DNA from: Burkholderia sp. WP9
GTDB taxonomy: Bacteria > Pseudomonadota > Gammaproteobacteria > Burkholderiales > Burkholderiaceae
Assembly: GCF_900104795.1 (NCBI RefSeq)
Contig: NZ_FNTG01000002.1
Location: 496,001-560,000, forward strand
Length of the DNA: 64,000 bases
Reading direction: 5' to 3'
The notes below the pieces were generated by a model that was given only the letters and a program-made list of their open reading frames with translations, ran no database searches and had not been told where the DNA came from. The position numbers and the translations under genes are program-made. The stretch's first letter is position 1, and each line of letters begins with the position of its first letter. Below are positions 1 through 64,000 of this stretch, piece by piece.

Positions 1-2282
<2,282 letters not shown>

Positions 2283-2358
2283 TTTGACAATTTTTGCCAC
2301 ATCGATAAGTGCGGGCCCGCCGTCGAGGTGCGCCTGCTGACGCATCAGAAGTTGCCCG

Positions 2359-3222
2359 TCAGTCCGCCCGACGGCGCGGAACACGCGCCGCGATCAACAA
2401 CAGCGCAGCCAGCGAGACCAGCAGAAGAATCAGCGACAGCGCGGAGGCCGGCAGGTAATAGCCGCGCTCCACCTGCCCGACGACCACGATCGGCACCGTC
2501 GCGAAGCCCGGCGGGTATACGGTGAGCGTGGCGCCGAGTTCGCCGAGCGAGAGTGCGAAACCCAGCGCGAGACTCGCGCGGATCGCCGGCACCAGTTGCG
2601 GCAGCACGACCCGGCGCAACACCATCGAAGGCGGCGCACCGAGGCTTGCCGCCGCTTCGCGCAGAATCGTCAGCTCCGGGCGCAACGCGGCGGCGGCGCA
2701 GCGGTAGCAGAACGGCAGCACTAGCGCGAGCTGCACGAACACGACGATCGCCGCGGAGCTCGACAGATCGAACGGACGCTTGTGATACGCGATCAGAACC
2801 GCGAGCCCGAGCACCACGCTCGGTACGCCGTTGGGCATCATCGCAATAGTGTCGACGAAGGCGCCGAGGCCGCGGCGGTCTCGTCCTTCGAGCGCGAGCG
2901 CGAGCCACAGGCCGAGAATCGTGCCGAGCACCGCGACGCCCATGCCGATTTCGAGGCTGGTGGTGAGCGCGTCGAAATCGCTCGAACCGAGACGCTCGAA
3001 CCAGCGCATGCTGAAGCCATCGGGCAGGATCGTGCCGGACCAGTGCGCCGCCACGCTCGATAGCGCGACGACCAGCACGGGCAACACGAACAGCCAGAAG
3101 CACAGCAACGCGGCAAAGCCGAGAAACAGGCCGCCGAGCATGCGCACCACCAGGCTGCGACGCACCGGCCGGGCTTTCTTGTGCATGACCGGCAAAACGG
3201 TCGGGTCGAGTTCAACGGCCAT
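2359..3222 (-). CDS. phnV: 2-aminoethylphosphonate ABC transporter permease PhnV
   Basis: A 287-residue inner-membrane permease of the binding-protein-dependent type. A hydrophobic helix follows a short basic N-terminus (residues about 28-55), and about six membrane segments are visible in total. The EAA loop that contacts the ATPase is near residues 190-215 (REAAASLGAPPSMVLRRVVL). The start overlaps the 3' end of phnU by 11 bases. With PhnU it would form the heterodimeric channel of the phosphonate importer. The substrate is inferred from the operon. Confidence 0.9.
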   Translation of the reverse strand: MAVELDPTVLPVMHKKARPVRRSLVVRMLGGLFLGFAALLCFWLFVLPVLVVALSSVAAHWSGTILPDGFSMRWFERLGSSDFDALTTSLEIGMGVAVLGTILGLWLALALEGRDRRGLGAFVDTIAMMPNGVPSVVLGLAVLIAYHKRPFDLSSSAAIVVFVQLALVLPFCYRCAAAALRPELTILREAAASLGAPPSMVLRRVVLPQLVPAIRASLALGFALSLGELGATLTVYPPGFATVPIVVVGQVERGYYLPASALSLILLLVSLAALLLIAARVPRRRAD

Positions 3223-4165
3223 GGCCCGCTCCTTTCACCTTGCGACGGTTGACCTGGCGGTACAACGCGTACAGCGACAAAGACATGATCAGCATCACGA
3301 CCGCGCCGGCGGCGGCGGTCGGCAGATCGAGATCGACCGTGGCGGAGCTGTAGATCGCCACCGGCAGCGTGATCAGATGCGCGCTGCCGAGCACGAGCAG
3401 AATGCCGAACTCGTTGAGCGTGAGCAGAAAGCACAGGATCGTGCCCGCGGCGATGCCCGGCCATGCGAGCGGCAGGATCACCTTGAACGCAACCATCCAG
3501 CCGTTCGCGCCGAGGCTGCGGGCGGCTTCGATCAGACGCATGTCGAGCGTGGCGAACGAAGCCAGCGTGGGACGCACCACGAACGGCGCGTAGAACACGA
3601 CTTCCGCGAGAATCACGCCGCCTACGCCGAACAGGAAATCGAGCGGCGGCGCCTGCAGATGAAAGAGCCGCTGCAAGCCGATGCTGACGGAACCTTGCGA
3701 GCCGTACAGAAAGATCAACGTGAACGCGACCAGAAACGACGGGAACGCGACGAACAGTTCGAGAAAACGCGTGATCATCCGCGCGCCGGGGAACGGCTTG
3801 AAGAACAGGATCGACGCCAGCGCGACGCCGAGGAGCGACGCGAGCCCGGCACTGGCGAACAGGATCCACAACGTCGTGCCGATCACGCCGCTCGTTTCCG
3901 GATTGCCGAAAAAGGCCGAATACGCATGCACGCTCAAGCCATGCGGGCCGGTCAGACTGAGCAGCACCAGACGCACGAGCGGATAGATGACCAACGGCCC
4001 GAGCACGACCACGGCGATGAACAGCAAATGCCATTGCGCGACGCGTTCGCGGCGCTTCACCGCGGCGCTATGCGAGGCGGCGCTGGCGCTGCGGCGCGCG
4101 GCGGCGGCGTCGGCGGCGGCCGTGCCGAGCGGGTTGGGCGTATCAGGGGTTGATAAGGACGACAT
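3212..4165 (-). CDS. phnU: 2-aminoethylphosphonate ABC transporter permease PhnU
   Basis: A 317-residue permease with an Ala/Ser-rich cytoplasmic N-terminus (about 45 residues), then about six membrane helices and an EAA loop reading EAARSLGANGWMVAFKVILP. The ATG at 4165 (MSSLSTPDTP) was chosen over an in-frame upstream start at 4192 because the latter would add only a short unsupported extension deeper into phnT. The chosen start still overlaps the phnT stop by 23 bases. It is the second channel subunit of the phosphonate importer. Confidence 0.9.
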   Translation of the reverse strand: MSSLSTPDTPNPLGTAAADAAAARRSASAASHSAAVKRRERVAQWHLLFIAVVVLGPLVIYPLVRLVLLSLTGPHGLSVHAYSAFFGNPETSGVIGTTLWILFASAGLASLLGVALASILFFKPFPGARMITRFLELFVAFPSFLVAFTLIFLYGSQGSVSIGLQRLFHLQAPPLDFLFGVGGVILAEVVFYAPFVVRPTLASFATLDMRLIEAARSLGANGWMVAFKVILPLAWPGIAAGTILCFLLTLNEFGILLVLGSAHLITLPVAIYSSATVDLDLPTAAAGAVVMLIMSLSLYALYRQVNRRKVKGAGHGR

Positions 4166-5252
4166 CGTCAGCCTCGTAACGCAGGGAAACACGCGCGCCC
4201 TTCTCCGGCATCATGCCGTGGCCGCGCTGCATGGTGACGAGCACCGGCTCGTTGGGCATGGCGTCCAGTGCAACGGATATCGACAACACCGCGCCGTACC
4301 ATTCGACCGAGGCGATCGTGCCGTGCAAGTGCCCTTCGCCGAGCGGCACGATACGCAACGCCTCGGGACGCAGACAGGCCACGCGCTCGCGCTCGTTATA
4401 GCGCGCGTCGCTCATGCTGAACGCGATCTGCGGCGGCAGCAGATTGGCCGCGCCCAGATAACGCGCGACGAACCCGTCGGCCGGCGTGTCGTACAACTGT
4501 TGCGGCGTGCCGAGTTGCGCGATGCGGCCTTCGCGCATCAGCAGCGTGCGGTCGGACAGCACCAGCGCGTCGTCCTGATCGTGCGTCACGCAGACGATCG
4601 TCAGATTCGGCAGCCGCTCATGCAGCGCCTTGAGTTCGGAACGCACCGACGCGCGCAGGTTGGCGTCGAGTGCGGAAAGCGGTTCGTCGAGCAACAGTAC
4701 GTCGGGTTCGATCACCAGCGCGCGCGCGAGCGCCACGCGCTGCTGCATGCCGCCCGACAGCTGCGCGGGCATCACGTGACCGGCGTCGCCGAGTTGCACC
4801 AGCTTCAGCGCATCGGCGACTCGCCGGGCCACGTCTTTGGCCGGCGTGCGGCGCGCACGCAAGCCGAAGGCGACGTTCTCGAATACCGACAAATGGGGAA
4901 ACAGCGCATAGCTCTGAAACAGCAGGCCGAGATTGCGCTTGTGCGGCGGCACGTGCGTGAGGTCGTGACCGGCCACGGTCAGCGTGCCGGACAGACCGTC
5001 TGCTTCGATAAACCCGGCGATGAAACGCAACAAGGTAGTCTTGCCGCAACCGCTGCGGCCGAGCACGGTGAGCAATTCGCCGCGCTGGATGGTCAGCGAC
5101 AGATCGTCGAGTACCGTGCGCGAACCGAAGCGCACCGTCAGATGGTCGATCTGCACGCCGCCCGGCGTGTTCGAACGCGCGGCGTCGAGCGCGTCCTGTG
5201 AGGCGCCGAGCGCGCCTGGGTGAGCAAGACTGGCCGTATTCACCGGGTTCAT
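4143..5252 (-). CDS. phnT: 2-aminoethylphosphonate ABC transporter ATPase PhnT
   Basis: A 369-residue ABC ATPase. It shows Walker A (GRSGCGKTT), the Q-loop (LLFQSYALFPHL), the signature LSGGMQQRVALARAL, Walker B (VLLLDEPLSALD) and the switch His (VCVTHDQDDAL), then a C-terminal TOBE-like regulatory domain (about residues 290-365). It energises import through PhnUV. GGAGG lies directly against the ATG at 5252 but nine bases before an in-frame GTG at 5243, so translation may really begin at the GTG. Downstream overlap with phnU suggests coupled translation. Confidence 0.93.
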   Translation of the reverse strand: MNPVNTASLAHPGALGASQDALDAARSNTPGGVQIDHLTVRFGSRTVLDDLSLTIQRGELLTVLGRSGCGKTTLLRFIAGFIEADGLSGTLTVAGHDLTHVPPHKRNLGLLFQSYALFPHLSVFENVAFGLRARRTPAKDVARRVADALKLVQLGDAGHVMPAQLSGGMQQRVALARALVIEPDVLLLDEPLSALDANLRASVRSELKALHERLPNLTIVCVTHDQDDALVLSDRTLLMREGRIAQLGTPQQLYDTPADGFVARYLGAANLLPPQIAFSMSDARYNERERVACLRPEALRIVPLGEGHLHGTIASVEWYGAVLSISVALDAMPNEPVLVTMQRGHGMMPEKGARVSLRYEADDVVLINP

Positions 5253-5370
5253 CCTCCAACTGGATTAATGCTGATGCAGCGCCCGGGAGCGAGTCCCGAA
5301 AGCGCCGCCTGACTCTGTGACGTCACCCGGTTAAGTCCCGAGTGAGGTCGATTGCGTGACGAACGACGGC

Positions 5371-6459
5371 TTACTTCGGCTTGACCACTTCGATCTGCTT
5401 GCCCGACGAACCGATCACTTCATTCTTCCAGCGTGCGGTCCAGTCGGCCTTCTTCGCCATCACCTGAGTCCAGTCCACCGGAATCAGCTTCACGCCGGCG
5501 ATCGCCTGCTTGACGGTTTCGCCGTTCTTGCCTGCCAGCGGCACGTCGGTACGGCCCGGAATACCGAAGATGTCCGGCACCTTCGCCTGCACTTCCGTCG
5601 ACATCAGGTAGTCGATCAGCTTCTTGCCTTCCGCCTGGTTCGGACCGTTCTTGATCAGGCCGATTGCGTACGGCAGCTGGAACGTGGTCGGCTGGCCGCC
5701 TTCGTGTGCGAGGAAAATCGGCTTGAGCGACAGGCCGCCGTTGGCCGCGTCGTCGAGATCCATTTGCAGGTCGCCGTTGGCAACCGCGATTTCGTTACGC
5801 GAGAGCAGCACGTCGAGATAGCCCGTGCCCTTGGTGTGGAACTTGGCGCTGTTTTCGAGCTTCTTCAGATAGTCGAACGCCTTGTCTTCGCCCATCAGCG
5901 ACGACGTCAGGATGATCACCGCCATACCGTCGCCCGCCGTGGCCGGGTTCGAGTACGCAACCTTGCCGCTGAAGTCCGGGTGCAGCAGGTCGGCGAAGGT
6001 CTTCGGCGCCGTCTTGGTGACTTCCGGGTTGATCGCGAACGAGAAGTAGTTGTTCACGAAAGTCGCCCACGCGCCGTTCGACGCCTTGGCGATCGCCGGC
6101 ACGTTCTTGTAGTTGGCGCTCTGGTAAGCCTGCAGCAGGCCGCTCTGGTCGGCTTGCTGGATGAACGGCGGCAGCGTGACGAGCACGTCCGCCTTCGGCT
6201 GATCTTTTTCGATGGTGGCGCGGTTCACCACTTCGCCGCTACCCGCCGTGACGATGTTGACCTTCACGCCTTCCTTCTTTTCGAAGGCCGGCAGCACGTC
6301 CTTGTAGAGGTTCTCGAGGCCGTCGGCGGTGTAGAGCACCACGGCGTCGGCCGCGTGCGCCTGCATGGCCGTGGCGCCGAAGGCTGCAGCGGCGATCAGC
6401 GCCGGCAACAGTTTGCGTGCGAGGCCGGCCGTAGCGTGAAGGGAATTCGTCTTTGTCAT
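5371..6459 (-). CDS. phnS: 2-aminoethylphosphonate-binding periplasmic protein PhnS
   Basis: A 362-residue periplasmic solute-binding protein, first gene of the operon. The start at 6459 is preceded by GGAGAAAGCGAC and gives a clear signal peptide: positive N-terminus, a hydrophobic stretch ALIAAAAFGATAMQA, and a probable cleavage after AHA near residue 34. The mature protein begins AVVLYTADGLENLYKD, typical of the type 2 binding proteins that take iron or phosphonates. The later GIPGRTDVPL segment fits the same family. It would capture 2-aminoethylphosphonate and deliver it to PhnUV. The 118-base gap to phnT is the longest in the operon. Confidence 0.92.
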   Translation of the reverse strand: MTKTNSLHATAGLARKLLPALIAAAAFGATAMQAHAADAVVLYTADGLENLYKDVLPAFEKKEGVKVNIVTAGSGEVVNRATIEKDQPKADVLVTLPPFIQQADQSGLLQAYQSANYKNVPAIAKASNGAWATFVNNYFSFAINPEVTKTAPKTFADLLHPDFSGKVAYSNPATAGDGMAVIILTSSLMGEDKAFDYLKKLENSAKFHTKGTGYLDVLLSRNEIAVANGDLQMDLDDAANGGLSLKPIFLAHEGGQPTTFQLPYAIGLIKNGPNQAEGKKLIDYLMSTEVQAKVPDIFGIPGRTDVPLAGKNGETVKQAIAGVKLIPVDWTQVMAKKADWTARWKNEVIGSSGKQIEVVKPK

Positions 6460-6814
6460 GTCGCTTTCTCCGAAAGGCAAAAAACCAGACGGTCGGGATA
6501 TCCCGATACCTGTTGTGATTGAACGGCGGTAGCGCCGCGCCGCTTGCGTGTTGCCCGCATCAAGCCGTGTGCGGATCATGCGGATTGCAGATTGCCAACA
6601 ACTTTGCTGCTTCTTGTACCCTCTTTTCCTGCCCGACTTACAGCCCGCCTACGACGCTCGCGCTGCCAGCCATGCCTGAACGGGCACGGCAAGGATCACA
6701 GGTTTCCATGACAGCGCCATGACGATTCTGCTCAATTCCAAAAAATGACACAATTCGCCAATAATATCCAAATGAATCTTTTCGTCATCGGGTCCCGGCG
6801 GCGGCTCTTTTCAG
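6460..6814. promoter_or_regulatory. Upstream region of the phn operon, no gene
   Basis: This 355-base stretch separates phnS (minus strand) from the phnW remnant (plus strand) and must hold the phn operon promoter. The part nearest the remnant (6735-6785) is AT-rich (CCAAAAAATGACACAATT, then AATAATATCC), unlike the surrounding coding DNA. No unambiguous -35/-10 pair or GntR palindrome could be assigned by eye. Confidence 0.45.
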
Positions 6815-7204
6815 ATGATTGCGGAGGCTTGCGCGCCCTCGTGGAAACGACCCGGCCCGCCCACCACTTCCACGCGGACGCGCGAGGCGATCCCGCGCGG
6901 CTGGGGTTCGCGGGACGCCGCGTTCAACCACATGACTGACGGCGCACGCGCAAACCCGGGGAAGATCGTACATGGCGAAAATGACTATACATGCGCACCG
7001 CTTCAAGGCAGTGGGACGATCACAGTCGAAGCGGCGCCCGGCCCGCTCGTGCCGCGCCAGGGCTCCCTGCTGGTTCCGGTCAAACTGACTCAGGTGGAAT
7101 CGTTTCGCGTGGGTTGCATCGGCGCGATCGATGCGAGCGAACTGCTCGACACGGCGGCCGCGATCGGCCGCACGCTCGAACGGTTCGACATCCCTGTGAA
7201 ATAG
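6815..7204 (+). pseudogene. phnW: phnW remnant: 2-aminoethylphosphonate-pyruvate transaminase with the middle deleted
   Basis: The 129-codon frame matches both ends of PhnW but not its core. Residues about 12-85 carry N-terminal signatures (RPGPPTTSTRTREA, WGSRDAAFN, IVHGEN, CAPLQGSGT, LVPRQGSLLVP). They are followed at once by the C-terminal signature KLTQVESFRVGCIGAIDASE and the last helix. About 250 residues that normally lie between, including the PLP-binding lysine, are missing, and the join near base 7080 keeps the frame. Several conserved N-terminal positions are also altered. It cannot be an active transaminase. A working phnW, if present, must lie elsewhere. Recognition is from memory of the family, not from an alignment. 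Confidence 0.85.
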
Positions 7205-7228
7205 ACAGGCTCGCCGTGGCACGCACGC

Positions 7229-7984
7229 TCAGGCGATCAGGATTTCCGGGCCATGCGCCGTGATCGCCTTGCCGAGAGCGCGCTCCGGAGCCAATTCGGT
7301 CACGAGGTAACGCGCCGACTCGATACCGTTGATGCGCACCGGCGTCACGCGGCCGAACTTCGAATGATCGGCGACGATCACCACCATGTCCGCAGCGGCG
7401 ATCATGCGGCTGCGTACCTCCGCGGCCATGCGGCTGTAGTCGGTCAGATAGCCGTCCGGCGAAATCCCGCCCGCGCCGATGAAGGCAAAGTCCGCGTGGT
7501 ACTGCGTGAGTTGATGAACCGTATCGAGCCCGAAGGTGGCGTCTTCGATATCCGACAGTTCGCCGCCCAGCAGCGTGACGCGGTTGTCGTTACGCCGGCC
7601 GAGCAGCAGCGCGATGCGCCAGTCGTTCGTGTACACCGACAGCCGATGCCGGTCGAGCAGCGCCCGCGCCACCGCTTGCGTGGTGCTGCCCGAATCGATG
7701 ATCAGCGACGCGCCGTCCGGCACGAACTCCGCCGCGCGCTCGCCGATGGCGCGCTTCGCGCCGGCGTTCGCCGCTTCGCGTGTGTCGAGGTCGGGCTCGC
7801 GCCGGTCGCTCGACAGCGCGCCGCCGTGCGTCGTGACCAGCAGGCCGCGCCCGGCCAGCGCGTTCAGGTCACGGCGAATGGTTTCGCGCGACACGTTCAA
7901 TTCGCGTACCAGTTCCGCGACTGAAAGCGCGCCCGTTTTGGCGACTTGCGCCAGGATGTATTGGTGACGTTGTTCTGCGAGCAT
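7229..7984 (-). CDS. DeoR-family transcriptional regulator
   Basis: A 251-residue DeoR/GlpR-type regulator. An N-terminal helix-turn-helix (residues about 1-55, VAELVRELNVSRETIRRDLN) precedes a sugar-phosphate-isomerase-like sensor domain with the family marks DSGSTT, YTNDW, GGELS, FIGAGGIS and VADHSKFG. The ATG at 7984 (MLAEQRHQYI) is the usual family start; an in-frame GTG at 8008 is possible. It is convergent with the phnW remnant, with 24 bases between the two stops. Its target is not evident from the sequence; a sugar or glycerol phosphate ligand is typical of the family. Confidence 0.88.
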   Translation of the reverse strand: MLAEQRHQYILAQVAKTGALSVAELVRELNVSRETIRRDLNALAGRGLLVTTHGGALSSDRREPDLDTREAANAGAKRAIGERAAEFVPDGASLIIDSGSTTQAVARALLDRHRLSVYTNDWRIALLLGRRNDNRVTLLGGELSDIEDATFGLDTVHQLTQYHADFAFIGAGGISPDGYLTDYSRMAAEVRSRMIAAADMVVIVADHSKFGRVTPVRINGIESARYLVTELAPERALGKAITAHGPEILIA

Positions 7985-8170
7985 CGATAAAAGGCCGGAA
8001 GCCGGCACGCTTGGGTTTCGCCACGGTTTGAGAAGGCCGGCGTATTGTATTACGCGACGCGCGGCGATGCTCCCCTCGGCGCGCTTACCTGCTAACCTGA
8101 ACGCCCAGGCCGCGCGCGATCGTCCTTCGATAGCTTTGAACGCACGCGTGCCCCGTCAACCGAACTGCCG

Positions 8171-9730
8171 ATGCCGCCACTGTTTCGCCGTCTACTGTTG
8201 CTGTTCCACGCGCTGCGTTACGGCGCGCGCCTGATCTGGCTTGCCGCTCCGCAAGATCACAAGCTGCACTGGATGATCGGGCTGGTCGGCCGCGTGCACG
8301 CGGCAGGCCGCGGCGGCCAGAGCCTGAACGGCGTGCTGCCCGCACTCGGGCCGCTGGCGGAGCGGTTCGCGCAAACCCTGGTCGAACGGCCCGAACTCGC
8401 GACCGGCACTCTGCACGACGCGCTCGACGCGATCGATCACATGGAAGCTCCGCTGCCGCCGCGCGAGGCGGAACAGGCACTCGCGCGCGCCTTCGGCAAG
8501 CCGCTCGCCACGCTTTTCAGTGCCGTGGATCTGGTGCCGGTACGCGGCGGCTTCGCCGAACAGACGCATTTTGCACGGCTGCTCGCGCCGGTGAACGGTC
8601 ACTACGAAGTGGCGATCAAGCTCGTGCGCGCCGACCAGTTGCAGCAGATCGGCGACGAACTCGCGCTGCTGCGCTGGGTCGCGCGCTGGCTGGAGAAGCT
8701 CTCCGGCACCGCGCGCCGCCTGCAACTGCGCGCGCAGGCGCAGACCTTCACGGACGACATCCTGCGCCGTTTCGATCTGCGCGCGGAAGCCGCCAATCTG
8801 AGCCAGACCGGCCATCATTTCGACGGCGACGCGCGCATCGTCGTGCCGGGCGTGATCTGGGATCTCTGCACCCACCACACGCTAACAATGCAACGCGTCA
8901 GCACCTTGCCGGCCAACGATCTGCCCGGTCTGCACGCGCATCACATCAAACTCGCGCCGCTCGCCGCGCATATCGTCGAAGTGGTGACCGAGCAGGCGTT
9001 CGAACATGGCTTCTTTCACGCCACACTCGACGCGCGCCGCGTGCGGGTGAGCATCGAACCCGACACGCTCGGGCGTCTCGTGCTGGCGGAGTTTTCGATC
9101 ATGTCGAGCCTCTCGACCGGCGAGCGTGAGTTCTTCGTGCATGGCGCAACCGCGCTGTTCGACCAGGACTACGGGCGGCTCGCCGAAATGCATCGCGATG
9201 CCGGGCACGTGCCGCACGACACGCGCGCCGAGGTGCTCGAAGCCGAGTTGCGCACGCGCGCGGAAGCGCATTTCGCGGCCGAGCCGGAAGACCGCTCGGC
9301 GGGTTCGCTGTTTCATCATCTGCTGCACGCGGTGCATCCGTTCGACGGCGCGGTGCCCGGGCGGCTCGCGAGCGCGCAACGCTCGTTTCATCAAGCGGAA
9401 ATGCTGGCGCGTGCGCTGCATCCAGGCGTCGACACGTGGAATATCACACGCGGCGTGCTGGCGGATATCGCGCGGCGCGACATCGACCATCGCGGCTGGA
9501 TCAAGCGGATCACGCGCGAGTTGCCGCACCTCGCGCATATGCTGCCGCGCGTGCCGCAACTGGCGGTTCGGTATCTGCAGCATGAGCATGATCGTGCGCG
9601 CAAGCCGCAGCAGAATGCGCAGCTCATGCTGGAGATCGGCCGGGAATACCGGCGCACGCGCGCGCTGCTGTGGGCGTGCGCCGTGTGCGGTGGCGTGCTC
9701 GGTGCGGGGACTGTGCTGCTGATGTGGTGA
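8171..9730 (+). CDS. Degenerate UbiB/ABC1-family protein (likely pseudokinase)
   Basis: A 519-residue protein whose order of segments follows UbiB, the ABC1 atypical kinase needed for ubiquinone synthesis, but whose signature residues are changed. The KxGQ motif reads RFAQ (about 65), the Ala-rich loop reads GGFAEQTHF (126), the ATP-site lysine is kept in VAIKL (149), the HxDxxPGN loop reads HATLDARR (about 283) and the metal-binding DFG reads EFS (about 307). UbiB-like stretches remain (EAANLSQTG, VIWDLCTHHTL, GFFH). A hydrophobic helix ends the protein (501-519), as in UbiB. The true UbiB is expected elsewhere. This is a paralogue that probably binds but does not phosphorylate; its function is unknown. 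Confidence 0.8.
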   Translation: MPPLFRRLLLLFHALRYGARLIWLAAPQDHKLHWMIGLVGRVHAAGRGGQSLNGVLPALGPLAERFAQTLVERPELATGTLHDALDAIDHMEAPLPPREAEQALARAFGKPLATLFSAVDLVPVRGGFAEQTHFARLLAPVNGHYEVAIKLVRADQLQQIGDELALLRWVARWLEKLSGTARRLQLRAQAQTFTDDILRRFDLRAEAANLSQTGHHFDGDARIVVPGVIWDLCTHHTLTMQRVSTLPANDLPGLHAHHIKLAPLAAHIVEVVTEQAFEHGFFHATLDARRVRVSIEPDTLGRLVLAEFSIMSSLSTGEREFFVHGATALFDQDYGRLAEMHRDAGHVPHDTRAEVLEAELRTRAEAHFAAEPEDRSAGSLFHHLLHAVHPFDGAVPGRLASAQRSFHQAEMLARALHPGVDTWNITRGVLADIARRDIDHRGWIKRITRELPHLAHMLPRVPQLAVRYLQHEHDRARKPQQNAQLMLEIGREYRRTRALLWACAVCGGVLGAGTVLLMW

Positions 9731-9812
9731 TGGCGTTGGTGGGGGCATGCGGCGGGGTGTCAACCCGCGGTGCGGTGCGGTGCCTTGCGCGTTGCGGTGC
9801 CTTGCCGCGTTG

Positions 9813-9931
9813 CGTTGCCTTACGCGTTGCCTTGCCTTGCGCGTTGCCTTGCCTTACGCATTGCCTTGCCTTACGCATTGCTTTGCCTTACGCATTGCTT
9901 TGCGTTACGCATTGCTTTGCGTTACGCGTTG
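9813..9931. repeat. 17-bp minisatellite, seven tandem copies
   Basis: Seven consecutive 17-base units follow the pattern CYTTGCSTTRCGCRTTG: 9813, 9830, 9847, 9864, 9881, 9898 and 9915. Shorter degenerate copies flank them from about 9765 to 9955. The array fills the gap between the UbiB-like gene and the EamA exporter. Reading frames stay open through it only because the unit has no stop codons; it is not coding evidence. Gradual base changes from left to right suggest stepwise duplication. Confidence 0.92.
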
Positions 9932-10036
9932 CGTTACGCGTTGCGTTGCGTTGCACTGCCTCGCCGATTGCAGCTTCGAACAAGACACGCATCTCCTATC
10001 CCGACAAGATGGCGGCTTTTTACACCATCCTTTCCG

Positions 10037-10912
10037 ATGCTCGCTTCCTTAATCGCCGCCGTCTTCGTCGTATTGTGGTCGACCGGTTTCGTGGTCGCCC
10101 GCGCGATCACGCCCTATGCCGATCCCAATCTTTTCCTGCTCGCGCGCTTCGGCGGCACGGCGCTGATCTTCGCGCTGGCCGCGCTGGCGGCACGCGCCGC
10201 GTGGCCTGGCAGGCGCGACTTCGTCAAACATCTGGTGGCGGGCGCGCTGCTGCAAGGCGTGTATCTCGGCGCCGGCTACTGGGCCGTCGCCCAAGGCTTG
10301 AGCGCGGGTGTGATGGCTTTGCTCGGCGCGCTTCAACCGCTGGCAACGGCTGCCGTCGCCGCGCCGCTCTTCGGCGAGCGGTTGTCGCGGCGTGGCTGGA
10401 GCGGCATGGCGCTCGGCCTCGCCGGCGTCGTGCTGGTGCTCGAACCGAAGCTGACGGCGGCCGCCCCGGCGACACCGCACGGCAGCGCGCCCGCCTGGCT
10501 GGTCGTAGCGATCTCGATCGCCGCGATCGGCGCGATTACCGCGGGCACGCTGTTTCAGAAGACTTCGCTTGCCAAGGCCGATATTCGCAGCGCGAGCGCG
10601 GTGCAGAACCTCGGCGCGGCGCTCGTCGCGGGCGTGCTCGTGCTGGCGCTCGGTGAGCATCGCTGGATTGCGTCGCCTACGCTGTGGGCGTCGCTGGCGT
10701 GGGGCATCGTGATGCTCTCGGGCATCAGCGTCACGTTGCTCGTGTGGATGGTCAGACGTGGAGACGCGGCCCGCGCCACCGCGCTGATGTTTCTCGCTCC
10801 ACCGCTCGCCGCGCTCGAAGGGTATGCGGGCTTCGGCGAGACCTTGCTGCCGCTGCAGGTCGCCGGTTTCGCCGTGGCGCTGGTGGGCGTGGTGCTGGCG
10901 CGCTCGCGCTGA
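10037..10912 (+). CDS. EamA/DMT-family membrane exporter
   Basis: A 291-residue inner-membrane protein made of two EamA repeats with about ten hydrophobic helices. The first repeat ends near LGLAGVVLVLEP and the second ends with FAVALVGVVLARSR. The frame is open back to 9770 through the minisatellite, but the ATG at 10037 (MLASLIAAVFVVLWSTGFVV) begins directly with the first helix as in the family. Such proteins export amino acids or other metabolites; the substrate here is unknown. No strong Shine-Dalgarno is visible. Confidence 0.88.
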   Translation: MLASLIAAVFVVLWSTGFVVARAITPYADPNLFLLARFGGTALIFALAALAARAAWPGRRDFVKHLVAGALLQGVYLGAGYWAVAQGLSAGVMALLGALQPLATAAVAAPLFGERLSRRGWSGMALGLAGVVLVLEPKLTAAAPATPHGSAPAWLVVAISIAAIGAITAGTLFQKTSLAKADIRSASAVQNLGAALVAGVLVLALGEHRWIASPTLWASLAWGIVMLSGISVTLLVWMVRRGDAARATALMFLAPPLAALEGYAGFGETLLPLQVAGFAVALVGVVLARSR

Positions 10913-10916
10913 GCGG

Positions 10917-11095
10917 GCTGACGTGATCGCGCCAAACGGGCTGGCGCACTCTCGCCGAACGAGCTGACGTGATCACGCCAAACGGGCTAACGTGCTCTCG
11001 CTGAACGATCCGACGCGATCACGCCAAACGGGGCTGGCGTACTCTCGCTGAACGAGGTGACGCGCCCGCACCAAACGGGCTGGCACGCCCACATT
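10917..11095. repeat. 46-bp tandem repeat, about 3.8 copies
   Basis: Units begin at 10917, 10963, 11009 (47 bases) and 11056 (partial). Each reads roughly GMYGACGYGATC, then ACGCCAAACGGGCTGGCG, then CTCTCGCTGAACGA. Unit 2 contains the perfect palindrome CGTGATCACG. The array begins four bases after the exporter stop and ends just before the L,D-transpeptidase stop, so it occupies the whole convergent gap. It may act in termination or be a neutral variable-number repeat. Confidence 0.9.
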
Positions 11096-11113
11096 CAGCG
11101 CCGCGACCGCGCA

Positions 11114-12184
11114 TCAATCCGCCGTGTCCGCCCCGGCCGGCACATTGGCGCGCGCCTTGCCGCCCGGCGCGGGCGCCCATGCCGGGCGGCTCTTGCGTTC
11201 CGAATCCAGCACGACGATGTATCGCCCTGCCCACGGCGTCACCTGACGATCGCTCTTCAACACCCACAGCGATCTACCCGACTCGACGAGCGCCGCATAC
11301 TCGGCGTCGAGAATGCCGTAGTGATCGAGAAACGTATTGAGCGACGCGGGAATCCTCACGCAACCTTTCGAGTGACGAATGCCGAGCAGCGGTTCGAGTC
11401 GGTCAGGGTCGGTGGCATGCATCTGGAAGCGCATCTGCGACATCCCGCCCTTGCCCCAGCCACGCTCGCCCTCTGCCCAGCCGAGGTCGAAGATCCGCAT
11501 GTCACGTTTGCCGTAACCACGAATATGGTTTTCGTTCTGCGTGCCTTCCGAGCGGAAATCCATGTTGGCGGGCGTATGTTCGAACACGCCGAGCGGCGTG
11601 ACGAAGTGGTCATACTCGCCCGGCCGCCCGGTCGAGACCGGCGACGCGCCGATCATCTGCCAGACATCCGCCGGCGCGGCGCGAAAATAGATGAAGAGCG
11701 CCTGGACATTGGCGTTTCGATCGACCAGCACGACATACTCGCCCGATAAATCGCCCAGCATGTGCGCGTCGAGCACTGCTTGCATGCGATCCGCATAGGC
11801 TTGCTGATCCGCCGCCGGCACCACCAGCTTACGTGTGACGCTTTGCGCGAACACGTCCCGCAGGATGAATGCGCGGCGCGGATCGACCACGCCGGCGGCA
11901 TCGGGCGCGGCGACAGCGGACGCGCTGACGCTCGCCTGCGGACGACTCGCCACGTGCGCCGCCGACGCCGCGGCGGGTGCCGAGGCGGCGATCGCCGCGC
12001 CGCAGGACAACCCGCAAAGGGCGGCGCCCAGCGCTTGCATCAGGCGGTGAAAAGAAGGCAATCTGCGCGCGATGTTCCGCACGGTGAGTCGATACGAATG
12101 ACGCGACGCGTTTCGCGGACAATCTACCGACGCGAAGGTCAGGCGGTCCACTACAGGCTGGCCAGGCCGATTGGAGTAGTTCAT
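11114..12184 (-). CDS. L,D-transpeptidase (YkuD) family protein
   Basis: A periplasmic protein of up to 356 residues. The catalytic motif HSKGCVRIP (Cys near residue 275, with an upstream His in FQMHATDP) identifies the YkuD fold, which cross-links peptidoglycan or attaches proteins through L,D bonds. A signal peptide is visible inside the frame (RRLPSFHRLMQALGAALCGLSCGAAIAASA), so the true start may be GTG at 12082 or ATG at 12040 rather than ATG at 12184; none has a good Shine-Dalgarno. An Ala/Ser-rich linker follows the signal. Confidence 0.87.
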   Translation of the reverse strand: MNYSNRPGQPVVDRLTFASVDCPRNASRHSYRLTVRNIARRLPSFHRLMQALGAALCGLSCGAAIAASAPAAASAAHVASRPQASVSASAVAAPDAAGVVDPRRAFILRDVFAQSVTRKLVVPAADQQAYADRMQAVLDAHMLGDLSGEYVVLVDRNANVQALFIYFRAAPADVWQMIGASPVSTGRPGEYDHFVTPLGVFEHTPANMDFRSEGTQNENHIRGYGKRDMRIFDLGWAEGERGWGKGGMSQMRFQMHATDPDRLEPLLGIRHSKGCVRIPASLNTFLDHYGILDAEYAALVESGRSLWVLKSDRQVTPWAGRYIVVLDSERKSRPAWAPAPGGKARANVPAGADTAD

Positions 12185-12532
12185 CGCTTATTGGAGCAAA
12201 CCTGATTATTATTGACTGCCCGCCGGCTTATGCGGCGCTCTCAGACCGAGGATGTTACTAAGCACATGGCAATCTGTCGATAAAGTTTCGACGATTCGAA
12301 TATATCGCTGTAATACCCGGACACATTTGCTGTTCCACGCGACAAATTGAAAGCGACGCGAAGGTGATTTAAAGCTGATCGACGGCGAATAAACTCTGTA
12401 AAACGGATGCGGCGCAGCGTATCAACCAAAAACTGCCGTCGTACCGGCGCGCGGCTGTGCCTCTTACGGCCGTTGCGCGCGCAACGTTAATCGTTCGACA
12501 CATGCCCGAGCGCGCAAGGAGCAAAAGGAATC
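12185..12532. other. Intergenic region, no gene seen
   Basis: A 348-base divergent region between the L,D-transpeptidase and nadE. It is clearly more AT-rich than its surroundings (12230-12420), as expected for promoters. The only open frame (12429 to 12241, minus strand) starts with TTG, lacks a Shine-Dalgarno and resembles nothing known. Confidence 0.5.
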
Positions 12533-13393
12533 ATGACGCAACACGATCCAGTCGCACGCCAGGCGGACATTTCTCAAGAAATGCACATTAGCGCCGGCTT
12601 CGACGCCGAATCAGAAATCGAGCGGCGAGTCGCTTTTCTCGCGAATTATCTGCGCAGCAGCGGCCTGAAAACATACGTGCTCGGAATCAGTGGCGGCGTG
12701 GACTCGACAACGGCCGGCCGGCTTGCGCAACTCGCGGTCGAACGATTGCGCTCCGAGGAGTACGACGCACACTTCGTCGCAATACGTCTACCTTACGGTG
12801 AACAGAAAGACGAAGCCGACGCCCAACAGGCATTGCGCTTCATTCGAGCGGACGAAAATCTCGCCATCGACATCAAGCCCGCTGCCGACGCGATGCTCGC
12901 CGCGCTGGACAAGAGCGGCGTGCTATTCAAGGACGAATCGCAACAGGACTTCGTGCATGGCAACATCAAGGCGCGGCAACGCATGATTGCGCAATACGCG
13001 GTGGCCGGCGCGCGGGCCGGTGTGGTGATCGGCACGGATCACGCGGCCGAGTCGGTCATGGGCTTCTTCACCAAGTTCGGCGACGGTGGCGCCGACGTGC
13101 TGCCGCTCGCGGGGCTCAACAAGCGTCGTGTGCGCGCGGTCGCGAAGGCGTTAGGCGCACCGGAAGAATTGGCGCACAAGGTGCCGACCGCCGACCTCGA
13201 GATGTTGCGTCCGCAACGACCCGATGAAGATGCCTATGGCATCCCATACGATGCGATCGACGATTTTCTGGAAGGCAAACCGGTGAACGACACGGCGCGC
13301 GCGACCATCCTGCGCTATTACGACGCCACGCGTCATAAGCGGGCGTTGCCGTACACGCCGTTCGACTGGCCGGTACAGGCAAGCGAAGATTGA
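12533..13393 (+). CDS. nadE: Ammonia-dependent NAD+ synthetase NadE
   Basis: A 286-residue enzyme that converts deamido-NAD, ATP and ammonia to NAD+. The P-loop SGGVDST (near residue 55) binds ATP pyrophosphate. Other marks are GNIKARQRM, VIGTDHAAE, FTKFGDGGADVLPL and the C-terminal RHKRALPYTPFD. The length is that of the single-domain, ammonia-using form, as in E. coli; there is no glutaminase domain. The start has a good Shine-Dalgarno (AAAGGAATC before ATG). Cytoplasmic, last step of NAD synthesis. Confidence 0.96.
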   Translation: MTQHDPVARQADISQEMHISAGFDAESEIERRVAFLANYLRSSGLKTYVLGISGGVDSTTAGRLAQLAVERLRSEEYDAHFVAIRLPYGEQKDEADAQQALRFIRADENLAIDIKPAADAMLAALDKSGVLFKDESQQDFVHGNIKARQRMIAQYAVAGARAGVVIGTDHAAESVMGFFTKFGDGGADVLPLAGLNKRRVRAVAKALGAPEELAHKVPTADLEMLRPQRPDEDAYGIPYDAIDDFLEGKPVNDTARATILRYYDATRHKRALPYTPFDWPVQASED

Positions 13394-13511
13394 AAAAGTG
13401 ATGGGTGTGCAGCTGACGCGCGCAATGCAGCGGCGTTGGCATGTCGGCTATGCGTCAGCCGAAGCGCGGTCGTCTTGCTCGCCAGATTCAGGCTCGCTCG
13501 ATCGCGTCAGC

Positions 13512-13778
13512 TCACTCAGCTTTCGGCGGTTCGTCGGTGAACAGATCGGCGCTGGCCTCCAGCGCCAGACCACCTAGCTGCTTGCCCTGAATCTGCCGCG
13601 CGATGACCTCGCCCACATAGGGCACTTCGGCGTCAAGTTCGACCGTGGCGTAGGCGCCAGGCTTGCCGGCGTCGACCACTTCAATGTTTTTCGCGTAATG
13701 CCCGAGTTCGTGCTTGAGGAATTCCCGCACTTCCTGCTCGCTACACGACTGGGCGATGTTGCGAACGATCAGGTTCAT
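13512..13778 (-). CDS. Small RRM-like (RNA-binding fold) protein
   Basis: An 88-residue protein starting MNLIVRNIAQSCSEQEVREF. The LIVRNI strand resembles RNP2 of RNA-recognition motifs, and the following helix and GAYATVEL strand match an RRM layout, but the aromatic RNP1 residues are not obvious. GAGGGT sits 8 bases before the ATG and overlaps the stop of the upstream small gene, so translation is probably coupled. RNA binding is an inference from fold resemblance only. Confidence 0.72.
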   Translation of the reverse strand: MNLIVRNIAQSCSEQEVREFLKHELGHYAKNIEVVDAGKPGAYATVELDAEVPYVGEVIARQIQGKQLGGLALEASADLFTDEPPKAE

Positions 13779-13783
13779 GCAGC

Positions 13784-13930
13784 CTACCCTCGGCGCGCGT
13801 TGCGCCCTGTGCCCTCAACGCGCACGGGGCGCAATGCAGCACGCTGTTTCGCCTGCGCGGCAGCAAGTTGGCGGATCAATGCGGCGCCGGCAGCGCCCAA
13901 GGCAGCCAATGACAAGTAGAAGGCAAGCAT
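13784..13930 (-). CDS. Small 48-residue membrane-anchored protein
   Basis: The frame begins MLAFYLSLAALGAAGAALIR: one hydrophobic helix followed by a basic tail (QAKQRAALRPVR...RNARRG). The ATG at 13930 has an excellent Shine-Dalgarno (GGGGAG, seven bases upstream). It ends five bases before the RRM-like gene, so the two form a short operon. The tail is rich in Arg and would face the cytoplasm if the helix is inserted N-out. No known family was recognised. Confidence 0.65.
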   Translation of the reverse strand: MLAFYLSLAALGAAGAALIRQLAAAQAKQRAALRPVRVEGTGRNARRG

Positions 13931-14206
13931 TTAATTCTCCCCTGCGAATTTCGTCCTGTGTTCAGGATAGCCATAAATCACAGCAAAAGCGATGTGACAC
14001 GGCGTAGTAAAACGGAACTCAAATCTCCGTTAATGCACTGTACCTGAATAAGCGGCGTCAAAAATAGCAAAACAGCGCTTCATTTTCCGGTACAGACCCG
14101 GCAAACGCGTCGAACGCAATGCGTGGGCGCGAAAACCGGACCGCGGCCACGCATCGCCACGGCATCCTGCGGGGGACGTGCGCAAAAGGCGGGCTGATCG
14201 TCGCGA

Positions 14207-14557
14207 TCAGTCCGCCGCTTGCACGTTGGCCGCGCTGACCCACCACGTATTCTTACCCTGCGGCAACTGCACCAGCACCGCGGACGGATCGTCGACGCCG
14301 TCGTCGGCAACTTCGCATACCGCGAGACCGTCAGGCAGGCGCTTCACCTCGCCTGCGGACTGGAACAGCGCAACACGTTGCGCGCTCAACGGCCGCAACT
14401 GGCGGTACACGTCGAAGCTGATCGCCGCCGGCACATCGCCGCGAATCTGCAGCGCGCCGGCTTGACCGCAACGAACCGGCTCAGCGGCGAACACCGCGCT
14501 GCTACCGAACAGGCAGCCAAACGAAAGCGCCATGACGGCAACACGTGAATGGATCAT
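14207..14557 (-). CDS. Secreted protein of unknown function
   Basis: A 116-residue protein starting at the ATG at 14557, which follows GGAGAATCTTC. Residues 1-24 form a signal peptide (MIHSRVAVMALSFGCLFGSS then AVFA). The mature part holds two cysteines (PVRCGQAG and AVCEV) that could form a disulfide in the periplasm. No known domain was recognised. The longer in-frame upstream extension to 14683 overlaps the next gene and is not supported. Confidence 0.68.
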   Translation of the reverse strand: MIHSRVAVMALSFGCLFGSSAVFAAEPVRCGQAGALQIRGDVPAAISFDVYRQLRPLSAQRVALFQSAGEVKRLPDGLAVCEVADDGVDDPSAVLVQLPQGKNTWWVSAANVQAAD

Positions 14558-14648
14558 GAAGATTCTCCGAAAACAAGATGGGGGCGCGCTTGCGAACCGC
14601 AAGCGGGGCGAATGAACGAAACTGGCGACGCAGGCGAATCGGCCGCCC

Positions 14649-15302
14649 TCATGGCGCGTTGTCGTGCCCGGCGCCGCGGCCAATATCGCCGCCCGTGGCG
14701 ACGTCGAGCCGGCTCACGTCGCAAGACGTCTGGCTGAAGCCCGAATAAACGACCGACCAGTTGCCGACAATCGCGGCCTGCGCTTCGGCGAGACTCATTT
14801 TGCCTTCGCAGACGCAGCGCTTGAGCATGACCGCGGCGCGCGCCTTGCGGCGCTCGCCCTGGTGGCCCGCCCACGGTAACAGATCGAGATTGGCGGGAGC
14901 GTCCGGCGAGCCGCCGAGCACGATCGGCACGCGCCGGTCGAGCGCGAAGGCAGCGCCATTGTCCGCGTCGATGCCGCGCGCGGCGAGCATGCGGTCTTTG
15001 TGCGCCATCAGTTCGTCGAACGGCGGCGCGACCGTGTCCGCATAGCCAGGACGGCAAATCGTCTCGCCCACCGATTGCTGCGTGACACGTTCGTCGAGCA
15101 TGCCGGTGCTCTGTGCGCGAGCTTCGCCCGTGCACAGAGCGAGTAGCGCCGCCGAGCCGAGTGCGAGCACGATGCGCGCGCCGAGCGAAGGACGCGCAGC
15201 GCGGCATCGGCGTGCGAGCGCCGGCGCGGCCGTTTCATACGTACTACCGGTCGGGTCGCTGAGGTGTTGAGTGCGACGCCTGTCTGCAATGCCTGCGTTC
15301 AT
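14649..15302 (-). CDS. Secreted protein with a degenerate HNH-like domain
   Basis: A protein of about 217 residues (ATG at 15302; a TTG at 15338 is in frame). A hydrophobic segment ending ALCTGEARAQS looks like a late signal sequence. The mature part has the pattern ICRPGY, then FALDRRVPIVLGGSPDAPAN and LKRCVCEGKMSLAEAQAAI. Related secreted proteins, as recalled, read DHLVPLxLGGxxxxxNLWP and KDxLExxLxxxVC. Here the His expected after Asp is Arg, so nuclease activity is doubtful. Four cysteines suggest disulfides. Confidence 0.6.
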   Translation of the reverse strand: MNAGIADRRRTQHLSDPTGSTYETAAPALARRCRAARPSLGARIVLALGSAALLALCTGEARAQSTGMLDERVTQQSVGETICRPGYADTVAPPFDELMAHKDRMLAARGIDADNGAAFALDRRVPIVLGGSPDAPANLDLLPWAGHQGERRKARAAVMLKRCVCEGKMSLAEAQAAIVGNWSVVYSGFSQTSCDVSRLDVATGGDIGRGAGHDNAP

Positions 15303-15567
15303 TCGTCGGCGCGCCGGGAACGGCACGCAATAGTTCAATTCGCAGACTAATTAAAACACATTCAAAACGCTTATGTAAGAAAGCCTACGTGTGCGCGCTG
15401 CGTGCATAGATCGCAATCTGCGGGTTTCATAGACGGCAGCAACCGGCGGCGGCGCCCCGCGCGCGCCGCCAATCCCCCTTCCCGCTTACGGACGCCGCTC
15501 GCGGATCGCGCGCAACACCGCACGTTCCACACGGGAGGCGTCCGCCACGCTCCGTGTCAATGTGACG

Positions 15568-17223
15568 CTACCTCGGCACACGCGCCTGCAGCGCACGAAT
15601 ACGGAACATGGCCTGCGTGTCGGACACGGTGGTTTCGTACATCTCTGCGAGGTCCGCCTTCAGCGCGGTGCGCGATCCGCCGTCGAGATAGACCATATGC
15701 CCCGACGGATAAAAGCGCGCCGACAAATTCTGCCGGACCTGCTGACTGAGCAGCGGCATCTGCTGCAGATCGAGCACGGTTTGATAAAACGGCGTCACGT
15801 AATCGAAGAAGCCGTTGGCCGACAGCACCTTCAGATCGGGATTGAGCGCCATGACGGCGGCAAGGTCGCCGGCGGTGTACAGAATGATGTTGCCCTTCGC
15901 GTCCACCCCCTTCTGCGCGCCTGTCGGATCGATGTGACTGAAGTCCCAGTACTGGAAGGCCTGATCGTTCAGGTCGGTGAATGACGAATTCGATGTGTAT
16001 TTCAACTGCTCGTTCAGATACACGTTCCACATCGTCGTATAGACGCCGGTGACCGCCGTCATGGTCGGATCGTTGCCGCCGGAGTTCGGGTCGATCTTGC
16101 CGGCAATGCCCGTGCCGATCGCCGTCACGCGGCCGTCGTATTCGCCGAGCGCGAGACCTTTGGATTTCAGCAGCGTAGTCAGGAATAGCGAATTACCCCG
16201 GCTGTCGTACGACGCGATATCCAGACTCCAGGCAAGCAAGGTTGTTTTATCTATCCCGGTGTATTCGCTAAGTTTTTCGACCGTTGCCGAATCGGTGGTC
16301 GGAAATTTACGCAGCGCGGCCAGATAGTCGGTGCGCGCGAATTGCGCGACTTCTTCGGCGAACGTGCCGAGATCGGTTGGCCGCGGCGCGATGCCGAGCT
16401 TCTTGTGATACCACGCGTCCGCTGCCGCCGTGGGCAGCGTGCCGACCGGGTTGCCGGATTGCGTGTAATCGAGAATCGACGATTGCAGCGTAATGCCGTT
16501 CAGATCGACGCCGTCTTCGTGTAATCGGTAAGCGAGCACGCAACTACGCGCCGTGCCGTACGACTCGCCAAACAGGTATTTGGGCGAGTTCCAGCGGTTG
16601 TTCTTGGTCAGAAAGCGTTTGATGAATTGCTTGATCGAGTCGGCATCCTGATCGACGCCCCAGAAGTCGCGGTTCTTCTTCGGGGCAATCGCCGCCGAGT
16701 AGCCCGTGCCGACCGGATTGATGAAGACGAGGTCGCTTTTGTCGAGCAGACTGTCCGGATTGTCTTCCATCGAATAAGGCGCGGGCGGCGTGAAGCTCGG
16801 CATCGACGTCTTGATGCGGCGCGGCGCGAACGAGCCCAGCAGCACGAACACCGACGACGATCCCGGCCCGCCGTTATAGAAAAACGTGAGCGGCCGCGCT
16901 TCTTCTTTCTGCTTGTCCTGCGTGAAGGCCACGTAGAACATCCGGGCTTCCGGTTGCGAACTGCTCGGGTCGACGATCACGAGGTGTCCCGCCGTCGCCG
17001 TGTAGTTGATCTTGCGCCCGCCGATGGTGACCGAATGATGCGTGATCGCAGCGGTCTCCGCCGTATCGGTGACGGAATCGTCCGGCCCGTTACCGTATGC
17101 GACCGGATCGAAGAACGGCTGATCGCCGGCTTTGTGCGGCGAGCTGGCCGCTGCCGGTGCAGCCGAAGCATGAGCATTGTGCGACGACTGCGGACTAACG
17201 GAAGCTGACTCTGTGTTCGTCAT
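15568..17223 (-). CDS. Serine carboxypeptidase-like protein (peptidase S10)
   Basis: A 551-residue protein with S10 hallmarks: FFYNGGPGSSS (oxyanion region, about 115-124), GESYGT with the catalytic Ser near 221, an Asp in the segment GFFDYVTPFYQ and a His in YPSGHMVYLDGG near the end. S10 enzymes remove C-terminal residues at acid pH. The N-terminus is Ala/Ser-rich with no clear signal peptide. The ATG at 17223 has GGAGCGATC before it. It lies 74 bases after the S53 peptidase gene on the same strand, so they probably share a transcript. Confidence 0.88.
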   Translation of the reverse strand: MTNTESASVSPQSSHNAHASAAPAAASSPHKAGDQPFFDPVAYGNGPDDSVTDTAETAAITHHSVTIGGRKINYTATAGHLVIVDPSSSQPEARMFYVAFTQDKQKEEARPLTFFYNGGPGSSSVFVLLGSFAPRRIKTSMPSFTPPAPYSMEDNPDSLLDKSDLVFINPVGTGYSAAIAPKKNRDFWGVDQDADSIKQFIKRFLTKNNRWNSPKYLFGESYGTARSCVLAYRLHEDGVDLNGITLQSSILDYTQSGNPVGTLPTAAADAWYHKKLGIAPRPTDLGTFAEEVAQFARTDYLAALRKFPTTDSATVEKLSEYTGIDKTTLLAWSLDIASYDSRGNSLFLTTLLKSKGLALGEYDGRVTAIGTGIAGKIDPNSGGNDPTMTAVTGVYTTMWNVYLNEQLKYTSNSSFTDLNDQAFQYWDFSHIDPTGAQKGVDAKGNIILYTAGDLAAVMALNPDLKVLSANGFFDYVTPFYQTVLDLQQMPLLSQQVRQNLSARFYPSGHMVYLDGGSRTALKADLAEMYETTVSDTQAMFRIRALQARVPR

Positions 17224-17297
17224 GATCGCTCCATGGGTTCGTTCACGTCTTGTACGTCGCCCCCAAAGCAGACCTGCTTCGGGGCGTGTGTTGCAGA

Positions 17298-18857
17298 CTA
17301 TAGTGCGGCCGCCACCTTCTGACCATTGGGACTGCCGAGCCCCGTGCAGGCGTCCCAGCCCGTGGCTGCCGCGAAGCTACCGTTGTTGCCTTGCGTGATG
17401 TCGTTACACACGCCCGGCGTCTTGTACAGCTTGGGATTGATGAACCCGGCCGGCTGTCCTTTTGCCGCATTGATACGCGCGATCAGCGCGGCCCACAGGG
17501 GCGCGACCGCACTGGTGCCGCCGACCACCGTCTGCGTACCGTCGATCAATACGTTGTAGCCAGTCACCGGAGAAGCGTCGCCTGCCACGTCCGGCACGCC
17601 GCGCCCGCTGAGCGCCTTCTTGCCGCCGCTCGACGACGTGGCGGACAAGCCCTTTTGCCACGTCGGCGCCGCAAAGGCATGGCTCACGCCGCCGCCGGTC
17701 GCGCCGCCCTGCGCGCCGTCGTTCCACACTACCTCGTGCGAGATCGAAGTGCCCGACGCGGTGAGGTTCGTGCCGCCGCAGGCCAGTACATACGGGCTCG
17801 AAGCCGGGAAGTCGACCTGGTCGCCGCCACTCACGCCGTCGCTCGAACCGCTGTCGCCCGACGCCGCGCATACCGTGACACCGAGGGCCGCGGCCGACTG
17901 CAGCACGCTGTTGAAGGCCTGCATCGACTGGCTGGTCCAGTTCGACTCCGGGCCGCCCCAACTGATCGAAATGACCGACGGCTTGTTGGTCGTGTCGTGT
18001 ACCGCGCGGCTCACCGCGTCGATGAAACCGGAGTCGCTGTTCTGCGTGAAATACACCGCGATCTTCGCGCCGGGCGCGATCGCGCCGACGATCTCGATAT
18101 CGAGCGTCACCTCGCCGTCCGGTCCGTTCGGATCGCCGCTCGGCTGATTGCTGCCCTGATCGACGCCGACCGATTTCACCGTGGGCGACGCGACGCCGAG
18201 GCTCGCGAAGTAGGACTTGAGGTCGGCCGTGTTGTACCCGCCGCCCAGTTCGATGATGCCCACGCACTGGCCGCCGCCATCGCCTTGCGGAAAATGGTAG
18301 AGCGACGCGAGTTGCGGCGGCGTAAAGGAAGCCTGGTGGGCCCGGGCCGGCTGGAACGGCGGCCGGATGCGAAAGTGCGGCCGCGCCTGCGGGCGGTTGT
18401 CGAGGCCCATCACGGCCTCCACCACGCCGCGCAGATCGTCCGGCACGCTGATCGGGCCGGTGCGGCCACGGAACTGCCCCGCCGTGTGATGTTCGTAATG
18501 TTCCAGCTTGACGGAAAACGCATCCTGGAACTGGGCAATCGTGCCGCCCAGCACGACCGAGCGCGCGGCCGGATCTTCGCGCACCACGGTCAGCCCGTGT
18601 TCGGCGGCGAAGGCCTTGACCTTGGCGATATCGTCCGGCGCGGCGCCGTAGTCTGTGGCAAGCGCCTCGCGCGAGAGCGGCTTGACGCCCGGATCGCCTG
18701 CTTCGATCTTGCTCATCAGCGCGTCGAACTGCGCCTGCTGCTGACGGCGCAACATGACGAACACCTCGATCCGCTGCGCCGGATCGCATTGCCCCACGAC
18801 TTTCGAACCCTGTTCCACTGTTCGTTCACTGCCTGGCAGCGGGTGCTTGTTGACCAT
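17298..18857 (-). CDS. Sedolisin-type serine peptidase (S53, kumamolisin-like)
   Basis: A 519-residue pro-enzyme. An N-terminal activation domain (about 1-165) is followed by a subtilisin-fold catalytic domain. The S53 triad is visible: Glu and Asp in GEVTLDIEI (near 249 and 253) and Ser in GGTSAVAPLWAAL (near 449), plus the oxyanion region AASGDSGSS. S53 enzymes are acid endopeptidases and usually self-process. No signal peptide is seen. The ATG at 18857 (MVNKHPLPGS) was preferred to an in-frame extension to 18953 because of a GGAGAG upstream. Confidence 0.92.
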   Translation of the reverse strand: MVNKHPLPGSERTVEQGSKVVGQCDPAQRIEVFVMLRRQQQAQFDALMSKIEAGDPGVKPLSREALATDYGAAPDDIAKVKAFAAEHGLTVVREDPAARSVVLGGTIAQFQDAFSVKLEHYEHHTAGQFRGRTGPISVPDDLRGVVEAVMGLDNRPQARPHFRIRPPFQPARAHQASFTPPQLASLYHFPQGDGGGQCVGIIELGGGYNTADLKSYFASLGVASPTVKSVGVDQGSNQPSGDPNGPDGEVTLDIEIVGAIAPGAKIAVYFTQNSDSGFIDAVSRAVHDTTNKPSVISISWGGPESNWTSQSMQAFNSVLQSAAALGVTVCAASGDSGSSDGVSGGDQVDFPASSPYVLACGGTNLTASGTSISHEVVWNDGAQGGATGGGVSHAFAAPTWQKGLSATSSSGGKKALSGRGVPDVAGDASPVTGYNVLIDGTQTVVGGTSAVAPLWAALIARINAAKGQPAGFINPKLYKTPGVCNDITQGNNGSFAAATGWDACTGLGSPNGQKVAAAL

Positions 18858-19161
18858 GGTGTCGACTCTCCAGTTAGCGTGACGGCGCAATCCACACAGT
18901 GGACCCAGCACGCCACGCGCCTGCACGACCTCATTGCCTGAAGCCGGCGGCAAGTTACTGTTTCAGGGACCTCGTCAAACCGTCCGACCAATCCATTCAA
19001 ACACAGTTCCGGCGTGCGCGGCAGTTGTCCGGATGGCTAACGCCGCGCCGCATCGACACGCTTGCGCCACCGCTCGCGCTATGATGCTGCAGCGGCAATC
19101 CAGCCGTTACGTTGCCTCGCGCGCCATCCGCGCGCACGATCAAAGAATCAGAGGAAGCCCC
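18858..19161. other. Divergent intergenic region, no gene seen
   Basis: About 300 bases between the S53 peptidase and the DUF1993 gene. It should hold both promoters. No repeat, hairpin or convincing small frame was found. Confidence 0.4.
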
Positions 19162-19671
19162 ATGTCAATTTCGATGTATCAAGCATCACTGCCCGTGTTG
19201 ATCCGCGGCCTGACAAACCTGCAGGTCATTCTGGGCAAGGCCGAAGCGCACGCTGCCGAAAAGCAGATCGAGCCTACGGTGTTCACGACCGCCCGGCTCG
19301 CACCGGACATGCTGCCGCTCACGCGCCAGGTCTATATCGCGAGCGACACCGCGAAGGGCTGCGCCGCGCGGCTGGCCGGCGTCGAGGCGCCGAAGTTCGA
19401 CGACGTCGAACAGACTTTTGAAGAACTGACTGCCCGCCTTCAAAAGACGATCGATTACCTGAAGGAATTCAAGCCGGAACAGATCGACGGTTCGGAAACG
19501 CGCGAGATCACGTTGAAAATGCGCACGGGCCCGATCGAGTTCACGGGCCTGTCGTATCTGCTCGGTTTCGTGCTGCCGAATTTCTATTTTCACGTCACGA
19601 CGGCGTACGACATTCTGCGTCACAACGGCGTCGACCTCGGCAAGCTCGACTATCTCGGCGGCATCAAGTAA
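19162..19671 (+). CDS. DUF1993 family protein
   Basis: A 169-residue cytoplasmic protein matching the DUF1993 pattern. It begins MSISMYQASLPVLIRGLTNL and contains AEAHAAEKQIEP, RLAPDMLPLTRQVYIASD and, near the end, FTGLSYLLGFVLPNFYFHVTTAYDILRHNGV. The family is predicted to be a four-helix bundle related to DinB-type proteins; its biochemical role is unknown. The start has AGAGGAAGCCCC before the ATG; longer upstream frames lack this. Confidence 0.88.
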   Translation: MSISMYQASLPVLIRGLTNLQVILGKAEAHAAEKQIEPTVFTTARLAPDMLPLTRQVYIASDTAKGCAARLAGVEAPKFDDVEQTFEELTARLQKTIDYLKEFKPEQIDGSETREITLKMRTGPIEFTGLSYLLGFVLPNFYFHVTTAYDILRHNGVDLGKLDYLGGIK

Positions 19672-19780
19672 GGCGCGCGTTCCGCACGGTTTCCGGGTCT
19701 GTGCAATCGCGGAATGAGTGTTGGTGAGAGACGTTTGAAGGACGCGGCAAACACGTGCGGGCCGCGCCCCCGGTGTCAGC

Positions 19781-20101
19781 TCAAACGCGCGGCTGGAACG
19801 CGATGATCGCCATGCCGGCCAGCGTAAAGGCGACGCCGGCCGCGTCCCACAGCGTGGGCCGCACCTTGTCCACGCACCACAGCCAGGCAATCGCCACCGC
19901 CACGTACACACCGCCGTAAGCCGCATAAACGCGGCCTGCGGCGGTACCGTGCAGGGTCAACAGCCAGGCGAACAACGCAAGGCTGAGCGCGCCCGGCACG
20001 AGCAGCCAGATCGAACCGCCCTCTTTCAGCCACCGCCACGGCAAATAGCAGCCGACAATTTCAGCAACGGCGGTCACGGCATAAAGCAGAAAAGTCTTCA
20101 T
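19781..20101 (-). CDS. YnfA/UPF0060 family membrane protein
   Basis: A 106-residue protein with four hydrophobic helices. It shows the family marks [38 protein letters not shown] and [22 protein letters not shown]0060 proteins resemble small multidrug resistance transporters but their substrate is unproven. The ATG at 20101 starts [15 protein letters not shown] as in the family. Confidence 0.9.
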
Positions 20102-20237
20102 TAACGATGAGTAAGCAGGTGATTGTGATGCCACGAATGAGGTATGGCGCTCTATCGGCTTTATTAACACAATCACTTGGCGCGCGGGCACGGCGCGTGC
20201 GAGAGTCTTCGAGTCCTTTCTTTAATTGCCCTTCGCC

Positions 20238-20411
20238 ATGAGCATCGCTTCACCCTGCATCGACATCTGCAAATTCGACGGCAAAACCGGTTTCTGCATT
20301 GGCTGTTTGCGCACTCGCGACGAATGCAAAAGCTGGAAGAAGATGAAAGACAAGCATCGCAGGAAAATCATCGAGGACCGTTCGCGGCGCGAGCATAAGC
20401 TGAACAAGTAA
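20238..20411 (+). CDS. DUF1289 small cysteine-rich protein
   Basis: A 57-residue protein beginning MSIASPCIDICKFDGKTGFC, then GCLRTRDECKSW and a basic tail. The spacing of the cysteines (C-x3-C, C-x2-C, C) is the DUF1289 pattern, thought to bind a metal or iron-sulfur cluster. It is divergent from the YnfA-like gene. The function is unknown. Confidence 0.85.
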   Translation: MSIASPCIDICKFDGKTGFCIGCLRTRDECKSWKKMKDKHRRKIIEDRSRREHKLNK

Positions 20412-20467
20412 GCGATCCGCCAACGCCATGCGTAGCGCGGCGCTTCTCGTCGTGCCTTCGCGCCGCG

Positions 20468-21121
20468 TCAGTCCAACGAAAGCCGCAGCGCAAATCCGAT
20501 CAACGCCGCCGAGAAGGTCCAGCGCTGCAGCGTTTGCGCCAGCGGATGAGCGCGCATCCAATTGGCGATCCGCGCAGCGCCGATCGCGTACATCACGTCG
20601 AAACACGCGCCTATGGCGAGCAATACCAAGCCTAGCTCGACCATTTGCAAAGCCACCGGCCCCGCTTCCGGGCGCACGAACTGCGGCAGCAGCACCGAAC
20701 AGAACAACAGCGCTTTCGGATTCAGCAAGTTGGTCAGCAGACCTTTGACGAAAGCAGCCCGAAGCGGGCGCGACTCGCCGCTTGCGGCAGCGCCCGCCGC
20801 GGCGTTCGCCGTGCCGCCGTCAGGCAGCGCGAACACCGGCGAACGAAAAATCTGGATGCCCACCCACGCGAGATAAACCGCGCCGCCATAGCGCACCACG
20901 TCGTATAACCACGGCGCGTTGCGCAACAGCGCGGCCACGCCGCACGCCGAGAGCGTCACGTGCGCGGCGCGCGCGAGACCCAGTCCGCCGGCAGCCGCGA
21001 AACCGCTACGCGCACCGCGTCCGATACTGGTTTGCAGCACCAGCGCCATGTCCGGGCCCGGCACGGCATAAACGACGAAAAGCGCTGCGATATAGACGGC
21101 CAGCAGGTGTGCGGAAATCAT
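20468..21121 (-). CDS. LysE/RhtB-family amino acid exporter
   Basis: A 217-residue inner-membrane protein with about six helices. The family mark VPGPDMALVLQTSIGRGARSG lies at residues about 20-40, and NPKALLFCSVLLPQF follows in the middle. The ATG has AGGAGTCTCTG before it. It is transcribed away from an Lrp/AsnC-type regulator gene starting 156 bases away, the classic arrangement in which an amino acid induces its own exporter. The amino acid is not identifiable from sequence. Confidence 0.9.
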   Translation of the reverse strand: MISAHLLAVYIAALFVVYAVPGPDMALVLQTSIGRGARSGFAAAGGLGLARAAHVTLSACGVAALLRNAPWLYDVVRYGGAVYLAWVGIQIFRSPVFALPDGGTANAAAGAAASGESRPLRAAFVKGLLTNLLNPKALLFCSVLLPQFVRPEAGPVALQMVELGLVLLAIGACFDVMYAIGAARIANWMRAHPLAQTLQRWTFSAALIGFALRLSLD

Positions 21122-21276
21122 CAGAGACTCCTGTTTTTCAGGGCTCTATCTTGCAATTGCCGGCGGAGGGTTTGTTGGCGAATTACTGGCCCGGTATCTT
21201 TGGATTTGGAGGAATGCGCTAACATTACGGCTTAGGCTTGTGTTTTCCTCCAAACCGCTATTGACATCGCCGAGCC

Positions 21277-21744
21277 ATGACAACCGACCTCGACAAAACA
21301 GATCGCGCAATCCTCGCCGCGCTGCAGAAAGACGGGCGCATGTCGAACGCGCGGCTGGCCGAAACGGTCGGCCTGAGCGAAACGCCGTGCGCGCGCCGTC
21401 TCAAGCGCCTCGAAAACGACGGGTATATCGACCAGTACCGCGCCATGCTGTCGCGCTCCGCGCTTGGCTTTGGCGTGGTGGCCTTCGTCTATGTCCGTTT
21501 TGCCGTGCACGATCGCGCGGTGGCGACGCGCTTCGAGCGCGAGGTGCAGGCGATCCCACGCATTCTGGCGTGTCACAACGTGTCGGGCAGCGCGGATTAC
21601 ATCCTGCAGGTGGTGGCGCGCGACCTCGACGACTACGGCACCTTCATGCGCGACGAGATGCGCAGCCTGCCGGGCGTGACATCGGTGGAATCGGCGCTGT
21701 CGTTGCGAGAGGTAAAAGCCAACGGCGGCTTGCCGCTATCCTGA
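21277..21744 (+). CDS. Lrp/AsnC-family regulator
   Basis: A 155-residue regulator with an N-terminal helix-turn-helix (DRAILAALQKDGRMSNARLA, then VGLSETPCARRLKRLE) and a C-terminal ligand-binding RAM domain (HNVSGSADYILQVVARDLDDY). Such proteins form octamers that sense amino acids. It is divergent from the LysE-type exporter, which it probably controls. Confidence 0.92.
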   Translation: MTTDLDKTDRAILAALQKDGRMSNARLAETVGLSETPCARRLKRLENDGYIDQYRAMLSRSALGFGVVAFVYVRFAVHDRAVATRFEREVQAIPRILACHNVSGSADYILQVVARDLDDYGTFMRDEMRSLPGVTSVESALSLREVKANGGLPLS

Positions 21745-21809
21745 ACGCGGACGTGGCATAGTCACGCCTTTGAAACGGCGCGAGCCGACCCGACGAATCT
21801 GGAGTTCTC

Positions 21810-22043
21810 ATGGATCACGAACAGGCACGAGCCGAAGAAACCGCCGCGATGACGCGCGTATTGACCGCCACGCAGCGGGTGCAGTCGGCCTTTGCATCGC
21901 TGCAATCGCAATTCCCGCCCGCCGGCAGCGGCACGCCTTCGCAGTTCGCGCTGCAAACATTCGACGCGGCGCTGCAGGAACTCGAAGACGCGCAAGCCGC
22001 GTTCGACGAACTGCTTGGCGATCTGCTCGACGGCAATCGTTGA
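21810..22043 (+). CDS. Small helical protein of unknown function
   Basis: A 77-residue acidic protein beginning MDHEQARAEETAAMTRVL. Most of it is predicted helix (RVLTATQRVQSAFASLQSQF and a C-terminal ALQELEDAQAAFDELLGDLL), broken by a Pro/Gly stretch. GGAGTTCTC precedes the ATG, which supports translation. It follows the Lrp-type gene by 65 bases. No family was recognised. Confidence 0.65.
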   Translation: MDHEQARAEETAAMTRVLTATQRVQSAFASLQSQFPPAGSGTPSQFALQTFDAALQELEDAQAAFDELLGDLLDGNR

Positions 22044-22119
22044 GAAGCCGTCAAGGCATGCCGCCTCTGAAAGAGCGGCCGGGCACGACTGCTTCAGAGC
22101 GCAGCCGGGCAAGACGCTC

Positions 22120-22596
22120 TCAATGCCCTTCGATTTCGACGACCGGCTCGCAGAGAATCGGAAAATTGACCGAGTTCGCGATATAGCACTTCTCGTGCGC
22201 GACGTGATGCAAGTGCGCGGCGAGTTCGGTATCGCCGCCCGCCCGAATCACGACGTGCGGGCGCAGAACGATTTGTGAAAAACGGCCCTGCTTCGGATCG
22301 TCGAGCATGGTGCCTTCGGCATGGTCGCGATACGCGGTGACGGCGATGCCGGCGTCCGCGCATAGATGCAGATACCAGAGTTGATGGCAGGCGCTCGCCG
22401 AGGCGACCAGCAGATCCTCCGGATTCCAGCGTTTGGCGTCGCCGAGAAAGGCCGCGTCCGATGACCCGGGAAGCTCGGGTTTGTCGCCAGCGGCAATCAC
22501 ATGATCGCGCCCGTAGTCACGGTAGCCCGACGTGCCGCTTCCGCGATTGCCGGTCCACTGCACCGACACCTTGTATTTGTGCTCGCCGTACGCCAT
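22120..22596 (-). CDS. OsmC/Ohr-family protein
   Basis: A 158-residue protein of the OsmC fold, whose members reduce organic hydroperoxides with two cysteines. Both expected positions are visible: ASACHQLWYLHLCADAG (first Cys near residue 70) and HHVAHEKCYIANSVNFPI (second Cys near 137). The start at 22596 follows GGGAGG. It is convergent with the small helical gene. It may defend against peroxides, but no ohrR-like regulator is adjacent. Confidence 0.88.
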   Translation of the reverse strand: MAYGEHKYKVSVQWTGNRGSGTSGYRDYGRDHVIAAGDKPELPGSSDAAFLGDAKRWNPEDLLVASASACHQLWYLHLCADAGIAVTAYRDHAEGTMLDDPKQGRFSQIVLRPHVVIRAGGDTELAAHLHHVAHEKCYIANSVNFPILCEPVVEIEGH

Positions 22597-22687
22597 GCCA
22601 ACCTCCCTTTGATTTGAATCGGATCCGGTCGCAGAGGCGTGCATTTTATACGCGGGCATCACGCGACGGCCGCGCGCCGCTTGCTGA

Positions 22688-23026
22688 CTAATTCGGCGAA
22701 CTTGGCGGTAATGGCCTTCCGGCGAGAGGCGGCGCACGTGGGTCCGGGCTTTCGTTCAGGTTCGTGCCGTTTGCCCGCATGTTGCTGAGTGCGTGGCCTG
22801 CCCCCGCGCCGCTTGTCCTTCCCACGGCCGGCGCCCCGCTCGTGCCGGCGCCCGCCCCCAGCCCCGTCGCCGCCGCGCCGCCCGTGTTGTTGAGCCCGTT
22901 GGACTGCACGCCATTCAAGCCGAAGCCGCCCGCGTTGGCCGGTCGAGCGACAAGCTGCGCGTAAGCCGTCGCGGTGCAGCCGATCATAAGCGCCGACGCT
23001 ACGATACCGCCCCATACTGTCTTCAT
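22688..23026 (-). CDS. Glycine-rich secreted protein of unknown function
   Basis: A 112-residue protein with a signal peptide (MKTVWGGIVASALMIGCTAT then AYAQ) and a mature part rich in Gly, Ala and Asn (GGFGLNGVQSNGLNNTGGAA). GGAG lies five bases before the ATG at 23026. It has no cysteine after the signal region except the one inside it. It could be a low-complexity periplasmic or surface protein; no family was recognised. Confidence 0.6.
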   Translation of the reverse strand: MKTVWGGIVASALMIGCTATAYAQLVARPANAGGFGLNGVQSNGLNNTGGAAATGLGAGAGTSGAPAVGRTSGAGAGHALSNMRANGTNLNESPDPRAPPLAGRPLPPSSPN

Positions 23027-23184
23027 GGCCACTCCGTTACATCGTCGATTTGCGCGGCCGCGGTGTCAGCATGGCGGACCACTCGAACAGTATGACGACG
23101 CCGAGCCCGCTTCGTTCAGAAGTGAAAATCGGGGCGCGACGGACGATACGCGATAATCGACGGTTTTCTTCGCAGACCGCTTCG

Positions 23185-23856
23185 ATGCCTTCGATAACAC
23201 CCGCCTCGTTCGACCCCTTCGCCCCGTTCGCCCCGTTCCAGGAACTGGCCCGAACCCTGCTGCCGCATGCGGGCGACGACAACGGCGACGGCTCGCACGA
23301 CACCTCGCATCTGCAACGCGTCTGGAAAAACGCAGCGTCGATCCACGCGGAAGAAGGCGGCGATGCGCAGGTCCTGTTCGCCGCCACGCTGCTACACGAC
23401 TGCGTAGCGGTCGAAAAGAATTCGCCGCTGCGCGCGCAGGCCTCGCGACTATCGGCGGAAAAAGCGGCGCGCGTGCTGACGTCGCTCGGCTGGGCACAAG
23501 CGCAGGTTCAGGCGACCGCGCACGCCATCGAAGCGCACAGTTTTTCGGCAGCCATCATGCCGACCACGCTTGAAGCGAAAACGCTGCAAGACGCCGACCG
23601 GCTCGACGCGATCGGCGTGCTGGGCGTGGCGCGCTGCTTCTACGTCGCCGGGCGGATGGGCCGCGCCTTGTACGACCCAGCCGATCCGCACGCAACACAG
23701 CGCCCGCTGGATGACACGCGCTTCACGCTGGACCATTTCCATACCAAGCTGCTGAAACTGTCCGAGGGTTTTCAGACGGCCACGGGCGCGCGTCTGGCCG
23801 GCATCCGCCATGCCCGCCTGCAACGTTTCCTCGACGAATTCAGCGACGAAATCTGA
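23185..23856 (+). CDS. HD-domain phosphohydrolase
   Basis: A 223-residue cytoplasmic protein with the metal-binding residues of the HD fold: His in HDTSHLQRV (near 38), the HD pair in TLLHDCVAV (near 70) and the Asp in LQDADRLDAIG (near 135). Such proteins hydrolyse nucleotides or other phosphoesters. The ATG at 23185 was chosen because residues after it match the family; an in-frame upstream start at 23050 overlaps the promoter of the neighbouring gene. No clear Shine-Dalgarno is seen. Confidence 0.85.
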   Translation: MPSITPASFDPFAPFAPFQELARTLLPHAGDDNGDGSHDTSHLQRVWKNAASIHAEEGGDAQVLFAATLLHDCVAVEKNSPLRAQASRLSAEKAARVLTSLGWAQAQVQATAHAIEAHSFSAAIMPTTLEAKTLQDADRLDAIGVLGVARCFYVAGRMGRALYDPADPHATQRPLDDTRFTLDHFHTKLLKLSEGFQTATGARLAGIRHARLQRFLDEFSDEI

Positions 23857-24056
23857 ACGTCCGACTCGCGCTGCCAAACGCAACCGCCATGCGGATCGCC
23901 ACACGCCTTCACGTTCGCGGCGCCAGATCGAGCGATTGACTGCGCGCTTCGCGAACCCTGGCCTGCTTCACTGGAGGCCGGTTTCTAAAAAGGAATAAGA
24001 CGGCCGCCGTGCGCGTTATGATCAATCGTTATGCCAGAAACGGCTGATCGCACACG

Positions 24057-26063
24057 ATGGAGCACGCTTACGTTCACCTCCTGCATCTGCTGGCCGGCCA
24101 CCCGGGCTGGACACTCACGGTCATCTTCCTTGCGGCGTTTCTGGAGGCCGTCGCCGTTATCGGCACCTTCATTCCGGGCAGCACCGCGATGTTTCTCGCC
24201 GGGGCGCTGGCGGGCACCGGGTCGCTCAGCCTCGGCTGGGTTTTCGTGTGGGCCATCGCGGGAGCCATCGCCGGCGACGGCATGAGCTTCTGGCTCGGCA
24301 GCCGCTATAAAGACCGGATCGTCCAGTTCTGGCCGTTCCGCAAACATCCCGAAGTGCTCGAGGCTGGCCACCGCTTCTTTCGCAAACATGGCGCGAAGAG
24401 CGTCGTGCTGGCGCGCTTCATCGGCCCGTTGCGGGCGATCGTGCCGGTGGTGGCGGGCATGCTGCGCATGCCGCCACTGCTTTTCTACGGCATGAACGTG
24501 CTCTCGGCGCTAATCTGGGCACCCGCTCACATCCTCCCCGGCATGATCTTCGGCGCTTCGGTGCTGCTGGCCGGCGCGGTGTCGTTCCGGCTCGTGGTGA
24601 TCATTGCGTTGCTGGCGGGTATCGTCTGGCTGAGCTTTCGCGCCGCGCGTGTGCTGCTCTCGCATGCCAATGCATGGTCGAACGCGGCCGGGCTTCAGGT
24701 GGGCGCCTGGGCTTGCCGGCACCCCGGGCCGTTCGGCCGTTTCGCGCGCAAGATGCTCGACCCGGCGACACCGGACGCCAGCAGCATCCTGCTGACGTCG
24801 CTGGTCGTAATCGTGTCCGGCGCACTGTTCTTCGGCGTGCTGGAAGACGTTCTCAGCGGCGATCCGCTCACGCAAGTAGACCTCTCGGTCTATCACTTCC
24901 TGCAATCGGTACGCACGCCCTGGAGCGACACCGTTCTCGCGGGACTCTCGACGCTCGGCAGCAGCATCACGCTCGCGGCGCTGATCGTGACGGTCGTGAT
25001 CTGGATGCTGCTGGAACGGCGCTGGCGCACCATGGGCTACTGGCTCGCGGCCGTAGTGTTTTCCCAATTGCTGATCTTCGCGCTGCAGTTCGCGATGCAC
25101 CGCGCGCCGCCGAATGATCTGATGGTCGGCGCGTATGTCTTTCCGAGCGATCACGTCGCCGCGACCGTTATCGTGTACGGCTTCCTCGCGTTCCTGCTGG
25201 CGCGCCGGGTCGGCATGCTCGAAGGCGTCATGGTGGCGGCCGCGAGCGCGATCGTCGTGATCGTGGTCGCGCTCGCGGGACTGTACTTCGGCAAATATTG
25301 GGTATCCGATGCGATCGGCGGCGCAGCGCTCGCCTACATCTGGGTCGCGATCGTTGCGTTGACCGCAATGTGGCGGCACCCGGAAACACCGCCCGAGCGC
25401 ACCTTCATGCCGGTGGTCGTGCTGCTGGTCATGCTGGTCAGCGTGGGCGTGCAACTCGGCGTGGCCATGCCCGCGCCGCCGCCGGATACGGCGTTGCGGC
25501 CGCCGCCCGTGCTGGTCACCCAGGCGCAGTGGACGCTCTCCGTGTGGAAACGTCTGCCGTGTTACCGCTCGGATATGGGCGGCGACAGCATGGAGCCGCT
25601 CACACTGCAGTGGGCCTCGAACCTCGATTCGATCCGCGGGCAGTTGCGCGCCCACGGTTGGGTGGAGGGCACGGACGTGTCGGCGCACAGCCTGCTCTCG
25701 CTCGCCTCGCCCAATGTGGCGGCCGTGTCGCTGCCGGTCTTGCCGAAGCTGAACAATGGCGTGCCGTCCTCGGTGGTCTTCATGCGTCCGGGCAACACGC
25801 GCGACGAACGTGACGTGCTGCGCTTCTGGCCCAGTGGTTACGCCGTGGAGAACGGCACGTCCGCCACACCGTTGTGGGTCGGCGCTTTCGCGCACGAGCG
25901 GCTGTCCCGGCCGTCATGGCCCATCAACATTCTGCGGGTCGACAGAGGGATCACGTCGTTGGACGCGCACGCCAAATCCAGTGCGAGTCTCGGCGCGGCG
26001 ATCGTCGGCAGGGTGAGTTGCCATGGCGTGCCGGTGTCGCTGCTCGCCTCGCCGGTGGAGTAA
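24057..26063 (+). CDS. DedA-PAP2-LssY fusion membrane protein
   Basis: A 668-residue inner-membrane protein of three parts. Residues 1-200 are DedA-like (FIPGSTAMFLAGALAGTG, RFIGPLRAIVPVVAGM). Residues 240-450 are a PAP2 phosphatase-like domain, and 490-660 form a soluble LssY C-terminal domain with a DSMEPLTLQWA motif. The PAP2 motifs are altered: PSGH reads PSDH (363-366), and the loop that normally holds Arg and His reads AGLYFGKYWVSD (407-418). Lipid phosphatase activity is therefore doubtful. DedA proteins help carry undecaprenyl phosphate or phospholipids, so an envelope-lipid role is likely. Confidence 0.86.
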   Translation: MEHAYVHLLHLLAGHPGWTLTVIFLAAFLEAVAVIGTFIPGSTAMFLAGALAGTGSLSLGWVFVWAIAGAIAGDGMSFWLGSRYKDRIVQFWPFRKHPEVLEAGHRFFRKHGAKSVVLARFIGPLRAIVPVVAGMLRMPPLLFYGMNVLSALIWAPAHILPGMIFGASVLLAGAVSFRLVVIIALLAGIVWLSFRAARVLLSHANAWSNAAGLQVGAWACRHPGPFGRFARKMLDPATPDASSILLTSLVVIVSGALFFGVLEDVLSGDPLTQVDLSVYHFLQSVRTPWSDTVLAGLSTLGSSITLAALIVTVVIWMLLERRWRTMGYWLAAVVFSQLLIFALQFAMHRAPPNDLMVGAYVFPSDHVAATVIVYGFLAFLLARRVGMLEGVMVAAASAIVVIVVALAGLYFGKYWVSDAIGGAALAYIWVAIVALTAMWRHPETPPERTFMPVVVLLVMLVSVGVQLGVAMPAPPPDTALRPPPVLVTQAQWTLSVWKRLPCYRSDMGGDSMEPLTLQWASNLDSIRGQLRAHGWVEGTDVSAHSLLSLASPNVAAVSLPVLPKLNNGVPSSVVFMRPGNTRDERDVLRFWPSGYAVENGTSATPLWVGAFAHERLSRPSWPINILRVDRGITSLDAHAKSSASLGAAIVGRVSCHGVPVSLLASPVE

Positions 26064-26471
26064 GCGCATTCCCTGTCATGCCGAAGAAATCGCTCTGGGC
26101 TCAATCAGTTAGCCCGCTTGGCCAGGACTTGTCCACAAGGATATGAACATTTTCTGTGGGTAACTTTTCCGTCCATGCGGGGCCCTTATCCCCTTAATCC
26201 TTCCTTGGCCCTTCTTGCATGACGCTTCAGGAACGGCCCCGTCACACCTGGGTCTCGTCGACTTACCGTAACAAACCAAAACCCCCGTCCAGGCGATGCC
26301 GCGAGAAATAGCTCCACAGTCGGATAGACTCTGCTACTGATTGTCTGGATTCCTGTCGCCGGCAACGGCGATACCCATCCTGGGAGTTCGTATGACGCGC
26401 TTCGACAGCAATTGGCCTGGCCGTCCATGGGCGGTGTTCGCCGGGTGCCACGAGTCCCGCGGGAGGCCGTC
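26064..26471. other. Intergenic region upstream of the RND operon
   Basis: About 400 bases without a gene. It should contain the efflux operon promoter. Two sequences one base off the DnaA-box consensus lie here in opposite orientation (TTGTCCACA at 26129-26137; TGTGGGTAA at 26155-26163). No regulator gene lies beside the operon, so its control is not evident. Confidence 0.5.
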
Positions 26472-27782
26472 ATGAGCGAAGCGCCGTCAATCCAGGCGAG
26501 GCGTCCCCGAAGAGGCCGCCTCGTACTCGCGGTCGTGCTGCTGGCGCTGATCGCACTGGTGGCCTTCCATCTGCTGCGCTCGAAGGCGCCCAAACCCACT
26601 GTTGCGCCCCAGGTCGTGACGGTCGCCGCCGCAACCACCGGATCGATGCCGGAAATCCTGAGCGAGCTGGGCACGGTCACGCCCGTTGCCACCGTCACCG
26701 TCTTGCCGCAACTGAGCGGCTACTTGACCGCCGTCGGTTACCGCGAAGGGCAGGACGTGCAGAAAGGTCAGTTCCTCGCGCAAATCGATCCGCGCCAATA
26801 CGAAATCAGCAAGCGCCAGGCCGAGGCGCAACTCGCCAAGGACAAGGCGGCGCTCGCCCAGGCGCGTGCCGATCTCGCGCGCTATACGCAACTGAACGAG
26901 CGCAAGTCGATCGCCGAGCAGACCTATGCGGATCAGAAGTTTCTCGTCCAGCAGGACGAAGCGGCGATCAAGGCCGACGAAGCCAACATCGCCCAATTCG
27001 CGCTCGACCTGATCTACTGCCATATCACCGCGCCGGTGTCGGGCCGGGTCGGACTGCGCCTCGTCGATCCGGGCAACTACGTCACCGCGTCGAGCCAGCC
27101 GGGCATTGCCGTCATCACGACGATGAAGCCGACCACGGTCCAGTTCACCGTGCCGCAAACCGCGCTCGACAAGGTGCTGCGCCGCACCAACGCAGGCGCG
27201 CAGCTCCCCGTCACGGTGTTCAGCAGCGACAACTCCCGTCAGCTCGCGACCGGCACGCTGTACGCGATCAACAACCAGATGGCGACGGCGACCGGCACGG
27301 TCACGCTGCGCGCGTCGTTCGCCAATGACGATGAGGCGCTGTTCCCCAACGAGTTCGTCAACGTCAAGCTGCTGGTCGACACGCTGCAAGACGTGGTGCT
27401 GGTGCCGACGCCCGCGGTGCAGAACGGCGCGCCGGGCGACTACGTGTATCTGGTCAACGCCGACAACACGGTATCGGTGCGCAAGGTCACGCTCGGACCG
27501 GGCGATGGCCAGCACACGGTGATTACGTCAGGGCTCGCAGCCGGCAACGTGGTCGTGACCGATGGCATGGACCGCTTGAGCGACGGCGTGAAGATCAAGG
27601 CATCCGCGGCCCGGACGGCTGCGGGTGCTTCGGGCGCTTCAGGCGCAACGCCGGCTTCGGGCCCGCTAGCCGCTTCGGGCCCGCCAGCCGCTTCAGGCGC
27701 GACGCCGGCTGCGGCGCCCGCGTCCGCCGCGAGCGGCACGCCGGCGGCGGCAGCGCCCGGCGCGGCGTCCATGGCTTCGTAG
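26472..27782 (+). CDS. mdtA: RND efflux periplasmic adaptor (MdtA type)
   Basis: A 436-residue membrane fusion protein. A signal anchor (RLVLAVVLLALIALVAFHLL) is followed by the barrel-sandwich half (LPQLSGYLTAVGYREGQDVQ), a coiled-coil hairpin (AEAQLAKDKAALAQARADLA) and the returning half (CHITAPVSGRVGLRLVDPGN). It links the inner-membrane pumps MdtB/MdtC to the outer-membrane channel. The last 50 residues are an Ala/Ser/Gly/Pro-rich tail with imprecise repeats (ASGATPA, AASGPPAASG) not seen in most relatives. The ATG at 26472 follows GGGAGG. Confidence 0.93.
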   Translation: MSEAPSIQARRPRRGRLVLAVVLLALIALVAFHLLRSKAPKPTVAPQVVTVAAATTGSMPEILSELGTVTPVATVTVLPQLSGYLTAVGYREGQDVQKGQFLAQIDPRQYEISKRQAEAQLAKDKAALAQARADLARYTQLNERKSIAEQTYADQKFLVQQDEAAIKADEANIAQFALDLIYCHITAPVSGRVGLRLVDPGNYVTASSQPGIAVITTMKPTTVQFTVPQTALDKVLRRTNAGAQLPVTVFSSDNSRQLATGTLYAINNQMATATGTVTLRASFANDDEALFPNEFVNVKLLVDTLQDVVLVPTPAVQNGAPGDYVYLVNADNTVSVRKVTLGPGDGQHTVITSGLAAGNVVVTDGMDRLSDGVKIKASAARTAAGASGASGATPASGPLAASGPPAASGATPAAAPASAASGTPAAAAPGAASMAS

Positions 27783-27797
27783 TCCGCCGACCCGCCG

Positions 27798-30700
27798 ATG
27801 AACTTCTCCCGCCTGTTCATCCTCCGGCCCGTGGCGACGTCGCTGCTGATGGTCGCGCTCGTGCTCGTCGGCCTGGTCGCGGTGCGCTTCCTGCCGGTTT
27901 CCTCGCTGCCCGACGTCGACTATCCGACCATCCAGGTCCAGACCTTCTACCCGGGCGCCAGCCCGAACGTGATGGCGACCACTGTCACGGCGCCGCTCGA
28001 AGTGCAGCTCGGCGAGATTCCGGGCTTGCAGCAGATGGTCTCGTACAGTTCGGAAGGCGCGTCGGTAATCACGCTGCAATTCGATCTCTCGCTGAGTCTC
28101 GACATTGCCGAACAGAACGTGCAGCAGGCCATCAACGCCGCCAACAGTTTTTTGCCGACCGGGCTGCCCGCGCCGCCCACCTACGCGAAGGTCAACCCGG
28201 CCGATCAGCCGATCCTCACGCTCGCGGTCACGTCGAAGTCCATGTCGCTGACGCAGTTGCAGGACACCGCCAACAATCGTCTTGCCACGAAGATCTCCGA
28301 AGTCTCCGGCGTCGGTCTCGTCACGACCGCCGGCGGCAACGTGCCGGCCGTGCGCGTCGAAGCGGACCCGCAGAAGCTCGCCGCCTACGGCCTGAATCTC
28401 GACGATCTGCGCACCTTGCTCGCCAACGTCAATGTGAGCCAGCCAAAAGGGAATTTCGACGGACCGGAACTCGACTACACGATCAACGCGAACGATCAGA
28501 TCGTCGACCCGCAAGACTACCTGGCCACCGTGATCGCCTATCAGAACGGCGCGCCGGTGTATCTGCGCGATGTTGCGCGCGTGAGCCAGGCCGCGCAGGA
28601 CGTCGAGCGTGGAGCGTGGTACAACCGCACGCCGGCCATCGTGCTGAACGTGCAGCGCCAGCCGGGCGCGAACGTGATCGCTACGGTGAACCAGATCATG
28701 AAGCAGTTGCCGGCGCTCGAATCGACGCTGCCCGCCGGCCTGCAAGTCACGGTGGTGGCGAACACCACGGGCGTGATCCGCTCGTCGGTCTCGGACGCCG
28801 CGTTCGAACTGGTGCTCGCCGTGGTGCTGGTCGTGCTGGTGATTTTCGTGTTCCTGCGCAACGTGCCCGCCACGATCATTCCGAGCATCTCCGTGCCGGT
28901 GTCGCTGATCGGCACGCTCGCCGTGATGTACCAGCTCAACTATTCGATCGACAACCTCTCGCTGATGGCGCTGATCATCGCGACCGGTTTCGTCGTCGAC
29001 GATTCGATCGTGATGATCGAGAACATCGTGCGCTATCTGGAGGAAGGCAAGACGCCGCTCGAAGCCGCGCTCGAAGGCGCCGGACAGATCGGCTTCACGA
29101 TTCTCTCGCTGACGGTCTCGCTGATCGCGGTGCTGATCCCGCTGCTGTTCATGGGCGGCGTGATCGGCCGGCTGTTCAGCGAATTCGCGATCACACTGGC
29201 GGTGACGATCGTGATTTCGGCGGTGGTCTCGCTGACCGTCGTGCCGATGCTATGCGCGCGCCTCCTGCGCGCGCAGGCGCAGCGCCACCCAAGCCGCTTC
29301 GAGCGGTTCAGCGAAGGCCTATTCGACAAGACGCTCGCGGCGTACGAACGCGGCCTGCGCTGGGTGCTCGATCACCAGACGCTCACGCTGGTGGTCGCAC
29401 TCGTCACCGTCGCGCTCACTGCGATCCTGTACATCGTGATTCCGAAGGGCCTGTTCCCGGTGCAGGACGTGGGCGTGATCCAGGGCATCAGCGTGGCCGA
29501 CAACTCGGTGTCGTACACGTCGATGGTCCGGCGTCAGAGCGCTCTCGCCGATGCGATCCTGAAGGACCCCGACGTGGTGTCGCTCACCTCCTATGTCGGC
29601 ATCGACGGGACCAATCCGACGCTCAACAACGGCCGCTTCCTGATCAATCTGCGCCCGCGCGACGACCGCTCCGCGAGCGCCGCGGAAATCGGCCGCCGGA
29701 TCCAGCAGGAAGTCGCCGAGGTGCCCGGCATTCGGCTGTATCTGCAACCGGAACAGGACCTGACGCTCGACACCTCGATCTCGCGCAACCAGTACAACTT
29801 CGTGCTGCGCGGGCCGAACCAGCAGGCCTTCAATCAGTACGTGCCCGCGCTGATCGCGCGCATGAAGCAGATTCCCGCGATCACGGACGTCACGAGCGAC
29901 CTGAACACCAACGGTCTGAGCGTGAACGTCGAAGTGAACCGGCAACTCGCCGCGCGCTATGGCATCACCGCGGCCACGATCGACAACGCACTGTACGACG
30001 CGCTCGGCCAGCGCATCGTCTCGACCATCTTTCAGCAGTCCAACCAATATCGCGTGATTCTCGTGGCGAAGCCCGAAACGCTGCCCACCGTGCAGTCGAT
30101 CGGCAACCTGTATCTGCCGAGCCAGACGAGCAGCAGCGGCCAGGTGCCGCTGTCGGGCATCGCGAAGATCAGCATCACGCAATCGCCGCTGATGATCAGC
30201 CATCTCGCCCAGTTCCCGGCGGTGACGATCTCGTTCAACCTCGCGCAGGACGCGTCGCTGAGCGCCGCGGTCGCGCAGATCCGCGACGCCGAGCGCGCGG
30301 TGAACCTGCCGCCGTCGATCACGTCGTCTTTTCAGGGCGCGGCGCAGGCATTCGAAGATTCCCTCACGAGCGAGGTGTATCTGCTGATCGCCGCGCTCGT
30401 CGCCGTGTATATCGTGCTCGGCGTGCTGTACGAAAGCTATATCCACCCGGTGACGATTCTCTCGACGCTGCCGTCGGCCGGCATCGGCGCCCTGCTCGCG
30501 TTGATGATCGCGGGCAACGATCTCGACGTGATCGGCATCATCGGGATCGTGCTGCTGATCGGCATCGTCAAGAAGAACGCGATCATGATGGTGGACTTCG
30601 CGCTCGAAGCGGAGCGCGTGCATGGCAAGCCGGCGCATGAAGCGATTTTCGAAGCGTCGCTGCTGCGCTTCCGGCCGATCCTGATGACCACGCTCGCGGC

Positions 30701-30923
30701 CATGCTCGGCGCGCTGCCCATGCTGCTCGGCACCGGCACCGGCTCCGAACTGCGCCGGCCGCTCGGCCTCGCGATCATCGGTGGGCTCATGCTCAGCCAG
30801 GTGCTGACGCTGTTCACGACGCCGGTGATCTATCTGTTCTTCGACCGCCTCGCGCAGCGCGTGAACAGCCGGCGCCGCGCGGCCAGCGAAGGCGCGGCCG
30901 CGCCGCCGGAGAATACGCAGTGA
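27798..30923 (+). CDS. mdtB: RND efflux pump subunit MdtB
   Basis: A 1041-residue inner-membrane drug/proton antiporter subunit, the usual length for the family, with twelve helices and two large periplasmic loops. The proton-relay pair of aspartates is present in helix 4 (GFVVDDSIVMIENI). The second-half motif reads GIVKKNAIMMVDFALEAE. It overlaps the next pump gene (ATGA at 30920), so MdtB and MdtC are made together and probably form the mixed trimer known from MdtBC. Confidence 0.94.
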   Translation: MNFSRLFILRPVATSLLMVALVLVGLVAVRFLPVSSLPDVDYPTIQVQTFYPGASPNVMATTVTAPLEVQLGEIPGLQQMVSYSSEGASVITLQFDLSLSLDIAEQNVQQAINAANSFLPTGLPAPPTYAKVNPADQPILTLAVTSKSMSLTQLQDTANNRLATKISEVSGVGLVTTAGGNVPAVRVEADPQKLAAYGLNLDDLRTLLANVNVSQPKGNFDGPELDYTINANDQIVDPQDYLATVIAYQNGAPVYLRDVARVSQAAQDVERGAWYNRTPAIVLNVQRQPGANVIATVNQIMKQLPALESTLPAGLQVTVVANTTGVIRSSVSDAAFELVLAVVLVVLVIFVFLRNVPATIIPSISVPVSLIGTLAVMYQLNYSIDNLSLMALIIATGFVVDDSIVMIENIVRYLEEGKTPLEAALEGAGQIGFTILSLTVSLIAVLIPLLFMGGVIGRLFSEFAITLAVTIVISAVVSLTVVPMLCARLLRAQAQRHPSRFERFSEGLFDKTLAAYERGLRWVLDHQTLTLVVALVTVALTAILYIVIPKGLFPVQDVGVIQGISVADNSVSYTSMVRRQSALADAILKDPDVVSLTSYVGIDGTNPTLNNGRFLINLRPRDDRSASAAEIGRRIQQEVAEVPGIRLYLQPEQDLTLDTSISRNQYNFVLRGPNQQAFNQYVPALIARMKQIPAITDVTSDLNTNGLSVNVEVNRQLAARYGITAATIDNALYDALGQRIVSTIFQQSNQYRVILVAKPETLPTVQSIGNLYLPSQTSSSGQVPLSGIAKISITQSPLMISHLAQFPAVTISFNLAQDASLSAAVAQIRDAERAVNLPPSITSSFQGAAQAFEDSLTSEVYLLIAALVAVYIVLGVLYESYIHPVTILSTLPSAGIGALLALMIAGNDLDVIGIIGIVLLIGIVKKNAIMMVDFALEAERVHGKPAHEAIFEASLLRFRPILMTTLAAMLGALPMLLGTGTGSELRRPLGLAIIGGLMLSQVLTLFTTPVIYLFFDRLAQRVNSRRRAASEGAAAPPENTQ

Positions 30924-33900
30924 ACCTCTCGGCGCTCTTCATCCGGCGCCCGGTGGCGACCGCGCTGCTGGCGGTCGCGATCCTGATATCCGGCGCGCTC
31001 GCCTATTTCCGCCTGCCGGTCGCGCCGCTGCCGAACATTGCGTTCCCGGTGATCGCACTGCAGGCGAACATGGCGGGCGCGAGTCCCGAGATCATGGCCG
31101 CCACGGTCGCCGAGCCGCTGGAGCGGCGCCTTGCCACCATCGCCGACGTGAACCAGCTCACCTCGATCAGTTACGTGGGCTCGTCGATGATCATCGTCGT
31201 GTTCGGTCTGAACCGCGATATCAACGGCGCGGCGCGCGACGTGCAGGCCGCCATTCAGGCCGCGCGCGCCGACCTGCCCACCACGCTGCGCAGCAATCCC
31301 ACGTACCGCCAGTACAATCCGGCCGGCGCACCGATCATGGTGCTCGCACTGACTTCGGACACGCTCACCAAAGCCCAGCTCTATGACTCCGCCGATTCGG
31401 TGATCCAGCAGCAGCTATCGCAGGTGGATGGCGTCGGGCAGATCACGCTCGGTGGCGGCGCATTGCCCTCGGTGCGCGTCGAACTGGAACCCGGCAAGCT
31501 GAACAGCTACGGCATCGGCCTGGAAGACGTGCGCGCCGCGATCGGCGCGGCCAACGCGAATAGCGCGAAAGGCCATATCGACCAGGGCGAGCAGCGCTAT
31601 GTGGTCACGTCGAACGACCAGATCAGCAAGGCCGCGCCCTATCGCGACGTGGTGATCGCGTATCGCGACGGCGCGCCCGTCCTGCTGCGCGACGTCGCTC
31701 AGGTGCGCGATTCGAATGAGAACATCCGCAACGCCGGGCTCTACAACGGCAAGTCGGCCGTGCTCGTGATCGTCTATCCGACGCCGGGCAGCAACGTGGT
31801 GCAGACGGTCCAGCAGATCCAGTCGCGCCTGCCGATCATCGAAGCCGCGTTGCCGAGCGCGATCCACGTGAACGTCGCCATCGACCGCTCGGAGTCGGTG
31901 CGGGCCTCGGTGGCCGACACCGAGCGCACGCTGTTCATCGCCGTGCTGCTGGTAGTGGGCGTGGTCTTCGTGTTCCTGCTGTCGCCGCGCGCCACGCTGA
32001 TTCCGGCGGTCGCGCTGCCGCTGTCGATCGTCGGCTCGTTCGGACCGATGTATCTGCTCGGCTATAGCATCGACAACCTCTCGCTAATGGCGTTGACGAT
32101 CGGCACCGGCTTCGTGGTCGACGACGCCGTGGTGGTGCTGGAGAACATCGTGCGTCACCTCGAAGCCGGGCTCGATCCAAAGGAAGCCGCGCTGCGCGGC
32201 AGCGCCGAGGTCGGCTTCACGGTGATCTCGATGAGCCTCTCGCTGATCGCGGTGTTTCTGCCGATCCTGTTGATGCCCGGCATTGTCGGGCTGCTGTTTC
32301 ATGAGTTCGCCGTCACGCTCTCGATTGCGATCCTGCTCTCGCTGCTGATTTCGCTGACCATCACGCCGGTCATGTGCGCCTACCTGCTCAGCCGCGACCG
32401 CACGATGCATGTAGAGGCGCGCTGGGCGCGCTGGGCCGAGGCGCAGTTCGAGCGCTTCAAGAACGCCTACGCCCGCTCGCTCGCGGCGGCGCTCGATCAT
32501 GCGCTCGCGGTCGTCCTGCTGTTGATCGGCCTGCTCGTGCTCAACGTGTTCCTGGTCCGGCTGCTATCCGGGACGTTCTTTCCGGAACAGGACACCGGCA
32601 TCCTGATCGGCCAGATCATTGCCGATCAGAGCGTGTCGTTCAACGCCATGGAAAAGAAGCTCGCGCAATTGCAGGCGATCGTGAAGCAGGACCCTGCGGT
32701 GGCATCGGTGGCGGGCTTCACCGGCGGGCGCGCGCTGAACACGGCCAACGTCTTCATCGAACTCAAGCCGCTCGCGCAACGCCATCTGTCGGCGACGGAA
32801 GTGGTCAACCGGCTGCGCCCCAGGCTCAATGCCGTGTCGGGCGCGCGGCTTTTCCTGCAGGCGCAGCAGGATCTGCAGATCGGCGGGCGCCAGGCCGCGG
32901 CCGAATATCAGTACACCCTGACCAGCGACGATGCGAACGCGCTCTTCACGTGGGTGCCTAAACTCGTCACCGAACTCGGCAAATATCGCGGGAAACTGGA
33001 AGACGTGAACTCGGACCTCCAGCAGAACGGCTTGCAGACCTACGTGAACTTCAGCCGCGCGAGCGCCGCGCGTTACGGCTTCCAGCCGAATCAGATCGAC
33101 AACGTGTTGTACGACGCCTTCGGCCAGCGCACCGTGTCCACCATCTACAACGCGCTGAACCAGTACTTCGTGGTGATGGAGGTCGCGCCGGCCTACTGGC
33201 AGTATCCGCAGGCGCTCAACCAGATCTTCCTCAGCACGGCCGCCGGCAACGCGAACGGCACGCAGCAAACGCAGATGTCCCGCGCCACCGTCAAAGCCAT
33301 GCAGCAGTCGACGGCCGTCAGCAGCGCGTCAAGCGCCAGTGCCAATACCAACTCGCAGAACGCCGACGCCGAAGCGAACCAGCAGACCAACAGCATCTCT
33401 AACAGCAAGGGCGGCAATTCCAGCGGCAGCGCCGACAGCACCGCGGCCGAAACCATGGTCCCGCTCGCCGCCATGATGACCTTCTCGAACAGCCACACCG
33501 CCACCCAGGTGAATCACCAGAGCGGCCTCGTGGCCGGCACCATCTCGTTCAATCTGCCGGCTGGCGGATCCTTGAGCGAAGCCGGCCAGCTCATTGCGCA
33601 GGCCGAGCGCGACATCGGCATGCCCGCGTCGGTGCACGGCGCGTTCGCGGGCGCCGCGCAGGCCTACGCGCAGTCCATGGGCGCCGTCCCGCTGCTGATT
33701 CTCGCCGCACTGGTGGTGGTCTACCTCGTGCTCGGAGTACTGTACGAGAATACGGTTCACCCGCTCACGATCCTGTCGACGCTGCCGTCGGCCGGCATCG
33801 GTGCGACACTCGCGCTGCTGATTTTCGGCACGCCGTTTTCGGTGATCGCGATGATCGGCATCATCCTTCTGATCGGCATCGTCAAGAAAAACGGCATCAT

Positions 33901-34240
33901 GATGGTCGACGTCGCGATCCAGCTGCAACGCCATGAAGGCATGAATGCGCGCGATGCGATTCACCAGGCCGCCGTAGTGCGGCTGCGCCCGATCATGATG
34001 ACGACCGCGGCCGCCGTGCTGGGCGCGGTGCCGCTTGCGATCGGCATCGGCCAAGGTGCGTCGTTGCGCCAGCCGCTCGGGGTGACGGTCATGGGCGGCC
34101 TGCTCGTGAGCCAGGTGTTCACGTTGTACACGACGCCGGTGATCTACCTGTACCTCGACCGGCTACGCGCGCGACTCGCGAAATGGTCGGCGCGCCTGCC
34201 ATGGAATCGCCGCGGAGAAGCACCAGATACGAGCGCATGA
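30920..34240 (+). CDS. mdtC: RND efflux pump subunit MdtC, with a Ser/Asn-rich insertion
   Basis: A 1106-residue partner of MdtB with the relay aspartates (GFVVDDAVVVLENI) and GIVKKNGIMMVDVAIQLQ. Relatives are about 1030-1040 residues. The excess is a low-complexity insertion at about residues 775-850 (SSASSASANTNSQNADAEAN, then QQTNSISNSKGGNSSGSAD) in the second periplasmic loop. The start overlaps mdtB and the stop overlaps the OprM-type gene, giving a tightly coupled operon. Confidence 0.94.
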   Translation: MNLSALFIRRPVATALLAVAILISGALAYFRLPVAPLPNIAFPVIALQANMAGASPEIMAATVAEPLERRLATIADVNQLTSISYVGSSMIIVVFGLNRDINGAARDVQAAIQAARADLPTTLRSNPTYRQYNPAGAPIMVLALTSDTLTKAQLYDSADSVIQQQLSQVDGVGQITLGGGALPSVRVELEPGKLNSYGIGLEDVRAAIGAANANSAKGHIDQGEQRYVVTSNDQISKAAPYRDVVIAYRDGAPVLLRDVAQVRDSNENIRNAGLYNGKSAVLVIVYPTPGSNVVQTVQQIQSRLPIIEAALPSAIHVNVAIDRSESVRASVADTERTLFIAVLLVVGVVFVFLLSPRATLIPAVALPLSIVGSFGPMYLLGYSIDNLSLMALTIGTGFVVDDAVVVLENIVRHLEAGLDPKEAALRGSAEVGFTVISMSLSLIAVFLPILLMPGIVGLLFHEFAVTLSIAILLSLLISLTITPVMCAYLLSRDRTMHVEARWARWAEAQFERFKNAYARSLAAALDHALAVVLLLIGLLVLNVFLVRLLSGTFFPEQDTGILIGQIIADQSVSFNAMEKKLAQLQAIVKQDPAVASVAGFTGGRALNTANVFIELKPLAQRHLSATEVVNRLRPRLNAVSGARLFLQAQQDLQIGGRQAAAEYQYTLTSDDANALFTWVPKLVTELGKYRGKLEDVNSDLQQNGLQTYVNFSRASAARYGFQPNQIDNVLYDAFGQRTVSTIYNALNQYFVVMEVAPAYWQYPQALNQIFLSTAAGNANGTQQTQMSRATVKAMQQSTAVSSASSASANTNSQNADAEANQQTNSISNSKGGNSSGSADSTAAETMVPLAAMMTFSNSHTATQVNHQSGLVAGTISFNLPAGGSLSEAGQLIAQAERDIGMPASVHGAFAGAAQAYAQSMGAVPLLILAALVVVYLVLGVLYENTVHPLTILSTLPSAGIGATLALLIFGTPFSVIAMIGIILLIGIVKKNGIMMVDVAIQLQRHEGMNARDAIHQAAVVRLRPIMMTTAAAVLGAVPLAIGIGQGASLRQPLGVTVMGGLLVSQVFTLYTTPVIYLYLDRLRARLAKWSARLPWNRRGEAPDTSA

Positions 34241-35730
34241 TGAAGACGATCTCCCCCACCAGACTCGCCGGCGCATTACTGGCGTTATCGACCGTGTTGA
34301 CGGGCGGCTGCATGGTCGGCCCGGATTACCATCGGCCGCCCGTCGCGACGCCCGCCGCGTGGAAAGAACTGCCCGGCTGGACCGAGGCGCAGCCTGCCGC
34401 CGAACGCCCGAAGGGAGACTGGTGGACCGCCTTCAACGACCCGCTCATCAACGAACTCGAACCGCTCGTGTCGGTGTCGAACCAGACCGTGCGCCAGAGC
34501 TATGCGAACTACCAGCAGGCGCTGGCCGAAGTGCGGCTCGCGCGCAGCGCCCTGTTCCCCACCATCGGCATTACCGGATCCGCGACCCGCGAACGTTCTT
34601 CGACGGGCAATCTGAGCAGCAGTCTGCTGGGCCGAGCGGGCGCGAGCAGCTTCCAGCGCATCAACAACGCCGGCTCGCTCGAAGCCAACGCGAGTTGGGC
34701 GCCCGACCTATGGGGCCTCGTGCGCCGCAATATCGAGGAAAGCGCCGCGACCGCGCAGGCAAGCCAGGCAACGCTCGCCAACGCGACACTTTCCGAACAG
34801 ATCGCGCTCGCCAACGCGGTGATCGATCTGCGCGTGACGGATGTCAATATCGACTTGCTCAAGCACACCGTCGAGGCGTTCGAGCAATCGTTGCGCGTGG
34901 TCGCGGAGCAGGACAGGGCCGGCACCGTGCCGCCCTCCGATCTGGTGAGCGCGCAAACGCAACTGGAGTCGGCCCAATCGAGTCTGATTGCGCTGGGTGT
35001 CGCGCGCGCTCAATACGTTCATGCGATCGCCGTGCTGGTCGGCAGGAATCCGGAAGAACTGGACGTGCCCACGAACACCACGCTGCCGACGCTGCCGTCC
35101 ATTCCGGTCAGCGTGCCATCCACGCTCCTGGAGCGCCGGCCCGACATTGCCGCCGCCGAGCGGCAAATGGCGGCACAGAACGCCGCGATCGGGGTGGCCG
35201 TCGCCGCCTATTACCCGACGATTTCGCTATCCGCGCTGGATGGTTTCACGCAGTCGCCGTTGAACGGCCTGCTGCATATCGCCAACTATGTCTGGTCGTT
35301 GGGCGGCCAGGCGAGCGAGACGCTGTTCGACGGTGGGCAACGCAGCGCGCAGGTCGACGCGGCCAAAGCGTCTTACGACGCGGCGCTGGCCAATTATCGC
35401 GGCACGGTGTTGACGGCGTTCCAGGGCGTGGAGAACGACCTCGCCGGCTTGCGTATCCTCGCGCAGCAAGCCGAGGTGCTGGAGCGCGCGGTACGCGACG
35501 CGACGCGCGGCACCGAGATCGCGCGCAATGAATACCAGGCGGGCACGGTGGACTTTACAACCGTCGCGACCGCGCAGGCCACGCAGTTGAACCTTCAGCA
35601 GACCGCATTGAACGTGCAGCAAACACGGCTGCTCGACGCGGCGTCGTTGATCGGCGATCTGGGCGGCGGATGGTCCGACAGTGAGCTTGCCGACCCTCGG
35701 AAACCGGGACAACAGCAGGTGTCGCACTAG
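34237..35730 (+). CDS. Outer-membrane efflux lipoprotein (OprM/NodT type)
   Basis: A 497-residue TolC-like channel. The lipobox LTGGC places the lipid-modified Cys at residue 25 after a hydrophobic signal. The mature start MVGPDYHRPP and the repeated helical domains (ANYQQALAEVRLARSALFPT; ALANYRGTVLTAFQGVEND) are family hallmarks. The ATG at 34237 overlaps the mdtC stop (ATGA). It completes the tripartite pump; drugs or bile-salt-like compounds are typical substrates. Confidence 0.92.
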   Translation: MMKTISPTRLAGALLALSTVLTGGCMVGPDYHRPPVATPAAWKELPGWTEAQPAAERPKGDWWTAFNDPLINELEPLVSVSNQTVRQSYANYQQALAEVRLARSALFPTIGITGSATRERSSTGNLSSSLLGRAGASSFQRINNAGSLEANASWAPDLWGLVRRNIEESAATAQASQATLANATLSEQIALANAVIDLRVTDVNIDLLKHTVEAFEQSLRVVAEQDRAGTVPPSDLVSAQTQLESAQSSLIALGVARAQYVHAIAVLVGRNPEELDVPTNTTLPTLPSIPVSVPSTLLERRPDIAAAERQMAAQNAAIGVAVAAYYPTISLSALDGFTQSPLNGLLHIANYVWSLGGQASETLFDGGQRSAQVDAAKASYDAALANYRGTVLTAFQGVENDLAGLRILAQQAEVLERAVRDATRGTEIARNEYQAGTVDFTTVATAQATQLNLQQTALNVQQTRLLDAASLIGDLGGGWSDSELADPRKPGQQQVSH

Positions 35731-35747
35731 GCCGGTTTTGTTGCCAT

Positions 35748-36164
35748 TCAATGAACCATCGTGACCGGCGTGACCGTGCGCCTCGACAGCGACGCGAGCA
35801 CGGCCAGCCTGCGAAAGAAGCCCATATGGCTCGCGTCGATCACCATCACGTCGGGCCGGGTCGTGGCCGCGTAATCCGCAACCGCTTTCGTGCGGTGGCC
35901 GAAGACGCGTTTCCAGCGGTAGGGCACACCGGCTTCTTCGAGAATCGTGCGGGCGTCGATCAACGCTTTCAGCATGACCTGCTTCTCGTGACGCAACAGG
36001 GAGCTACGCGAGTGGAAGGCTGCCGCCCGCCCCTCCCCGACCGGTTCGAGGACTTCCAGCAGCTCGACCTCCGTGACGCCACGCTCGAGGAACATGAACG
36101 CGGCGTAGCGCGCAGCCTCGACGGCGCCGCTATGGTCGAGGACGGGAATCAGCATTCGTATCAT
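35748..36164 (-). CDS. Universal stress protein family
   Basis: A 138-residue protein of the UspA fold: a first strand MIRMLIPVLDHSG, an amphipathic helix, and a final part HMGFFRRLAVLASLSRRTVTPVTMVH. The usual ATP-binding pattern GxxGxxxxxxGS is not clearly kept, so nucleotide binding is uncertain. AGGA lies eight bases before the ATG at 36164. It is convergent with the efflux operon, with 17 bases between stops. Confidence 0.85.
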   Translation of the reverse strand: MIRMLIPVLDHSGAVEAARYAAFMFLERGVTEVELLEVLEPVGEGRAAAFHSRSSLLRHEKQVMLKALIDARTILEEAGVPYRWKRVFGHRTKAVADYAATTRPDVMVIDASHMGFFRRLAVLASLSRRTVTPVTMVH

Positions 36165-36222
36165 CGAGAAATCCTGGGGGTCGATCAGTGTGTAACTCGA
36201 GCTTAGCCAACGCCGCATTAAC

Positions 36223-36255
36223 GCCGCGTAAAAAGTATCAGCCTTTTTACGCGGC
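36223..36255. terminator. Perfect 13-bp hairpin between the small-gene pair and the stress protein
   Basis: GCCGCGTAAAAAG (36223-36235) pairs perfectly with CTTTTTACGCGGC (36243-36255) around a 7-base loop. It follows the 114-residue gene and precedes the stress protein on the same strand. The A/T run lies inside the stem rather than after it, so it may stop transcription in either direction or shape processing; it is not a textbook terminator. Confidence 0.5.
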
Positions 36256-36280
36256 CCGCCGAGATACGGCCAGTCCGCCG

Positions 36281-36625
36281 TTATGCCTGGATCGCCGCCG
36301 GATTGAGTTCGACATGCAGGATCACGAGCCAGCGTTTCGGGCAGTCCGCGGCGATCTGCAGATCCTGCTTGCCGTCGGCGCCCTTCTTCACGAAACCCTT
36401 TTCCCGCGCGAAACCGAAAGCACGTCGCGCGTCGGACTGTAGCCACAGCGTCACCAGCCCGCAGGTCAGACAGCTGAAAATCCACATGGAGTCGGACGGC
36501 AGCGCGGCGTCGAGTTGCTGGGTGGCGTACGTGAAAAGCGTCGTGAGAACCTGGTTGGTGACGAAAACGATGGCGATGAGCTTGCACAGCCCCCTGAACA
36601 TCATGGCCTGTCTTGACGGTGTCAT
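36281..36625 (-). CDS. Small membrane protein of unknown function
   Basis: A 114-residue protein with two hydrophobic stretches (LIAIVFVTNQVLTTLFTYA and WIFSCLTCGLVTLWL) and a C-terminal soluble part (FAREKGFVKKGADGKQDLQI). It starts six bases after the stop of the preceding 71-residue gene, so the two are probably co-translated. ATG codons at 36604 and 36601 are alternative starts. No family was recognised. Confidence 0.6.
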   Translation of the reverse strand: MTPSRQAMMFRGLCKLIAIVFVTNQVLTTLFTYATQQLDAALPSDSMWIFSCLTCGLVTLWLQSDARRAFGFAREKGFVKKGADGKQDLQIAADCPKRWLVILHVELNPAAIQA

Positions 36626-36631
36626 GGCTTG

Positions 36632-36847
36632 TCAGACGCCGAGCACGCGGCGCGCTTCGAGTTCGGCCAATTCCAGCGCTTGCGCGGAACTGGGCATCGG
36701 CCGTCCGCAGCCGCGCCCGGTGATCTGCTGTATTTGTTTGTCGTGCCGGATGGTCGTTACGCGCAAGGCGCCTTTGAACATGTGACCCGGAGCGGGAAAC
36801 ACGCAAGCCTCGACAGTCACGCCGCCCTTGGTTTGTTTGAATGCCAT
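36632..36847 (-). CDS. Small soluble protein of unknown function
   Basis: A 71-residue basic protein (MAFKQTKGGVTVEACVFPAP...). The ATG at 36847 follows AGGGGTTCAT, a good Shine-Dalgarno; an upstream in-frame start at 36862 is less likely. The C-terminus is helical (AQALELAELEARRVLGV). It is the first gene of a short run with the small membrane protein. No family was recognised. Confidence 0.6.
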   Translation of the reverse strand: MAFKQTKGGVTVEACVFPAPGHMFKGALRVTTIRHDKQIQQITGRGCGRPMPSSAQALELAELEARRVLGV

Positions 36848-37068
36848 ATGAACCCCTGCCAATTTCGCGGTTTTTCCACGTCGAAAAACCAGTCACTCAC
36901 TATACGGAGGACCTCGTAAAGAGCGCGAAACGATTGCAGCAGACCGCATAAAAATCCCGTGAAAGTCAACGCACGCCGACCAGCCGGTATTCCACGCCCG
37001 ACTCGGTGATGATGTGCTCGGGACGCGCCGGATTGCGTTCTATCTGCGCGTCAATTCGCTGGGTTTGC

Positions 37069-38187
37069 TCAAAGCCCTCGACCCGTGTCGAGGTAGTCCA
37101 ACGCGAGGCGCTTTTGTAGGGCACGCGCCTGGCGAAGCGTGTCGAGCAGAGCGTGCCGTGTCAGCGGGCCCAGTTCGTCTGGATTGACGTGATTGTGCAT
37201 AGGCAAGCCACGCTCATAACAGCGCTGCTGATTTTCCAGCCGAAGCTTCTGGATGAAATAAAACGCCTGTATCCACGAATCCACATCGCGCTGATCCAGG
37301 CGTTGCGCCTCTCCAGCCCGTCGAAAGCGATCCGCCGTATTGCTCGTGCGAGCGCCAAGGGCGAGGCCGTAGATCCGGGCCGCGTCGACGAACAGCGTCG
37401 CGGCGTGCAGTTTAAGATCGAGCGTGCCGGCGAATTCGCCCCCCTTCTCGACCACGAAATCACGCACCACGCCGAGCGGCGCCTTGCGCCGCAATGCGTT
37501 CTCCGTCATCTGGTAAAGAAAGCGCGGATTGTCTGGCGCGATCTCTTCGAGCCAGTCGGCGAGCGCCTCGGCCAGATCGAAGGCGCCATAGAGGGGGCGC
37601 AGGTCGAAGAAAATGCTCGCGTTGAGGAGCGCCTGCGGGTCGCCCTCGCTGATCCATGTCGCGAAGCGCTCCCGCCATTCGTGCAGGTCGAGACACCACT
37701 GCGGATTGCTCGCCATGATCTGCCCGGTGCACAAGGGAAAGCCGCAGGCATCGAGCGCTTCATTGATGCGCAGCGCAAGCGGCAACAGTTGTTTGCGCAG
37801 GGCCGTGGCGCCACCGCTGCCAGCGAAAATGATGCCGTTGTCCTGGTCGCTCGACAGCGTCTGTTCCTGACGCCCTTCGCTGCCCAGCGCGATCCAGCAC
37901 CAGCGCGCTTCCTGCATGCGTGTCCCGGCGCAGGTCAACTCGATTGCGCGGCGCGTGATCTGGTCGTTCAGCGTGGAGAAAAGTCCGGTGAGCGGTGCCG
38001 GAGCCGCCTCGCCCACCGCGCAATGCACGAGCCTGCGCACCGTCGCAGCGGCCAGTTGCAAAGACGCGGCATCGTTCGCGTCGGCTATGCTGCGATGAGC
38101 GTGTCGCAGGTCGTGCGCGAGCGCGCGACCCGCGACGGTTTGCGGGTCGAAAACAGCATCGGGCCCGGAGGTGGCGGAATCATCCAT
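37069..38187 (-). CDS. DUF294 nucleotidyltransferase-like protein
   Basis: A 372-residue cytoplasmic protein. The nucleotidyltransferase motif GSEGRQEQTLSSDQDNG (residues 102-118) has the Ser-Gly turn and the two metal-binding aspartates (114, 116) of the GlnD/DNA polymerase beta fold. The C-terminal half is the helical substrate-binding partner domain (RRAGEAQRLDQRDVDSWIQA). Many relatives add cNMP-binding and CBS domains in front; both are absent here, though a separate CBS protein is encoded at 47364. It sits 14 bases after the pseudo-kinase/exonuclease gene. The transferred nucleotide and target are unknown. Confidence 0.85.
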   Translation of the reverse strand: MDDSATSGPDAVFDPQTVAGRALAHDLRHAHRSIADANDAASLQLAAATVRRLVHCAVGEAAPAPLTGLFSTLNDQITRRAIELTCAGTRMQEARWCWIALGSEGRQEQTLSSDQDNGIIFAGSGGATALRKQLLPLALRINEALDACGFPLCTGQIMASNPQWCLDLHEWRERFATWISEGDPQALLNASIFFDLRPLYGAFDLAEALADWLEEIAPDNPRFLYQMTENALRRKAPLGVVRDFVVEKGGEFAGTLDLKLHAATLFVDAARIYGLALGARTSNTADRFRRAGEAQRLDQRDVDSWIQAFYFIQKLRLENQQRCYERGLPMHNHVNPDELGPLTRHALLDTLRQARALQKRLALDYLDTGRGL

Positions 38188-38201
38188 CGGGTGTGCACTC
38201 C

Positions 38202-40349
38202 TCAGTAGCGGATTCGCGCGTAAAGGGTCTGCTGCGCGGCATCGCGGGCATCTTTTAGCGTGACTATGCCTTTCTCCGCCAGCAAGGGGATCATCCGCAG
38301 GAACACCTCGCCGGTGACGATGGCGTCGCCGAGCGCGGTGTGCCGGCCGATCACCGGCACGCCGAGGCGCGCGGCGATCGCCTCGAGCGAGTGCCCAGGC
38401 TGATGAGGGTGGATCACCTGCGACAGGAGCAGCGTATCGAGGACCGGCTGCCTGAACGCCACGCCGGTCGTAGCTTCGAGCATTTGCAGAAATCGCATGT
38501 CGAACGCGGCGTTGTGCGCGACGAGCACGGTGTCCGCCGCAAAATCGTGGAACTGCGGCAGCACTGCTTCGACCCGCGGCTGTCCATTGAGCATTGCGTG
38601 AGTCAGGCCGTGAATACTGGTCGATTCGGCGCTCAGCGAGCCTCTCGGCTCGATCAGCCGGTCGAACGTTTCCTGCTGGAGCAATCGTCCATTGACGATT
38701 CGCAAGGCGCCGATAGAGATGATTTCGTCGCCCGCGGCGGGATCGAGCCCGGTGGTCTCGGTGTCGAACACCGTATAGCTGAGTTGCGAGAGCAGGCACT
38801 GATCGATCTCGGCGCTCTGTCCCGGCTGATGAAAAAGATCGAAATCGTAGAATTCGGGCCGGCCTGTCGGCGGCGGTGCAATATCGAGCGCACTCCGGGG
38901 CTCGGCGGCGTGCAGCATCACGCGGTAGCGCGCCCTGCCCTCGGCCGGCTCGCAACGATATACCGATTCGCCGCCGTGGCGCGCGATCACCGAATTCAGC
39001 GTAAGCGCCAGGCCCCCAGCACTGACCGGAAGCGGTGCGTGCTCCCACGCCCTTAACGTGTCCGCGGCCAACGGCGCGCCGCTCCAGACGAGATCCAGAT
39101 GCGCCAGCCGATCGGCGCGCTGCAAATCGAAGCGCAGTTCGGTCACGCCCGCGTCAGCCGCGAGCCGCCGCGATAGATAGGCGAGCGCCTGCGTCAATGC
39201 GTAACTGTCGACCCTGAGCCACAAGGTGGCGTCAATGGTGTCGCCGGCCGTGACGCGCAGTGATGCGCTCCCGATGCGCCGCAGCAGTAAAGCGATCAGG
39301 TCGGTGCCACGCATGTCTTCGAGTTCCCGACGGCTGTCCGTAGCGTTGCTGCCCTGTTGCACCGCGCGCTCGATCTGAGCGGCGAGGCGCATCGATTCGT
39401 CGCCGATGATGGCGGTAAACTGAGTCCGCTTCGCGCCGCTCATGTCCGGAAAGGTCTGGATGGTCTCGACCGCCGCGCGGATATTCGCGAGCGTTGCCCG
39501 CGTGTCTTGCGTCAGCGACTGCACCAGTGCGTCGCGCCGGTTATCCGCCTCGACGTGGCGCGTAATGTCTTCCAGCGTGAGCACGAAGCCATTGAGTGCG
39601 CGGGCGCTATCGAACACGGGCGCCATGTGCGCGCGCACGATTTGCCCGTCCGCGAGCGTGGCAACGAAGGCGCATACGGGTGGCGCCATGTCGTCGCGTG
39701 GGTCCTGCAACTGGTGCTGGATTTGTTCCAGCGCGTGCAGGACGAGACCGCTCTCGATCACGCCGAAAACCGAGCGCCCAAGCCCGATGGCCGAGACGCC
39801 CTGATGGCCGGTTCGCAGCAACTGCCTCGCGCGAGTGTTGAAAAGCAGGATACGCCCGTCGATATTGCACACCAGTACGCTCAGCGCGAGTTCCGCCATG
39901 AGCGCAGCGAGCCGGTTCTTTTCTTCGGCGAGCGCACGGTTCGCGAGTTCGATTTTTTCCTGTACGTCGTTGTGCAGCGTTTGATGTGCGGCGGCAAGCG
40001 CGTTCAGCTTCTCGACCAGAACGCGCACGTCGCGCGCGCCCCGCACCGTGATGCGGTGCCCAGGGTTGGCCGCGAGCAGCACGGCGTCTTCAGCCAGTCG
40101 CGCGACCGGTGTGATATAGGCGTCGAACAGCGCTTTCAGGCCGAAGCCCAGTGCGAACAGCAGCAGCGTTGAGAGGGCGATCCAGACCGCGGCCCGTTGC
40201 AGCAGCATCTCGCGCAACCATGCGCGCTGCGCGTTGGGGACGTCGAGCGCGAGAGACGCAAGAATCGCGGCGCCAATAAGCACCTGCACTGCGAACAGCA
40301 GTGCCAGTGCAATGCCAAACCGACGTCTGGCGATCATCGTGACGATCAT
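38202..40349 (-). CDS. Membrane HAMP-PAS-pseudokinase fused to DnaQ-type 3'-5' exonuclease
   Basis: A 715-residue protein. Two N-terminal membrane helices (about 12-35 and 53-73) are followed by a HAMP-like region (74-130), a coiled coil, and a PAS-like domain (150-265). Next comes a degenerate histidine kinase part: the H-box reads [13 protein letters not shown] where His and Pro are expected, and the N-box lacks its Asn. Residues 523-700 are a DEDDh exonuclease with all catalytic residues visible: [10 protein letters not shown] (D529, E531), [13 protein letters not shown] (D near 617), and RHTALGD (H670, D675). The start overlaps the receiver-domain stop (ATGA). It would tie nuclease activity to a membrane signal; the substrate is unknown. 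Confidence 0.85.
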
Positions 40350-40732
40350 TCGTCGCTTCGGTCATGTCGCGCGAGCAGCGAGCGCACCTGCTCGACCAGT
40401 TCCCTCGTGGAGAACGGCTTGGTGATGTACGCGTCGGCACCGAGCGCGAGGCCCTTGCTCACCTCAAGGTCGCGGCTCTTCGCCGACAACATCACCACCT
40501 TCGTTCGATTCCATGCGCTGTTTTCGCGAATCGTCTGACAGACCTCGAAGCCGTTGCGCAACGGCAGCATGACATCGAGCAGCACGAGGTCGGGTTGGAA
40601 CGCGGCCATCTGCTCAAGGGCTTGCGCGCCGTCCCGCGCAATCGCCACATCGTAGCCACACTCGGTCATCAGGAATTCCAGCGAGATGACGATGTTCGGT
40701 TCGTCGTCGACGATGAGGACTTTATAGGTCAT
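40346..40732 (-). CDS. Single-domain response regulator (receiver only)
   Basis: A 128-residue CheY-like receiver. The acidic pair D9/D10 (LIVDDEP), the phosphorylation site D53 (LVLLDVMLP), the Ser of MLSAK and the conserved Lys of YITKPFS are all present, so phosphotransfer is expected. There is no output domain. It overlaps the kinase gene before it and the pseudokinase-exonuclease gene after it by four bases each, so all three are made together. It probably shuttles phosphate or binds the exonuclease protein. Confidence 0.93.
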
Positions 40733-43500
40733 GACGTTGTCTCCTTCGCGCTCGCGAGAGGTAGCGTGAACACGAACACGGCGCCCTCTCCTTCTCCCGG
40801 CTCTCCCGGCGCACTTTCCAGCCTCAGCGTACCACCGAAATGGCGGACGATTTCCCGGCTGATCGGCAGTCCGAGGCCGGTGCCCTGCGGCTTGCCGCTG
40901 ATCGTGTCGCCTCCCTGCCGGAACTTCTCGAAGATGAGTTCCCTATCCTGCGCACGCACGCCGGGACCGTTGTCGCGCACCTCGACGCGTAGCGCTGCAC
41001 CCACCCGGACGAGCCGCACCGCGACGCGCCCGCCGGCACGGTCGCAGAACTTCGCCGCATTCGACAGCAGATTGAGCATCACCTGCATCAGACGGTCATG
41101 ATCGCCCAATACCTGCGGCACCGCGGCCGGCAGGTCCAGTTCGAGCTCGATGCGTTGTTCGGCGAACATCTGGCGGGTAGCGTTCACCGCGTCTTCGATG
41201 ACCTGCTTCAGGTCGAGCGGCTCGGCATGCCATTGCGCGCTGCCCGATTCCATCTTGGCGAGGTCGAGCACATTGTTGATGAGCCGGGTGAGCCGCTCGC
41301 TCTCCTTGATCACGATATCGAGGTATTCGCCGCGCTTCGCGGCCGGCAGATCGGGATGCTCGCGCAGGATTTCCGAGAACGCGCGGATCGACGTGAGCGG
41401 TGTGCGCAATTCGTGGGTGACCGTCGAAATGAAATCGTCCTTCATACGGTCGAGCTCGCTGAGCCGCGCGTTGGCTGCCTTGAGTTCCGCCGATGCACTC
41501 TCCAGCTCGCGCGACTTCTGCTCGAGCTGGTGGCTGTAGGCGACTACCTGAGAGGTTTCATCCAGTATCGCCATCACTTCGTTCAACCCGAGCGGCTCCT
41601 CGTCGACGACCGTCGCTATCATCGCCCGCGCCGACGCCGCGCCGATCGCCCCGGCAAGTTGCCTCTCCGCGAAGCGCACGAGGTCGGCGTCCGCGGTGGG
41701 CGAGTTCGTGCCACCACGTTCGTAGTGGAAGCGCGCGTATGCGTCGTCGGCAGCAGCTGAACCGAGGAATCGCCGCAACAGCTCAAGCACCGCTTCGGTC
41801 GAGGCGCTGCCGCGCCAGATGTCCGGGCGGAGCACGTCGCCGGTGTGCGCATAGGCGTCGACGAACAAGGCAGCCTGGGTCTTTTCCAACACGCTCTGCC
41901 CGCTTGCGAGCGACACGCCGACAAAGCCCGCGACGTTCGCCAGCATGCTCCAGAAAAGCGCATGCGAGACTTCGTCCAGTCCCTGCAGACCGAACAGTTG
42001 CCGCGGCCTGAGCCACTCGATGCCGAGCGGTCCGTGCGCGAGAAAGCCACGCGGCAACCAGCCGGATTCGGCAAACGAAGGTAGCAAGAGCGTGTAGGCC
42101 CATAGCAGGAATCCCGCGCTCAAGCCGGTCAGCGCGCCGGGCCGGGTGCCGTTTTTCCAGTAGATCGCCCCGAGCATCGCAGGCGCGAACTGCGCTACCG
42201 CCGCAAACGAAATCAAGCCGATCGAGACCAGCGCGTACGCTTCGCCGGCAAGCCGGAAATAGGCATAGCCAAGCATCATCAGCAGCACGATCGCGGCGCG
42301 CCTGATCGTGAGCAGCAGTCCGGGGAAGTTCGCGCGCCGCTCGGATTGCAGTGATTGCAGGCGTAACAGCACAGGCATCACAATGTCATTGCAGACCATC
42401 GTGCTGAGCGCGATGCTTTCGACGATCACCATGCCGGTCGCAGCCGACAACCCGCCGATGAACACGAAAAGCGTGAGCGCCAGTTGATGCGCACGCATGG
42501 GCAGCGCCAGCACGAACATGTCCGGGTCCACGGCACCGCCGGGAAAATGCATCGTTCCGCCGAACGCAATCGGCAACACGAAGACGTTGATCGCGAGGAG
42601 ATACAGCGGCAGCACCCAGACGGCTTTCGCGACGTGGTTTTCGTCCATGTTCTCCACTACGGCAATCTGGAACTGGCGGGGCAGCAGCATGATCGACAGC
42701 ATCGACAACACGATCAGTGACGCCCAACTGCCAAACGCCGCACCGCCTGCGCCTGCCTCTCCGCCATGCAGCGTCAGCAAGGCGTTCAATGCGGGGACCG
42801 CCTGCGCACGCGCAAACAGATCTCCAAAGCCATCGTAGATTCCGAACGTGACGAACGCCCCTACGGCTAGAAACGCGACGAGCTTCACGAGAGACTCGAA
42901 GGCGATCGCGGCGACCATGCCTTCGTGGCGTTCGGAAGCATCGAGGTGGCGCGTTCCGAACACAATGGTGAACGTCGCCAGAAGGAGCGCGATGTATAGG
43001 CTTGGATCCGACCACCAGGGCCCTGCTTCGGCACGCCCGCTGGCAATGCCGGTGGCATGCGTCAGGACGGCGACGCTGGCGGATACGGCCTTCAGTTGCA
43101 GCGCGATGTAAGGCACGAGTCCGACCACCGCGACCAGCGTGACGAGCCCGCCGAGCAGCGCGCTCTTGCCGTAGCGCGAAGCCATGAAATCCGCAATCGA
43201 CGTGATGTGATTGTTCTTGCTGATGCGGATCATCTTGCGCAACACGGTCCACCACAGCGCCGCCACCAGGGTGGGGCCGAGATAAATCGGCATGAAGCCG
43301 ACGCCGCTTCTGGCCGCGCGACCAACGCTGCCATAGTACGTCCAGGAACTCGCGTAGACCGCGAGAGACAGCGCGTAGACGTAGGGGCTGTTGATGATGC
43401 TCGTGCCCGCATCCGCGCGCCGGTCGCCATAAAACGCGATTGCAAACAGCACACCCAGATAGACGAGCGACGCCAGTGCAATGACCCAGCCGTCCAGCAT
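40729..43500 (-). CDS. Sodium:solute symporter-histidine kinase (CbrA/CrbS-like)
   Basis: A 923-residue sensor. Residues 1-500 form a complete SSS/SLC5-like membrane domain with about 13 helices ([33 protein letters not shown]). A linker and coiled coil (610-680) lead to a kinase core: H-box with H696 ([12 protein letters not shown]), N-box ([11 protein letters not shown]), G1 ([10 protein letters not shown]) and G2 (GTGLGLPIS). In CbrA and CrbS the transport domain senses a nutrient such as His or acetate. The ActP neighbour suggests acetate or a similar acid, but the ligand is inferred. It lies one base after the small membrane gene and overlaps the receiver gene. Confidence 0.92.
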
Positions 43501-43501
43501 C

Positions 43502-43750
43502 TCAGTCCTTCGATGCCGGTTCGGATCCGACGGCCCGCGTGGATGTTTTACGCGAAGCCCCCTGTTCGACGATGACGGCAAGCAAAACGATGAAAAGCGC
43601 CCACGCGGCGAACAGATATCCGTACAGGAGCGGAAGGCCCAACCAGGTTCGCGTGTCGTTGAACAACGCCAGCAAAGGATAGTTGAACACCAGCCAGCCC
43701 AGCACGAACAAAGCGATCAGGCGCTGGCCGGCAAGGGTGCGATGCGACAT
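43502..43750 (-). CDS. Small two-helix membrane protein upstream of the sensor kinase
   Basis: An 82-residue protein with two membrane helices (LIALFVLGWLVFNYPLLALF and LLYGYLFAAWALFIVLLAVI) and a short polar tail. GGGAG lies six bases before the ATG at 43750; in-frame ATGs at 43756 and 43843 are weaker. Its TGA is separated from the kinase ATG by one base, so the two are co-translated. Its position and size recall small partners of SSS transporters (as DUF485 is for ActP), which would make it a subunit of the sensor; that is inference. Confidence 0.75.
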   Translation of the reverse strand: MSHRTLAGQRLIALFVLGWLVFNYPLLALFNDTRTWLGLPLLYGYLFAAWALFIVLLAVIVEQGASRKTSTRAVGSEPASKD

Positions 43751-43910
43751 GGGCATCTCCCGCAAAAGGATTTGCGAACCATCTTTCAGCAGCGGCGATA
43801 TTGCGGGTACCTGAACAATAGCGTCACGACGGCTGCGCGCCATGAACGCCCGGTTGCGTTACGAGAAGCTCCGGATGGTTTCGAGGCTTCTCGTGCCGCG
43901 TCCGCCCAGG

Positions 43911-45575
43911 TCAATGGCCGGATGCGCCCGACGCACCGATACCGGTTTCCGAACGGACTTTCTGGGCCGGATACCCCGCACGGTCGATGCGTGCGCGCTC
44001 GCTCCTGTCCAGAATCGAGAACAGCCAGATCCCCACAAAACCCGCGGTCATGGAAAACAGAGCGGGCGACGTGTAGGGGAAAATCGCATCCTTGTGACCG
44101 AGCACATCCACCCACACCGACTTGGAGACGAGCGTCAGCCCAACCGCTGTCACCAGCCCGAGAAAGCCACCGATGGTAGCACCGCGTGTCGTGCAATCCT
44201 TCCACAACACCGACATGAACAGCACCGGAAACGTTGCCGATGCCGCGATCGCAAAGGCCAGCGAGACCATGAAGGCGATGTTCTGCTTCTCGAACGCAAT
44301 GCCAAGGATCACCGCCACGATGCCCAGCGCTACCGTCGTGATCCGCGAAACAGCGAGTTCCTTTTCGCTGGCGGCCTTGCCCTTCTTGAACACCGTCGCG
44401 TAGAGATCGTGCGATACCGCCGAAGCGCCGGATAGCGTCAGTCCGGCGACAACGGCGAGGATCGTTGCGAAGGCCACGGCGGAGATGAAGCCGAGGAACA
44501 CGTTGCCGCCCACTGCGTTCGCAAGATGGATGGCTGCCATGTTGTTGCCGCCCAGCAGCCCGCCGAGCGCATCCTTGTACACCGGATTGGTGCTGACGAG
44601 AACGATGGCGCCGAAGCCGATGATGAATGTCAGCAGGTAGAAGTAGGCGATCCATGTGGTTGCCCAGAACACGGACTTGCGCGCCTCCTTGGCGCTCGGC
44701 ACGGTGAAGAAGCGCATCAGAATATGCGGCAGGCCTGCTGTGCCGAACATCAGCGCCATGCCGAAGGAGATCGCTGAAATCGGATCCTTGATAAAGGCGC
44801 CCGGACCCATGATTGCGTCCTTCTTCGCATGAACCTCCACCGCCTTGGCGAACAGCGCTTCCGGATTGAAGTGAAACTGCGCCAGCACCATGAACGCCAT
44901 GAAGCTCGCGCCCGCCAGCAGCAAGCCCGCTTTGATGATCTGAACCCATGTGGTCGCCGTCATGCCACCGAACAGAACATAGACCATCATCAAACTGCCG
45001 ACGATCACGACCGCGACCCAGTATTCCAGACCGAACAGCAGCTTGATCAACTGGCCTGCGCCGACCATCTGCGCGATCAGGTAAAACGCCACCACAACCA
45101 GCGTACCGGATGCCGCGAACACGCGGATTGGCGTCTGTTGGAAACGATATGCGGCAACGTCGGCGAAAGTGAAGCGGCCAAGATTACGCAGGCGCTCCGC
45201 CATCAGAAAGGTAATGACCGGCCATCCGACCAGAAAGCCGATCGAATAGATCAGTCCGTCGTAGCCATTCAAATAGACCGCCGCCGAAATGCCGAGAAAC
45301 GACGCAGCGGACATATAGTCACCGGCGATGGCAAGCCCGTTCTGGAAGCCCGTAATTCCGCCACCCGCCGTGTAGAACTCTGCAGCCGATTTTGTCTTGC
45401 TCGCGGCCCACTTCGTGATGAACAGCGTGAACACAACAAAAACAGCGAACATCGATATCGCTGTCCAGTTGGTCGGCTGCTTCTGCAACTGGCCGAGGTC
45501 ACCCCCTGCAGCCCAGACCGTGCCGGCCACGGCACACAGCGTCAATGCGCACAAACCACGTTGGAATTTAGTCAT
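43911..45575 (-). CDS. actP: Cation/acetate symporter ActP
   Basis: A 554-residue SSS-family transporter with about 13 helices and a cleavable-looking N-terminal segment ([16 protein letters not shown]). The family marks [33 protein letters not shown] and [17 protein letters not shown] are typical of ActP, which imports acetate and other short acids with Na+ or H+. The ATG at 45575 overlaps the DUF485 stop (TGATG). It lies 160 bases before the small membrane gene of the sensor operon on the same strand. Confidence 0.94.
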
Positions 45576-45880
45576 CACAGCACCTCACTGCGAATTTGAG
45601 CGGTGAGGTCATCGAATTCCCGGTTGGCGCGCCGAACGTAGATGCCCGTAATGGCCACAGTAAAAACGATCACGAACAGCCCGATCGGGATGCCCCAGGT
45701 CATCACGCCCGAGCCAATCCTGGCGGAAAGCAGATTCTTGCCAAATGCAACCAGCAGGATGTAGCCGTAGTAGACGACCATCATCATGGCCGCCAGGAGC
45801 CAACCGTACGATGAACGCGTTGCCACCAGTTGTCGGTACTTGGGATTCGACTCTATCCTTTGAACAAGATCTTCTTCCAT
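45575..45880 (-). CDS. yjcH: DUF485 membrane protein (YjcH type)
   Basis: A 101-residue protein with two membrane helices ([19 protein letters not shown] and [19 protein letters not shown]) and charged ends. It has the DUF485 pattern, including [16 protein letters not shown] and [10 protein letters not shown]. It is the usual partner of actP and is translationally coupled to it. GGAGACACGAAAA precedes the ATG. Confidence 0.93.
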
Positions 45881-46278
45881 TTTTCGTGTCTCCGGTTTTA
45901 GGCGTAAACGAGGTAATTTCCGGCAACCTCGAATGTCGTGCAGGGTTTTTACCGGCGTGGTCTAGCGAATGCAGCATCGATCATCATCCACCTCCGGGTA
46001 TCCGACAGTCAGATCGCCGAGCGCGCCGCATCGCGGCAGCGGATAACTGACCTCAGGCTATTTCACCCAGACGCCAGCCAATTGACGCAGGTCAACGCCT
46101 GCGTGTTCACCTGGCTTCATTCCGAAAATGAGTCTGTGGCTCGCACAGTTCGCCTGTCGGCAGCGCTCCAGACATTCATTGTCCAGACATCACGCAACCA
46201 GGGCTTCGATGTGGGCTTCTTTGACAGTGTCCGGCCGCGTGAGTATCGGCTGACAAGAATGAGGCGTAGATAGGGAAT
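45881..46278. other. Intergenic region upstream of yjcH-actP
   Basis: About 400 bases that should contain the yjcH-actP promoter. Open frames here (for example 45938-46273 plus) have no Shine-Dalgarno or family resemblance. No clear sigma-54 or other recognisable site was found by eye. Confidence 0.4.
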
Positions 46279-46303
46279 AACCGGCAGCAAGCCGCTGCCG
46301 GTT
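46279..46303 (-). terminator. Hairpin terminator after the Tim44-like gene
   Basis: AACCGGCAGC (46279-46288) pairs with GCTGCCGGTT (46294-46303), a perfect 10-bp stem with a 5-base loop, 25 bases past the stop of the Tim44-like gene. On the minus strand it is followed by ATTCCC, a weak T tract. Confidence 0.55.
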
Positions 46304-46328
46304 TCAACCGCGTTCCAACTGTGTTCCT

Positions 46329-47282
46329 TTAGCGGTCCATCTGCTGGATGCCCGCCAGTCGCCATGCCTGGTCGCCCTGTGTGCTCCTGACGATGTTCCA
46401 GATCTCCTGGAACGGCTGGGCGGTCTGTGCGTCGTCTTCCCGCATCTGACCGTAAAAGCGGACGCTGACGAGCGTTTCATTAACGGTGTCTTCCGTGCCC
46501 AGCACTTCGGCTTCGAGTTGCGTCACGTCCGTACGGCTCGGCTCGTGACCCCGTGCCTCCAGGTCCTGTTTGAGCCGCATGAACATCTCCGGCGTGGTCA
46601 GTTCGAACAGATCGCCTTGCTCATTGCGGTCCCACGCGCCCTGAAGACGCATGAACATAGCCTTCGCCGTTACCAGCAATGCAGCCTGGTCCGCGAGCGC
46701 GGGCTCCCGTGCGTTCACGCTACCCGCCGCGCCAGTCGATCCCATCGCGGCTCGTTGCCAGTCGCGCAAGTTCGTGTCAGGCCGCGATTGTCCAACCTGA
46801 TTCAGAAACGGTGAGTTGTTCGATTGCTGCCGGTTCCCTGAATAAGCCAGATTCGGTCGACGCCGATTGGCGATAAAGCGGAACAGCATCACGCCGGCAA
46901 GCACCACCAGGCCGATCAACAAAGCATTCGAGAGCATTTGCGCCAGCCCTTCAGCCAGACCAAACGATGAGAGCAACGCCGCAATGCCCAGGCCGGCGGC
47001 GAGACCAGCGAGCGGGCCCATCCAGCGGCCGGCACCGGTGGCCGCTGGTGTCTGCCCTGCCTGCTGCGCGGGTTGCGCCTGCTGGCTGCGTTGCCCCTGG
47101 CCGGACGGCGACGCCGCCTGCGACTGTCGCCCAATGCTTTGGCTGCCGCCGACGCGCTTCGCCTCGGCGTCGTTCGAGGCCACGGCTCCAAGAGCAAGAA
47201 GTCCGGCCAGACCGAGCGCCGCTGTTCCGCGCGTCACCGCGCCGGCAGCACTTCGAAGACGATTGATGATCTGCGTGTACAT
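46329..47282 (-). CDS. Tim44-like domain protein, membrane-anchored
   Basis: A 317-residue protein. It has a signal or anchor (GLAGLLALGAVASNDAEA), a Gln/Ser/Pro-rich linker with GQGQRSQQAQPAQQ, two hydrophobic helices (about 90-130, GLAAGLGIAALLSSFGLAEG and ALLIGLVVLAGVMLFRFIA) and a C-terminal Tim44-like domain (about 195-315, LLVTAKAMFMRLQGAWDRNE; VRFYGQMREDDAQTAQPFQE). The bacterial family is of unknown function. The ATG at 47282 follows AAGAGGCTTCAT. Confidence 0.88.
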   Translation of the reverse strand: MYTQIINRLRSAAGAVTRGTAALGLAGLLALGAVASNDAEAKRVGGSQSIGRQSQAASPSGQGQRSQQAQPAQQAGQTPAATGAGRWMGPLAGLAAGLGIAALLSSFGLAEGLAQMLSNALLIGLVVLAGVMLFRFIANRRRPNLAYSGNRQQSNNSPFLNQVGQSRPDTNLRDWQRAAMGSTGAAGSVNAREPALADQAALLVTAKAMFMRLQGAWDRNEQGDLFELTTPEMFMRLKQDLEARGHEPSRTDVTQLEAEVLGTEDTVNETLVSVRFYGQMREDDAQTAQPFQEIWNIVRSTQGDQAWRLAGIQQMDR

Positions 47283-47363
47283 ATGAAGCCTCTTTCGGTA
47301 AGTCAGGGAACTGCCCGCATGGCGCGCCACTCGGGCAGCGCAAAAACATTACGAACAGTAATA

Positions 47364-47858
47364 TTATTGACTGGTCAAACTCGCAGCCCGTCGCGCCTGC
47401 AATCCACTTTGGGCAGCCTGAAGGCTGTTGCCGTGGATATAGTGCTCGAGCTGCTGGATGGTCTGTTCCTGCTCGACAATCAGGTTCTGGATGAGGTCAC
47501 CGATCGACACCATGCCGATCACCTGCGCTGCGGCAATGACAGGCAGATAGCGGATCCGGTCCGCCGTCATGAGCGCCATGCATTCTTCGGTTGTCTGGTC
47601 CGGACTGACGTAGCGCACAGTCGTCGACATGATGTCGCGCACAGGTGTATGCCGCGACGAGCGGTCCATCAGAACGATTTTTCTTGCGTAGTCACGCTCT
47701 GTCACGATGCCGGCGATACGACCGTGGTGTGCGACGATCAGCGCGCCCACCTTCCGGTGAGCCATCACCGCTATTGCGTCGTAAACCGAAGCGGATGCCT
47801 GAGTCGACCACACTGTCTGTGACGCTTTTGAGCGAAGGAGCTGCGCAACCGATGCCAT
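47364..47858 (-). CDS. CBS-domain protein
   Basis: A 164-residue protein with two CBS motifs (about 10-65, VYDAIAVMAHRKVGALIV; 75-125, MALMTADRIRYLPVI) and a helical tail. Paired CBS motifs bind adenosine nucleotides and act as energy sensors. GAGGTGACAT precedes the ATG. It follows nhaR divergently and lies upstream of the Tim44-like gene on the same strand. Confidence 0.9.
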   Translation of the reverse strand: MASVAQLLRSKASQTVWSTQASASVYDAIAVMAHRKVGALIVAHHGRIAGIVTERDYARKIVLMDRSSRHTPVRDIMSTTVRYVSPDQTTEECMALMTADRIRYLPVIAAAQVIGMVSIGDLIQNLIVEQEQTIQQLEHYIHGNSLQAAQSGLQARRAASLTSQ

Positions 47859-48005
47859 ATGTCACCTCTGTGAGTTGTCGTTAGCCGCCCGCTGGCGCCT
47901 AAGTACGAGGCCTCAATGTAACTGAACATGATTGAGCGAAAAATGCGTATTTTTAATGCGAATACTTCGAATAAACCGTAATGTCATGAATTTGGCGGAG
48001 GACGC

Positions 48006-48899
48006 GTGAACTTCAAGCATCTGCATTACTTCTGGGTCGCGGCGCACGCGGGTGGCATCGTCCGCGCCGGGGAGCAGTTGCACATCTCGCCGCAAACGCT
48101 CAGCGGGCAGATCAAGCTGCTCGAAGAAGCGCTGGATAAGAAGCTGTTCAGGAAAAACGGGCGAACGATCGAACTGACCGACGCGGGCCGTCTTGCGCTC
48201 GACTACGCGGACGAAATATTCTCGTTGGGCTCGGAACTCGAGAGCGCCGTGCGGCGCGAGAGCGAATCCGGCGCGCAAACACGGTTTCGCGTCGGCATCG
48301 CGGATTCGGTACCCAAGGCGATCGCCTACCGGCTGCTGGAACCGGCGCTGAGCGCCTCCACGTCGCTGCGTATGATCTGTCACGAAGGCAAACTGCACGC
48401 GCTGCTTGCCCAACTGGCCGTACACCGTCTCGATCTGATCATCGCGGACGCCCCCATTCCCGCCGACGTCAACATCAAGGCGTTCAATCACCCGCTCGGC
48501 CGCTCGACGCTCAGCTGTTTTGGCGCAGAGGCGCTGATTCAAAGCGGCAGCAAGCGCTTTCCGCTGTCGCTCAGTCAGTTGCCGGTGTTGCTGCCGGGCA
48601 CGGAATCCGCAGTGCGCCGCAAGCTGGATCACTGGCTCGCTTCGCATGCCATTTCGCCGCGCATCGTCGGCGAGTTCGACGACGGAGCGATGACCATGGC
48701 GTTCGGTCGTGAAGGCCGCGGCCTGCTTTTCGCACCCACCGTGCTGGAGCGTCAGCTACAGGCGGAGCACAATCTGAAGATGGTCGGGCAGATCAACTCG
48801 ATCGTCGAAGAATTCTTTGCAATTTCGATCGAGCGCCGAATCAGCCATCCGGCTGTCGCGATGATCATGGACGCCGCGCGCAGTGACTTGTTTATGTAG
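48006..48899 (+). CDS. nhaR: LysR-family regulator NhaR
   Basis: A 297-residue regulator beginning (V)NFKHLHYFWVAAHAGGIV, an NhaR-specific start, with a helix-turn-helix (RAGEQLHISPQTLSGQIKLL) and an effector domain. NhaR responds to sodium and pH and activates the nhaA antiporter in enterics. The GTG start follows GGAGGACGC. It is divergent from the CBS gene, which it may control; no nhaA is in the window. Confidence 0.9.
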   Translation: MNFKHLHYFWVAAHAGGIVRAGEQLHISPQTLSGQIKLLEEALDKKLFRKNGRTIELTDAGRLALDYADEIFSLGSELESAVRRESESGAQTRFRVGIADSVPKAIAYRLLEPALSASTSLRMICHEGKLHALLAQLAVHRLDLIIADAPIPADVNIKAFNHPLGRSTLSCFGAEALIQSGSKRFPLSLSQLPVLLPGTESAVRRKLDHWLASHAISPRIVGEFDDGAMTMAFGREGRGLLFAPTVLERQLQAEHNLKMVGQINSIVEEFFAISIERRISHPAVAMIMDAARSDLFM

Positions 48900-49051
48900 G
48901 GAGGCCCGCACGGATAAAGCGCAGGCATCCTGATCAAATAGCGTTCTCGCATATAGCCGCGACGGTCCAACGCTGTCACGCCGTGAAGCGCTGCTGGAGT
49001 GCGGCACGTATGGGCGCACCTATCACCCCATAGCCTGTAGTGTCTTCATGC

Positions 49052-49076
49052 ATATCGTAAAAACACGATATATAAT
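49052..49076 (+). promoter_or_regulatory. Promoter/operator of the ArsR-type gene
   Basis: ATATCGT (49052-49058) and ACGATAT (49065-49071) form a perfect inverted repeat with a 6-base spacer, and TATAAT (49071-49076) overlaps its right arm. This is the layout of an ArsR-family operator placed over the -10 box and suggests autorepression of the regulator and the downstream reductase gene. The -35 box is not clear. Confidence 0.6.
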
Positions 49077-49141
49077 TCGTCACGTAACGATGCAGGCGTT
49101 TGCGCACTAGCCGGCGCCGCGCCTGCCTGTTGTTGAAGACC

Positions 49142-49459
49142 ATGAAACCCACCCCAATGACGCTCGATATCGACGCGATTCACAAAGCGCTTGCCAACCC
49201 GGTTCGCCGGGAGATTCTCGGCTGGCTGCGCGAGCCGTACGCGCATTTCGCCGACCAGGAACTGCCGCTCGATCACGGCGTATGCGCCGGCAAGATCGAC
49301 GCGGCCTGCGGCCTGTCGCAGTCCACCGTGTCGGCGCACCTCGCGGCTTTGCAACGCGCGGGGCTCGTCACGTCGAAGCGAGTCGGTCAATGGGTGTTTT
49401 TCAAACGCAACGAGCCGGTCATCCAGGCGTTCCTCGAGCACATGAACACGAGGCTCTAG
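49142..49459 (+). CDS. ArsR-family regulator
   Basis: A 105-residue winged-helix repressor (HKALANPVRREILGWLREP; AACGLSQSTVSAHLAALQRA, the recognition helix). Cysteines at GVCAGKI and AACGLS could sense electrophiles or metals. It starts about 66 bases after a matching palindromic operator and lies 100 bases before an Old Yellow Enzyme gene on the same strand, which it probably controls. ATG at 49157 is an alternative start. Confidence 0.88.
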   Translation: MKPTPMTLDIDAIHKALANPVRREILGWLREPYAHFADQELPLDHGVCAGKIDAACGLSQSTVSAHLAALQRAGLVTSKRVGQWVFFKRNEPVIQAFLEHMNTRL

Positions 49460-49559
49460 GCGCCGGATCCGCATCGCCGCACTCCTTTCCGCACTTCTTT
49501 CATCACGCAGTATTTTTGTCACGCTCGGGCCACATGCCCGCCGTCAAAGGTGAACTCAT

Positions 49560-50621
49560 ATGCCGACTCTTTTCGATCCGCTGCAAATTGGCGATATCAC
49601 GCTGTCGAACCGCATCATCATGGCGCCGCTCACGCGCCAACGCGCCGAAGAAATCCGCGTGCCGAACGCGCTGATGGCGAAGTACTATGCCGAGCGCGCA
49701 ACGGCCGGCCTGATCATCAGCGAAGCGACTTCCGTCACACCGCAAGGCGTGGGCTATGCCGACACGCCGGGCATCTGGTCGCAGGAGCAGGTTGAAGGCT
49801 GGAAGCTCGTCACGAGCGCCGTGCATGCCGCCGGCGGCAAGATCTTTCTGCAACTGTGGCACGTGGGCCGCATTTCCGACCCGCTGTTCCTGAACGGCGA
49901 ACTGCCGGTCGCGCCGAGCGCGATCGCCGCCCAGGGCAACGTGAGCCTGGTGCGTCCGGAGCGTGCCTATGTGACGCCGCGCGCACTGGAACTCGATGAA
50001 ATCGCCGGCGTGGTCGAAGCATTCCGCAAAGGCGCGGAGAACGCCAAGGCAGCCGGCTTCGACGGCGTCGAAGTGCACGGCGCGAACGGCTATCTGCTTG
50101 ACCAGTTCCTGCAGGACAGCACCAACAAGCGTACCGACGCTTACGGCGGCCCGGTCGAAAACCGCGCCCGCCTGCTGCTCGAAGTCACCGACGCCTGCAT
50201 CGGCGTGTGGGGTGCGAATCGTGTCGGCGTGCACCTCGCGCCGCGCCGCGACGCGCACACCATGGGCGATTCGGATCCGGCCGGCACCTTCGGTTATGTG
50301 GCCCGCGAACTCGGCAAGCGCAAGATCGCGTTCATTGCCGCACGTGAAGCGCTCGGCGACGACCGTCTCGGCCCGCAACTGAAGAAAGCATTCGGCGGCC
50401 CCTATATCGCGAACGAAAAGTTCACCAAGGAAACCGCGCAACAGGTGCTCGACGCCGGCGAGGCAGACGCGGTGGCGTGGGGTCAGCTGTTCATTGCGAA
50501 TCCGGATCTGGTGCGCCGCTTCGCCACGAATGCGCCGCTGAACAAGCCGAATCCGGCGACGTACTACGCACGCGGCGAAACCGGCTACGTGGATTACCCG
50601 GCGCTGGAAACCGTGGAATAA
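49560..50621 (+). CDS. Old Yellow Enzyme-family alkene reductase (NemA-like)
   Basis: A 353-residue FMN-dependent TIM-barrel enzyme. It shows APLTRQRA, LQLWHVGR, VEVHGANGYLLDQFLQD and NKRTDAYGG (FMN and substrate sites); GDSDPAGTF lies in the loop. Such enzymes reduce N-ethylmaleimide, nitrate esters and other electrophilic alkenes with NADPH. Its tie to an ArsR-type, Cys-containing regulator fits electrophile-induced control. Confidence 0.92.
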   Translation: MPTLFDPLQIGDITLSNRIIMAPLTRQRAEEIRVPNALMAKYYAERATAGLIISEATSVTPQGVGYADTPGIWSQEQVEGWKLVTSAVHAAGGKIFLQLWHVGRISDPLFLNGELPVAPSAIAAQGNVSLVRPERAYVTPRALELDEIAGVVEAFRKGAENAKAAGFDGVEVHGANGYLLDQFLQDSTNKRTDAYGGPVENRARLLLEVTDACIGVWGANRVGVHLAPRRDAHTMGDSDPAGTFGYVARELGKRKIAFIAAREALGDDRLGPQLKKAFGGPYIANEKFTKETAQQVLDAGEADAVAWGQLFIANPDLVRRFATNAPLNKPNPATYYARGETGYVDYPALETVE

Positions 50622-50716
50622 GCGTCAGAAAAACAAGCTGAAAAAGGCGAAGCTATAGGCTGAGTCGGCGGAGGTCGGACGGCTGGTTCAAAGCGTCCAA
50701 TGTAAGGCAGTATGTT

Positions 50717-50781
50717 GAAAAAAAGGCGCGGCAGGTGCGACAGGAATGAGCTGTTCCGGTCACATCCGCCGCGCTCTTTTT
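50717..50781. terminator. Bidirectional terminator-like hairpin
   Basis: GCGCGGC (50726-50732) pairs with GCCGCGC (50768-50774), with an A run before and TCTTTTTAT after it, and a second internal stem (ACAG/CTGT). It lies between the convergent reductase and GNAT genes and could stop transcription from both. Confidence 0.6.
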
Positions 50782-50812
50782 ATGCGCGAACATAGCGCGG
50801 CCATACGACTCG

Positions 50813-51340
50813 TCAGGCAAGATCACGCAGCATGAAAACGCGCTTCGATTCATCGAGTCCTCGCGCAATGTGCGCATCGCGCCGTTCGATCAGCGCCGCG
50901 TCGAGTTCGGCTTCTTCGATATCGCGAAACCCGACCCGGCGATAGTACGGCGCATTCCACGGCACTTCGCGAAACGTCGACAGGATGAGTTGCGGGAGTC
51001 GTTGCGCACGCGCGAGTTGCGCGACCTGCTCGATCAGCGCCGCGCCGATACGCTGCCCGGCGTGCGAGGTGAGCACGTCGAGTTCCTGCACGTAGATGCG
51101 CGTGGGTTGCGGCTCGAACATCACGAAACCCACGCACGTTGCGTCGGCACCGACGGCGACGATGATCTCCCGTGCCGCTATCTTGCGGGCGACGAGTTCG
51201 AGATCCATAGGCGGCGCATCCGCGATCCCCGCCATATCGACGCTGAAAAAGCGCTGCCCCGCTTCGAATTCAATGGTGCGGATCGCGTTCGCGTCGTGCT
51301 GCCCGGCGAACCGGAAAGTGATGGCAGGAGCGTGTTGCAT
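50813..51340 (-). CDS. GNAT-family acetyltransferase
   Basis: A 175-residue acetyltransferase with the acetyl-CoA loop in SHAGQRIGAALIEQVAQLAR and the helix/strand PQLILSTFREVPWNAPYYRRVGF, which is typical of GNAT proteins. The acyl acceptor is unknown. It is divergent from the MarR gene. Confidence 0.9.
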   Translation of the reverse strand: MQHAPAITFRFAGQHDANAIRTIEFEAGQRFFSVDMAGIADAPPMDLELVARKIAAREIIVAVGADATCVGFVMFEPQPTRIYVQELDVLTSHAGQRIGAALIEQVAQLARAQRLPQLILSTFREVPWNAPYYRRVGFRDIEEAELDAALIERRDAHIARGLDESKRVFMLRDLA

Positions 51341-51519
51341 GAGACGTCACTCAGGTTGGTGAGGGTGGTCGTTCTGGACAACTTGCCCCGATATTGACAT
51401 CGCCGCCGGGCAGTGGGCAAGTGAGCGCCCCTTCATGACACCGAACACCCGATCACCCGGCGCGCATCGGCTAACAGCCAAGCAGATCGACTAGCTCAAC
51501 TTGACGCCAGACAGATACG

Positions 51520-51551
51520 AAGGTAACCTTCACAGGTAGCCTTCATATCTA
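51520..51551 (+). promoter_or_regulatory. Palindromic operator upstream of the MarR gene
   Basis: GAAGGTAACCTTC (51520-51532) is a perfect 13-base palindrome centred on one base. A related half-site, CAGGTAGCCTTC, follows after two bases, and the MarR gene starts 26 bases after the palindrome. This position suggests autoregulation by the MarR-family protein. Confidence 0.55.
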
Positions 51552-51558
51552 TCGCAGC

Positions 51559-52011
51559 ATGACCCAGCAAGATCCACTAATCGATTCCGAAGCCGTGCAC
51601 AGCATGGCGGAAAACTTACGCGTGCTGGCCGGCAAACTGCGCCGCCGCTTGCGCGAAGAGTCGCACGTGGGCGATTTCACCCCTTCGCAGGTGCAGGTTC
51701 TCGGCTTGCTGGAGCGCGAAGGTCCGGCAACGGTCACCGCGCTGGCGCGTGCTCATGGCATGCGTCCGCAGTCCATGGGCGAGACGCTGTCGGTGCTTAA
51801 AGCAGCCGGGCTGGTCAGCGGCGCGCCTGATCCGAACGACGGCCGGCAAACGGTTCTCTCCCTCACACCCGCGTTCCGCAAGAAGATCAAGGCCAGCCGC
51901 GCGGCGCGCGAAGACTGGCTGTTTCGCACCATCCAGACACGCTTCTCGGCGGCCGAGCAACAACAACTCGCTGTCGGCGTCGAGTTGCTCAAACGCCTCA
52001 TCGACTCGTAA
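51559..52011 (+). CDS. MarR-family regulator
   Basis: A 150-residue winged-helix repressor with the DNA-binding part LLEREGPATVTALARAHGMR, PQSMGETLSVLKAAGLV and the wing DPNDGRQTVLSLTP. It heads a short operon with the isochorismatase-like and MFS genes and probably represses them until a small aromatic ligand binds. Confidence 0.92.
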   Translation: MTQQDPLIDSEAVHSMAENLRVLAGKLRRRLREESHVGDFTPSQVQVLGLLEREGPATVTALARAHGMRPQSMGETLSVLKAAGLVSGAPDPNDGRQTVLSLTPAFRKKIKASRAAREDWLFRTIQTRFSAAEQQQLAVGVELLKRLIDS

Positions 52012-52026
52012 CTCCAGGAGCCCTTC

Positions 52027-52590
52027 ATGCCAATCACCACGCTGGATGCAAAGACCGCACTGATCGTCATCGATTTGCAGCGCGGCATCGTCGCGCTACC
52101 CACCGCGCACCCCACCGGCGCAGTCGTCGAACGCGCGGCCGCCCTTGCGCAGGCATTTCGCCGCCACGGCCTGCCCGTGGTGCTCGTCAACGTGGCCGGC
52201 GGCGCGCCGGGCCGCGCGGAACAGGCGCGCAACACGGGCGAGTTCCCCGCGGATTTCGCCGAACTGGTGCCCGAACTGAACGCGCAGCCGTCGGATCATC
52301 GGGTCACCAAGCGCACCTGGGGCGCGTTCACGAACACCGATCTCGAAGCGTACCTGCGCGAGCAAGGCGTCACGCAGGTGGTACTCGTGGGCGTGGCGAC
52401 CAGCATCGGCGTCGAATCCACCGCGCGCTACGCACACGAAATTGGCCTGAACGTCACGCTCGTCGTCGACGCCATGACCGACCTCCATGCGGACGCTCAT
52501 GCCAACAGCATCACGCGCATCTTCCCGCGCGTCGGCGAAACCGGCACGACGCAAGACGTGCTCGATCTGCTCGAACAATCGCACGCATGA
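52027..52590 (+). CDS. Isochorismatase-like hydrolase
   Basis: A 187-residue cysteine-hydrolase-fold protein with the Asp of IVIDLQRGI and the Lys of HRVTKRTWGAF. The site of the nucleophile reads GVATSIGVESTARYAHE, so Gly replaces the expected Cys, as happens in true isochorismatases such as EntB and PhzD. It is therefore unlikely to be a nicotinamidase-type amidase. It follows the MarR gene by 15 bases. Confidence 0.85.
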   Translation: MPITTLDAKTALIVIDLQRGIVALPTAHPTGAVVERAAALAQAFRRHGLPVVLVNVAGGAPGRAEQARNTGEFPADFAELVPELNAQPSDHRVTKRTWGAFTNTDLEAYLREQGVTQVVLVGVATSIGVESTARYAHEIGLNVTLVVDAMTDLHADAHANSITRIFPRVGETGTTQDVLDLLEQSHA

Positions 52591-52654
52591 ACTTGAGTTC
52601 GAACCCGCGCCGTAGCGTGAACGCCGCCCGCATCCTTCATCAGGGAACAGCCCG

Positions 52655-53995
52655 GTGAATGGCACTTTCCGTTCGCTGAGCAATTTCAACTACCGGGTCT
52701 GGGCAAGCGGTGCGATCGTCTCCAACGTCGGCACGTGGATGCAACGCACGGCGCAGGATTGGCTCGTCCTCACGGAACTCACGCAGCACAACGCGACCGC
52801 CGTGGGTATCGTCATGTCGCTGCAATTCGGCCCGCAAATGCTGCTGTTGCCGCTGACCGGTTATGCCGCCGATCACTTCGATCGTCGAAAGCTGCTGTTC
52901 GCGACCCAGGCGGCCATGGGGTCTCTCGCGCTGGGCCTCGGCATCCTCACCGTCACCGGGCTCGTACAACTGTGGCAGGTCTATGTCTTCGCGGGGCTGC
53001 TCGGCTGCGTCACCGCGTTCGATTCGCCGGCACGGCAGACCTTCGTGTCGGATCTGGTCGGCGAACACGATCTGTCGAACGCGGTCGCGCTGAACTCCAC
53101 CTCGTTCAACGCGGCGCGCATGATCGGCCCTGCCATCGCGGGGCTGCTGATTGCTTCCGTGGGCACCGGCTGGGTGTTTCTCATCAACGCGCTGTCATTC
53201 GTCGCGGTACTCGGTTCGCTGCGCATGCTGCGGGTGAGCGAACTACATCTGAAGCCGCGCGCGGTGCGCTCACGCGGCAGTTTCGTGGAAGGCTTCAAAT
53301 ACGTGTGGAAGCGTCCCGACCTGAAGGCCGCTTTGCTGATGCTGTTCCTGATCGGCACGTTCGGCCTGAATTTCCCGATCTTCATCTCGACGATGTCGGT
53401 CACCGCCTTTCATGCGGGTGCCGGCGAATACGGCGTATTGAGTTCGACCATGGCGATCGGCTCCGTGACCGGCGCGCTGCTTGCCGCGCGCCGGGCGAAA
53501 CCGCGCATGGCGCTGCTGCTCGGCGCGGCGGGCGTGTTTGGCGTGGGCTGTACCGTGGCCTCGCTCATGCCGAACTATGTGTTGTTCGGCCTTGTGCTGA
53601 TCGTGATCGGCGTATCGACGCAAACCTTCACGACCTCGACCAACAGTCTCGTGCAACTCTCCACCGAGCCCGCCATGCGCGGCCGGGTCATCGCGATTCT
53701 GCTGGCCATCGCGTTGGGTGGCACGCCGCTCGGCGCGCCGGTGGTCGGTTGGGTCGCCGACCGTTTCGGCCCGCGCTGGGCGCTCGGCGTGGGCGCGGCA
53801 TCGGGATTCGCGGCGGCGGTGGTCGGCTTGCTCTATCTGGTGAAGTACCGCCAGTTGCGTGTGTATGTCGAGGGCGGGCGGTTGCGCTATAGCGTCGACG
53901 ATCCACGCCAGGCGCCCGCGTATGTGAGCCCCGCGGTCGCCGTGCAGAACGCCGTGTTGAGCGAAGTGGAAGAAGATTCGTCTTCGGGCGTTTAA
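52655..53995 (+). CDS. MFS exporter (EntS-like)
   Basis: A 446-residue inner-membrane protein with about 12 helices, starting with GTG: (V)NGTFRSLSNFNYRVWASGAIVS. The motif LTGYAADHFDRRKLLFATQA is the typical loop between helices 2 and 3. The EntS/TMEM175-like group exports siderophores and drugs. It ends a MarR-hydrolase-exporter operon; the substrate is unknown. Confidence 0.9.
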   Translation: MNGTFRSLSNFNYRVWASGAIVSNVGTWMQRTAQDWLVLTELTQHNATAVGIVMSLQFGPQMLLLPLTGYAADHFDRRKLLFATQAAMGSLALGLGILTVTGLVQLWQVYVFAGLLGCVTAFDSPARQTFVSDLVGEHDLSNAVALNSTSFNAARMIGPAIAGLLIASVGTGWVFLINALSFVAVLGSLRMLRVSELHLKPRAVRSRGSFVEGFKYVWKRPDLKAALLMLFLIGTFGLNFPIFISTMSVTAFHAGAGEYGVLSSTMAIGSVTGALLAARRAKPRMALLLGAAGVFGVGCTVASLMPNYVLFGLVLIVIGVSTQTFTTSTNSLVQLSTEPAMRGRVIAILLAIALGGTPLGAPVVGWVADRFGPRWALGVGAASGFAAAVVGLLYLVKYRQLRVYVEGGRLRYSVDDPRQAPAYVSPAVAVQNAVLSEVEEDSSSGV

Positions 53996-54022
53996 CAAGC
54001 CGTTGTGAAGGCCTGATGCAAA

Positions 54023-54050
54023 AAAGCCGCGCCTGACCAGGCGCGGCTTT
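54023..54050. terminator. Strong bidirectional terminator
   Basis: A 12-bp perfect stem (AAAGCCGCGCCT with AGGCGCGGCTTT) and a 4-base GACC loop lie between the convergent MFS gene and the 3' part of mmsA. A run precedes it and T run follows it, so both strands can terminate. Confidence 0.85.
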
Positions 54051-54077
54051 CTCATTCCGGCAGACTCGCCAGAAGAC

Positions 54078-54362
54078 TTACTTCGCCACCGGCATCGTGA
54101 ATTCAGCCCCCTTGGCGATGCTGTCCGGCCAGCGTTGCATGATGCTCTTGTAGCGCGTATAGAAGCGCACGCCCTCTTCACCATAGGCGTGATGGTCGCC
54201 GAACAGCGAACGCTTCCAGCCGCCGAACGAATGCCATGCCATCGGCACCGGAATCGGCACGTTGATGCCCACCATGCCTACCTGAATCTGCCGGCCGAAC
54301 GCACGCGCCACACCGCCATCCGACGTGAAGAGCGACACGCCGTTGCCGAACTCGTGCGCGTT
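54078..54362 (-). pseudogene. mmsA: mmsA, 3' part (separated by IS66 element)
   Basis: This piece encodes the last 94 residues of methylmalonate-semialdehyde dehydrogenase: [20 protein letters not shown], then [20 protein letters not shown] and [20 protein letters not shown]. It lies after the target-site duplication and has no start of its own except a TTG within it. Together with the 413-codon 5' part it would restore a 507-residue enzyme of normal length in frame. Confidence 0.92.
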
Positions 54363-54370
54363 GATCAACT
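54363..54370. repeat. Left target-site duplication of the IS66 element
   Basis: GATCAACT directly abuts the left end of the element and recurs at 57199-57206. Eight bases is the usual IS66 duplication length. Confidence 0.95.
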
Positions 54371-54521
54371 GTAAGCGGTGAATTTAGCACGCCGAATCGA
54401 GAATCATTTGCAAGTGACGGCCGAGCGTAGCCGCACCTCGGCGGTTAAAATCAACCGGCGATGTCTGCATCGGGGTGATGGGAGCGCGCGCAGTCATGAT
54501 GACCGGCGCGCGTTCGGTGCG

Positions 54522-56162
54522 TCAGCCGGTCTGTGCCTTGGCCTGTTGTTGCCGCGCATAATTGAACGGCAGCAGGTCGGTCACGTCGGCATCCGGCGCA
54601 CGCTGCGGCAGCTCCGTGAGTACATGCAGCAGATAGTCGTACGGCTCGACGCCGCAGGCCCGGCATGTGAGGACCAGGCTGTAGATCGTGGCGCTGGCCT
54701 TTGCGCCATCAACTGTGTCGCTGAACAGCCACGATTTTCTTGAAGTAGCAAACGGCCTGATATCGCGCTCGATCACGTTGTTATCGATTGCGGCGCAACC
54801 GTCAGTGACGTAGCGGCTGAGATATTCCCATTGGTTGCGCGTGTAGGCAATCGCCTTGCCGAGCAGGCTCTGGGGCGCCACCTTCGGCGCCAGTTCATCG
54901 AGCCATGCCTTGAAGGACTCAAGCAGCGGCACACTGTGCTTTTGCCGCAGGTCGTACGTGTAGTCGGCTCGCGTCAGGCCAGTAGGCAGATCGCCTTTGG
55001 CCAGCGCCTCGACACGGTACAGGGCCTGGAAGTACTCAAGCGCCTTCGCCACGCGAGCGTTCGGCATCTTCTGCTTGCCGGAGTCCGTCTTTTTCGCGGC
55101 GGCCTTGTCCGCCTTGACGAACAGCCTGCGGGCGTGAGCCATGCAGCCGAAGTGCTTTGCCTTTTTCAAGGTGCGCCAGGCGCTGTAGCCGTCGCTCATC
55201 AGCATGCCGCTGTAGTCGCCGAGGAACTTCTTCGGATGCTCCTGGCCACGCCCCGGCTGGTACTCGAACAGCACCACGGGCTCGGCGCAGTCCTGGGCGC
55301 TGCGGTAGCACCACATGTAACTCTTGCTCTGCGCGGATCTGCCGGGTTCCTTGAGTACCTGAACCGTCGTTTCATCGCCGTGGATCAGCGGCTGCAACAG
55401 CAACGTTTTATGCAGCGCATCATACAGGCGGCTGTAGTGCAGTTCGCTGGGGCGAATGATCCAGTGGGCGAGCGTGCCGCGACTCACCGGGATCTGCCAG
55501 CGCGCGAGTGCCTCCTGCATCCGGTACAGCGGCATGCCGTCGACGTACTTCGCGCTCGCGACCGTCGCGATCACCGATGCGTCCGCATGGCTGCCCGGGA
55601 TCGGCTGAACCGGCATCGGCGCAAGCACGACCGGGGTATGTTCGGCGTGCCGCTCGCAGTGCCGGCACGCCCACTTGGAACGCACGTTCTTGCGGACTGT
55701 CCACTTGACCTCGACGTGCAACTGTTCGCTGACGTCCTCGCCGATGCGATGCAGCTGATTGCCGCAACAGGGGCAGCCGCGCTGGTCCTCCGGCAGGTCG
55801 TATTCGACTGGTTCACGCGTCAGGTACGCCGGCAATGGCTTGCGTCCGGCCTTGCGTCGTTCAGGCTGGCTGGCCGGTGGCAATCCGGTGTCGGGCAGCT
55901 CAGGCTGGACACCGTCATCGTCTTCGTCGCCCGGTTCGGTCCGTGCAATCTGCTCGGCTTCGTCGAACACGCGATCTTTGCGTTTTTCGCTTTTCGGTGC
56001 GAAACGCTCGGCCTGCAGCAGGCGGAGCTGCTCCTCGAGTTGCTCGACGCGCTGGTTCAGTTCGCCGATATGTTTCGCGTCGCCGGCTACACGTGCCTGG
56101 AGAGCGTGGATATAGCCCTGGACCGCCCTGGGTACGCGTTTGAGGTCGGGTGCATTCTTCAT
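54522..56162 (-). CDS. tnpC: IS66 transposase TnpC
   Basis: A 546-residue transposase. It has an N-terminal leucine-zipper-like coiled coil (IGELNQRVEQLEEQLRLLQA), a zinc-finger-like pair of CxxC motifs (GCPCCGNQL and WACRHCERH) and a DDE domain with DD in IHGDETTVQV and MLMSDGYSAW and E in IDNNVIERDIRP. The C-terminal domain follows (RACGVEPYDYLLHVLTELPQ). Length and order are normal, so it is probably active. Confidence 0.96.
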   Translation of the reverse strand: MKNAPDLKRVPRAVQGYIHALQARVAGDAKHIGELNQRVEQLEEQLRLLQAERFAPKSEKRKDRVFDEAEQIARTEPGDEDDDGVQPELPDTGLPPASQPERRKAGRKPLPAYLTREPVEYDLPEDQRGCPCCGNQLHRIGEDVSEQLHVEVKWTVRKNVRSKWACRHCERHAEHTPVVLAPMPVQPIPGSHADASVIATVASAKYVDGMPLYRMQEALARWQIPVSRGTLAHWIIRPSELHYSRLYDALHKTLLLQPLIHGDETTVQVLKEPGRSAQSKSYMWCYRSAQDCAEPVVLFEYQPGRGQEHPKKFLGDYSGMLMSDGYSAWRTLKKAKHFGCMAHARRLFVKADKAAAKKTDSGKQKMPNARVAKALEYFQALYRVEALAKGDLPTGLTRADYTYDLRQKHSVPLLESFKAWLDELAPKVAPQSLLGKAIAYTRNQWEYLSRYVTDGCAAIDNNVIERDIRPFATSRKSWLFSDTVDGAKASATIYSLVLTCRACGVEPYDYLLHVLTELPQRAPDADVTDLLPFNYARQQQAKAQTG

Positions 56163-56252
56163 GCACTCCAGGATAGCGAAACGCAGTGCGCCGTGGGTTT
56201 ACGTCAATTCGTAAATGGCGCGCCTGCCGTTGTTTACGTGCAACGCATCGGG

Positions 56253-56621
56253 CTAGCTGACGTGCTGGTAATGGCGCACGGGATGACGACGAAGCGCGTC
56301 GATGTCGATGCCGTCGATGTCGATGCCGTCGAGCAACCAGTGAAGCTGCTGCGTTGTCAGTTCGATCACCTCCTGATTCCGCCGGGGCCACACGAAACGG
56401 TCTTCCTCGAGCCGACGCAGCAGCAGCCAGAAACCGGTGCGCTCGTACAGCAGAAGCTTGATGCGATCGCATTTGCGGTTGTGGAATGCATAGACGGCAC
56501 GGGCGAGCGGGTCCAACTGCATCGATTCCTCAACCAGGGCGGCAAGGGTGTTGATGCCGCAACGGAAATCGATCGGCTCGCGGTACAGGTAGACGTGCAG
56601 GTCATCGGCGAAGCGCAGCAT
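56253..56621 (-). CDS. tnpB: IS66 accessory protein TnpB
   Basis: A 122-residue IS66 Orf2 protein (VYLYREPIDFRCGINTLAAL; VYAFHNRKCDRIKLLLYERT; GFWLLLRRLEEDRFVWPR). It is needed for transposition in some IS66 members. Its ATG shares a base with the tnpA stop (TGATG). A perfect 15-base tandem duplication (56298-56327) adds a repeated GIDID segment near the C-terminus. Confidence 0.95.
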   Translation of the reverse strand: MLRFADDLHVYLYREPIDFRCGINTLAALVEESMQLDPLARAVYAFHNRKCDRIKLLLYERTGFWLLLRRLEEDRFVWPRRNQEVIELTTQQLHWLLDGIDIDGIDIDALRRHPVRHYQHVS

Positions 56622-57112
56622 CAGCGACTCCTCAATGCGTCGATCATCGCCCTGAGCAGTGCCGTGTCCTGTTGCGCACATTCAAGTTCAAGACTTACCC
56701 CGTTGGGCAATTGCGCCACCAGCCGTGAAGGCAACGGCGGGCGTTGTGAGGCCCGCATCGGCTCGCGCCGTGCCGCAACTGGCTCAGCGTCGGGCAGCGC
56801 CGGCCTGGATGGCAAGTGCATCGCCTCAGCACCAACCACTTCCAGAACAGGAACGAATGCCGGTGCCATGGCTGGCGCCGACTGCCGTGCACGTCGGGGA
56901 CGTGTCTTTTGGCGCGCCAGGCTAATCCATTTGCGAAGCTGGTTGGCGTTCACTCCAGCCTTCAGCGCCAGCCCGGCCACGGAGGCCCCAGGCTTTTGGC
57001 ACGCCTCGATCAGCTTGCGCTTGCCCTCACGGTCGTACCGGTTCTTGCCGTCGGCCGATTTGCCGATCACCCGCAGGGGCAGGAAGTCAAAGTCAGTTTG
57101 TAGGTCAGTCAT
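56621..57112 (-). CDS. tnpA: IS66 accessory protein TnpA
   Basis: A 163-residue IS66 Orf1 protein with a helix-turn-helix (KRKLIEACQKPGASVAGLAL, then KAGVNANQLRKWISLAR) that probably binds the element ends. The ATG at 57112 (MTDLQTDF) was chosen; the frame continues upstream to 57169 but only into the terminal region. Confidence 0.93.
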   Translation of the reverse strand: MTDLQTDFDFLPLRVIGKSADGKNRYDREGKRKLIEACQKPGASVAGLALKAGVNANQLRKWISLARQKTRPRRARQSAPAMAPAFVPVLEVVGAEAMHLPSRPALPDAEPVAARREPMRASQRPPLPSRLVAQLPNGVSLELECAQQDTALLRAMIDALRSR

Positions 57113-57198
57113 AAGTTGCGTCCGCAATGTGTAAGCTGCGGACGCAATCTTGTTCCCTCTCACCCGCATGTTCCAGATGAGCCGAAATTACCGCTTAC

Positions 57199-57206
57199 GA
57201 TCAACT
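57199..57206. repeat. Right target-site duplication of the IS66 element
   Basis: The second copy of GATCAACT, directly abutting the right end of the element. It is identical to the left copy. Confidence 0.95.
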
Positions 57207-58437
57207 CAACGGCGCTCGCGAAATCGGGTACACGCACCACCGCCAGCACCGGGCCGAAGATCTCTTCCTTGTAGATCTTCATTTCCGTGCCGACGTGGTC
57301 GAACAGCGTGCCGCCGATAAAGAAGCCGTCTTCGCTCGCCACCGCGTGCGCGCGGCCGTCGACGATCAGCTTCGCGCCTTCCGCTTCGCCCGAGGCGATA
57401 TAACCGGCCACCTTGGCCTTATGTTCGGCGGTAACCAGCGGACCCATTTCGGCGTCGAGATTTTCGCCGTTCTTGATGACGAGCGATTTGACGCGCGGCA
57501 CCAGCTTTTCGATCAGCTTGTCGGCCACGTTGCCGACCGCCACCGCGACCGAGATCGCCATGCAGCGCTCGCCTGCCGATCCGTAGGCCGCGCCGATCAG
57601 CGCGTCGACCGCCTGGTCGAGATCGGCGTCGGGCATGACCACCAGATGATTCTTCGCGCCGCCGAGCGCCTGCACGCGCTTGCCGCGCTTCGACGCTTCC
57701 GTGTGAATGTATTCGGCGATCGGCGTGGAGCCCACGAACGACAGCGCCGCCACGTCCGGGTGATCGATCAGCGCATCCACCGCCACCTTGTCGCCGTTGA
57801 CGACGTTGAACACGCCGTCGGGCAAACCGGCTTCCTTCAGCAATTCGGCAATCCGCAGCGACGCCGACGGATCACGCTCCGAGGGTTTCAGCACGAACGT
57901 GTTGCCGCAGGCGAGCGCGACCGGGAACATCCACATCGGCACCATGACCGGGAAATTGAACGGCGTGATGCCGGCGACCACACCGAGGGCCTGACGCAGA
58001 TTCCAGTTGTCGATGCCGCCGCCGATCTGGTCGGTGAAATCGGTCTTGAGCAGGTTCGGAATGCCGCACGCGAACTCGACCACTTCGATGCCGCGCACCA
58101 CTTCGCCCTGCGCGTCCGTGAACACCTTGCCGTGTTCGCGTGTAATCAGCATGGCCAGTTCGTCGTGATGCTGGTTGAGCAGTTCCTTGAACTTGAACAG
58201 AATGCGCGCGCGCTTGAGCGGCGCGGTCTCGCTCCAAGCGGGAAAAGCGGCCTTGGCGGCCTGGACCGCCGCATCCACTTCCTCGACCGACGCGAGGGCG
58301 ACCGAGCCGGTCACCTTGCCGGTGGCGGGATTGAACACGTCCTTGAAACGGCCGCTGGCCGGCGCGGCCGGCGCACCGCCGATGTAATGGCCCAACTGCT
58401 GCACCGACAGCTTTGCTTGTTCATTCACTGCATTCAT
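57199..58437 (-). pseudogene. mmsA: mmsA, 5' part (CoA-acylating methylmalonate-semialdehyde dehydrogenase)
   Basis: 413 codons from [20 protein letters not shown] to the insertion site, covering the NAD domain ([20 protein letters not shown]) and the catalytic Cys292 (GSAGERCM). Reading into the element adds about 13 foreign residues and stops at 57160, so the last fifth of the enzyme, including its C-terminal oligomer segment, is lost. The enzyme converts methylmalonate or malonate semialdehyde to propionyl- or acetyl-CoA in valine, inositol or beta-alanine breakdown. This copy is inactive unless the element leaves precisely. Confidence 0.95.
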
Positions 58438-58562
58438 GTCTTACCTCGTGTTCGGGATCAACCGCGGCATGCCAGCGCCGGGTCATAGGCAAAAAATCGG
58501 GCTACGTCGCACCACCCTGAGCGGCCATCCGCTCGCCGGCAGGCTCCATTGAGACTTGCCAA

Positions 58563-58646
58563 CTGTATCGACGGTGCCGGTCATACTCCCGATACAGCCA
58601 AATAAAACCGCGCCTCACTGTATTGTTTTCTGTGTGACAACTGTAT
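58563..58646. promoter_or_regulatory. Repeated CTGTAT sites upstream of mmsA
   Basis: CTGTAT occurs at 58563, 58618 and 58641 and its inverse ATACAG at 58592, spaced 29, 26 and 23 bases apart. They lie in the gap between mmsA and the LysR gene, where the mmsA promoter must be, and look like binding sites of one regulator. Which regulator is unknown. Confidence 0.45.
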
Positions 58647-58694
58647 TGGAACGTGGATCTCGCCCACCCTCGCGCGGCGTCACGACCAATCCGG

Positions 58695-59651
58695 TCAAAA
58701 CCCGCCCACGCCGCGCGTCACCAGCGCATGCGGCCCACTCGTCAGCTGCTCCCTGAGGAACTCGATGCACACCTGGACCTTCGCCGACGACGACAACCGC
58801 TCCGCCGTCACCGCCCATACGTCGGCGGATTGCATGTAGTCAGGCAACACACGCACCAGTTCGCCTGCACGCAGGCTCTCGGCGACATCCCAGATCGATA
58901 CCATCACCACGCCGAAGCCATCCCTCGCCCACTGCACCACGATATCGCTGAGGTTGGACGCAACGCTGCCCGTCACCTTCACGCTCTTTTCGCCGTCCGG
59001 TCCACTCAGGCGCCACACGCCGAAGCGGTCGTCGCGCCCGCGAAACAGGAGGCAATCGTGCTGCGCCAGCTCGGCCAGTTCGACCGGCGCGCCGCGCCGT
59101 TCCAGATATTCGGGCGATGCGCAGAGTATTCGCGCACTCTCCACGATCTTGTGCGCAATCAGGTGAGGCTCCTGCACTGCGCCCACCCGAATGTCGATAT
59201 CGAAGTTCTCGCCGACGAGGTCCGCGCGCCGGTCCAGCAATTCCAGCCAGATCTCGAGGTTCGGATGACGCTTGCGCAACATGGCCAGAATCGGCGAAAC
59301 GTGTTTGCGGCCGAGCCTCAAGCTCGTGCTGATGCGCAGCAAACCACGCAACTCGGTGCGCCGGTCGGCGAACGCGTCGGCCATGCCCTGCACGTCCTCG
59401 AGTATTTTCTGCGCCCACTGCAAAGCGGCTTCGCCGTCGCTCGTCATGCTGACGCGGCGCGTGGTGCGCTGAAAGAGCTTCACACCGAGGCTTGCTTCCA
59501 GCATGGCAAGGCGCTTGCTCACATGGGAGGGCGACAGCCCCATGTCAGTCGATGCCGCCACGAAGCTGCCCCGGCGGGCAATGTTGCAGAACAACTGGAG
59601 GTCGCGCAGGAAAGATTCATTGCTGGCTGTGAGCGCATTCTGATTTTCCAT
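58695..59651 (-). CDS. LysR-family regulator
   Basis: A 318-residue regulator with an N-terminal helix-turn-helix (SFVAASTDMGLSPSHVSKRL) and an effector domain. It is divergent from the MHS transporter gene, with 260 bases between them, and probably activates the transporter-dehydrogenase-dehydroquinase operon in response to quinate, shikimate or a related compound. Confidence 0.9.
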   Translation of the reverse strand: MENQNALTASNESFLRDLQLFCNIARRGSFVAASTDMGLSPSHVSKRLAMLEASLGVKLFQRTTRRVSMTSDGEAALQWAQKILEDVQGMADAFADRRTELRGLLRISTSLRLGRKHVSPILAMLRKRHPNLEIWLELLDRRADLVGENFDIDIRVGAVQEPHLIAHKIVESARILCASPEYLERRGAPVELAELAQHDCLLFRGRDDRFGVWRLSGPDGEKSVKVTGSVASNLSDIVVQWARDGFGVVMVSIWDVAESLRAGELVRVLPDYMQSADVWAVTAERLSSSAKVQVCIEFLREQLTSGPHALVTRGVGGF

Positions 59652-59911
59652 TTGGCCGCATTGTGTCGGTACAGAAGCACATTACCCTAGCTTCAACGGG
59701 CCGATCGGGCAAGCCAGGTGGGTCTGACAAATACTCCGGACAACCAGGCACTGGTTAACCCTATGAGCGCGGATTCACCCGCTGCATCGCAGCATTCGAG
59801 CACCGCGCGCAGACCGTGCCCCGGGAAATCCTGGCTTGCATAGTTTCACTTTCAGGGCGCAAATGAATCCAGCCGTAGAAGCTGATTAAACATTTCTGTT
59901 CAGGAGACGAC

Positions 59912-61318
59912 ATGGAAACGAATACATCGGCGGGAGGCCACGAGCACCGCTCGCAGGCTCGCAAGGCAACCGCCAGCGGCTGGATCGGCTCGGCGCTCGA
60001 GTACTACGATTTCTTCATCTACGCGCAGGCGGCGGCGCTGATCTTTCCGCAACTGTTCTTTCCCTCGGGCAATCCGAAGATCGCGATCGTGGCTTCGCTC
60101 GCCACGTATGGGGTCGGTTACGTCGCGCGGCCGATCGGTGCGCTGGTGCTTGGGCATTGGGGCGACACCCACGGCCGCAAGAACGTCCTGCTCGTCTGCA
60201 TGTTCCTGATGGGCTTCTCGACGATGGCGGTCGGCTTCCTGCCCACGTACCACCAGGTGGGGCTGCTCGCCCCCGCCCTGCTGGTGGTGTTTCGCCTGAT
60301 TCAGGGCTTCGCGGTCGCCGGTGAAATCTCGGGCGCGAGCTCGATGATTCTCGAACACGCACCATTCGGACGGCGCGGCTATTACGCGAGCTTTACGCTG
60401 CAAGGCGTGCAGGCGGGCCAGATTCTCGCCGCCGCGGTATTCCTGCCGCTCGCGTACTACATGGAAGAAAGCTCGTTCAATTCGTGGGGCTGGCGTATTC
60501 CCTTCCTGTTGAGCGCGGTGGTGCTGATTGCCGGCTACATCATTCGCCGCGAGGTCCACGAAACGCCCGCCTTCGCCAAGGAAGACGAGAGCGGCAACGT
60601 GCCCAAATCGCCGATTGTCGAAGCCTTCCGCTACAACTGGGGCGATATGCTGCGCGTGGTCGGCTGCTCGCTGATGAACGTGATCCCGGTCGTTGCCACG
60701 ATCTTCGGCGCGGCCTACGCGGTGCAGGCTTCGTACGGCATCGGTTTTTCCAAGAGCGTCTATCTGTGGATTCCGGTGATCGGCAACATCGTCGCCGTGC
60801 TGGTGATTCCCTATGTGGGCAATCTGTCCGACCGGATCGGCCGGCGCCTGCCGATCATCGTCGGCGCGCTCGGCGCGGGTCTGCTCTCGTTCGGCTACCT
60901 CTACGCGATCAGCATCCGCAACGTGCCGCTCGCCATGGTCATGTCGATCCTCATGTGGGGCATCATCTATCAGGGGTATAACGCCACCTTTCCGAGCTTC
61001 TATCCGGAACTGTTCCCGACCCGCTCACGGGTCTCCGCCATGGCCATCGGCCAGAACATCGGCACGACGATCACCGCCCTGCTGCCCGCGCTGTTTGCCT
61101 ATGTCGCGCCGCCCGGATCGCATAACGTGCCGCTCATCATCGGCGCGATCACCTTCGGCATCACCATCATTGCAGCGGTGACCGCATGGAGCGCACGCGA
61201 GAACTACCGCGTCAAGCTGAGCGATCTGGGCGAGCCCAATGCGGTGCCGATCGACAAGCTCAGCTATGAGCGCATGCGCGCCGAGACCATGGCTGAAGCG
61301 AAGAAAGCACTCGCGTAA
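59912..61318 (+). CDS. MHS-family MFS transporter (shikimate/quinate-type importer)
   Basis: A 468-residue transporter with twelve helices and metabolite:H+ symporter marks: ASGWIGSALEYYDFFIYAQA, LGHWGDTHGRKNVL (loop 2-3), RLIQGFAVAGEISGASSM and GWRIPFLLSAVVL. AGGAGACGAC precedes the ATG. It lies 33 bases before the dehydrogenase gene on the same strand. The substrate is inferred from the dehydroquinase gene in the same operon. Confidence 0.9.
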   Translation: METNTSAGGHEHRSQARKATASGWIGSALEYYDFFIYAQAAALIFPQLFFPSGNPKIAIVASLATYGVGYVARPIGALVLGHWGDTHGRKNVLLVCMFLMGFSTMAVGFLPTYHQVGLLAPALLVVFRLIQGFAVAGEISGASSMILEHAPFGRRGYYASFTLQGVQAGQILAAAVFLPLAYYMEESSFNSWGWRIPFLLSAVVLIAGYIIRREVHETPAFAKEDESGNVPKSPIVEAFRYNWGDMLRVVGCSLMNVIPVVATIFGAAYAVQASYGIGFSKSVYLWIPVIGNIVAVLVIPYVGNLSDRIGRRLPIIVGALGAGLLSFGYLYAISIRNVPLAMVMSILMWGIIYQGYNATFPSFYPELFPTRSRVSAMAIGQNIGTTITALLPALFAYVAPPGSHNVPLIIGAITFGITIIAAVTAWSARENYRVKLSDLGEPNAVPIDKLSYERMRAETMAEAKKALA

Positions 61319-61351
61319 TCGCGCGCTCCCGACCCTCGGAGGAATTCGCCC

Positions 61352-62419
61352 ATGAACCGGATCCGGATCGCCGTAGCGGGCGCGGGTTACATCGGCCGCG
61401 CGCACATGGCTGTCGCCCAGCAGAGCGACACATGCACGCTGTCGGCGATCGTCGATCCGTCGTCGGCGGCGCAAGCGCTCGCCGTCCAGGCCGGCGTTCC
61501 GCTTTACCGGACGCTCGAGGAACTGCTCGAACGGGATCGTCCAGACGGCGTGATTCTGGCCACACCGAACCAGTTGCACGTAGAGCACGCCTTGACCTGC
61601 CTCGCGGCCGGCGTGCCGACGCTCCTAGAAAAGCCGATAGCGCCCACGGTCGACGCCGCCGAGGCGCTGGTCCGCGAGGTCGAGCGCTGCGGCGTGCCGT
61701 TGCTGATCGGGCATCATCGCGCGCACAGTCCGATCATGGCCCGCGCAAGGCAACTGATCGACGAAGGCCGGCTCGGCAAACTGGTGGCGGTGATGGGCAG
61801 CGCGGTCTTTTTCAAACCGGACCAGTACTTCTCCGACGCACCATGGCGGCGCCAGCCGGGCGGTGGGCCGATTCTGCTCAACATGATCCACGAGGTGCAC
61901 AACCTGCGAATGCTATGCGGCGACATCGTCGCCGTGCAGGCGTTTTCCTCGCACGCGACACGCGGCTTTCCAGTCGAAGACACGGTGGCGATCAACCTGC
62001 GCTTCGCGAGCGGCGCGCTCGGCAGCTTCATGCTGTCGGACACGGCGGCAAGCGCTCGCAGTTGGGAGCAGACCTCGCAGGAAAACAAGGCTTACCCTTC
62101 GTATCCGGATGAAGACTGCTATGTGATCGCGGGCACTTTCGGCTCGCTCGCCGTGCCCACCATGCGGCTGAAGACCTATCGGGAAGCCGCGGATCGTTCG
62201 TGGTGGAAACCCTTCGAAACCGGCGTCGCCGACATGACCCGCGACGATCCGCTCAAGCTTCAACTCGACCATTTCGGGCGTGTCATTCGAAGAGAAGCAG
62301 TTCCGCTCGTCAGCGCCAGCGACGGCCTGCAGAACCTGCGCATTACCGAGGCGATCGCCGCAGCGGCCGACACGGGCCTCGCGATCGATACGACGCCCGC
62401 AGTCGCCGCGGCCCATTGA
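61352..62419 (+). CDS. Gfo/Idh/MocA-family dehydrogenase
   Basis: A 355-residue NAD(P)-dependent oxidoreductase. The N-terminal Rossmann fold (IRIAVAGAGYIGRAHMAVAQ) and the EKP motif (LLEKPIAPTVDAAEALV) identify the family, followed by the helical-sheet substrate domain (GGGPILLNMIHEVHNLRMLC, with the usual Asp replaced). GGAGGAATTCGCCC precedes the ATG. Family members oxidise sugars, inositols and, in some cases, shikimate-like rings. Confidence 0.9.
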   Translation: MNRIRIAVAGAGYIGRAHMAVAQQSDTCTLSAIVDPSSAAQALAVQAGVPLYRTLEELLERDRPDGVILATPNQLHVEHALTCLAAGVPTLLEKPIAPTVDAAEALVREVERCGVPLLIGHHRAHSPIMARARQLIDEGRLGKLVAVMGSAVFFKPDQYFSDAPWRRQPGGGPILLNMIHEVHNLRMLCGDIVAVQAFSSHATRGFPVEDTVAINLRFASGALGSFMLSDTAASARSWEQTSQENKAYPSYPDEDCYVIAGTFGSLAVPTMRLKTYREAADRSWWKPFETGVADMTRDDPLKLQLDHFGRVIRREAVPLVSASDGLQNLRITEAIAAAADTGLAIDTTPAVAAAH

Positions 62420-62465
62420 CGTCGCGCCGCCCACACCACTAATTCCGTCACGCGAGGGAAGCCCC

Positions 62466-62903
62466 ATGAAAACGTTCGTGATGCTCCACGGCATCAATCA
62501 CAACATGTTCGGCAAGCGTGACCCCGTGCAATACGGCACGGTGACACTGGCCGAAATCGATAGCAGCTTGCAGGCATTGGGTAAGGAACTGGGCGTCCAG
62601 GTCGAGAGCTTTCAGACCAACAGCGAGGCGGCCATGTGCGAGCGCATCCATCGGGCCTTCACGGACAACGCCGACGGCGTCATGATCAACGCCGGCGCAT
62701 GGACGCATTACAGCTACGGCATTCGTGATGCGCTGGCGATTTTGACGGTGCCGGTGGTGGAAGTCCACATGTCGAACATCCACGCGCGCGAAGCGTTCAG
62801 GCATCAATCCGTCTTTGCGGAAATCGTCAAAGGGCAGATTTGCGGCTTTGGGGTCGACAGTTACCTGCTGGGTTTGCGCGCGGCCGTTTCGGCGGCGGCC
62901 TAG
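62466..62903 (+). CDS. aroQ: Type II 3-dehydroquinate dehydratase
   Basis: A 145-residue enzyme that converts 3-dehydroquinate to 3-dehydroshikimate. Family marks are HGINHNMFGKRDPVQYGTV (Arg and Tyr of the active-site loop), FQTNSEAAMCERIH, INAGAWTHYSYGIRDAL and VEVHMSNIHAREAFRHQSVF with the catalytic His. Several substitutions (GPNLNLLG reads GINHNMFG) make it a divergent, probably catabolic copy rather than the biosynthetic one. GAGGGAAGCCCC precedes the ATG. Confidence 0.9.
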   Translation: MKTFVMLHGINHNMFGKRDPVQYGTVTLAEIDSSLQALGKELGVQVESFQTNSEAAMCERIHRAFTDNADGVMINAGAWTHYSYGIRDALAILTVPVVEVHMSNIHAREAFRHQSVFAEIVKGQICGFGVDSYLLGLRAAVSAAA

Positions 62904-62963
62904 GCGGCAGGCGGCGAGTTCGCCTCGCCGCGTTCAGTGCCCGTCACCGCGCGCGGCGAATGC

Positions 62964-64000
62964 TTAGCGCCATGCGTCGGTCAACTCGTTGGCGAGCACC
63001 ATCTTCTCGCGGATCACTTCCACGAAGGCGGCGTTTGCCCCGGCATGCGCCTTGAGAAATTTGAGCGCGGCGGAATGCACCGTGCGCATGGACCGTCCGT
63101 CGATTCCGTTCATGCGTGCGACGCTGCGACGCGTCTCTTCAACCAGGTCGCGTGCGTTGCCGAAGTCGGGCGACAAAGCGCTTTGCGTTTCGAACCCCGC
63201 GCTCAATTCCAGCGCGTAGTCGCGCGAGGCCCCAAGCCGGTCGATGTCGAGCAGCAGATCGACCCCGTCTGCCATGCGCAACGCACAAAGAATCCACAAC
63301 GCGACGAATGCCCGATACGCGTTATTGCCTTCCGCCGTGCGCGCATAGTGCTCGCACGCCGCTGCATAAGCGTCTTCCGACGTGGGCGCGGCAGGCGGCA
63401 AACTCACGCCGCAGATTTCGATAGCCTGCTTTACCAGCGGATCCGTCTGATTCAGCCCCAGCACACGAAACGGCGCAGCCACGAAAAACGCATTGCTCCA
63501 TTGCCGGCTGAGTAACCATCCCGATGCGAACTGCGACGCCGGATTGCGCAACACGCCCACGTGCATGGCCCGCGGAAAAGCCTGCTTCAGCCAGGGCAGA
63601 CGGCCTGACGAACGGCAAAACTTGAAAACCGGCACACGGCCCTGTTCGGTGGTGCGCTCGCACAGATTGCGCAAATAGGCTTGCATCGGGGCAAACGCCG
63701 CGTCCGGCTCGCTTGCAAAGCGATCGAGACTGAAGCCTCTCCGGTATCCGGCCACACCGCGAGTACTCTCCTGCAAAAATGGCCGGTATTCTTCAAAGTA
63801 CGGCGCGGCGAGCGGCGGGTGCCCGGAGGTCAGCGTGGGACGCGACGCGGAAACGTCGGCGAGGCTCAGATCCGCGAGCACATTGCTGAGCGGTTCATAG
63901 AAGGCAGTCACGGTCTCGAGTTCGCGCAGACGCGACCAGACCCACGTTCCCGCACTACGCCAGCCCGTGTGCAGAAACACCGCCTGTTTCAAGGCGCTGT
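62964..64000 (-). CDS. Sulfotransferase-like protein (start beyond window edge)
   Basis: At least 342 residues are visible, open to the right edge. The N-terminal strand-loop FLHTGWRSAGTWVWSRL resembles the PAPS-binding loop of sulfotransferases (normally RSGTT), and HVGVLRNPASQFASGWLL resembles the second PAPS site. The only in-window start is a TTG at 63992, so the true start may be outside. A related sulfotransferase fold is likely, but the acceptor is unknown and the altered loop leaves activity uncertain. Confidence 0.7.
   Translation of the reverse strand, partial: SALKQAVFLHTGWRSAGTWVWSRLRELETVTAFYEPLSNVLADLSLADVSASRPTLTSGHPPLAAPYFEEYRPFLQESTRGVAGYRRGFSLDRFASEPDAAFAPMQAYLRNLCERTTEQGRVPVFKFCRSSGRLPWLKQAFPRAMHVGVLRNPASQFASGWLLSRQWSNAFFVAAPFRVLGLNQTDPLVKQAIEICGVSLPPAAPTSEDAYAAACEHYARTAEGNNAYRAFVALWILCALRMADGVDLLLDIDRLGASRDYALELSAGFETQSALSPDFGNARDLVEETRRSVARMNGIDGRSMRTVHSAALKFLKAHAGANAAFVEVIREKMVLANELTDAWR

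Follow-up and report, generated by a model that had tools for sequence, protein, structure and literature searches.

A symporter-type sensor kinase, a lone receiver and a pseudokinase-exonuclease next to a DUF294 nucleotidyltransferase: a candidate acetate-linked signalling operon in Burkholderia sp. WP9

Organization of the locus

The window, a stretch of 64,000 nucleotides from Burkholderia sp. WP9, carries at positions 37069-45880 seven minus-strand genes in the order yjcH > actP > 82-aa membrane protein > SLC5-type histidine kinase (HK) > receiver (REC) > a pseudokinase-exonuclease fusion (DQ) > nucleotidyltransferase (NT):

45575..45880, minus strand: yjcH, DUF485 protein of 101 aa with 2 hydrophobic segments (Pfam DUF485, E 5e-34)
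43911..45578, minus strand: actP, cation/acetate symporter of 555 aa (NCBIfam NF006903, 963.7 bits, cut-off 750)
43502..43750, minus strand: two-helix membrane protein of 82 aa, encoded immediately ahead of the kinase (conserved ORF cluster; 2 hydrophobic segments)
40729..43500, minus strand: SLC5-type sensor histidine kinase of 923 aa, catalytic residues intact (HisKA and HATPase_c)
40346..40732, minus strand: lone receiver domain of 128 aa, no output domain found (Response_reg, E 2e-28)
38202..40349, minus strand: DQ, 715 aa, with N-terminal hydrophobic segments, a PAS-like region, a pseudo-histidine-kinase and a DEDDh exonuclease (RNase_T, E 2e-35 at residues 527-683)
38868..39602, minus strand: pseudokinase part of DQ, residues 250-494 (profile match to the VicK-like kinase 4i5s)
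38832..38861, minus strand: conserved linker motif RPE[YF]YDFDLF of DQ, residues 497-506 (conservation in 121 aligned DQ)
38301..38771, minus strand: DEDDh exonuclease domain of DQ, residues 527-683 (five catalytic residues)
37069..38187, minus strand: NT, DUF294 + DUF294_C nucleotidyltransferase of 372 aa (DUF294 E 4e-44, DUF294_C E 1e-40)

All the parts named in the initial annotation were recovered here, including its tightly packed chain of four genes from the kinase to the nucleotidyltransferase (HK/REC -4, REC/DQ -4 and DQ/NT 14 nt). The remaining intergenic distances are -4 nt for YjcH/ActP, 160 nt for ActP/82-aa ORF and 1 nt for 82-aa ORF/HK, and four of the six junctions in the block are 4-nt overlaps or 1-nt gaps. 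That annotation had yjcH-actP following the chain, which is mistaken: because transcription runs from right to left on the minus strand, these two genes come first and lie upstream of it. The conserved 82-aa two-helix membrane ORF (43502-43750) was missing from its list. We place the start of NT at 38187, as the alternative 659-aa ORF begins inside DQ. The 38-codon fragment after NT has no Pfam match, and a KdpE-like reading of it was set aside.

The sensor kinase, the small membrane protein and the lone receiver

The earlier description of the kinase as SSS-type stands on profile comparison, in which its N-terminal part aligned with ActP-type symporters (ActP/SSS profile, hhalign) at 94.8% probability, but not on Pfam, where SSF gave no match at E<1. 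Like CrbS (MxtR), CbrA and RpuS, the SLC5/STAC sensor kinases, it combines a symporter-like membrane part with a histidine kinase, with acetate genes nearby, and its residues 1-665 share 44% identity, running past the membrane part, with a 1182-aa PAS-HK-REC hybrid kinase of that layout; none of its Pfam matches carries the name STAC. Unlike these kinases, the 923-aa protein shows neither a PAS domain nor a C-terminal receiver in Pfam, and its partner is a lone receiver rather than a LuxR-type regulator: at this locus no LuxR-type DNA-binding regulator lies beside the kinase, and the neighboring receiver, as had been noted, matches only Response_reg in Pfam, with no output domain found. CrbS was ruled out as the identity of the kinase by the missing PAS and receiver domains.

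In all 83 members of the kinase family with scores of at least 900 bits the His, N and G boxes are intact, so that by its residues the HisKA/HATPase part is as in active kinases. Similarly, the phospho-accepting Asp53 is present in 89/89 receivers of the family at 140 bits or more. The 82-aa membrane protein matches no Pfam family at E<1. It recalls CbrX, a 58-aa two-helix membrane ORF directly before the sensor kinase CbrA in the available part of the published account (PMC6591292), a likeness of layout.

A pseudokinase fused to a DEDDh exonuclease

The initial annotation's view of DQ as a membrane pseudokinase bearing a DnaQ-type exonuclease is supported by the alignment of the family. The DQ profile matches the histidine kinases 4i5s, 4u7n and 3dge; none of the 118 residues found at the phospho-acceptor position across 121 aligned DQ is a histidine (3 have gaps), and the N-box positions retain Asn in only 1/121 and 3/121. 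Four DQ proteins have a histidine three residues before the acceptor position, which we read as out of register. By eye, similarity between kinase and pseudokinase at interface residues was judged not discriminating. The pseudokinase part is followed by the linker, in which F503 is present in 121/121 and D502 in 120/121, a looser form of the pattern being found in 107/121; in 25 shorter relatives inspected by eye, no such motif precedes the exonuclease domain.

DQ carries all five catalytic residues of the DEDDh exonuclease superfamily (D529, E531, D617, H670 and D675), each found in 119/121 DQ, that of the window included, and missing from two proteins (L197 and L198). The best structure matches of this domain are the nucleic-acid exonucleases PolC, DnaQ epsilon and ExoX. 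DQ passes the broader subfamily model TIGR00573 (108.5 vs 71.5) and falls short of the NCBIfam equivalogs for epsilon (TIGR01406, 114 vs cut-off 222.7; NF004316 (PRK05711), 109.1 vs 196), which rule out DQ as DNA polymerase III epsilon.

The nucleotidyltransferase and its pairing with exonucleases

NT, described earlier as a GlnD-like DUF294 nucleotidyltransferase, matches both DUF294 and DUF294_C, and the transferase motif GSxxRxE...DQD is conserved in all 86 members of the family that reach 150 bits. The DUF294 model also scores above its cut-off on the transferase domain of GlnE from the same genome, in which DUF294_C overlaps GlnD_UR_UTase below cut-off (19.9 bits, cut-off 22.5). NT resembles GlnE and GlnD of nitrogen regulation in its transferase domain and perhaps in a GlnD_UR_UTase-like helical domain, a likeness that stays below cut-off; it differs in having a single transferase, the candidate remover being a DEDDh enzyme in another protein. 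No solved-structure relative of the transferase domain was found at E up to 1, and the weak structure matches of NT are mostly CBS proteins, aligned via N-terminal columns. Among 40 loci centered on NT, 28 have a DEDDh exonuclease gene no more than 400 nt from the best NT, and 33 have one that close to any NT; the pair was not seen in the other 7, of which one lies at the end of a contig. The literature searched gave no known activity for such a pair.

NT of the window has no CBS or cNMP domain by Pfam, and longer forms of the family have CBS (L033) or cNMP + CBS (L090). These forms would fit a scheme in which NT produces a small nucleotide, or an adduct, that the DEDDh enzyme degrades, much as oligoribonuclease degrades short RNAs, with the CBS domains of longer forms sensing adenine nucleotides; a DEDD oligoribonuclease hydrolyses both pNP-TMP and short RNA, according to the accessible portion of that report (PMC6390093). 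Set against this are the likeness, below cut-off, of DUF294_C to the GlnD_UR_UTase of protein-modifying enzymes and the recurrent gene clusters of DQ loci, among which no receptor-like gene was seen. We consider a second messenger of this kind very unlikely.

Conserved gene neighborhoods of DQ

Contextual information was obtained from 91 well-flanked DQ loci. The receiver lies directly upstream of DQ in 70/91, that is, in every locus where a receiver passed the threshold; the kinase is present in 65/91 and never without the receiver. The 82-aa membrane ORF is found in 64 of these loci (65/90 when counted as an ORF cluster), NT in 60/91 and acs (400 bits or more) in 46/91. The acetate context that had been suggested is borne out, acs or an SSS-type transporter occurring in 69/91. 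NT is absent beside DQ in 13 checked loci, mostly of the Thauera, Aromatoleum and Azoarcus type.

A more modest explanation holds that acetate genes merely share an operon for expression, and that the receiver acts elsewhere and never touches DQ. It can draw on the 21/91 loci in which DQ has neither receiver nor kinase, 6 of them with none of the searched genes, and on receiver-small ORF-kinase units separate from DQ in some other genomes of the phylum, whose existence suggests possible further targets of the receiver. Weak receiver matches below the threshold turn up in a few of the 21 loci, and in 4/4 checked genomes that have an isolated DQ copy the kinase-receiver-DQ set is present elsewhere. 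However, in the 9 rearranged loci where the kinase lies downstream of DQ the receiver still directly precedes DQ in 9/9, and DQ has lost its histidine yet retains a DHp-like module. In our estimate this explanation is decidedly unlikely.

Phyletic distribution and origin

Conservation of the gene order across the family, which the initial annotation had put forward as a check, was not observed: at E<=1e-60 DQ was found in 1/117 genomes of the genus and 1/150 of the family, in both cases the genome of the window itself. Linkage, whose absence in relatives was to count against the proposal, is hence lacking in near relatives but clearly present in distant ones, the gene set being widespread outside the genus and family. 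Across 299 genomes sampled from the phylum, DQ is found in 41, a full-length kinase in 43 and both in 33, leaving 8 with DQ only and 10 with the kinase only; this co-occurrence exceeds chance (Fisher p 1.5e-27, relatedness of genomes uncorrected). The kinase count derives from 54 genomes with a match, of which 11 were dropped as matching just the symporter part of longer hybrid kinases; one with a partial kinase match (G696) was retained.

Because DQ is restricted to this one genome in the genus and family samples, the block was probably acquired horizontally. ActP is 92-93% identical to two copies in Cupriavidus necator A5-1, against at most 84% to ActP of genus members (28 with a match among 57 other genus genomes), and C. 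necator has a collinear operon; taken with the near-absence of DQ in genus and family, these make vertical inheritance unlikely. The base composition of the block gave no clear signal.

Pseudomonas counterparts and a proposed mechanism

No description of the whole gene set was found in the open-licence PubMed Central literature. Its closest known relative is the pair PP_0354/PP_0353 of Pseudomonas putida, a CBS/transferase-type gene and an RNase_T-family exonuclease gene in one operon, belonging to the MxtR/ErdR regulon (PMC9927547); Pflu5625 of P. fluorescens is a member of the CrbS/R regulon (PMC5715377), and in P. aeruginosa such genes adjoin actP and yjcH (PMC9927547, PMC5715377). Judging from the domains that the excerpted text names, we infer that NT corresponds to PP_0354 and Pflu5625. 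Shared with the window are the SLC5-type kinase, the actP/yjcH context and the exonuclease-transferase gene pair; in contrast, the excerpts describe no pseudokinase fusion and a transcriptional control via ErdR/CrbR, whereas the window has an NT devoid of CBS and cNMP domains and, instead of a DNA-binding regulator, a receiver on its own. In the same portion of the P. putida report, loss of PP_0353 or of actP-I impairs growth on pyruvate, whereas strains deleted for PP_0354 grow without defect on acetate, succinate and pyruvate, and those deleted for PP_0353 do so on acetate and succinate (PMC9927547).

The authors of that study propose mRNA degradation by PP_0353 (PMC9927547). Extended to the present locus, a kinase- and receiver-controlled exonuclease would trim or degrade RNA, in mRNA decay or at 3' tails, and NT would extend RNA ends or regulate separately. 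The structure matches of the exonuclease domain agree with such a role, but the transferase resembles GlnE, the Pfam matches of NT up to E 1 include no model of a CCA or poly(A) polymerase, and the pairing with a GlnE-like enzyme is left unexplained; we regard an RNA route as doubtful.

At the level of sequence, the parts, residues, linkage and context are established. On this basis we instead propose, with a probability of about 45%, that the genes form a signalling operon linked to acetate, or short-chain monocarboxylates, with an enzyme and not a promoter as its output: a kinase acting through a receiver on a pseudokinase-gated phosphodiesterase that opposes NT. The SLC5-type kinase would read the substrate or its flux, autophosphorylate and phosphorylate the lone receiver, a transfer suggested by the intact residues and constant pairing of the two. 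The dead DHp-like part of DQ would then be the docking site of the receiver, which, via the RPEYYDFDLF linker, would allosterically switch the DEDDh phosphodiesterase domain, a gating suggested by the constant receiver-DQ adjacency and the lost histidine. Since NT and exonuclease genes pair, NT might put a nucleotide on a target and DQ take it off, the target probably being limiting for monocarboxylate use, for example a transporter or Acs. The pyruvate defect on loss of PP_0353 or actP-I, and its absence on loss of PP_0354, as described in the excerpts above, are as expected if the nucleotide mark is inhibitory. Counting against the proposal are the DQ loci that lack receiver and kinase or NT, the receiver-kinase units apart from DQ, the NT-centered loci without an exonuclease pair, and, in P. 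putida, the normal growth of the PP_0354 mutant on all three substrates and of the PP_0353 mutant on acetate and succinate. The set may be an undescribed nucleotide add/remove switch controlling the use of acetate and related acids.

A specific form of this mechanism, unlikely as it stands, would be reversible protein nucleotidylylation, in which NT would attach NMP to a tyrosine of a protein for transport or activation and the DEDDh domain would erase it under control of the symporter-kinase, receiver and dead kinase. We know of no DEDDh enzyme in such a role, and none was found in the literature searched. The pNP-TMP cleaved by the DEDD enzyme in the report cited above is an aryl 5'-nucleotide ester, chemically like NMP-tyrosine. 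RNase Z, in the available part of its description, offers a precedent for a ribonuclease acting as a deAMPylase on protein (PMC12663964); it differs from DQ in being an endonuclease of the metallo-hydrolase superfamily and in its writer, SelO.

Implications

Two-component systems mostly have their output at promoters. Here, what is conserved as output has the look of a phosphodiesterase joined to a pseudo-histidine-kinase; in the boldest reading, if true, this would be two-component output without transcription. The module also offers a hypothesis for a puzzle in the published work, so far as the excerpts go: why a CBS/transferase-type protein is under the control of MxtR/ErdR and CrbS/CrbR and why, in P. 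putida, the acetate sensor also controls an exonuclease of unexplained role. A writer-eraser relationship predicts testable epistasis in Pseudomonas putida KT2440, and, if the eraser reading is true, DEDDh enzymes would be added to the short list of enzymes known to take nucleotides off proteins.

Operon layout and domain architectures

The block in the window consists of seven genes, all encoded on the minus strand and transcribed from right to left:

45880-45575, minus: yjcH, DUF485 (Pfam/NCBIfam)
45578-43911, minus: actP, over the cut-off of NF006903
43750-43502, minus: 82-aa membrane protein, a two-helix ORF
43500-40729, minus: SLC5-type sensor histidine kinase, 923 aa, HisKA and HATPase
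40732-40346, minus: lone receiver, 128 aa, Response_reg
40349-38202, minus: membrane PAS/pseudo-histidine-kinase/DEDDh exonuclease protein (DQ), 715 aa, RNase_T and weak PAS matches
38187-37069, minus: nucleotidyltransferase (NT), 372 aa, DUF294 and DUF294_C

From yjcH to NT the intergenic gaps are -4, 160, 1, -4, -4 and 14 nt. The initial annotation described the gene content correctly but placed yjcH-actP after the chain, whereas the gene coordinates on the minus strand show that they precede it in transcription. Downstream of NT an ORF encodes a universal stress protein domain (35748-36896, minus), and genes for a two-CBS-domain protein (47364-47858) and a Tim44-like protein (46329-47330), both minus, lie upstream of yjcH.

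Pfam SSF gave no match to the window kinase; a profile of its family, built from 28 sequences, aligned at columns 99-542 with one of 11 ActP/SSS symporters (94.8% probability). Over residues 1-665 the kinase shares 44% identity with an 1182-aa protein that combines PAS_7, HisKA, HATPase and a receiver domain, much like the layout reported for SLC5/STAC hybrid kinases (PMC9100948). By Pfam, the window kinase itself has neither PAS nor receiver. A search of its own genome with the 1182-aa hybrid (E<=1e-60) recovered, besides the window kinase itself, a single match confined to the hybrid's kinase-receiver part. All 83 family members at >=900 bits have every kinase box intact. The 82-aa ORF is placed before the kinase much as CbrX is reported to be before CbrA (PMC6591292), the likeness being one of position.

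DQ combines a pseudokinase with a conserved exonuclease

On comparing a profile of 40 DQ proteins with solved structures, we observed that the PAS/DHp/CA part matches histidine kinases (4i5s, residues 250-494, E 8e-18; 4u7n; 3dge) and the C-terminus DnaQ/PolC exonucleases. In an alignment of 121 DQ proteins, each of at least 400 aa, the phospho-accepting position holds histidine in 0 of 118 residues (Glu 77, Asp 18, Gln 11, others 12) and is gapped in three shorter proteins; a histidine occurs three residues before it in 4 of the 121, and the two N-box positions retain Asn in 1/121 and 3/121. The five DEDDh residues are kept in 119/121 proteins, the exceptions being those of loci L197 and L198. 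The two parts are joined by the motif RPE[YF]YDFDLF, found as a loose pattern in 107/121 proteins (F503 in 121/121, D502 in 120/121), and by eye no linker motif was seen before the exonuclease domain in 25 shorter relatives inspected. Near its N-terminus DQ has two hydrophobic segments, which point to anchoring in the membrane, and the PAS-like part contains a further, weaker segment of this kind.

Phyletic distribution and gene neighborhoods

At E<=1e-60, DQ was found in 1/117 genus and 1/150 family genomes, in both cases the own genome, Burkholderia sp. WP9. Strong matches occur in 10/100 genomes of the order sample (one of them fragmentary, at a contig edge), and DQ is present in 14/274 class and 41/299 phylum genomes, the own genome included in each. 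Among named genomes at least 570 relatives were confirmed, and the best 80 were taken. With the window, 9 order-sample loci and a further 31 drawn from the class and phylum samples, they make up 121 loci, some sharing a genome; gene counts use the 91 with at least 5 kb on each side.

Within these 91 loci we found the receiver in 70, the kinase in 65, the 82-aa protein in 64, an SSS-type transporter in 63, NT in 60, acs in 46 at >=400 bits (48 at a looser threshold), and acs or transporter in 69, counts that are not independent trials because the loci are interrelated and the 80 were taken for their highest similarity; the test of DQ-kinase co-occurrence likewise ignores genome kinship. The receiver directly precedes DQ in 70 of the 70 loci that have it, including all 9 in which the kinase lies behind DQ. 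Kinase without receiver occurs in none of the 91, and receiver-DQ without a nearby kinase in 5. Neither is found in 21, of which 6 have none of the searched genes and a few give weak receiver matches under the threshold. Where DQ appeared to be isolated we checked four genomes, and all four have a kinase-receiver-DQ set elsewhere, three of them with NT.

A recurrent betaproteobacterial order is acs > 82-aa > kinase > receiver > DQ > NT > DUF4212 > SSS (e.g. L033, L051, L118), and a locus from another class of the phylum (L174) has acs > yjcH > actP > NT > receiver > DQ > 82-aa > kinase. Many betaproteobacterial loci (L050-L053, L056 and others) have, upstream of acs and in divergent orientation, a gene of the class I fumarase type; its ORF cluster is represented in 26 loci, with Pfam Fumerase domains in L103. 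The module is also present in loci of genomes labelled as Chloroflexi-type (L048, L064, L102, L121), which could reflect transfer or binning error. In other genomes of the phylum (including L206, L212, L214) a receiver-small ORF-kinase unit stands apart from DQ; an ORF near it in these three resembles an XRE-type regulator of the RamB kind.

Origin of the block

The closest operon found, L301 of Cupriavidus necator A5-1 (yjcH > actP > 82-aa > kinase > receiver > DQ > NT > acs), is collinear with the window, the two sharing 76-82% identity at the DNA level. The same genome has a second DQ-NT copy, L042 (acs-yjcH-actP-DQ-NT), without a nearby kinase. In a DQ tree (FastTree, 117 sequences, midpoint root, without L301) the window groups with L042 (support 0.999), and the pair next joins Oxalobacteraceae-type sequences (support 1.0). 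ActP of the window shares 92-93% identity with the Cupriavidus copies and at most 84% with ActP of other genus genomes (matches in 28/57). In Cupriavidus acs adjoins NT, as it does not in the window; three acs-like genes were detected in the own genome, all on another contig. The simplest account of these sequence relationships would be horizontal acquisition of the block. At 36969-37082 (minus) an open stretch of 38 codons overlaps NT at its end; Pfam found nothing in it. It resembles the C-terminus of an OmpR/KdpE-type regulator and is possibly a scar beside the acquired block.

The nucleotidyltransferase and its exonuclease partners

The active-site motif is present in the window NT and in 86/86 family members at >=150 bits. 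Profile comparison with solved structures found none for this transferase family. Against GlnE of the own genome, DUF294 reaches 23.7 bits on the transferase domain (cut-off 21), and DUF294_C overlaps GlnD_UR_UTase at 19.9 bits, under its cut-off of 22.5; by these matches the catalytic domain of NT is related to protein nucleotidyltransferases, and the second domain probably so. Some relatives carry extra domains (CBS in L033, cNMP and CBS in L090), neither of which the window NT has; two CBS domains are found in a protein encoded upstream of yjcH. Tandem NT genes, one short and one long, follow DQ in L090, L091, L101, L103 and others, the short form lacking CBS in L091 and the long form being the cNMP-CBS protein in L090.

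An independent NT-profile search matched 55/185 class genomes at E<=1e-40, and from 39 genomes we examined 40 regions, most of them around the top-scoring matches. In 28/40 regions the best NT has a DEDDh exonuclease on its strand no more than 400 nt away; counting any NT of the region, the pair occurs in 33/40 and is missing in 7, one of these at a contig end. The paired exonucleases are mostly stand-alone proteins of ~230 aa. As most genomes of the order sample have 1-4 exonuclease-domain matches, chance adjacency should be rare. The pairing agrees with the reported operon of PP_0354 and PP_0353 in P. putida, whose PP_0354 promoter is bound by ErdR and whose P. aeruginosa homologues adjoin actP and yjcH (PMC9927547), and with the membership of Pflu5625, which has cAMP-binding, CBS and nucleotidyltransferase domains, in the P. 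fluorescens CrbS/R regulon (PMC5715377). We infer that PP_0354 is the counterpart of both Pflu5625 and NT.

Proposed mechanism

Based on the loss of the DQ histidine beside an intact kinase and receiver, we propose that DQ would relay no phosphate, its retained DHp-like module instead serving docking and dimerization. Given the constant receiver-DQ adjacency, the receiver would be its likely ligand and the exonuclease domain its output. As the partner transferase is GlnE-like, the most economical reading is that NT and the exonuclease oppose each other as writer and eraser. To our knowledge, no enzyme activity has been described. The eraser chemistry is plausible by analogy, as a DEDD oligoribonuclease is reported to hydrolyze pNP-TMP (PMC6390093), like NMP-tyrosine an aryl ester of a 5'-nucleotide, and RNase Z to take AMP off protein (PMC12663964). 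The exonuclease may instead act in mRNA decay, as the authors of the P. putida study propose (PMC9927547). Against our mechanism we count the DQ loci without receiver, kinase or NT and the receiver-small ORF-kinase units separate from DQ. The SLC5 kinases and the CBS/transferase-exonuclease operon in an acetate regulon are already known; in the open-access literature searched we found no description of the SLC5 kinase-lone receiver-pseudokinase-exonuclease-NT set.
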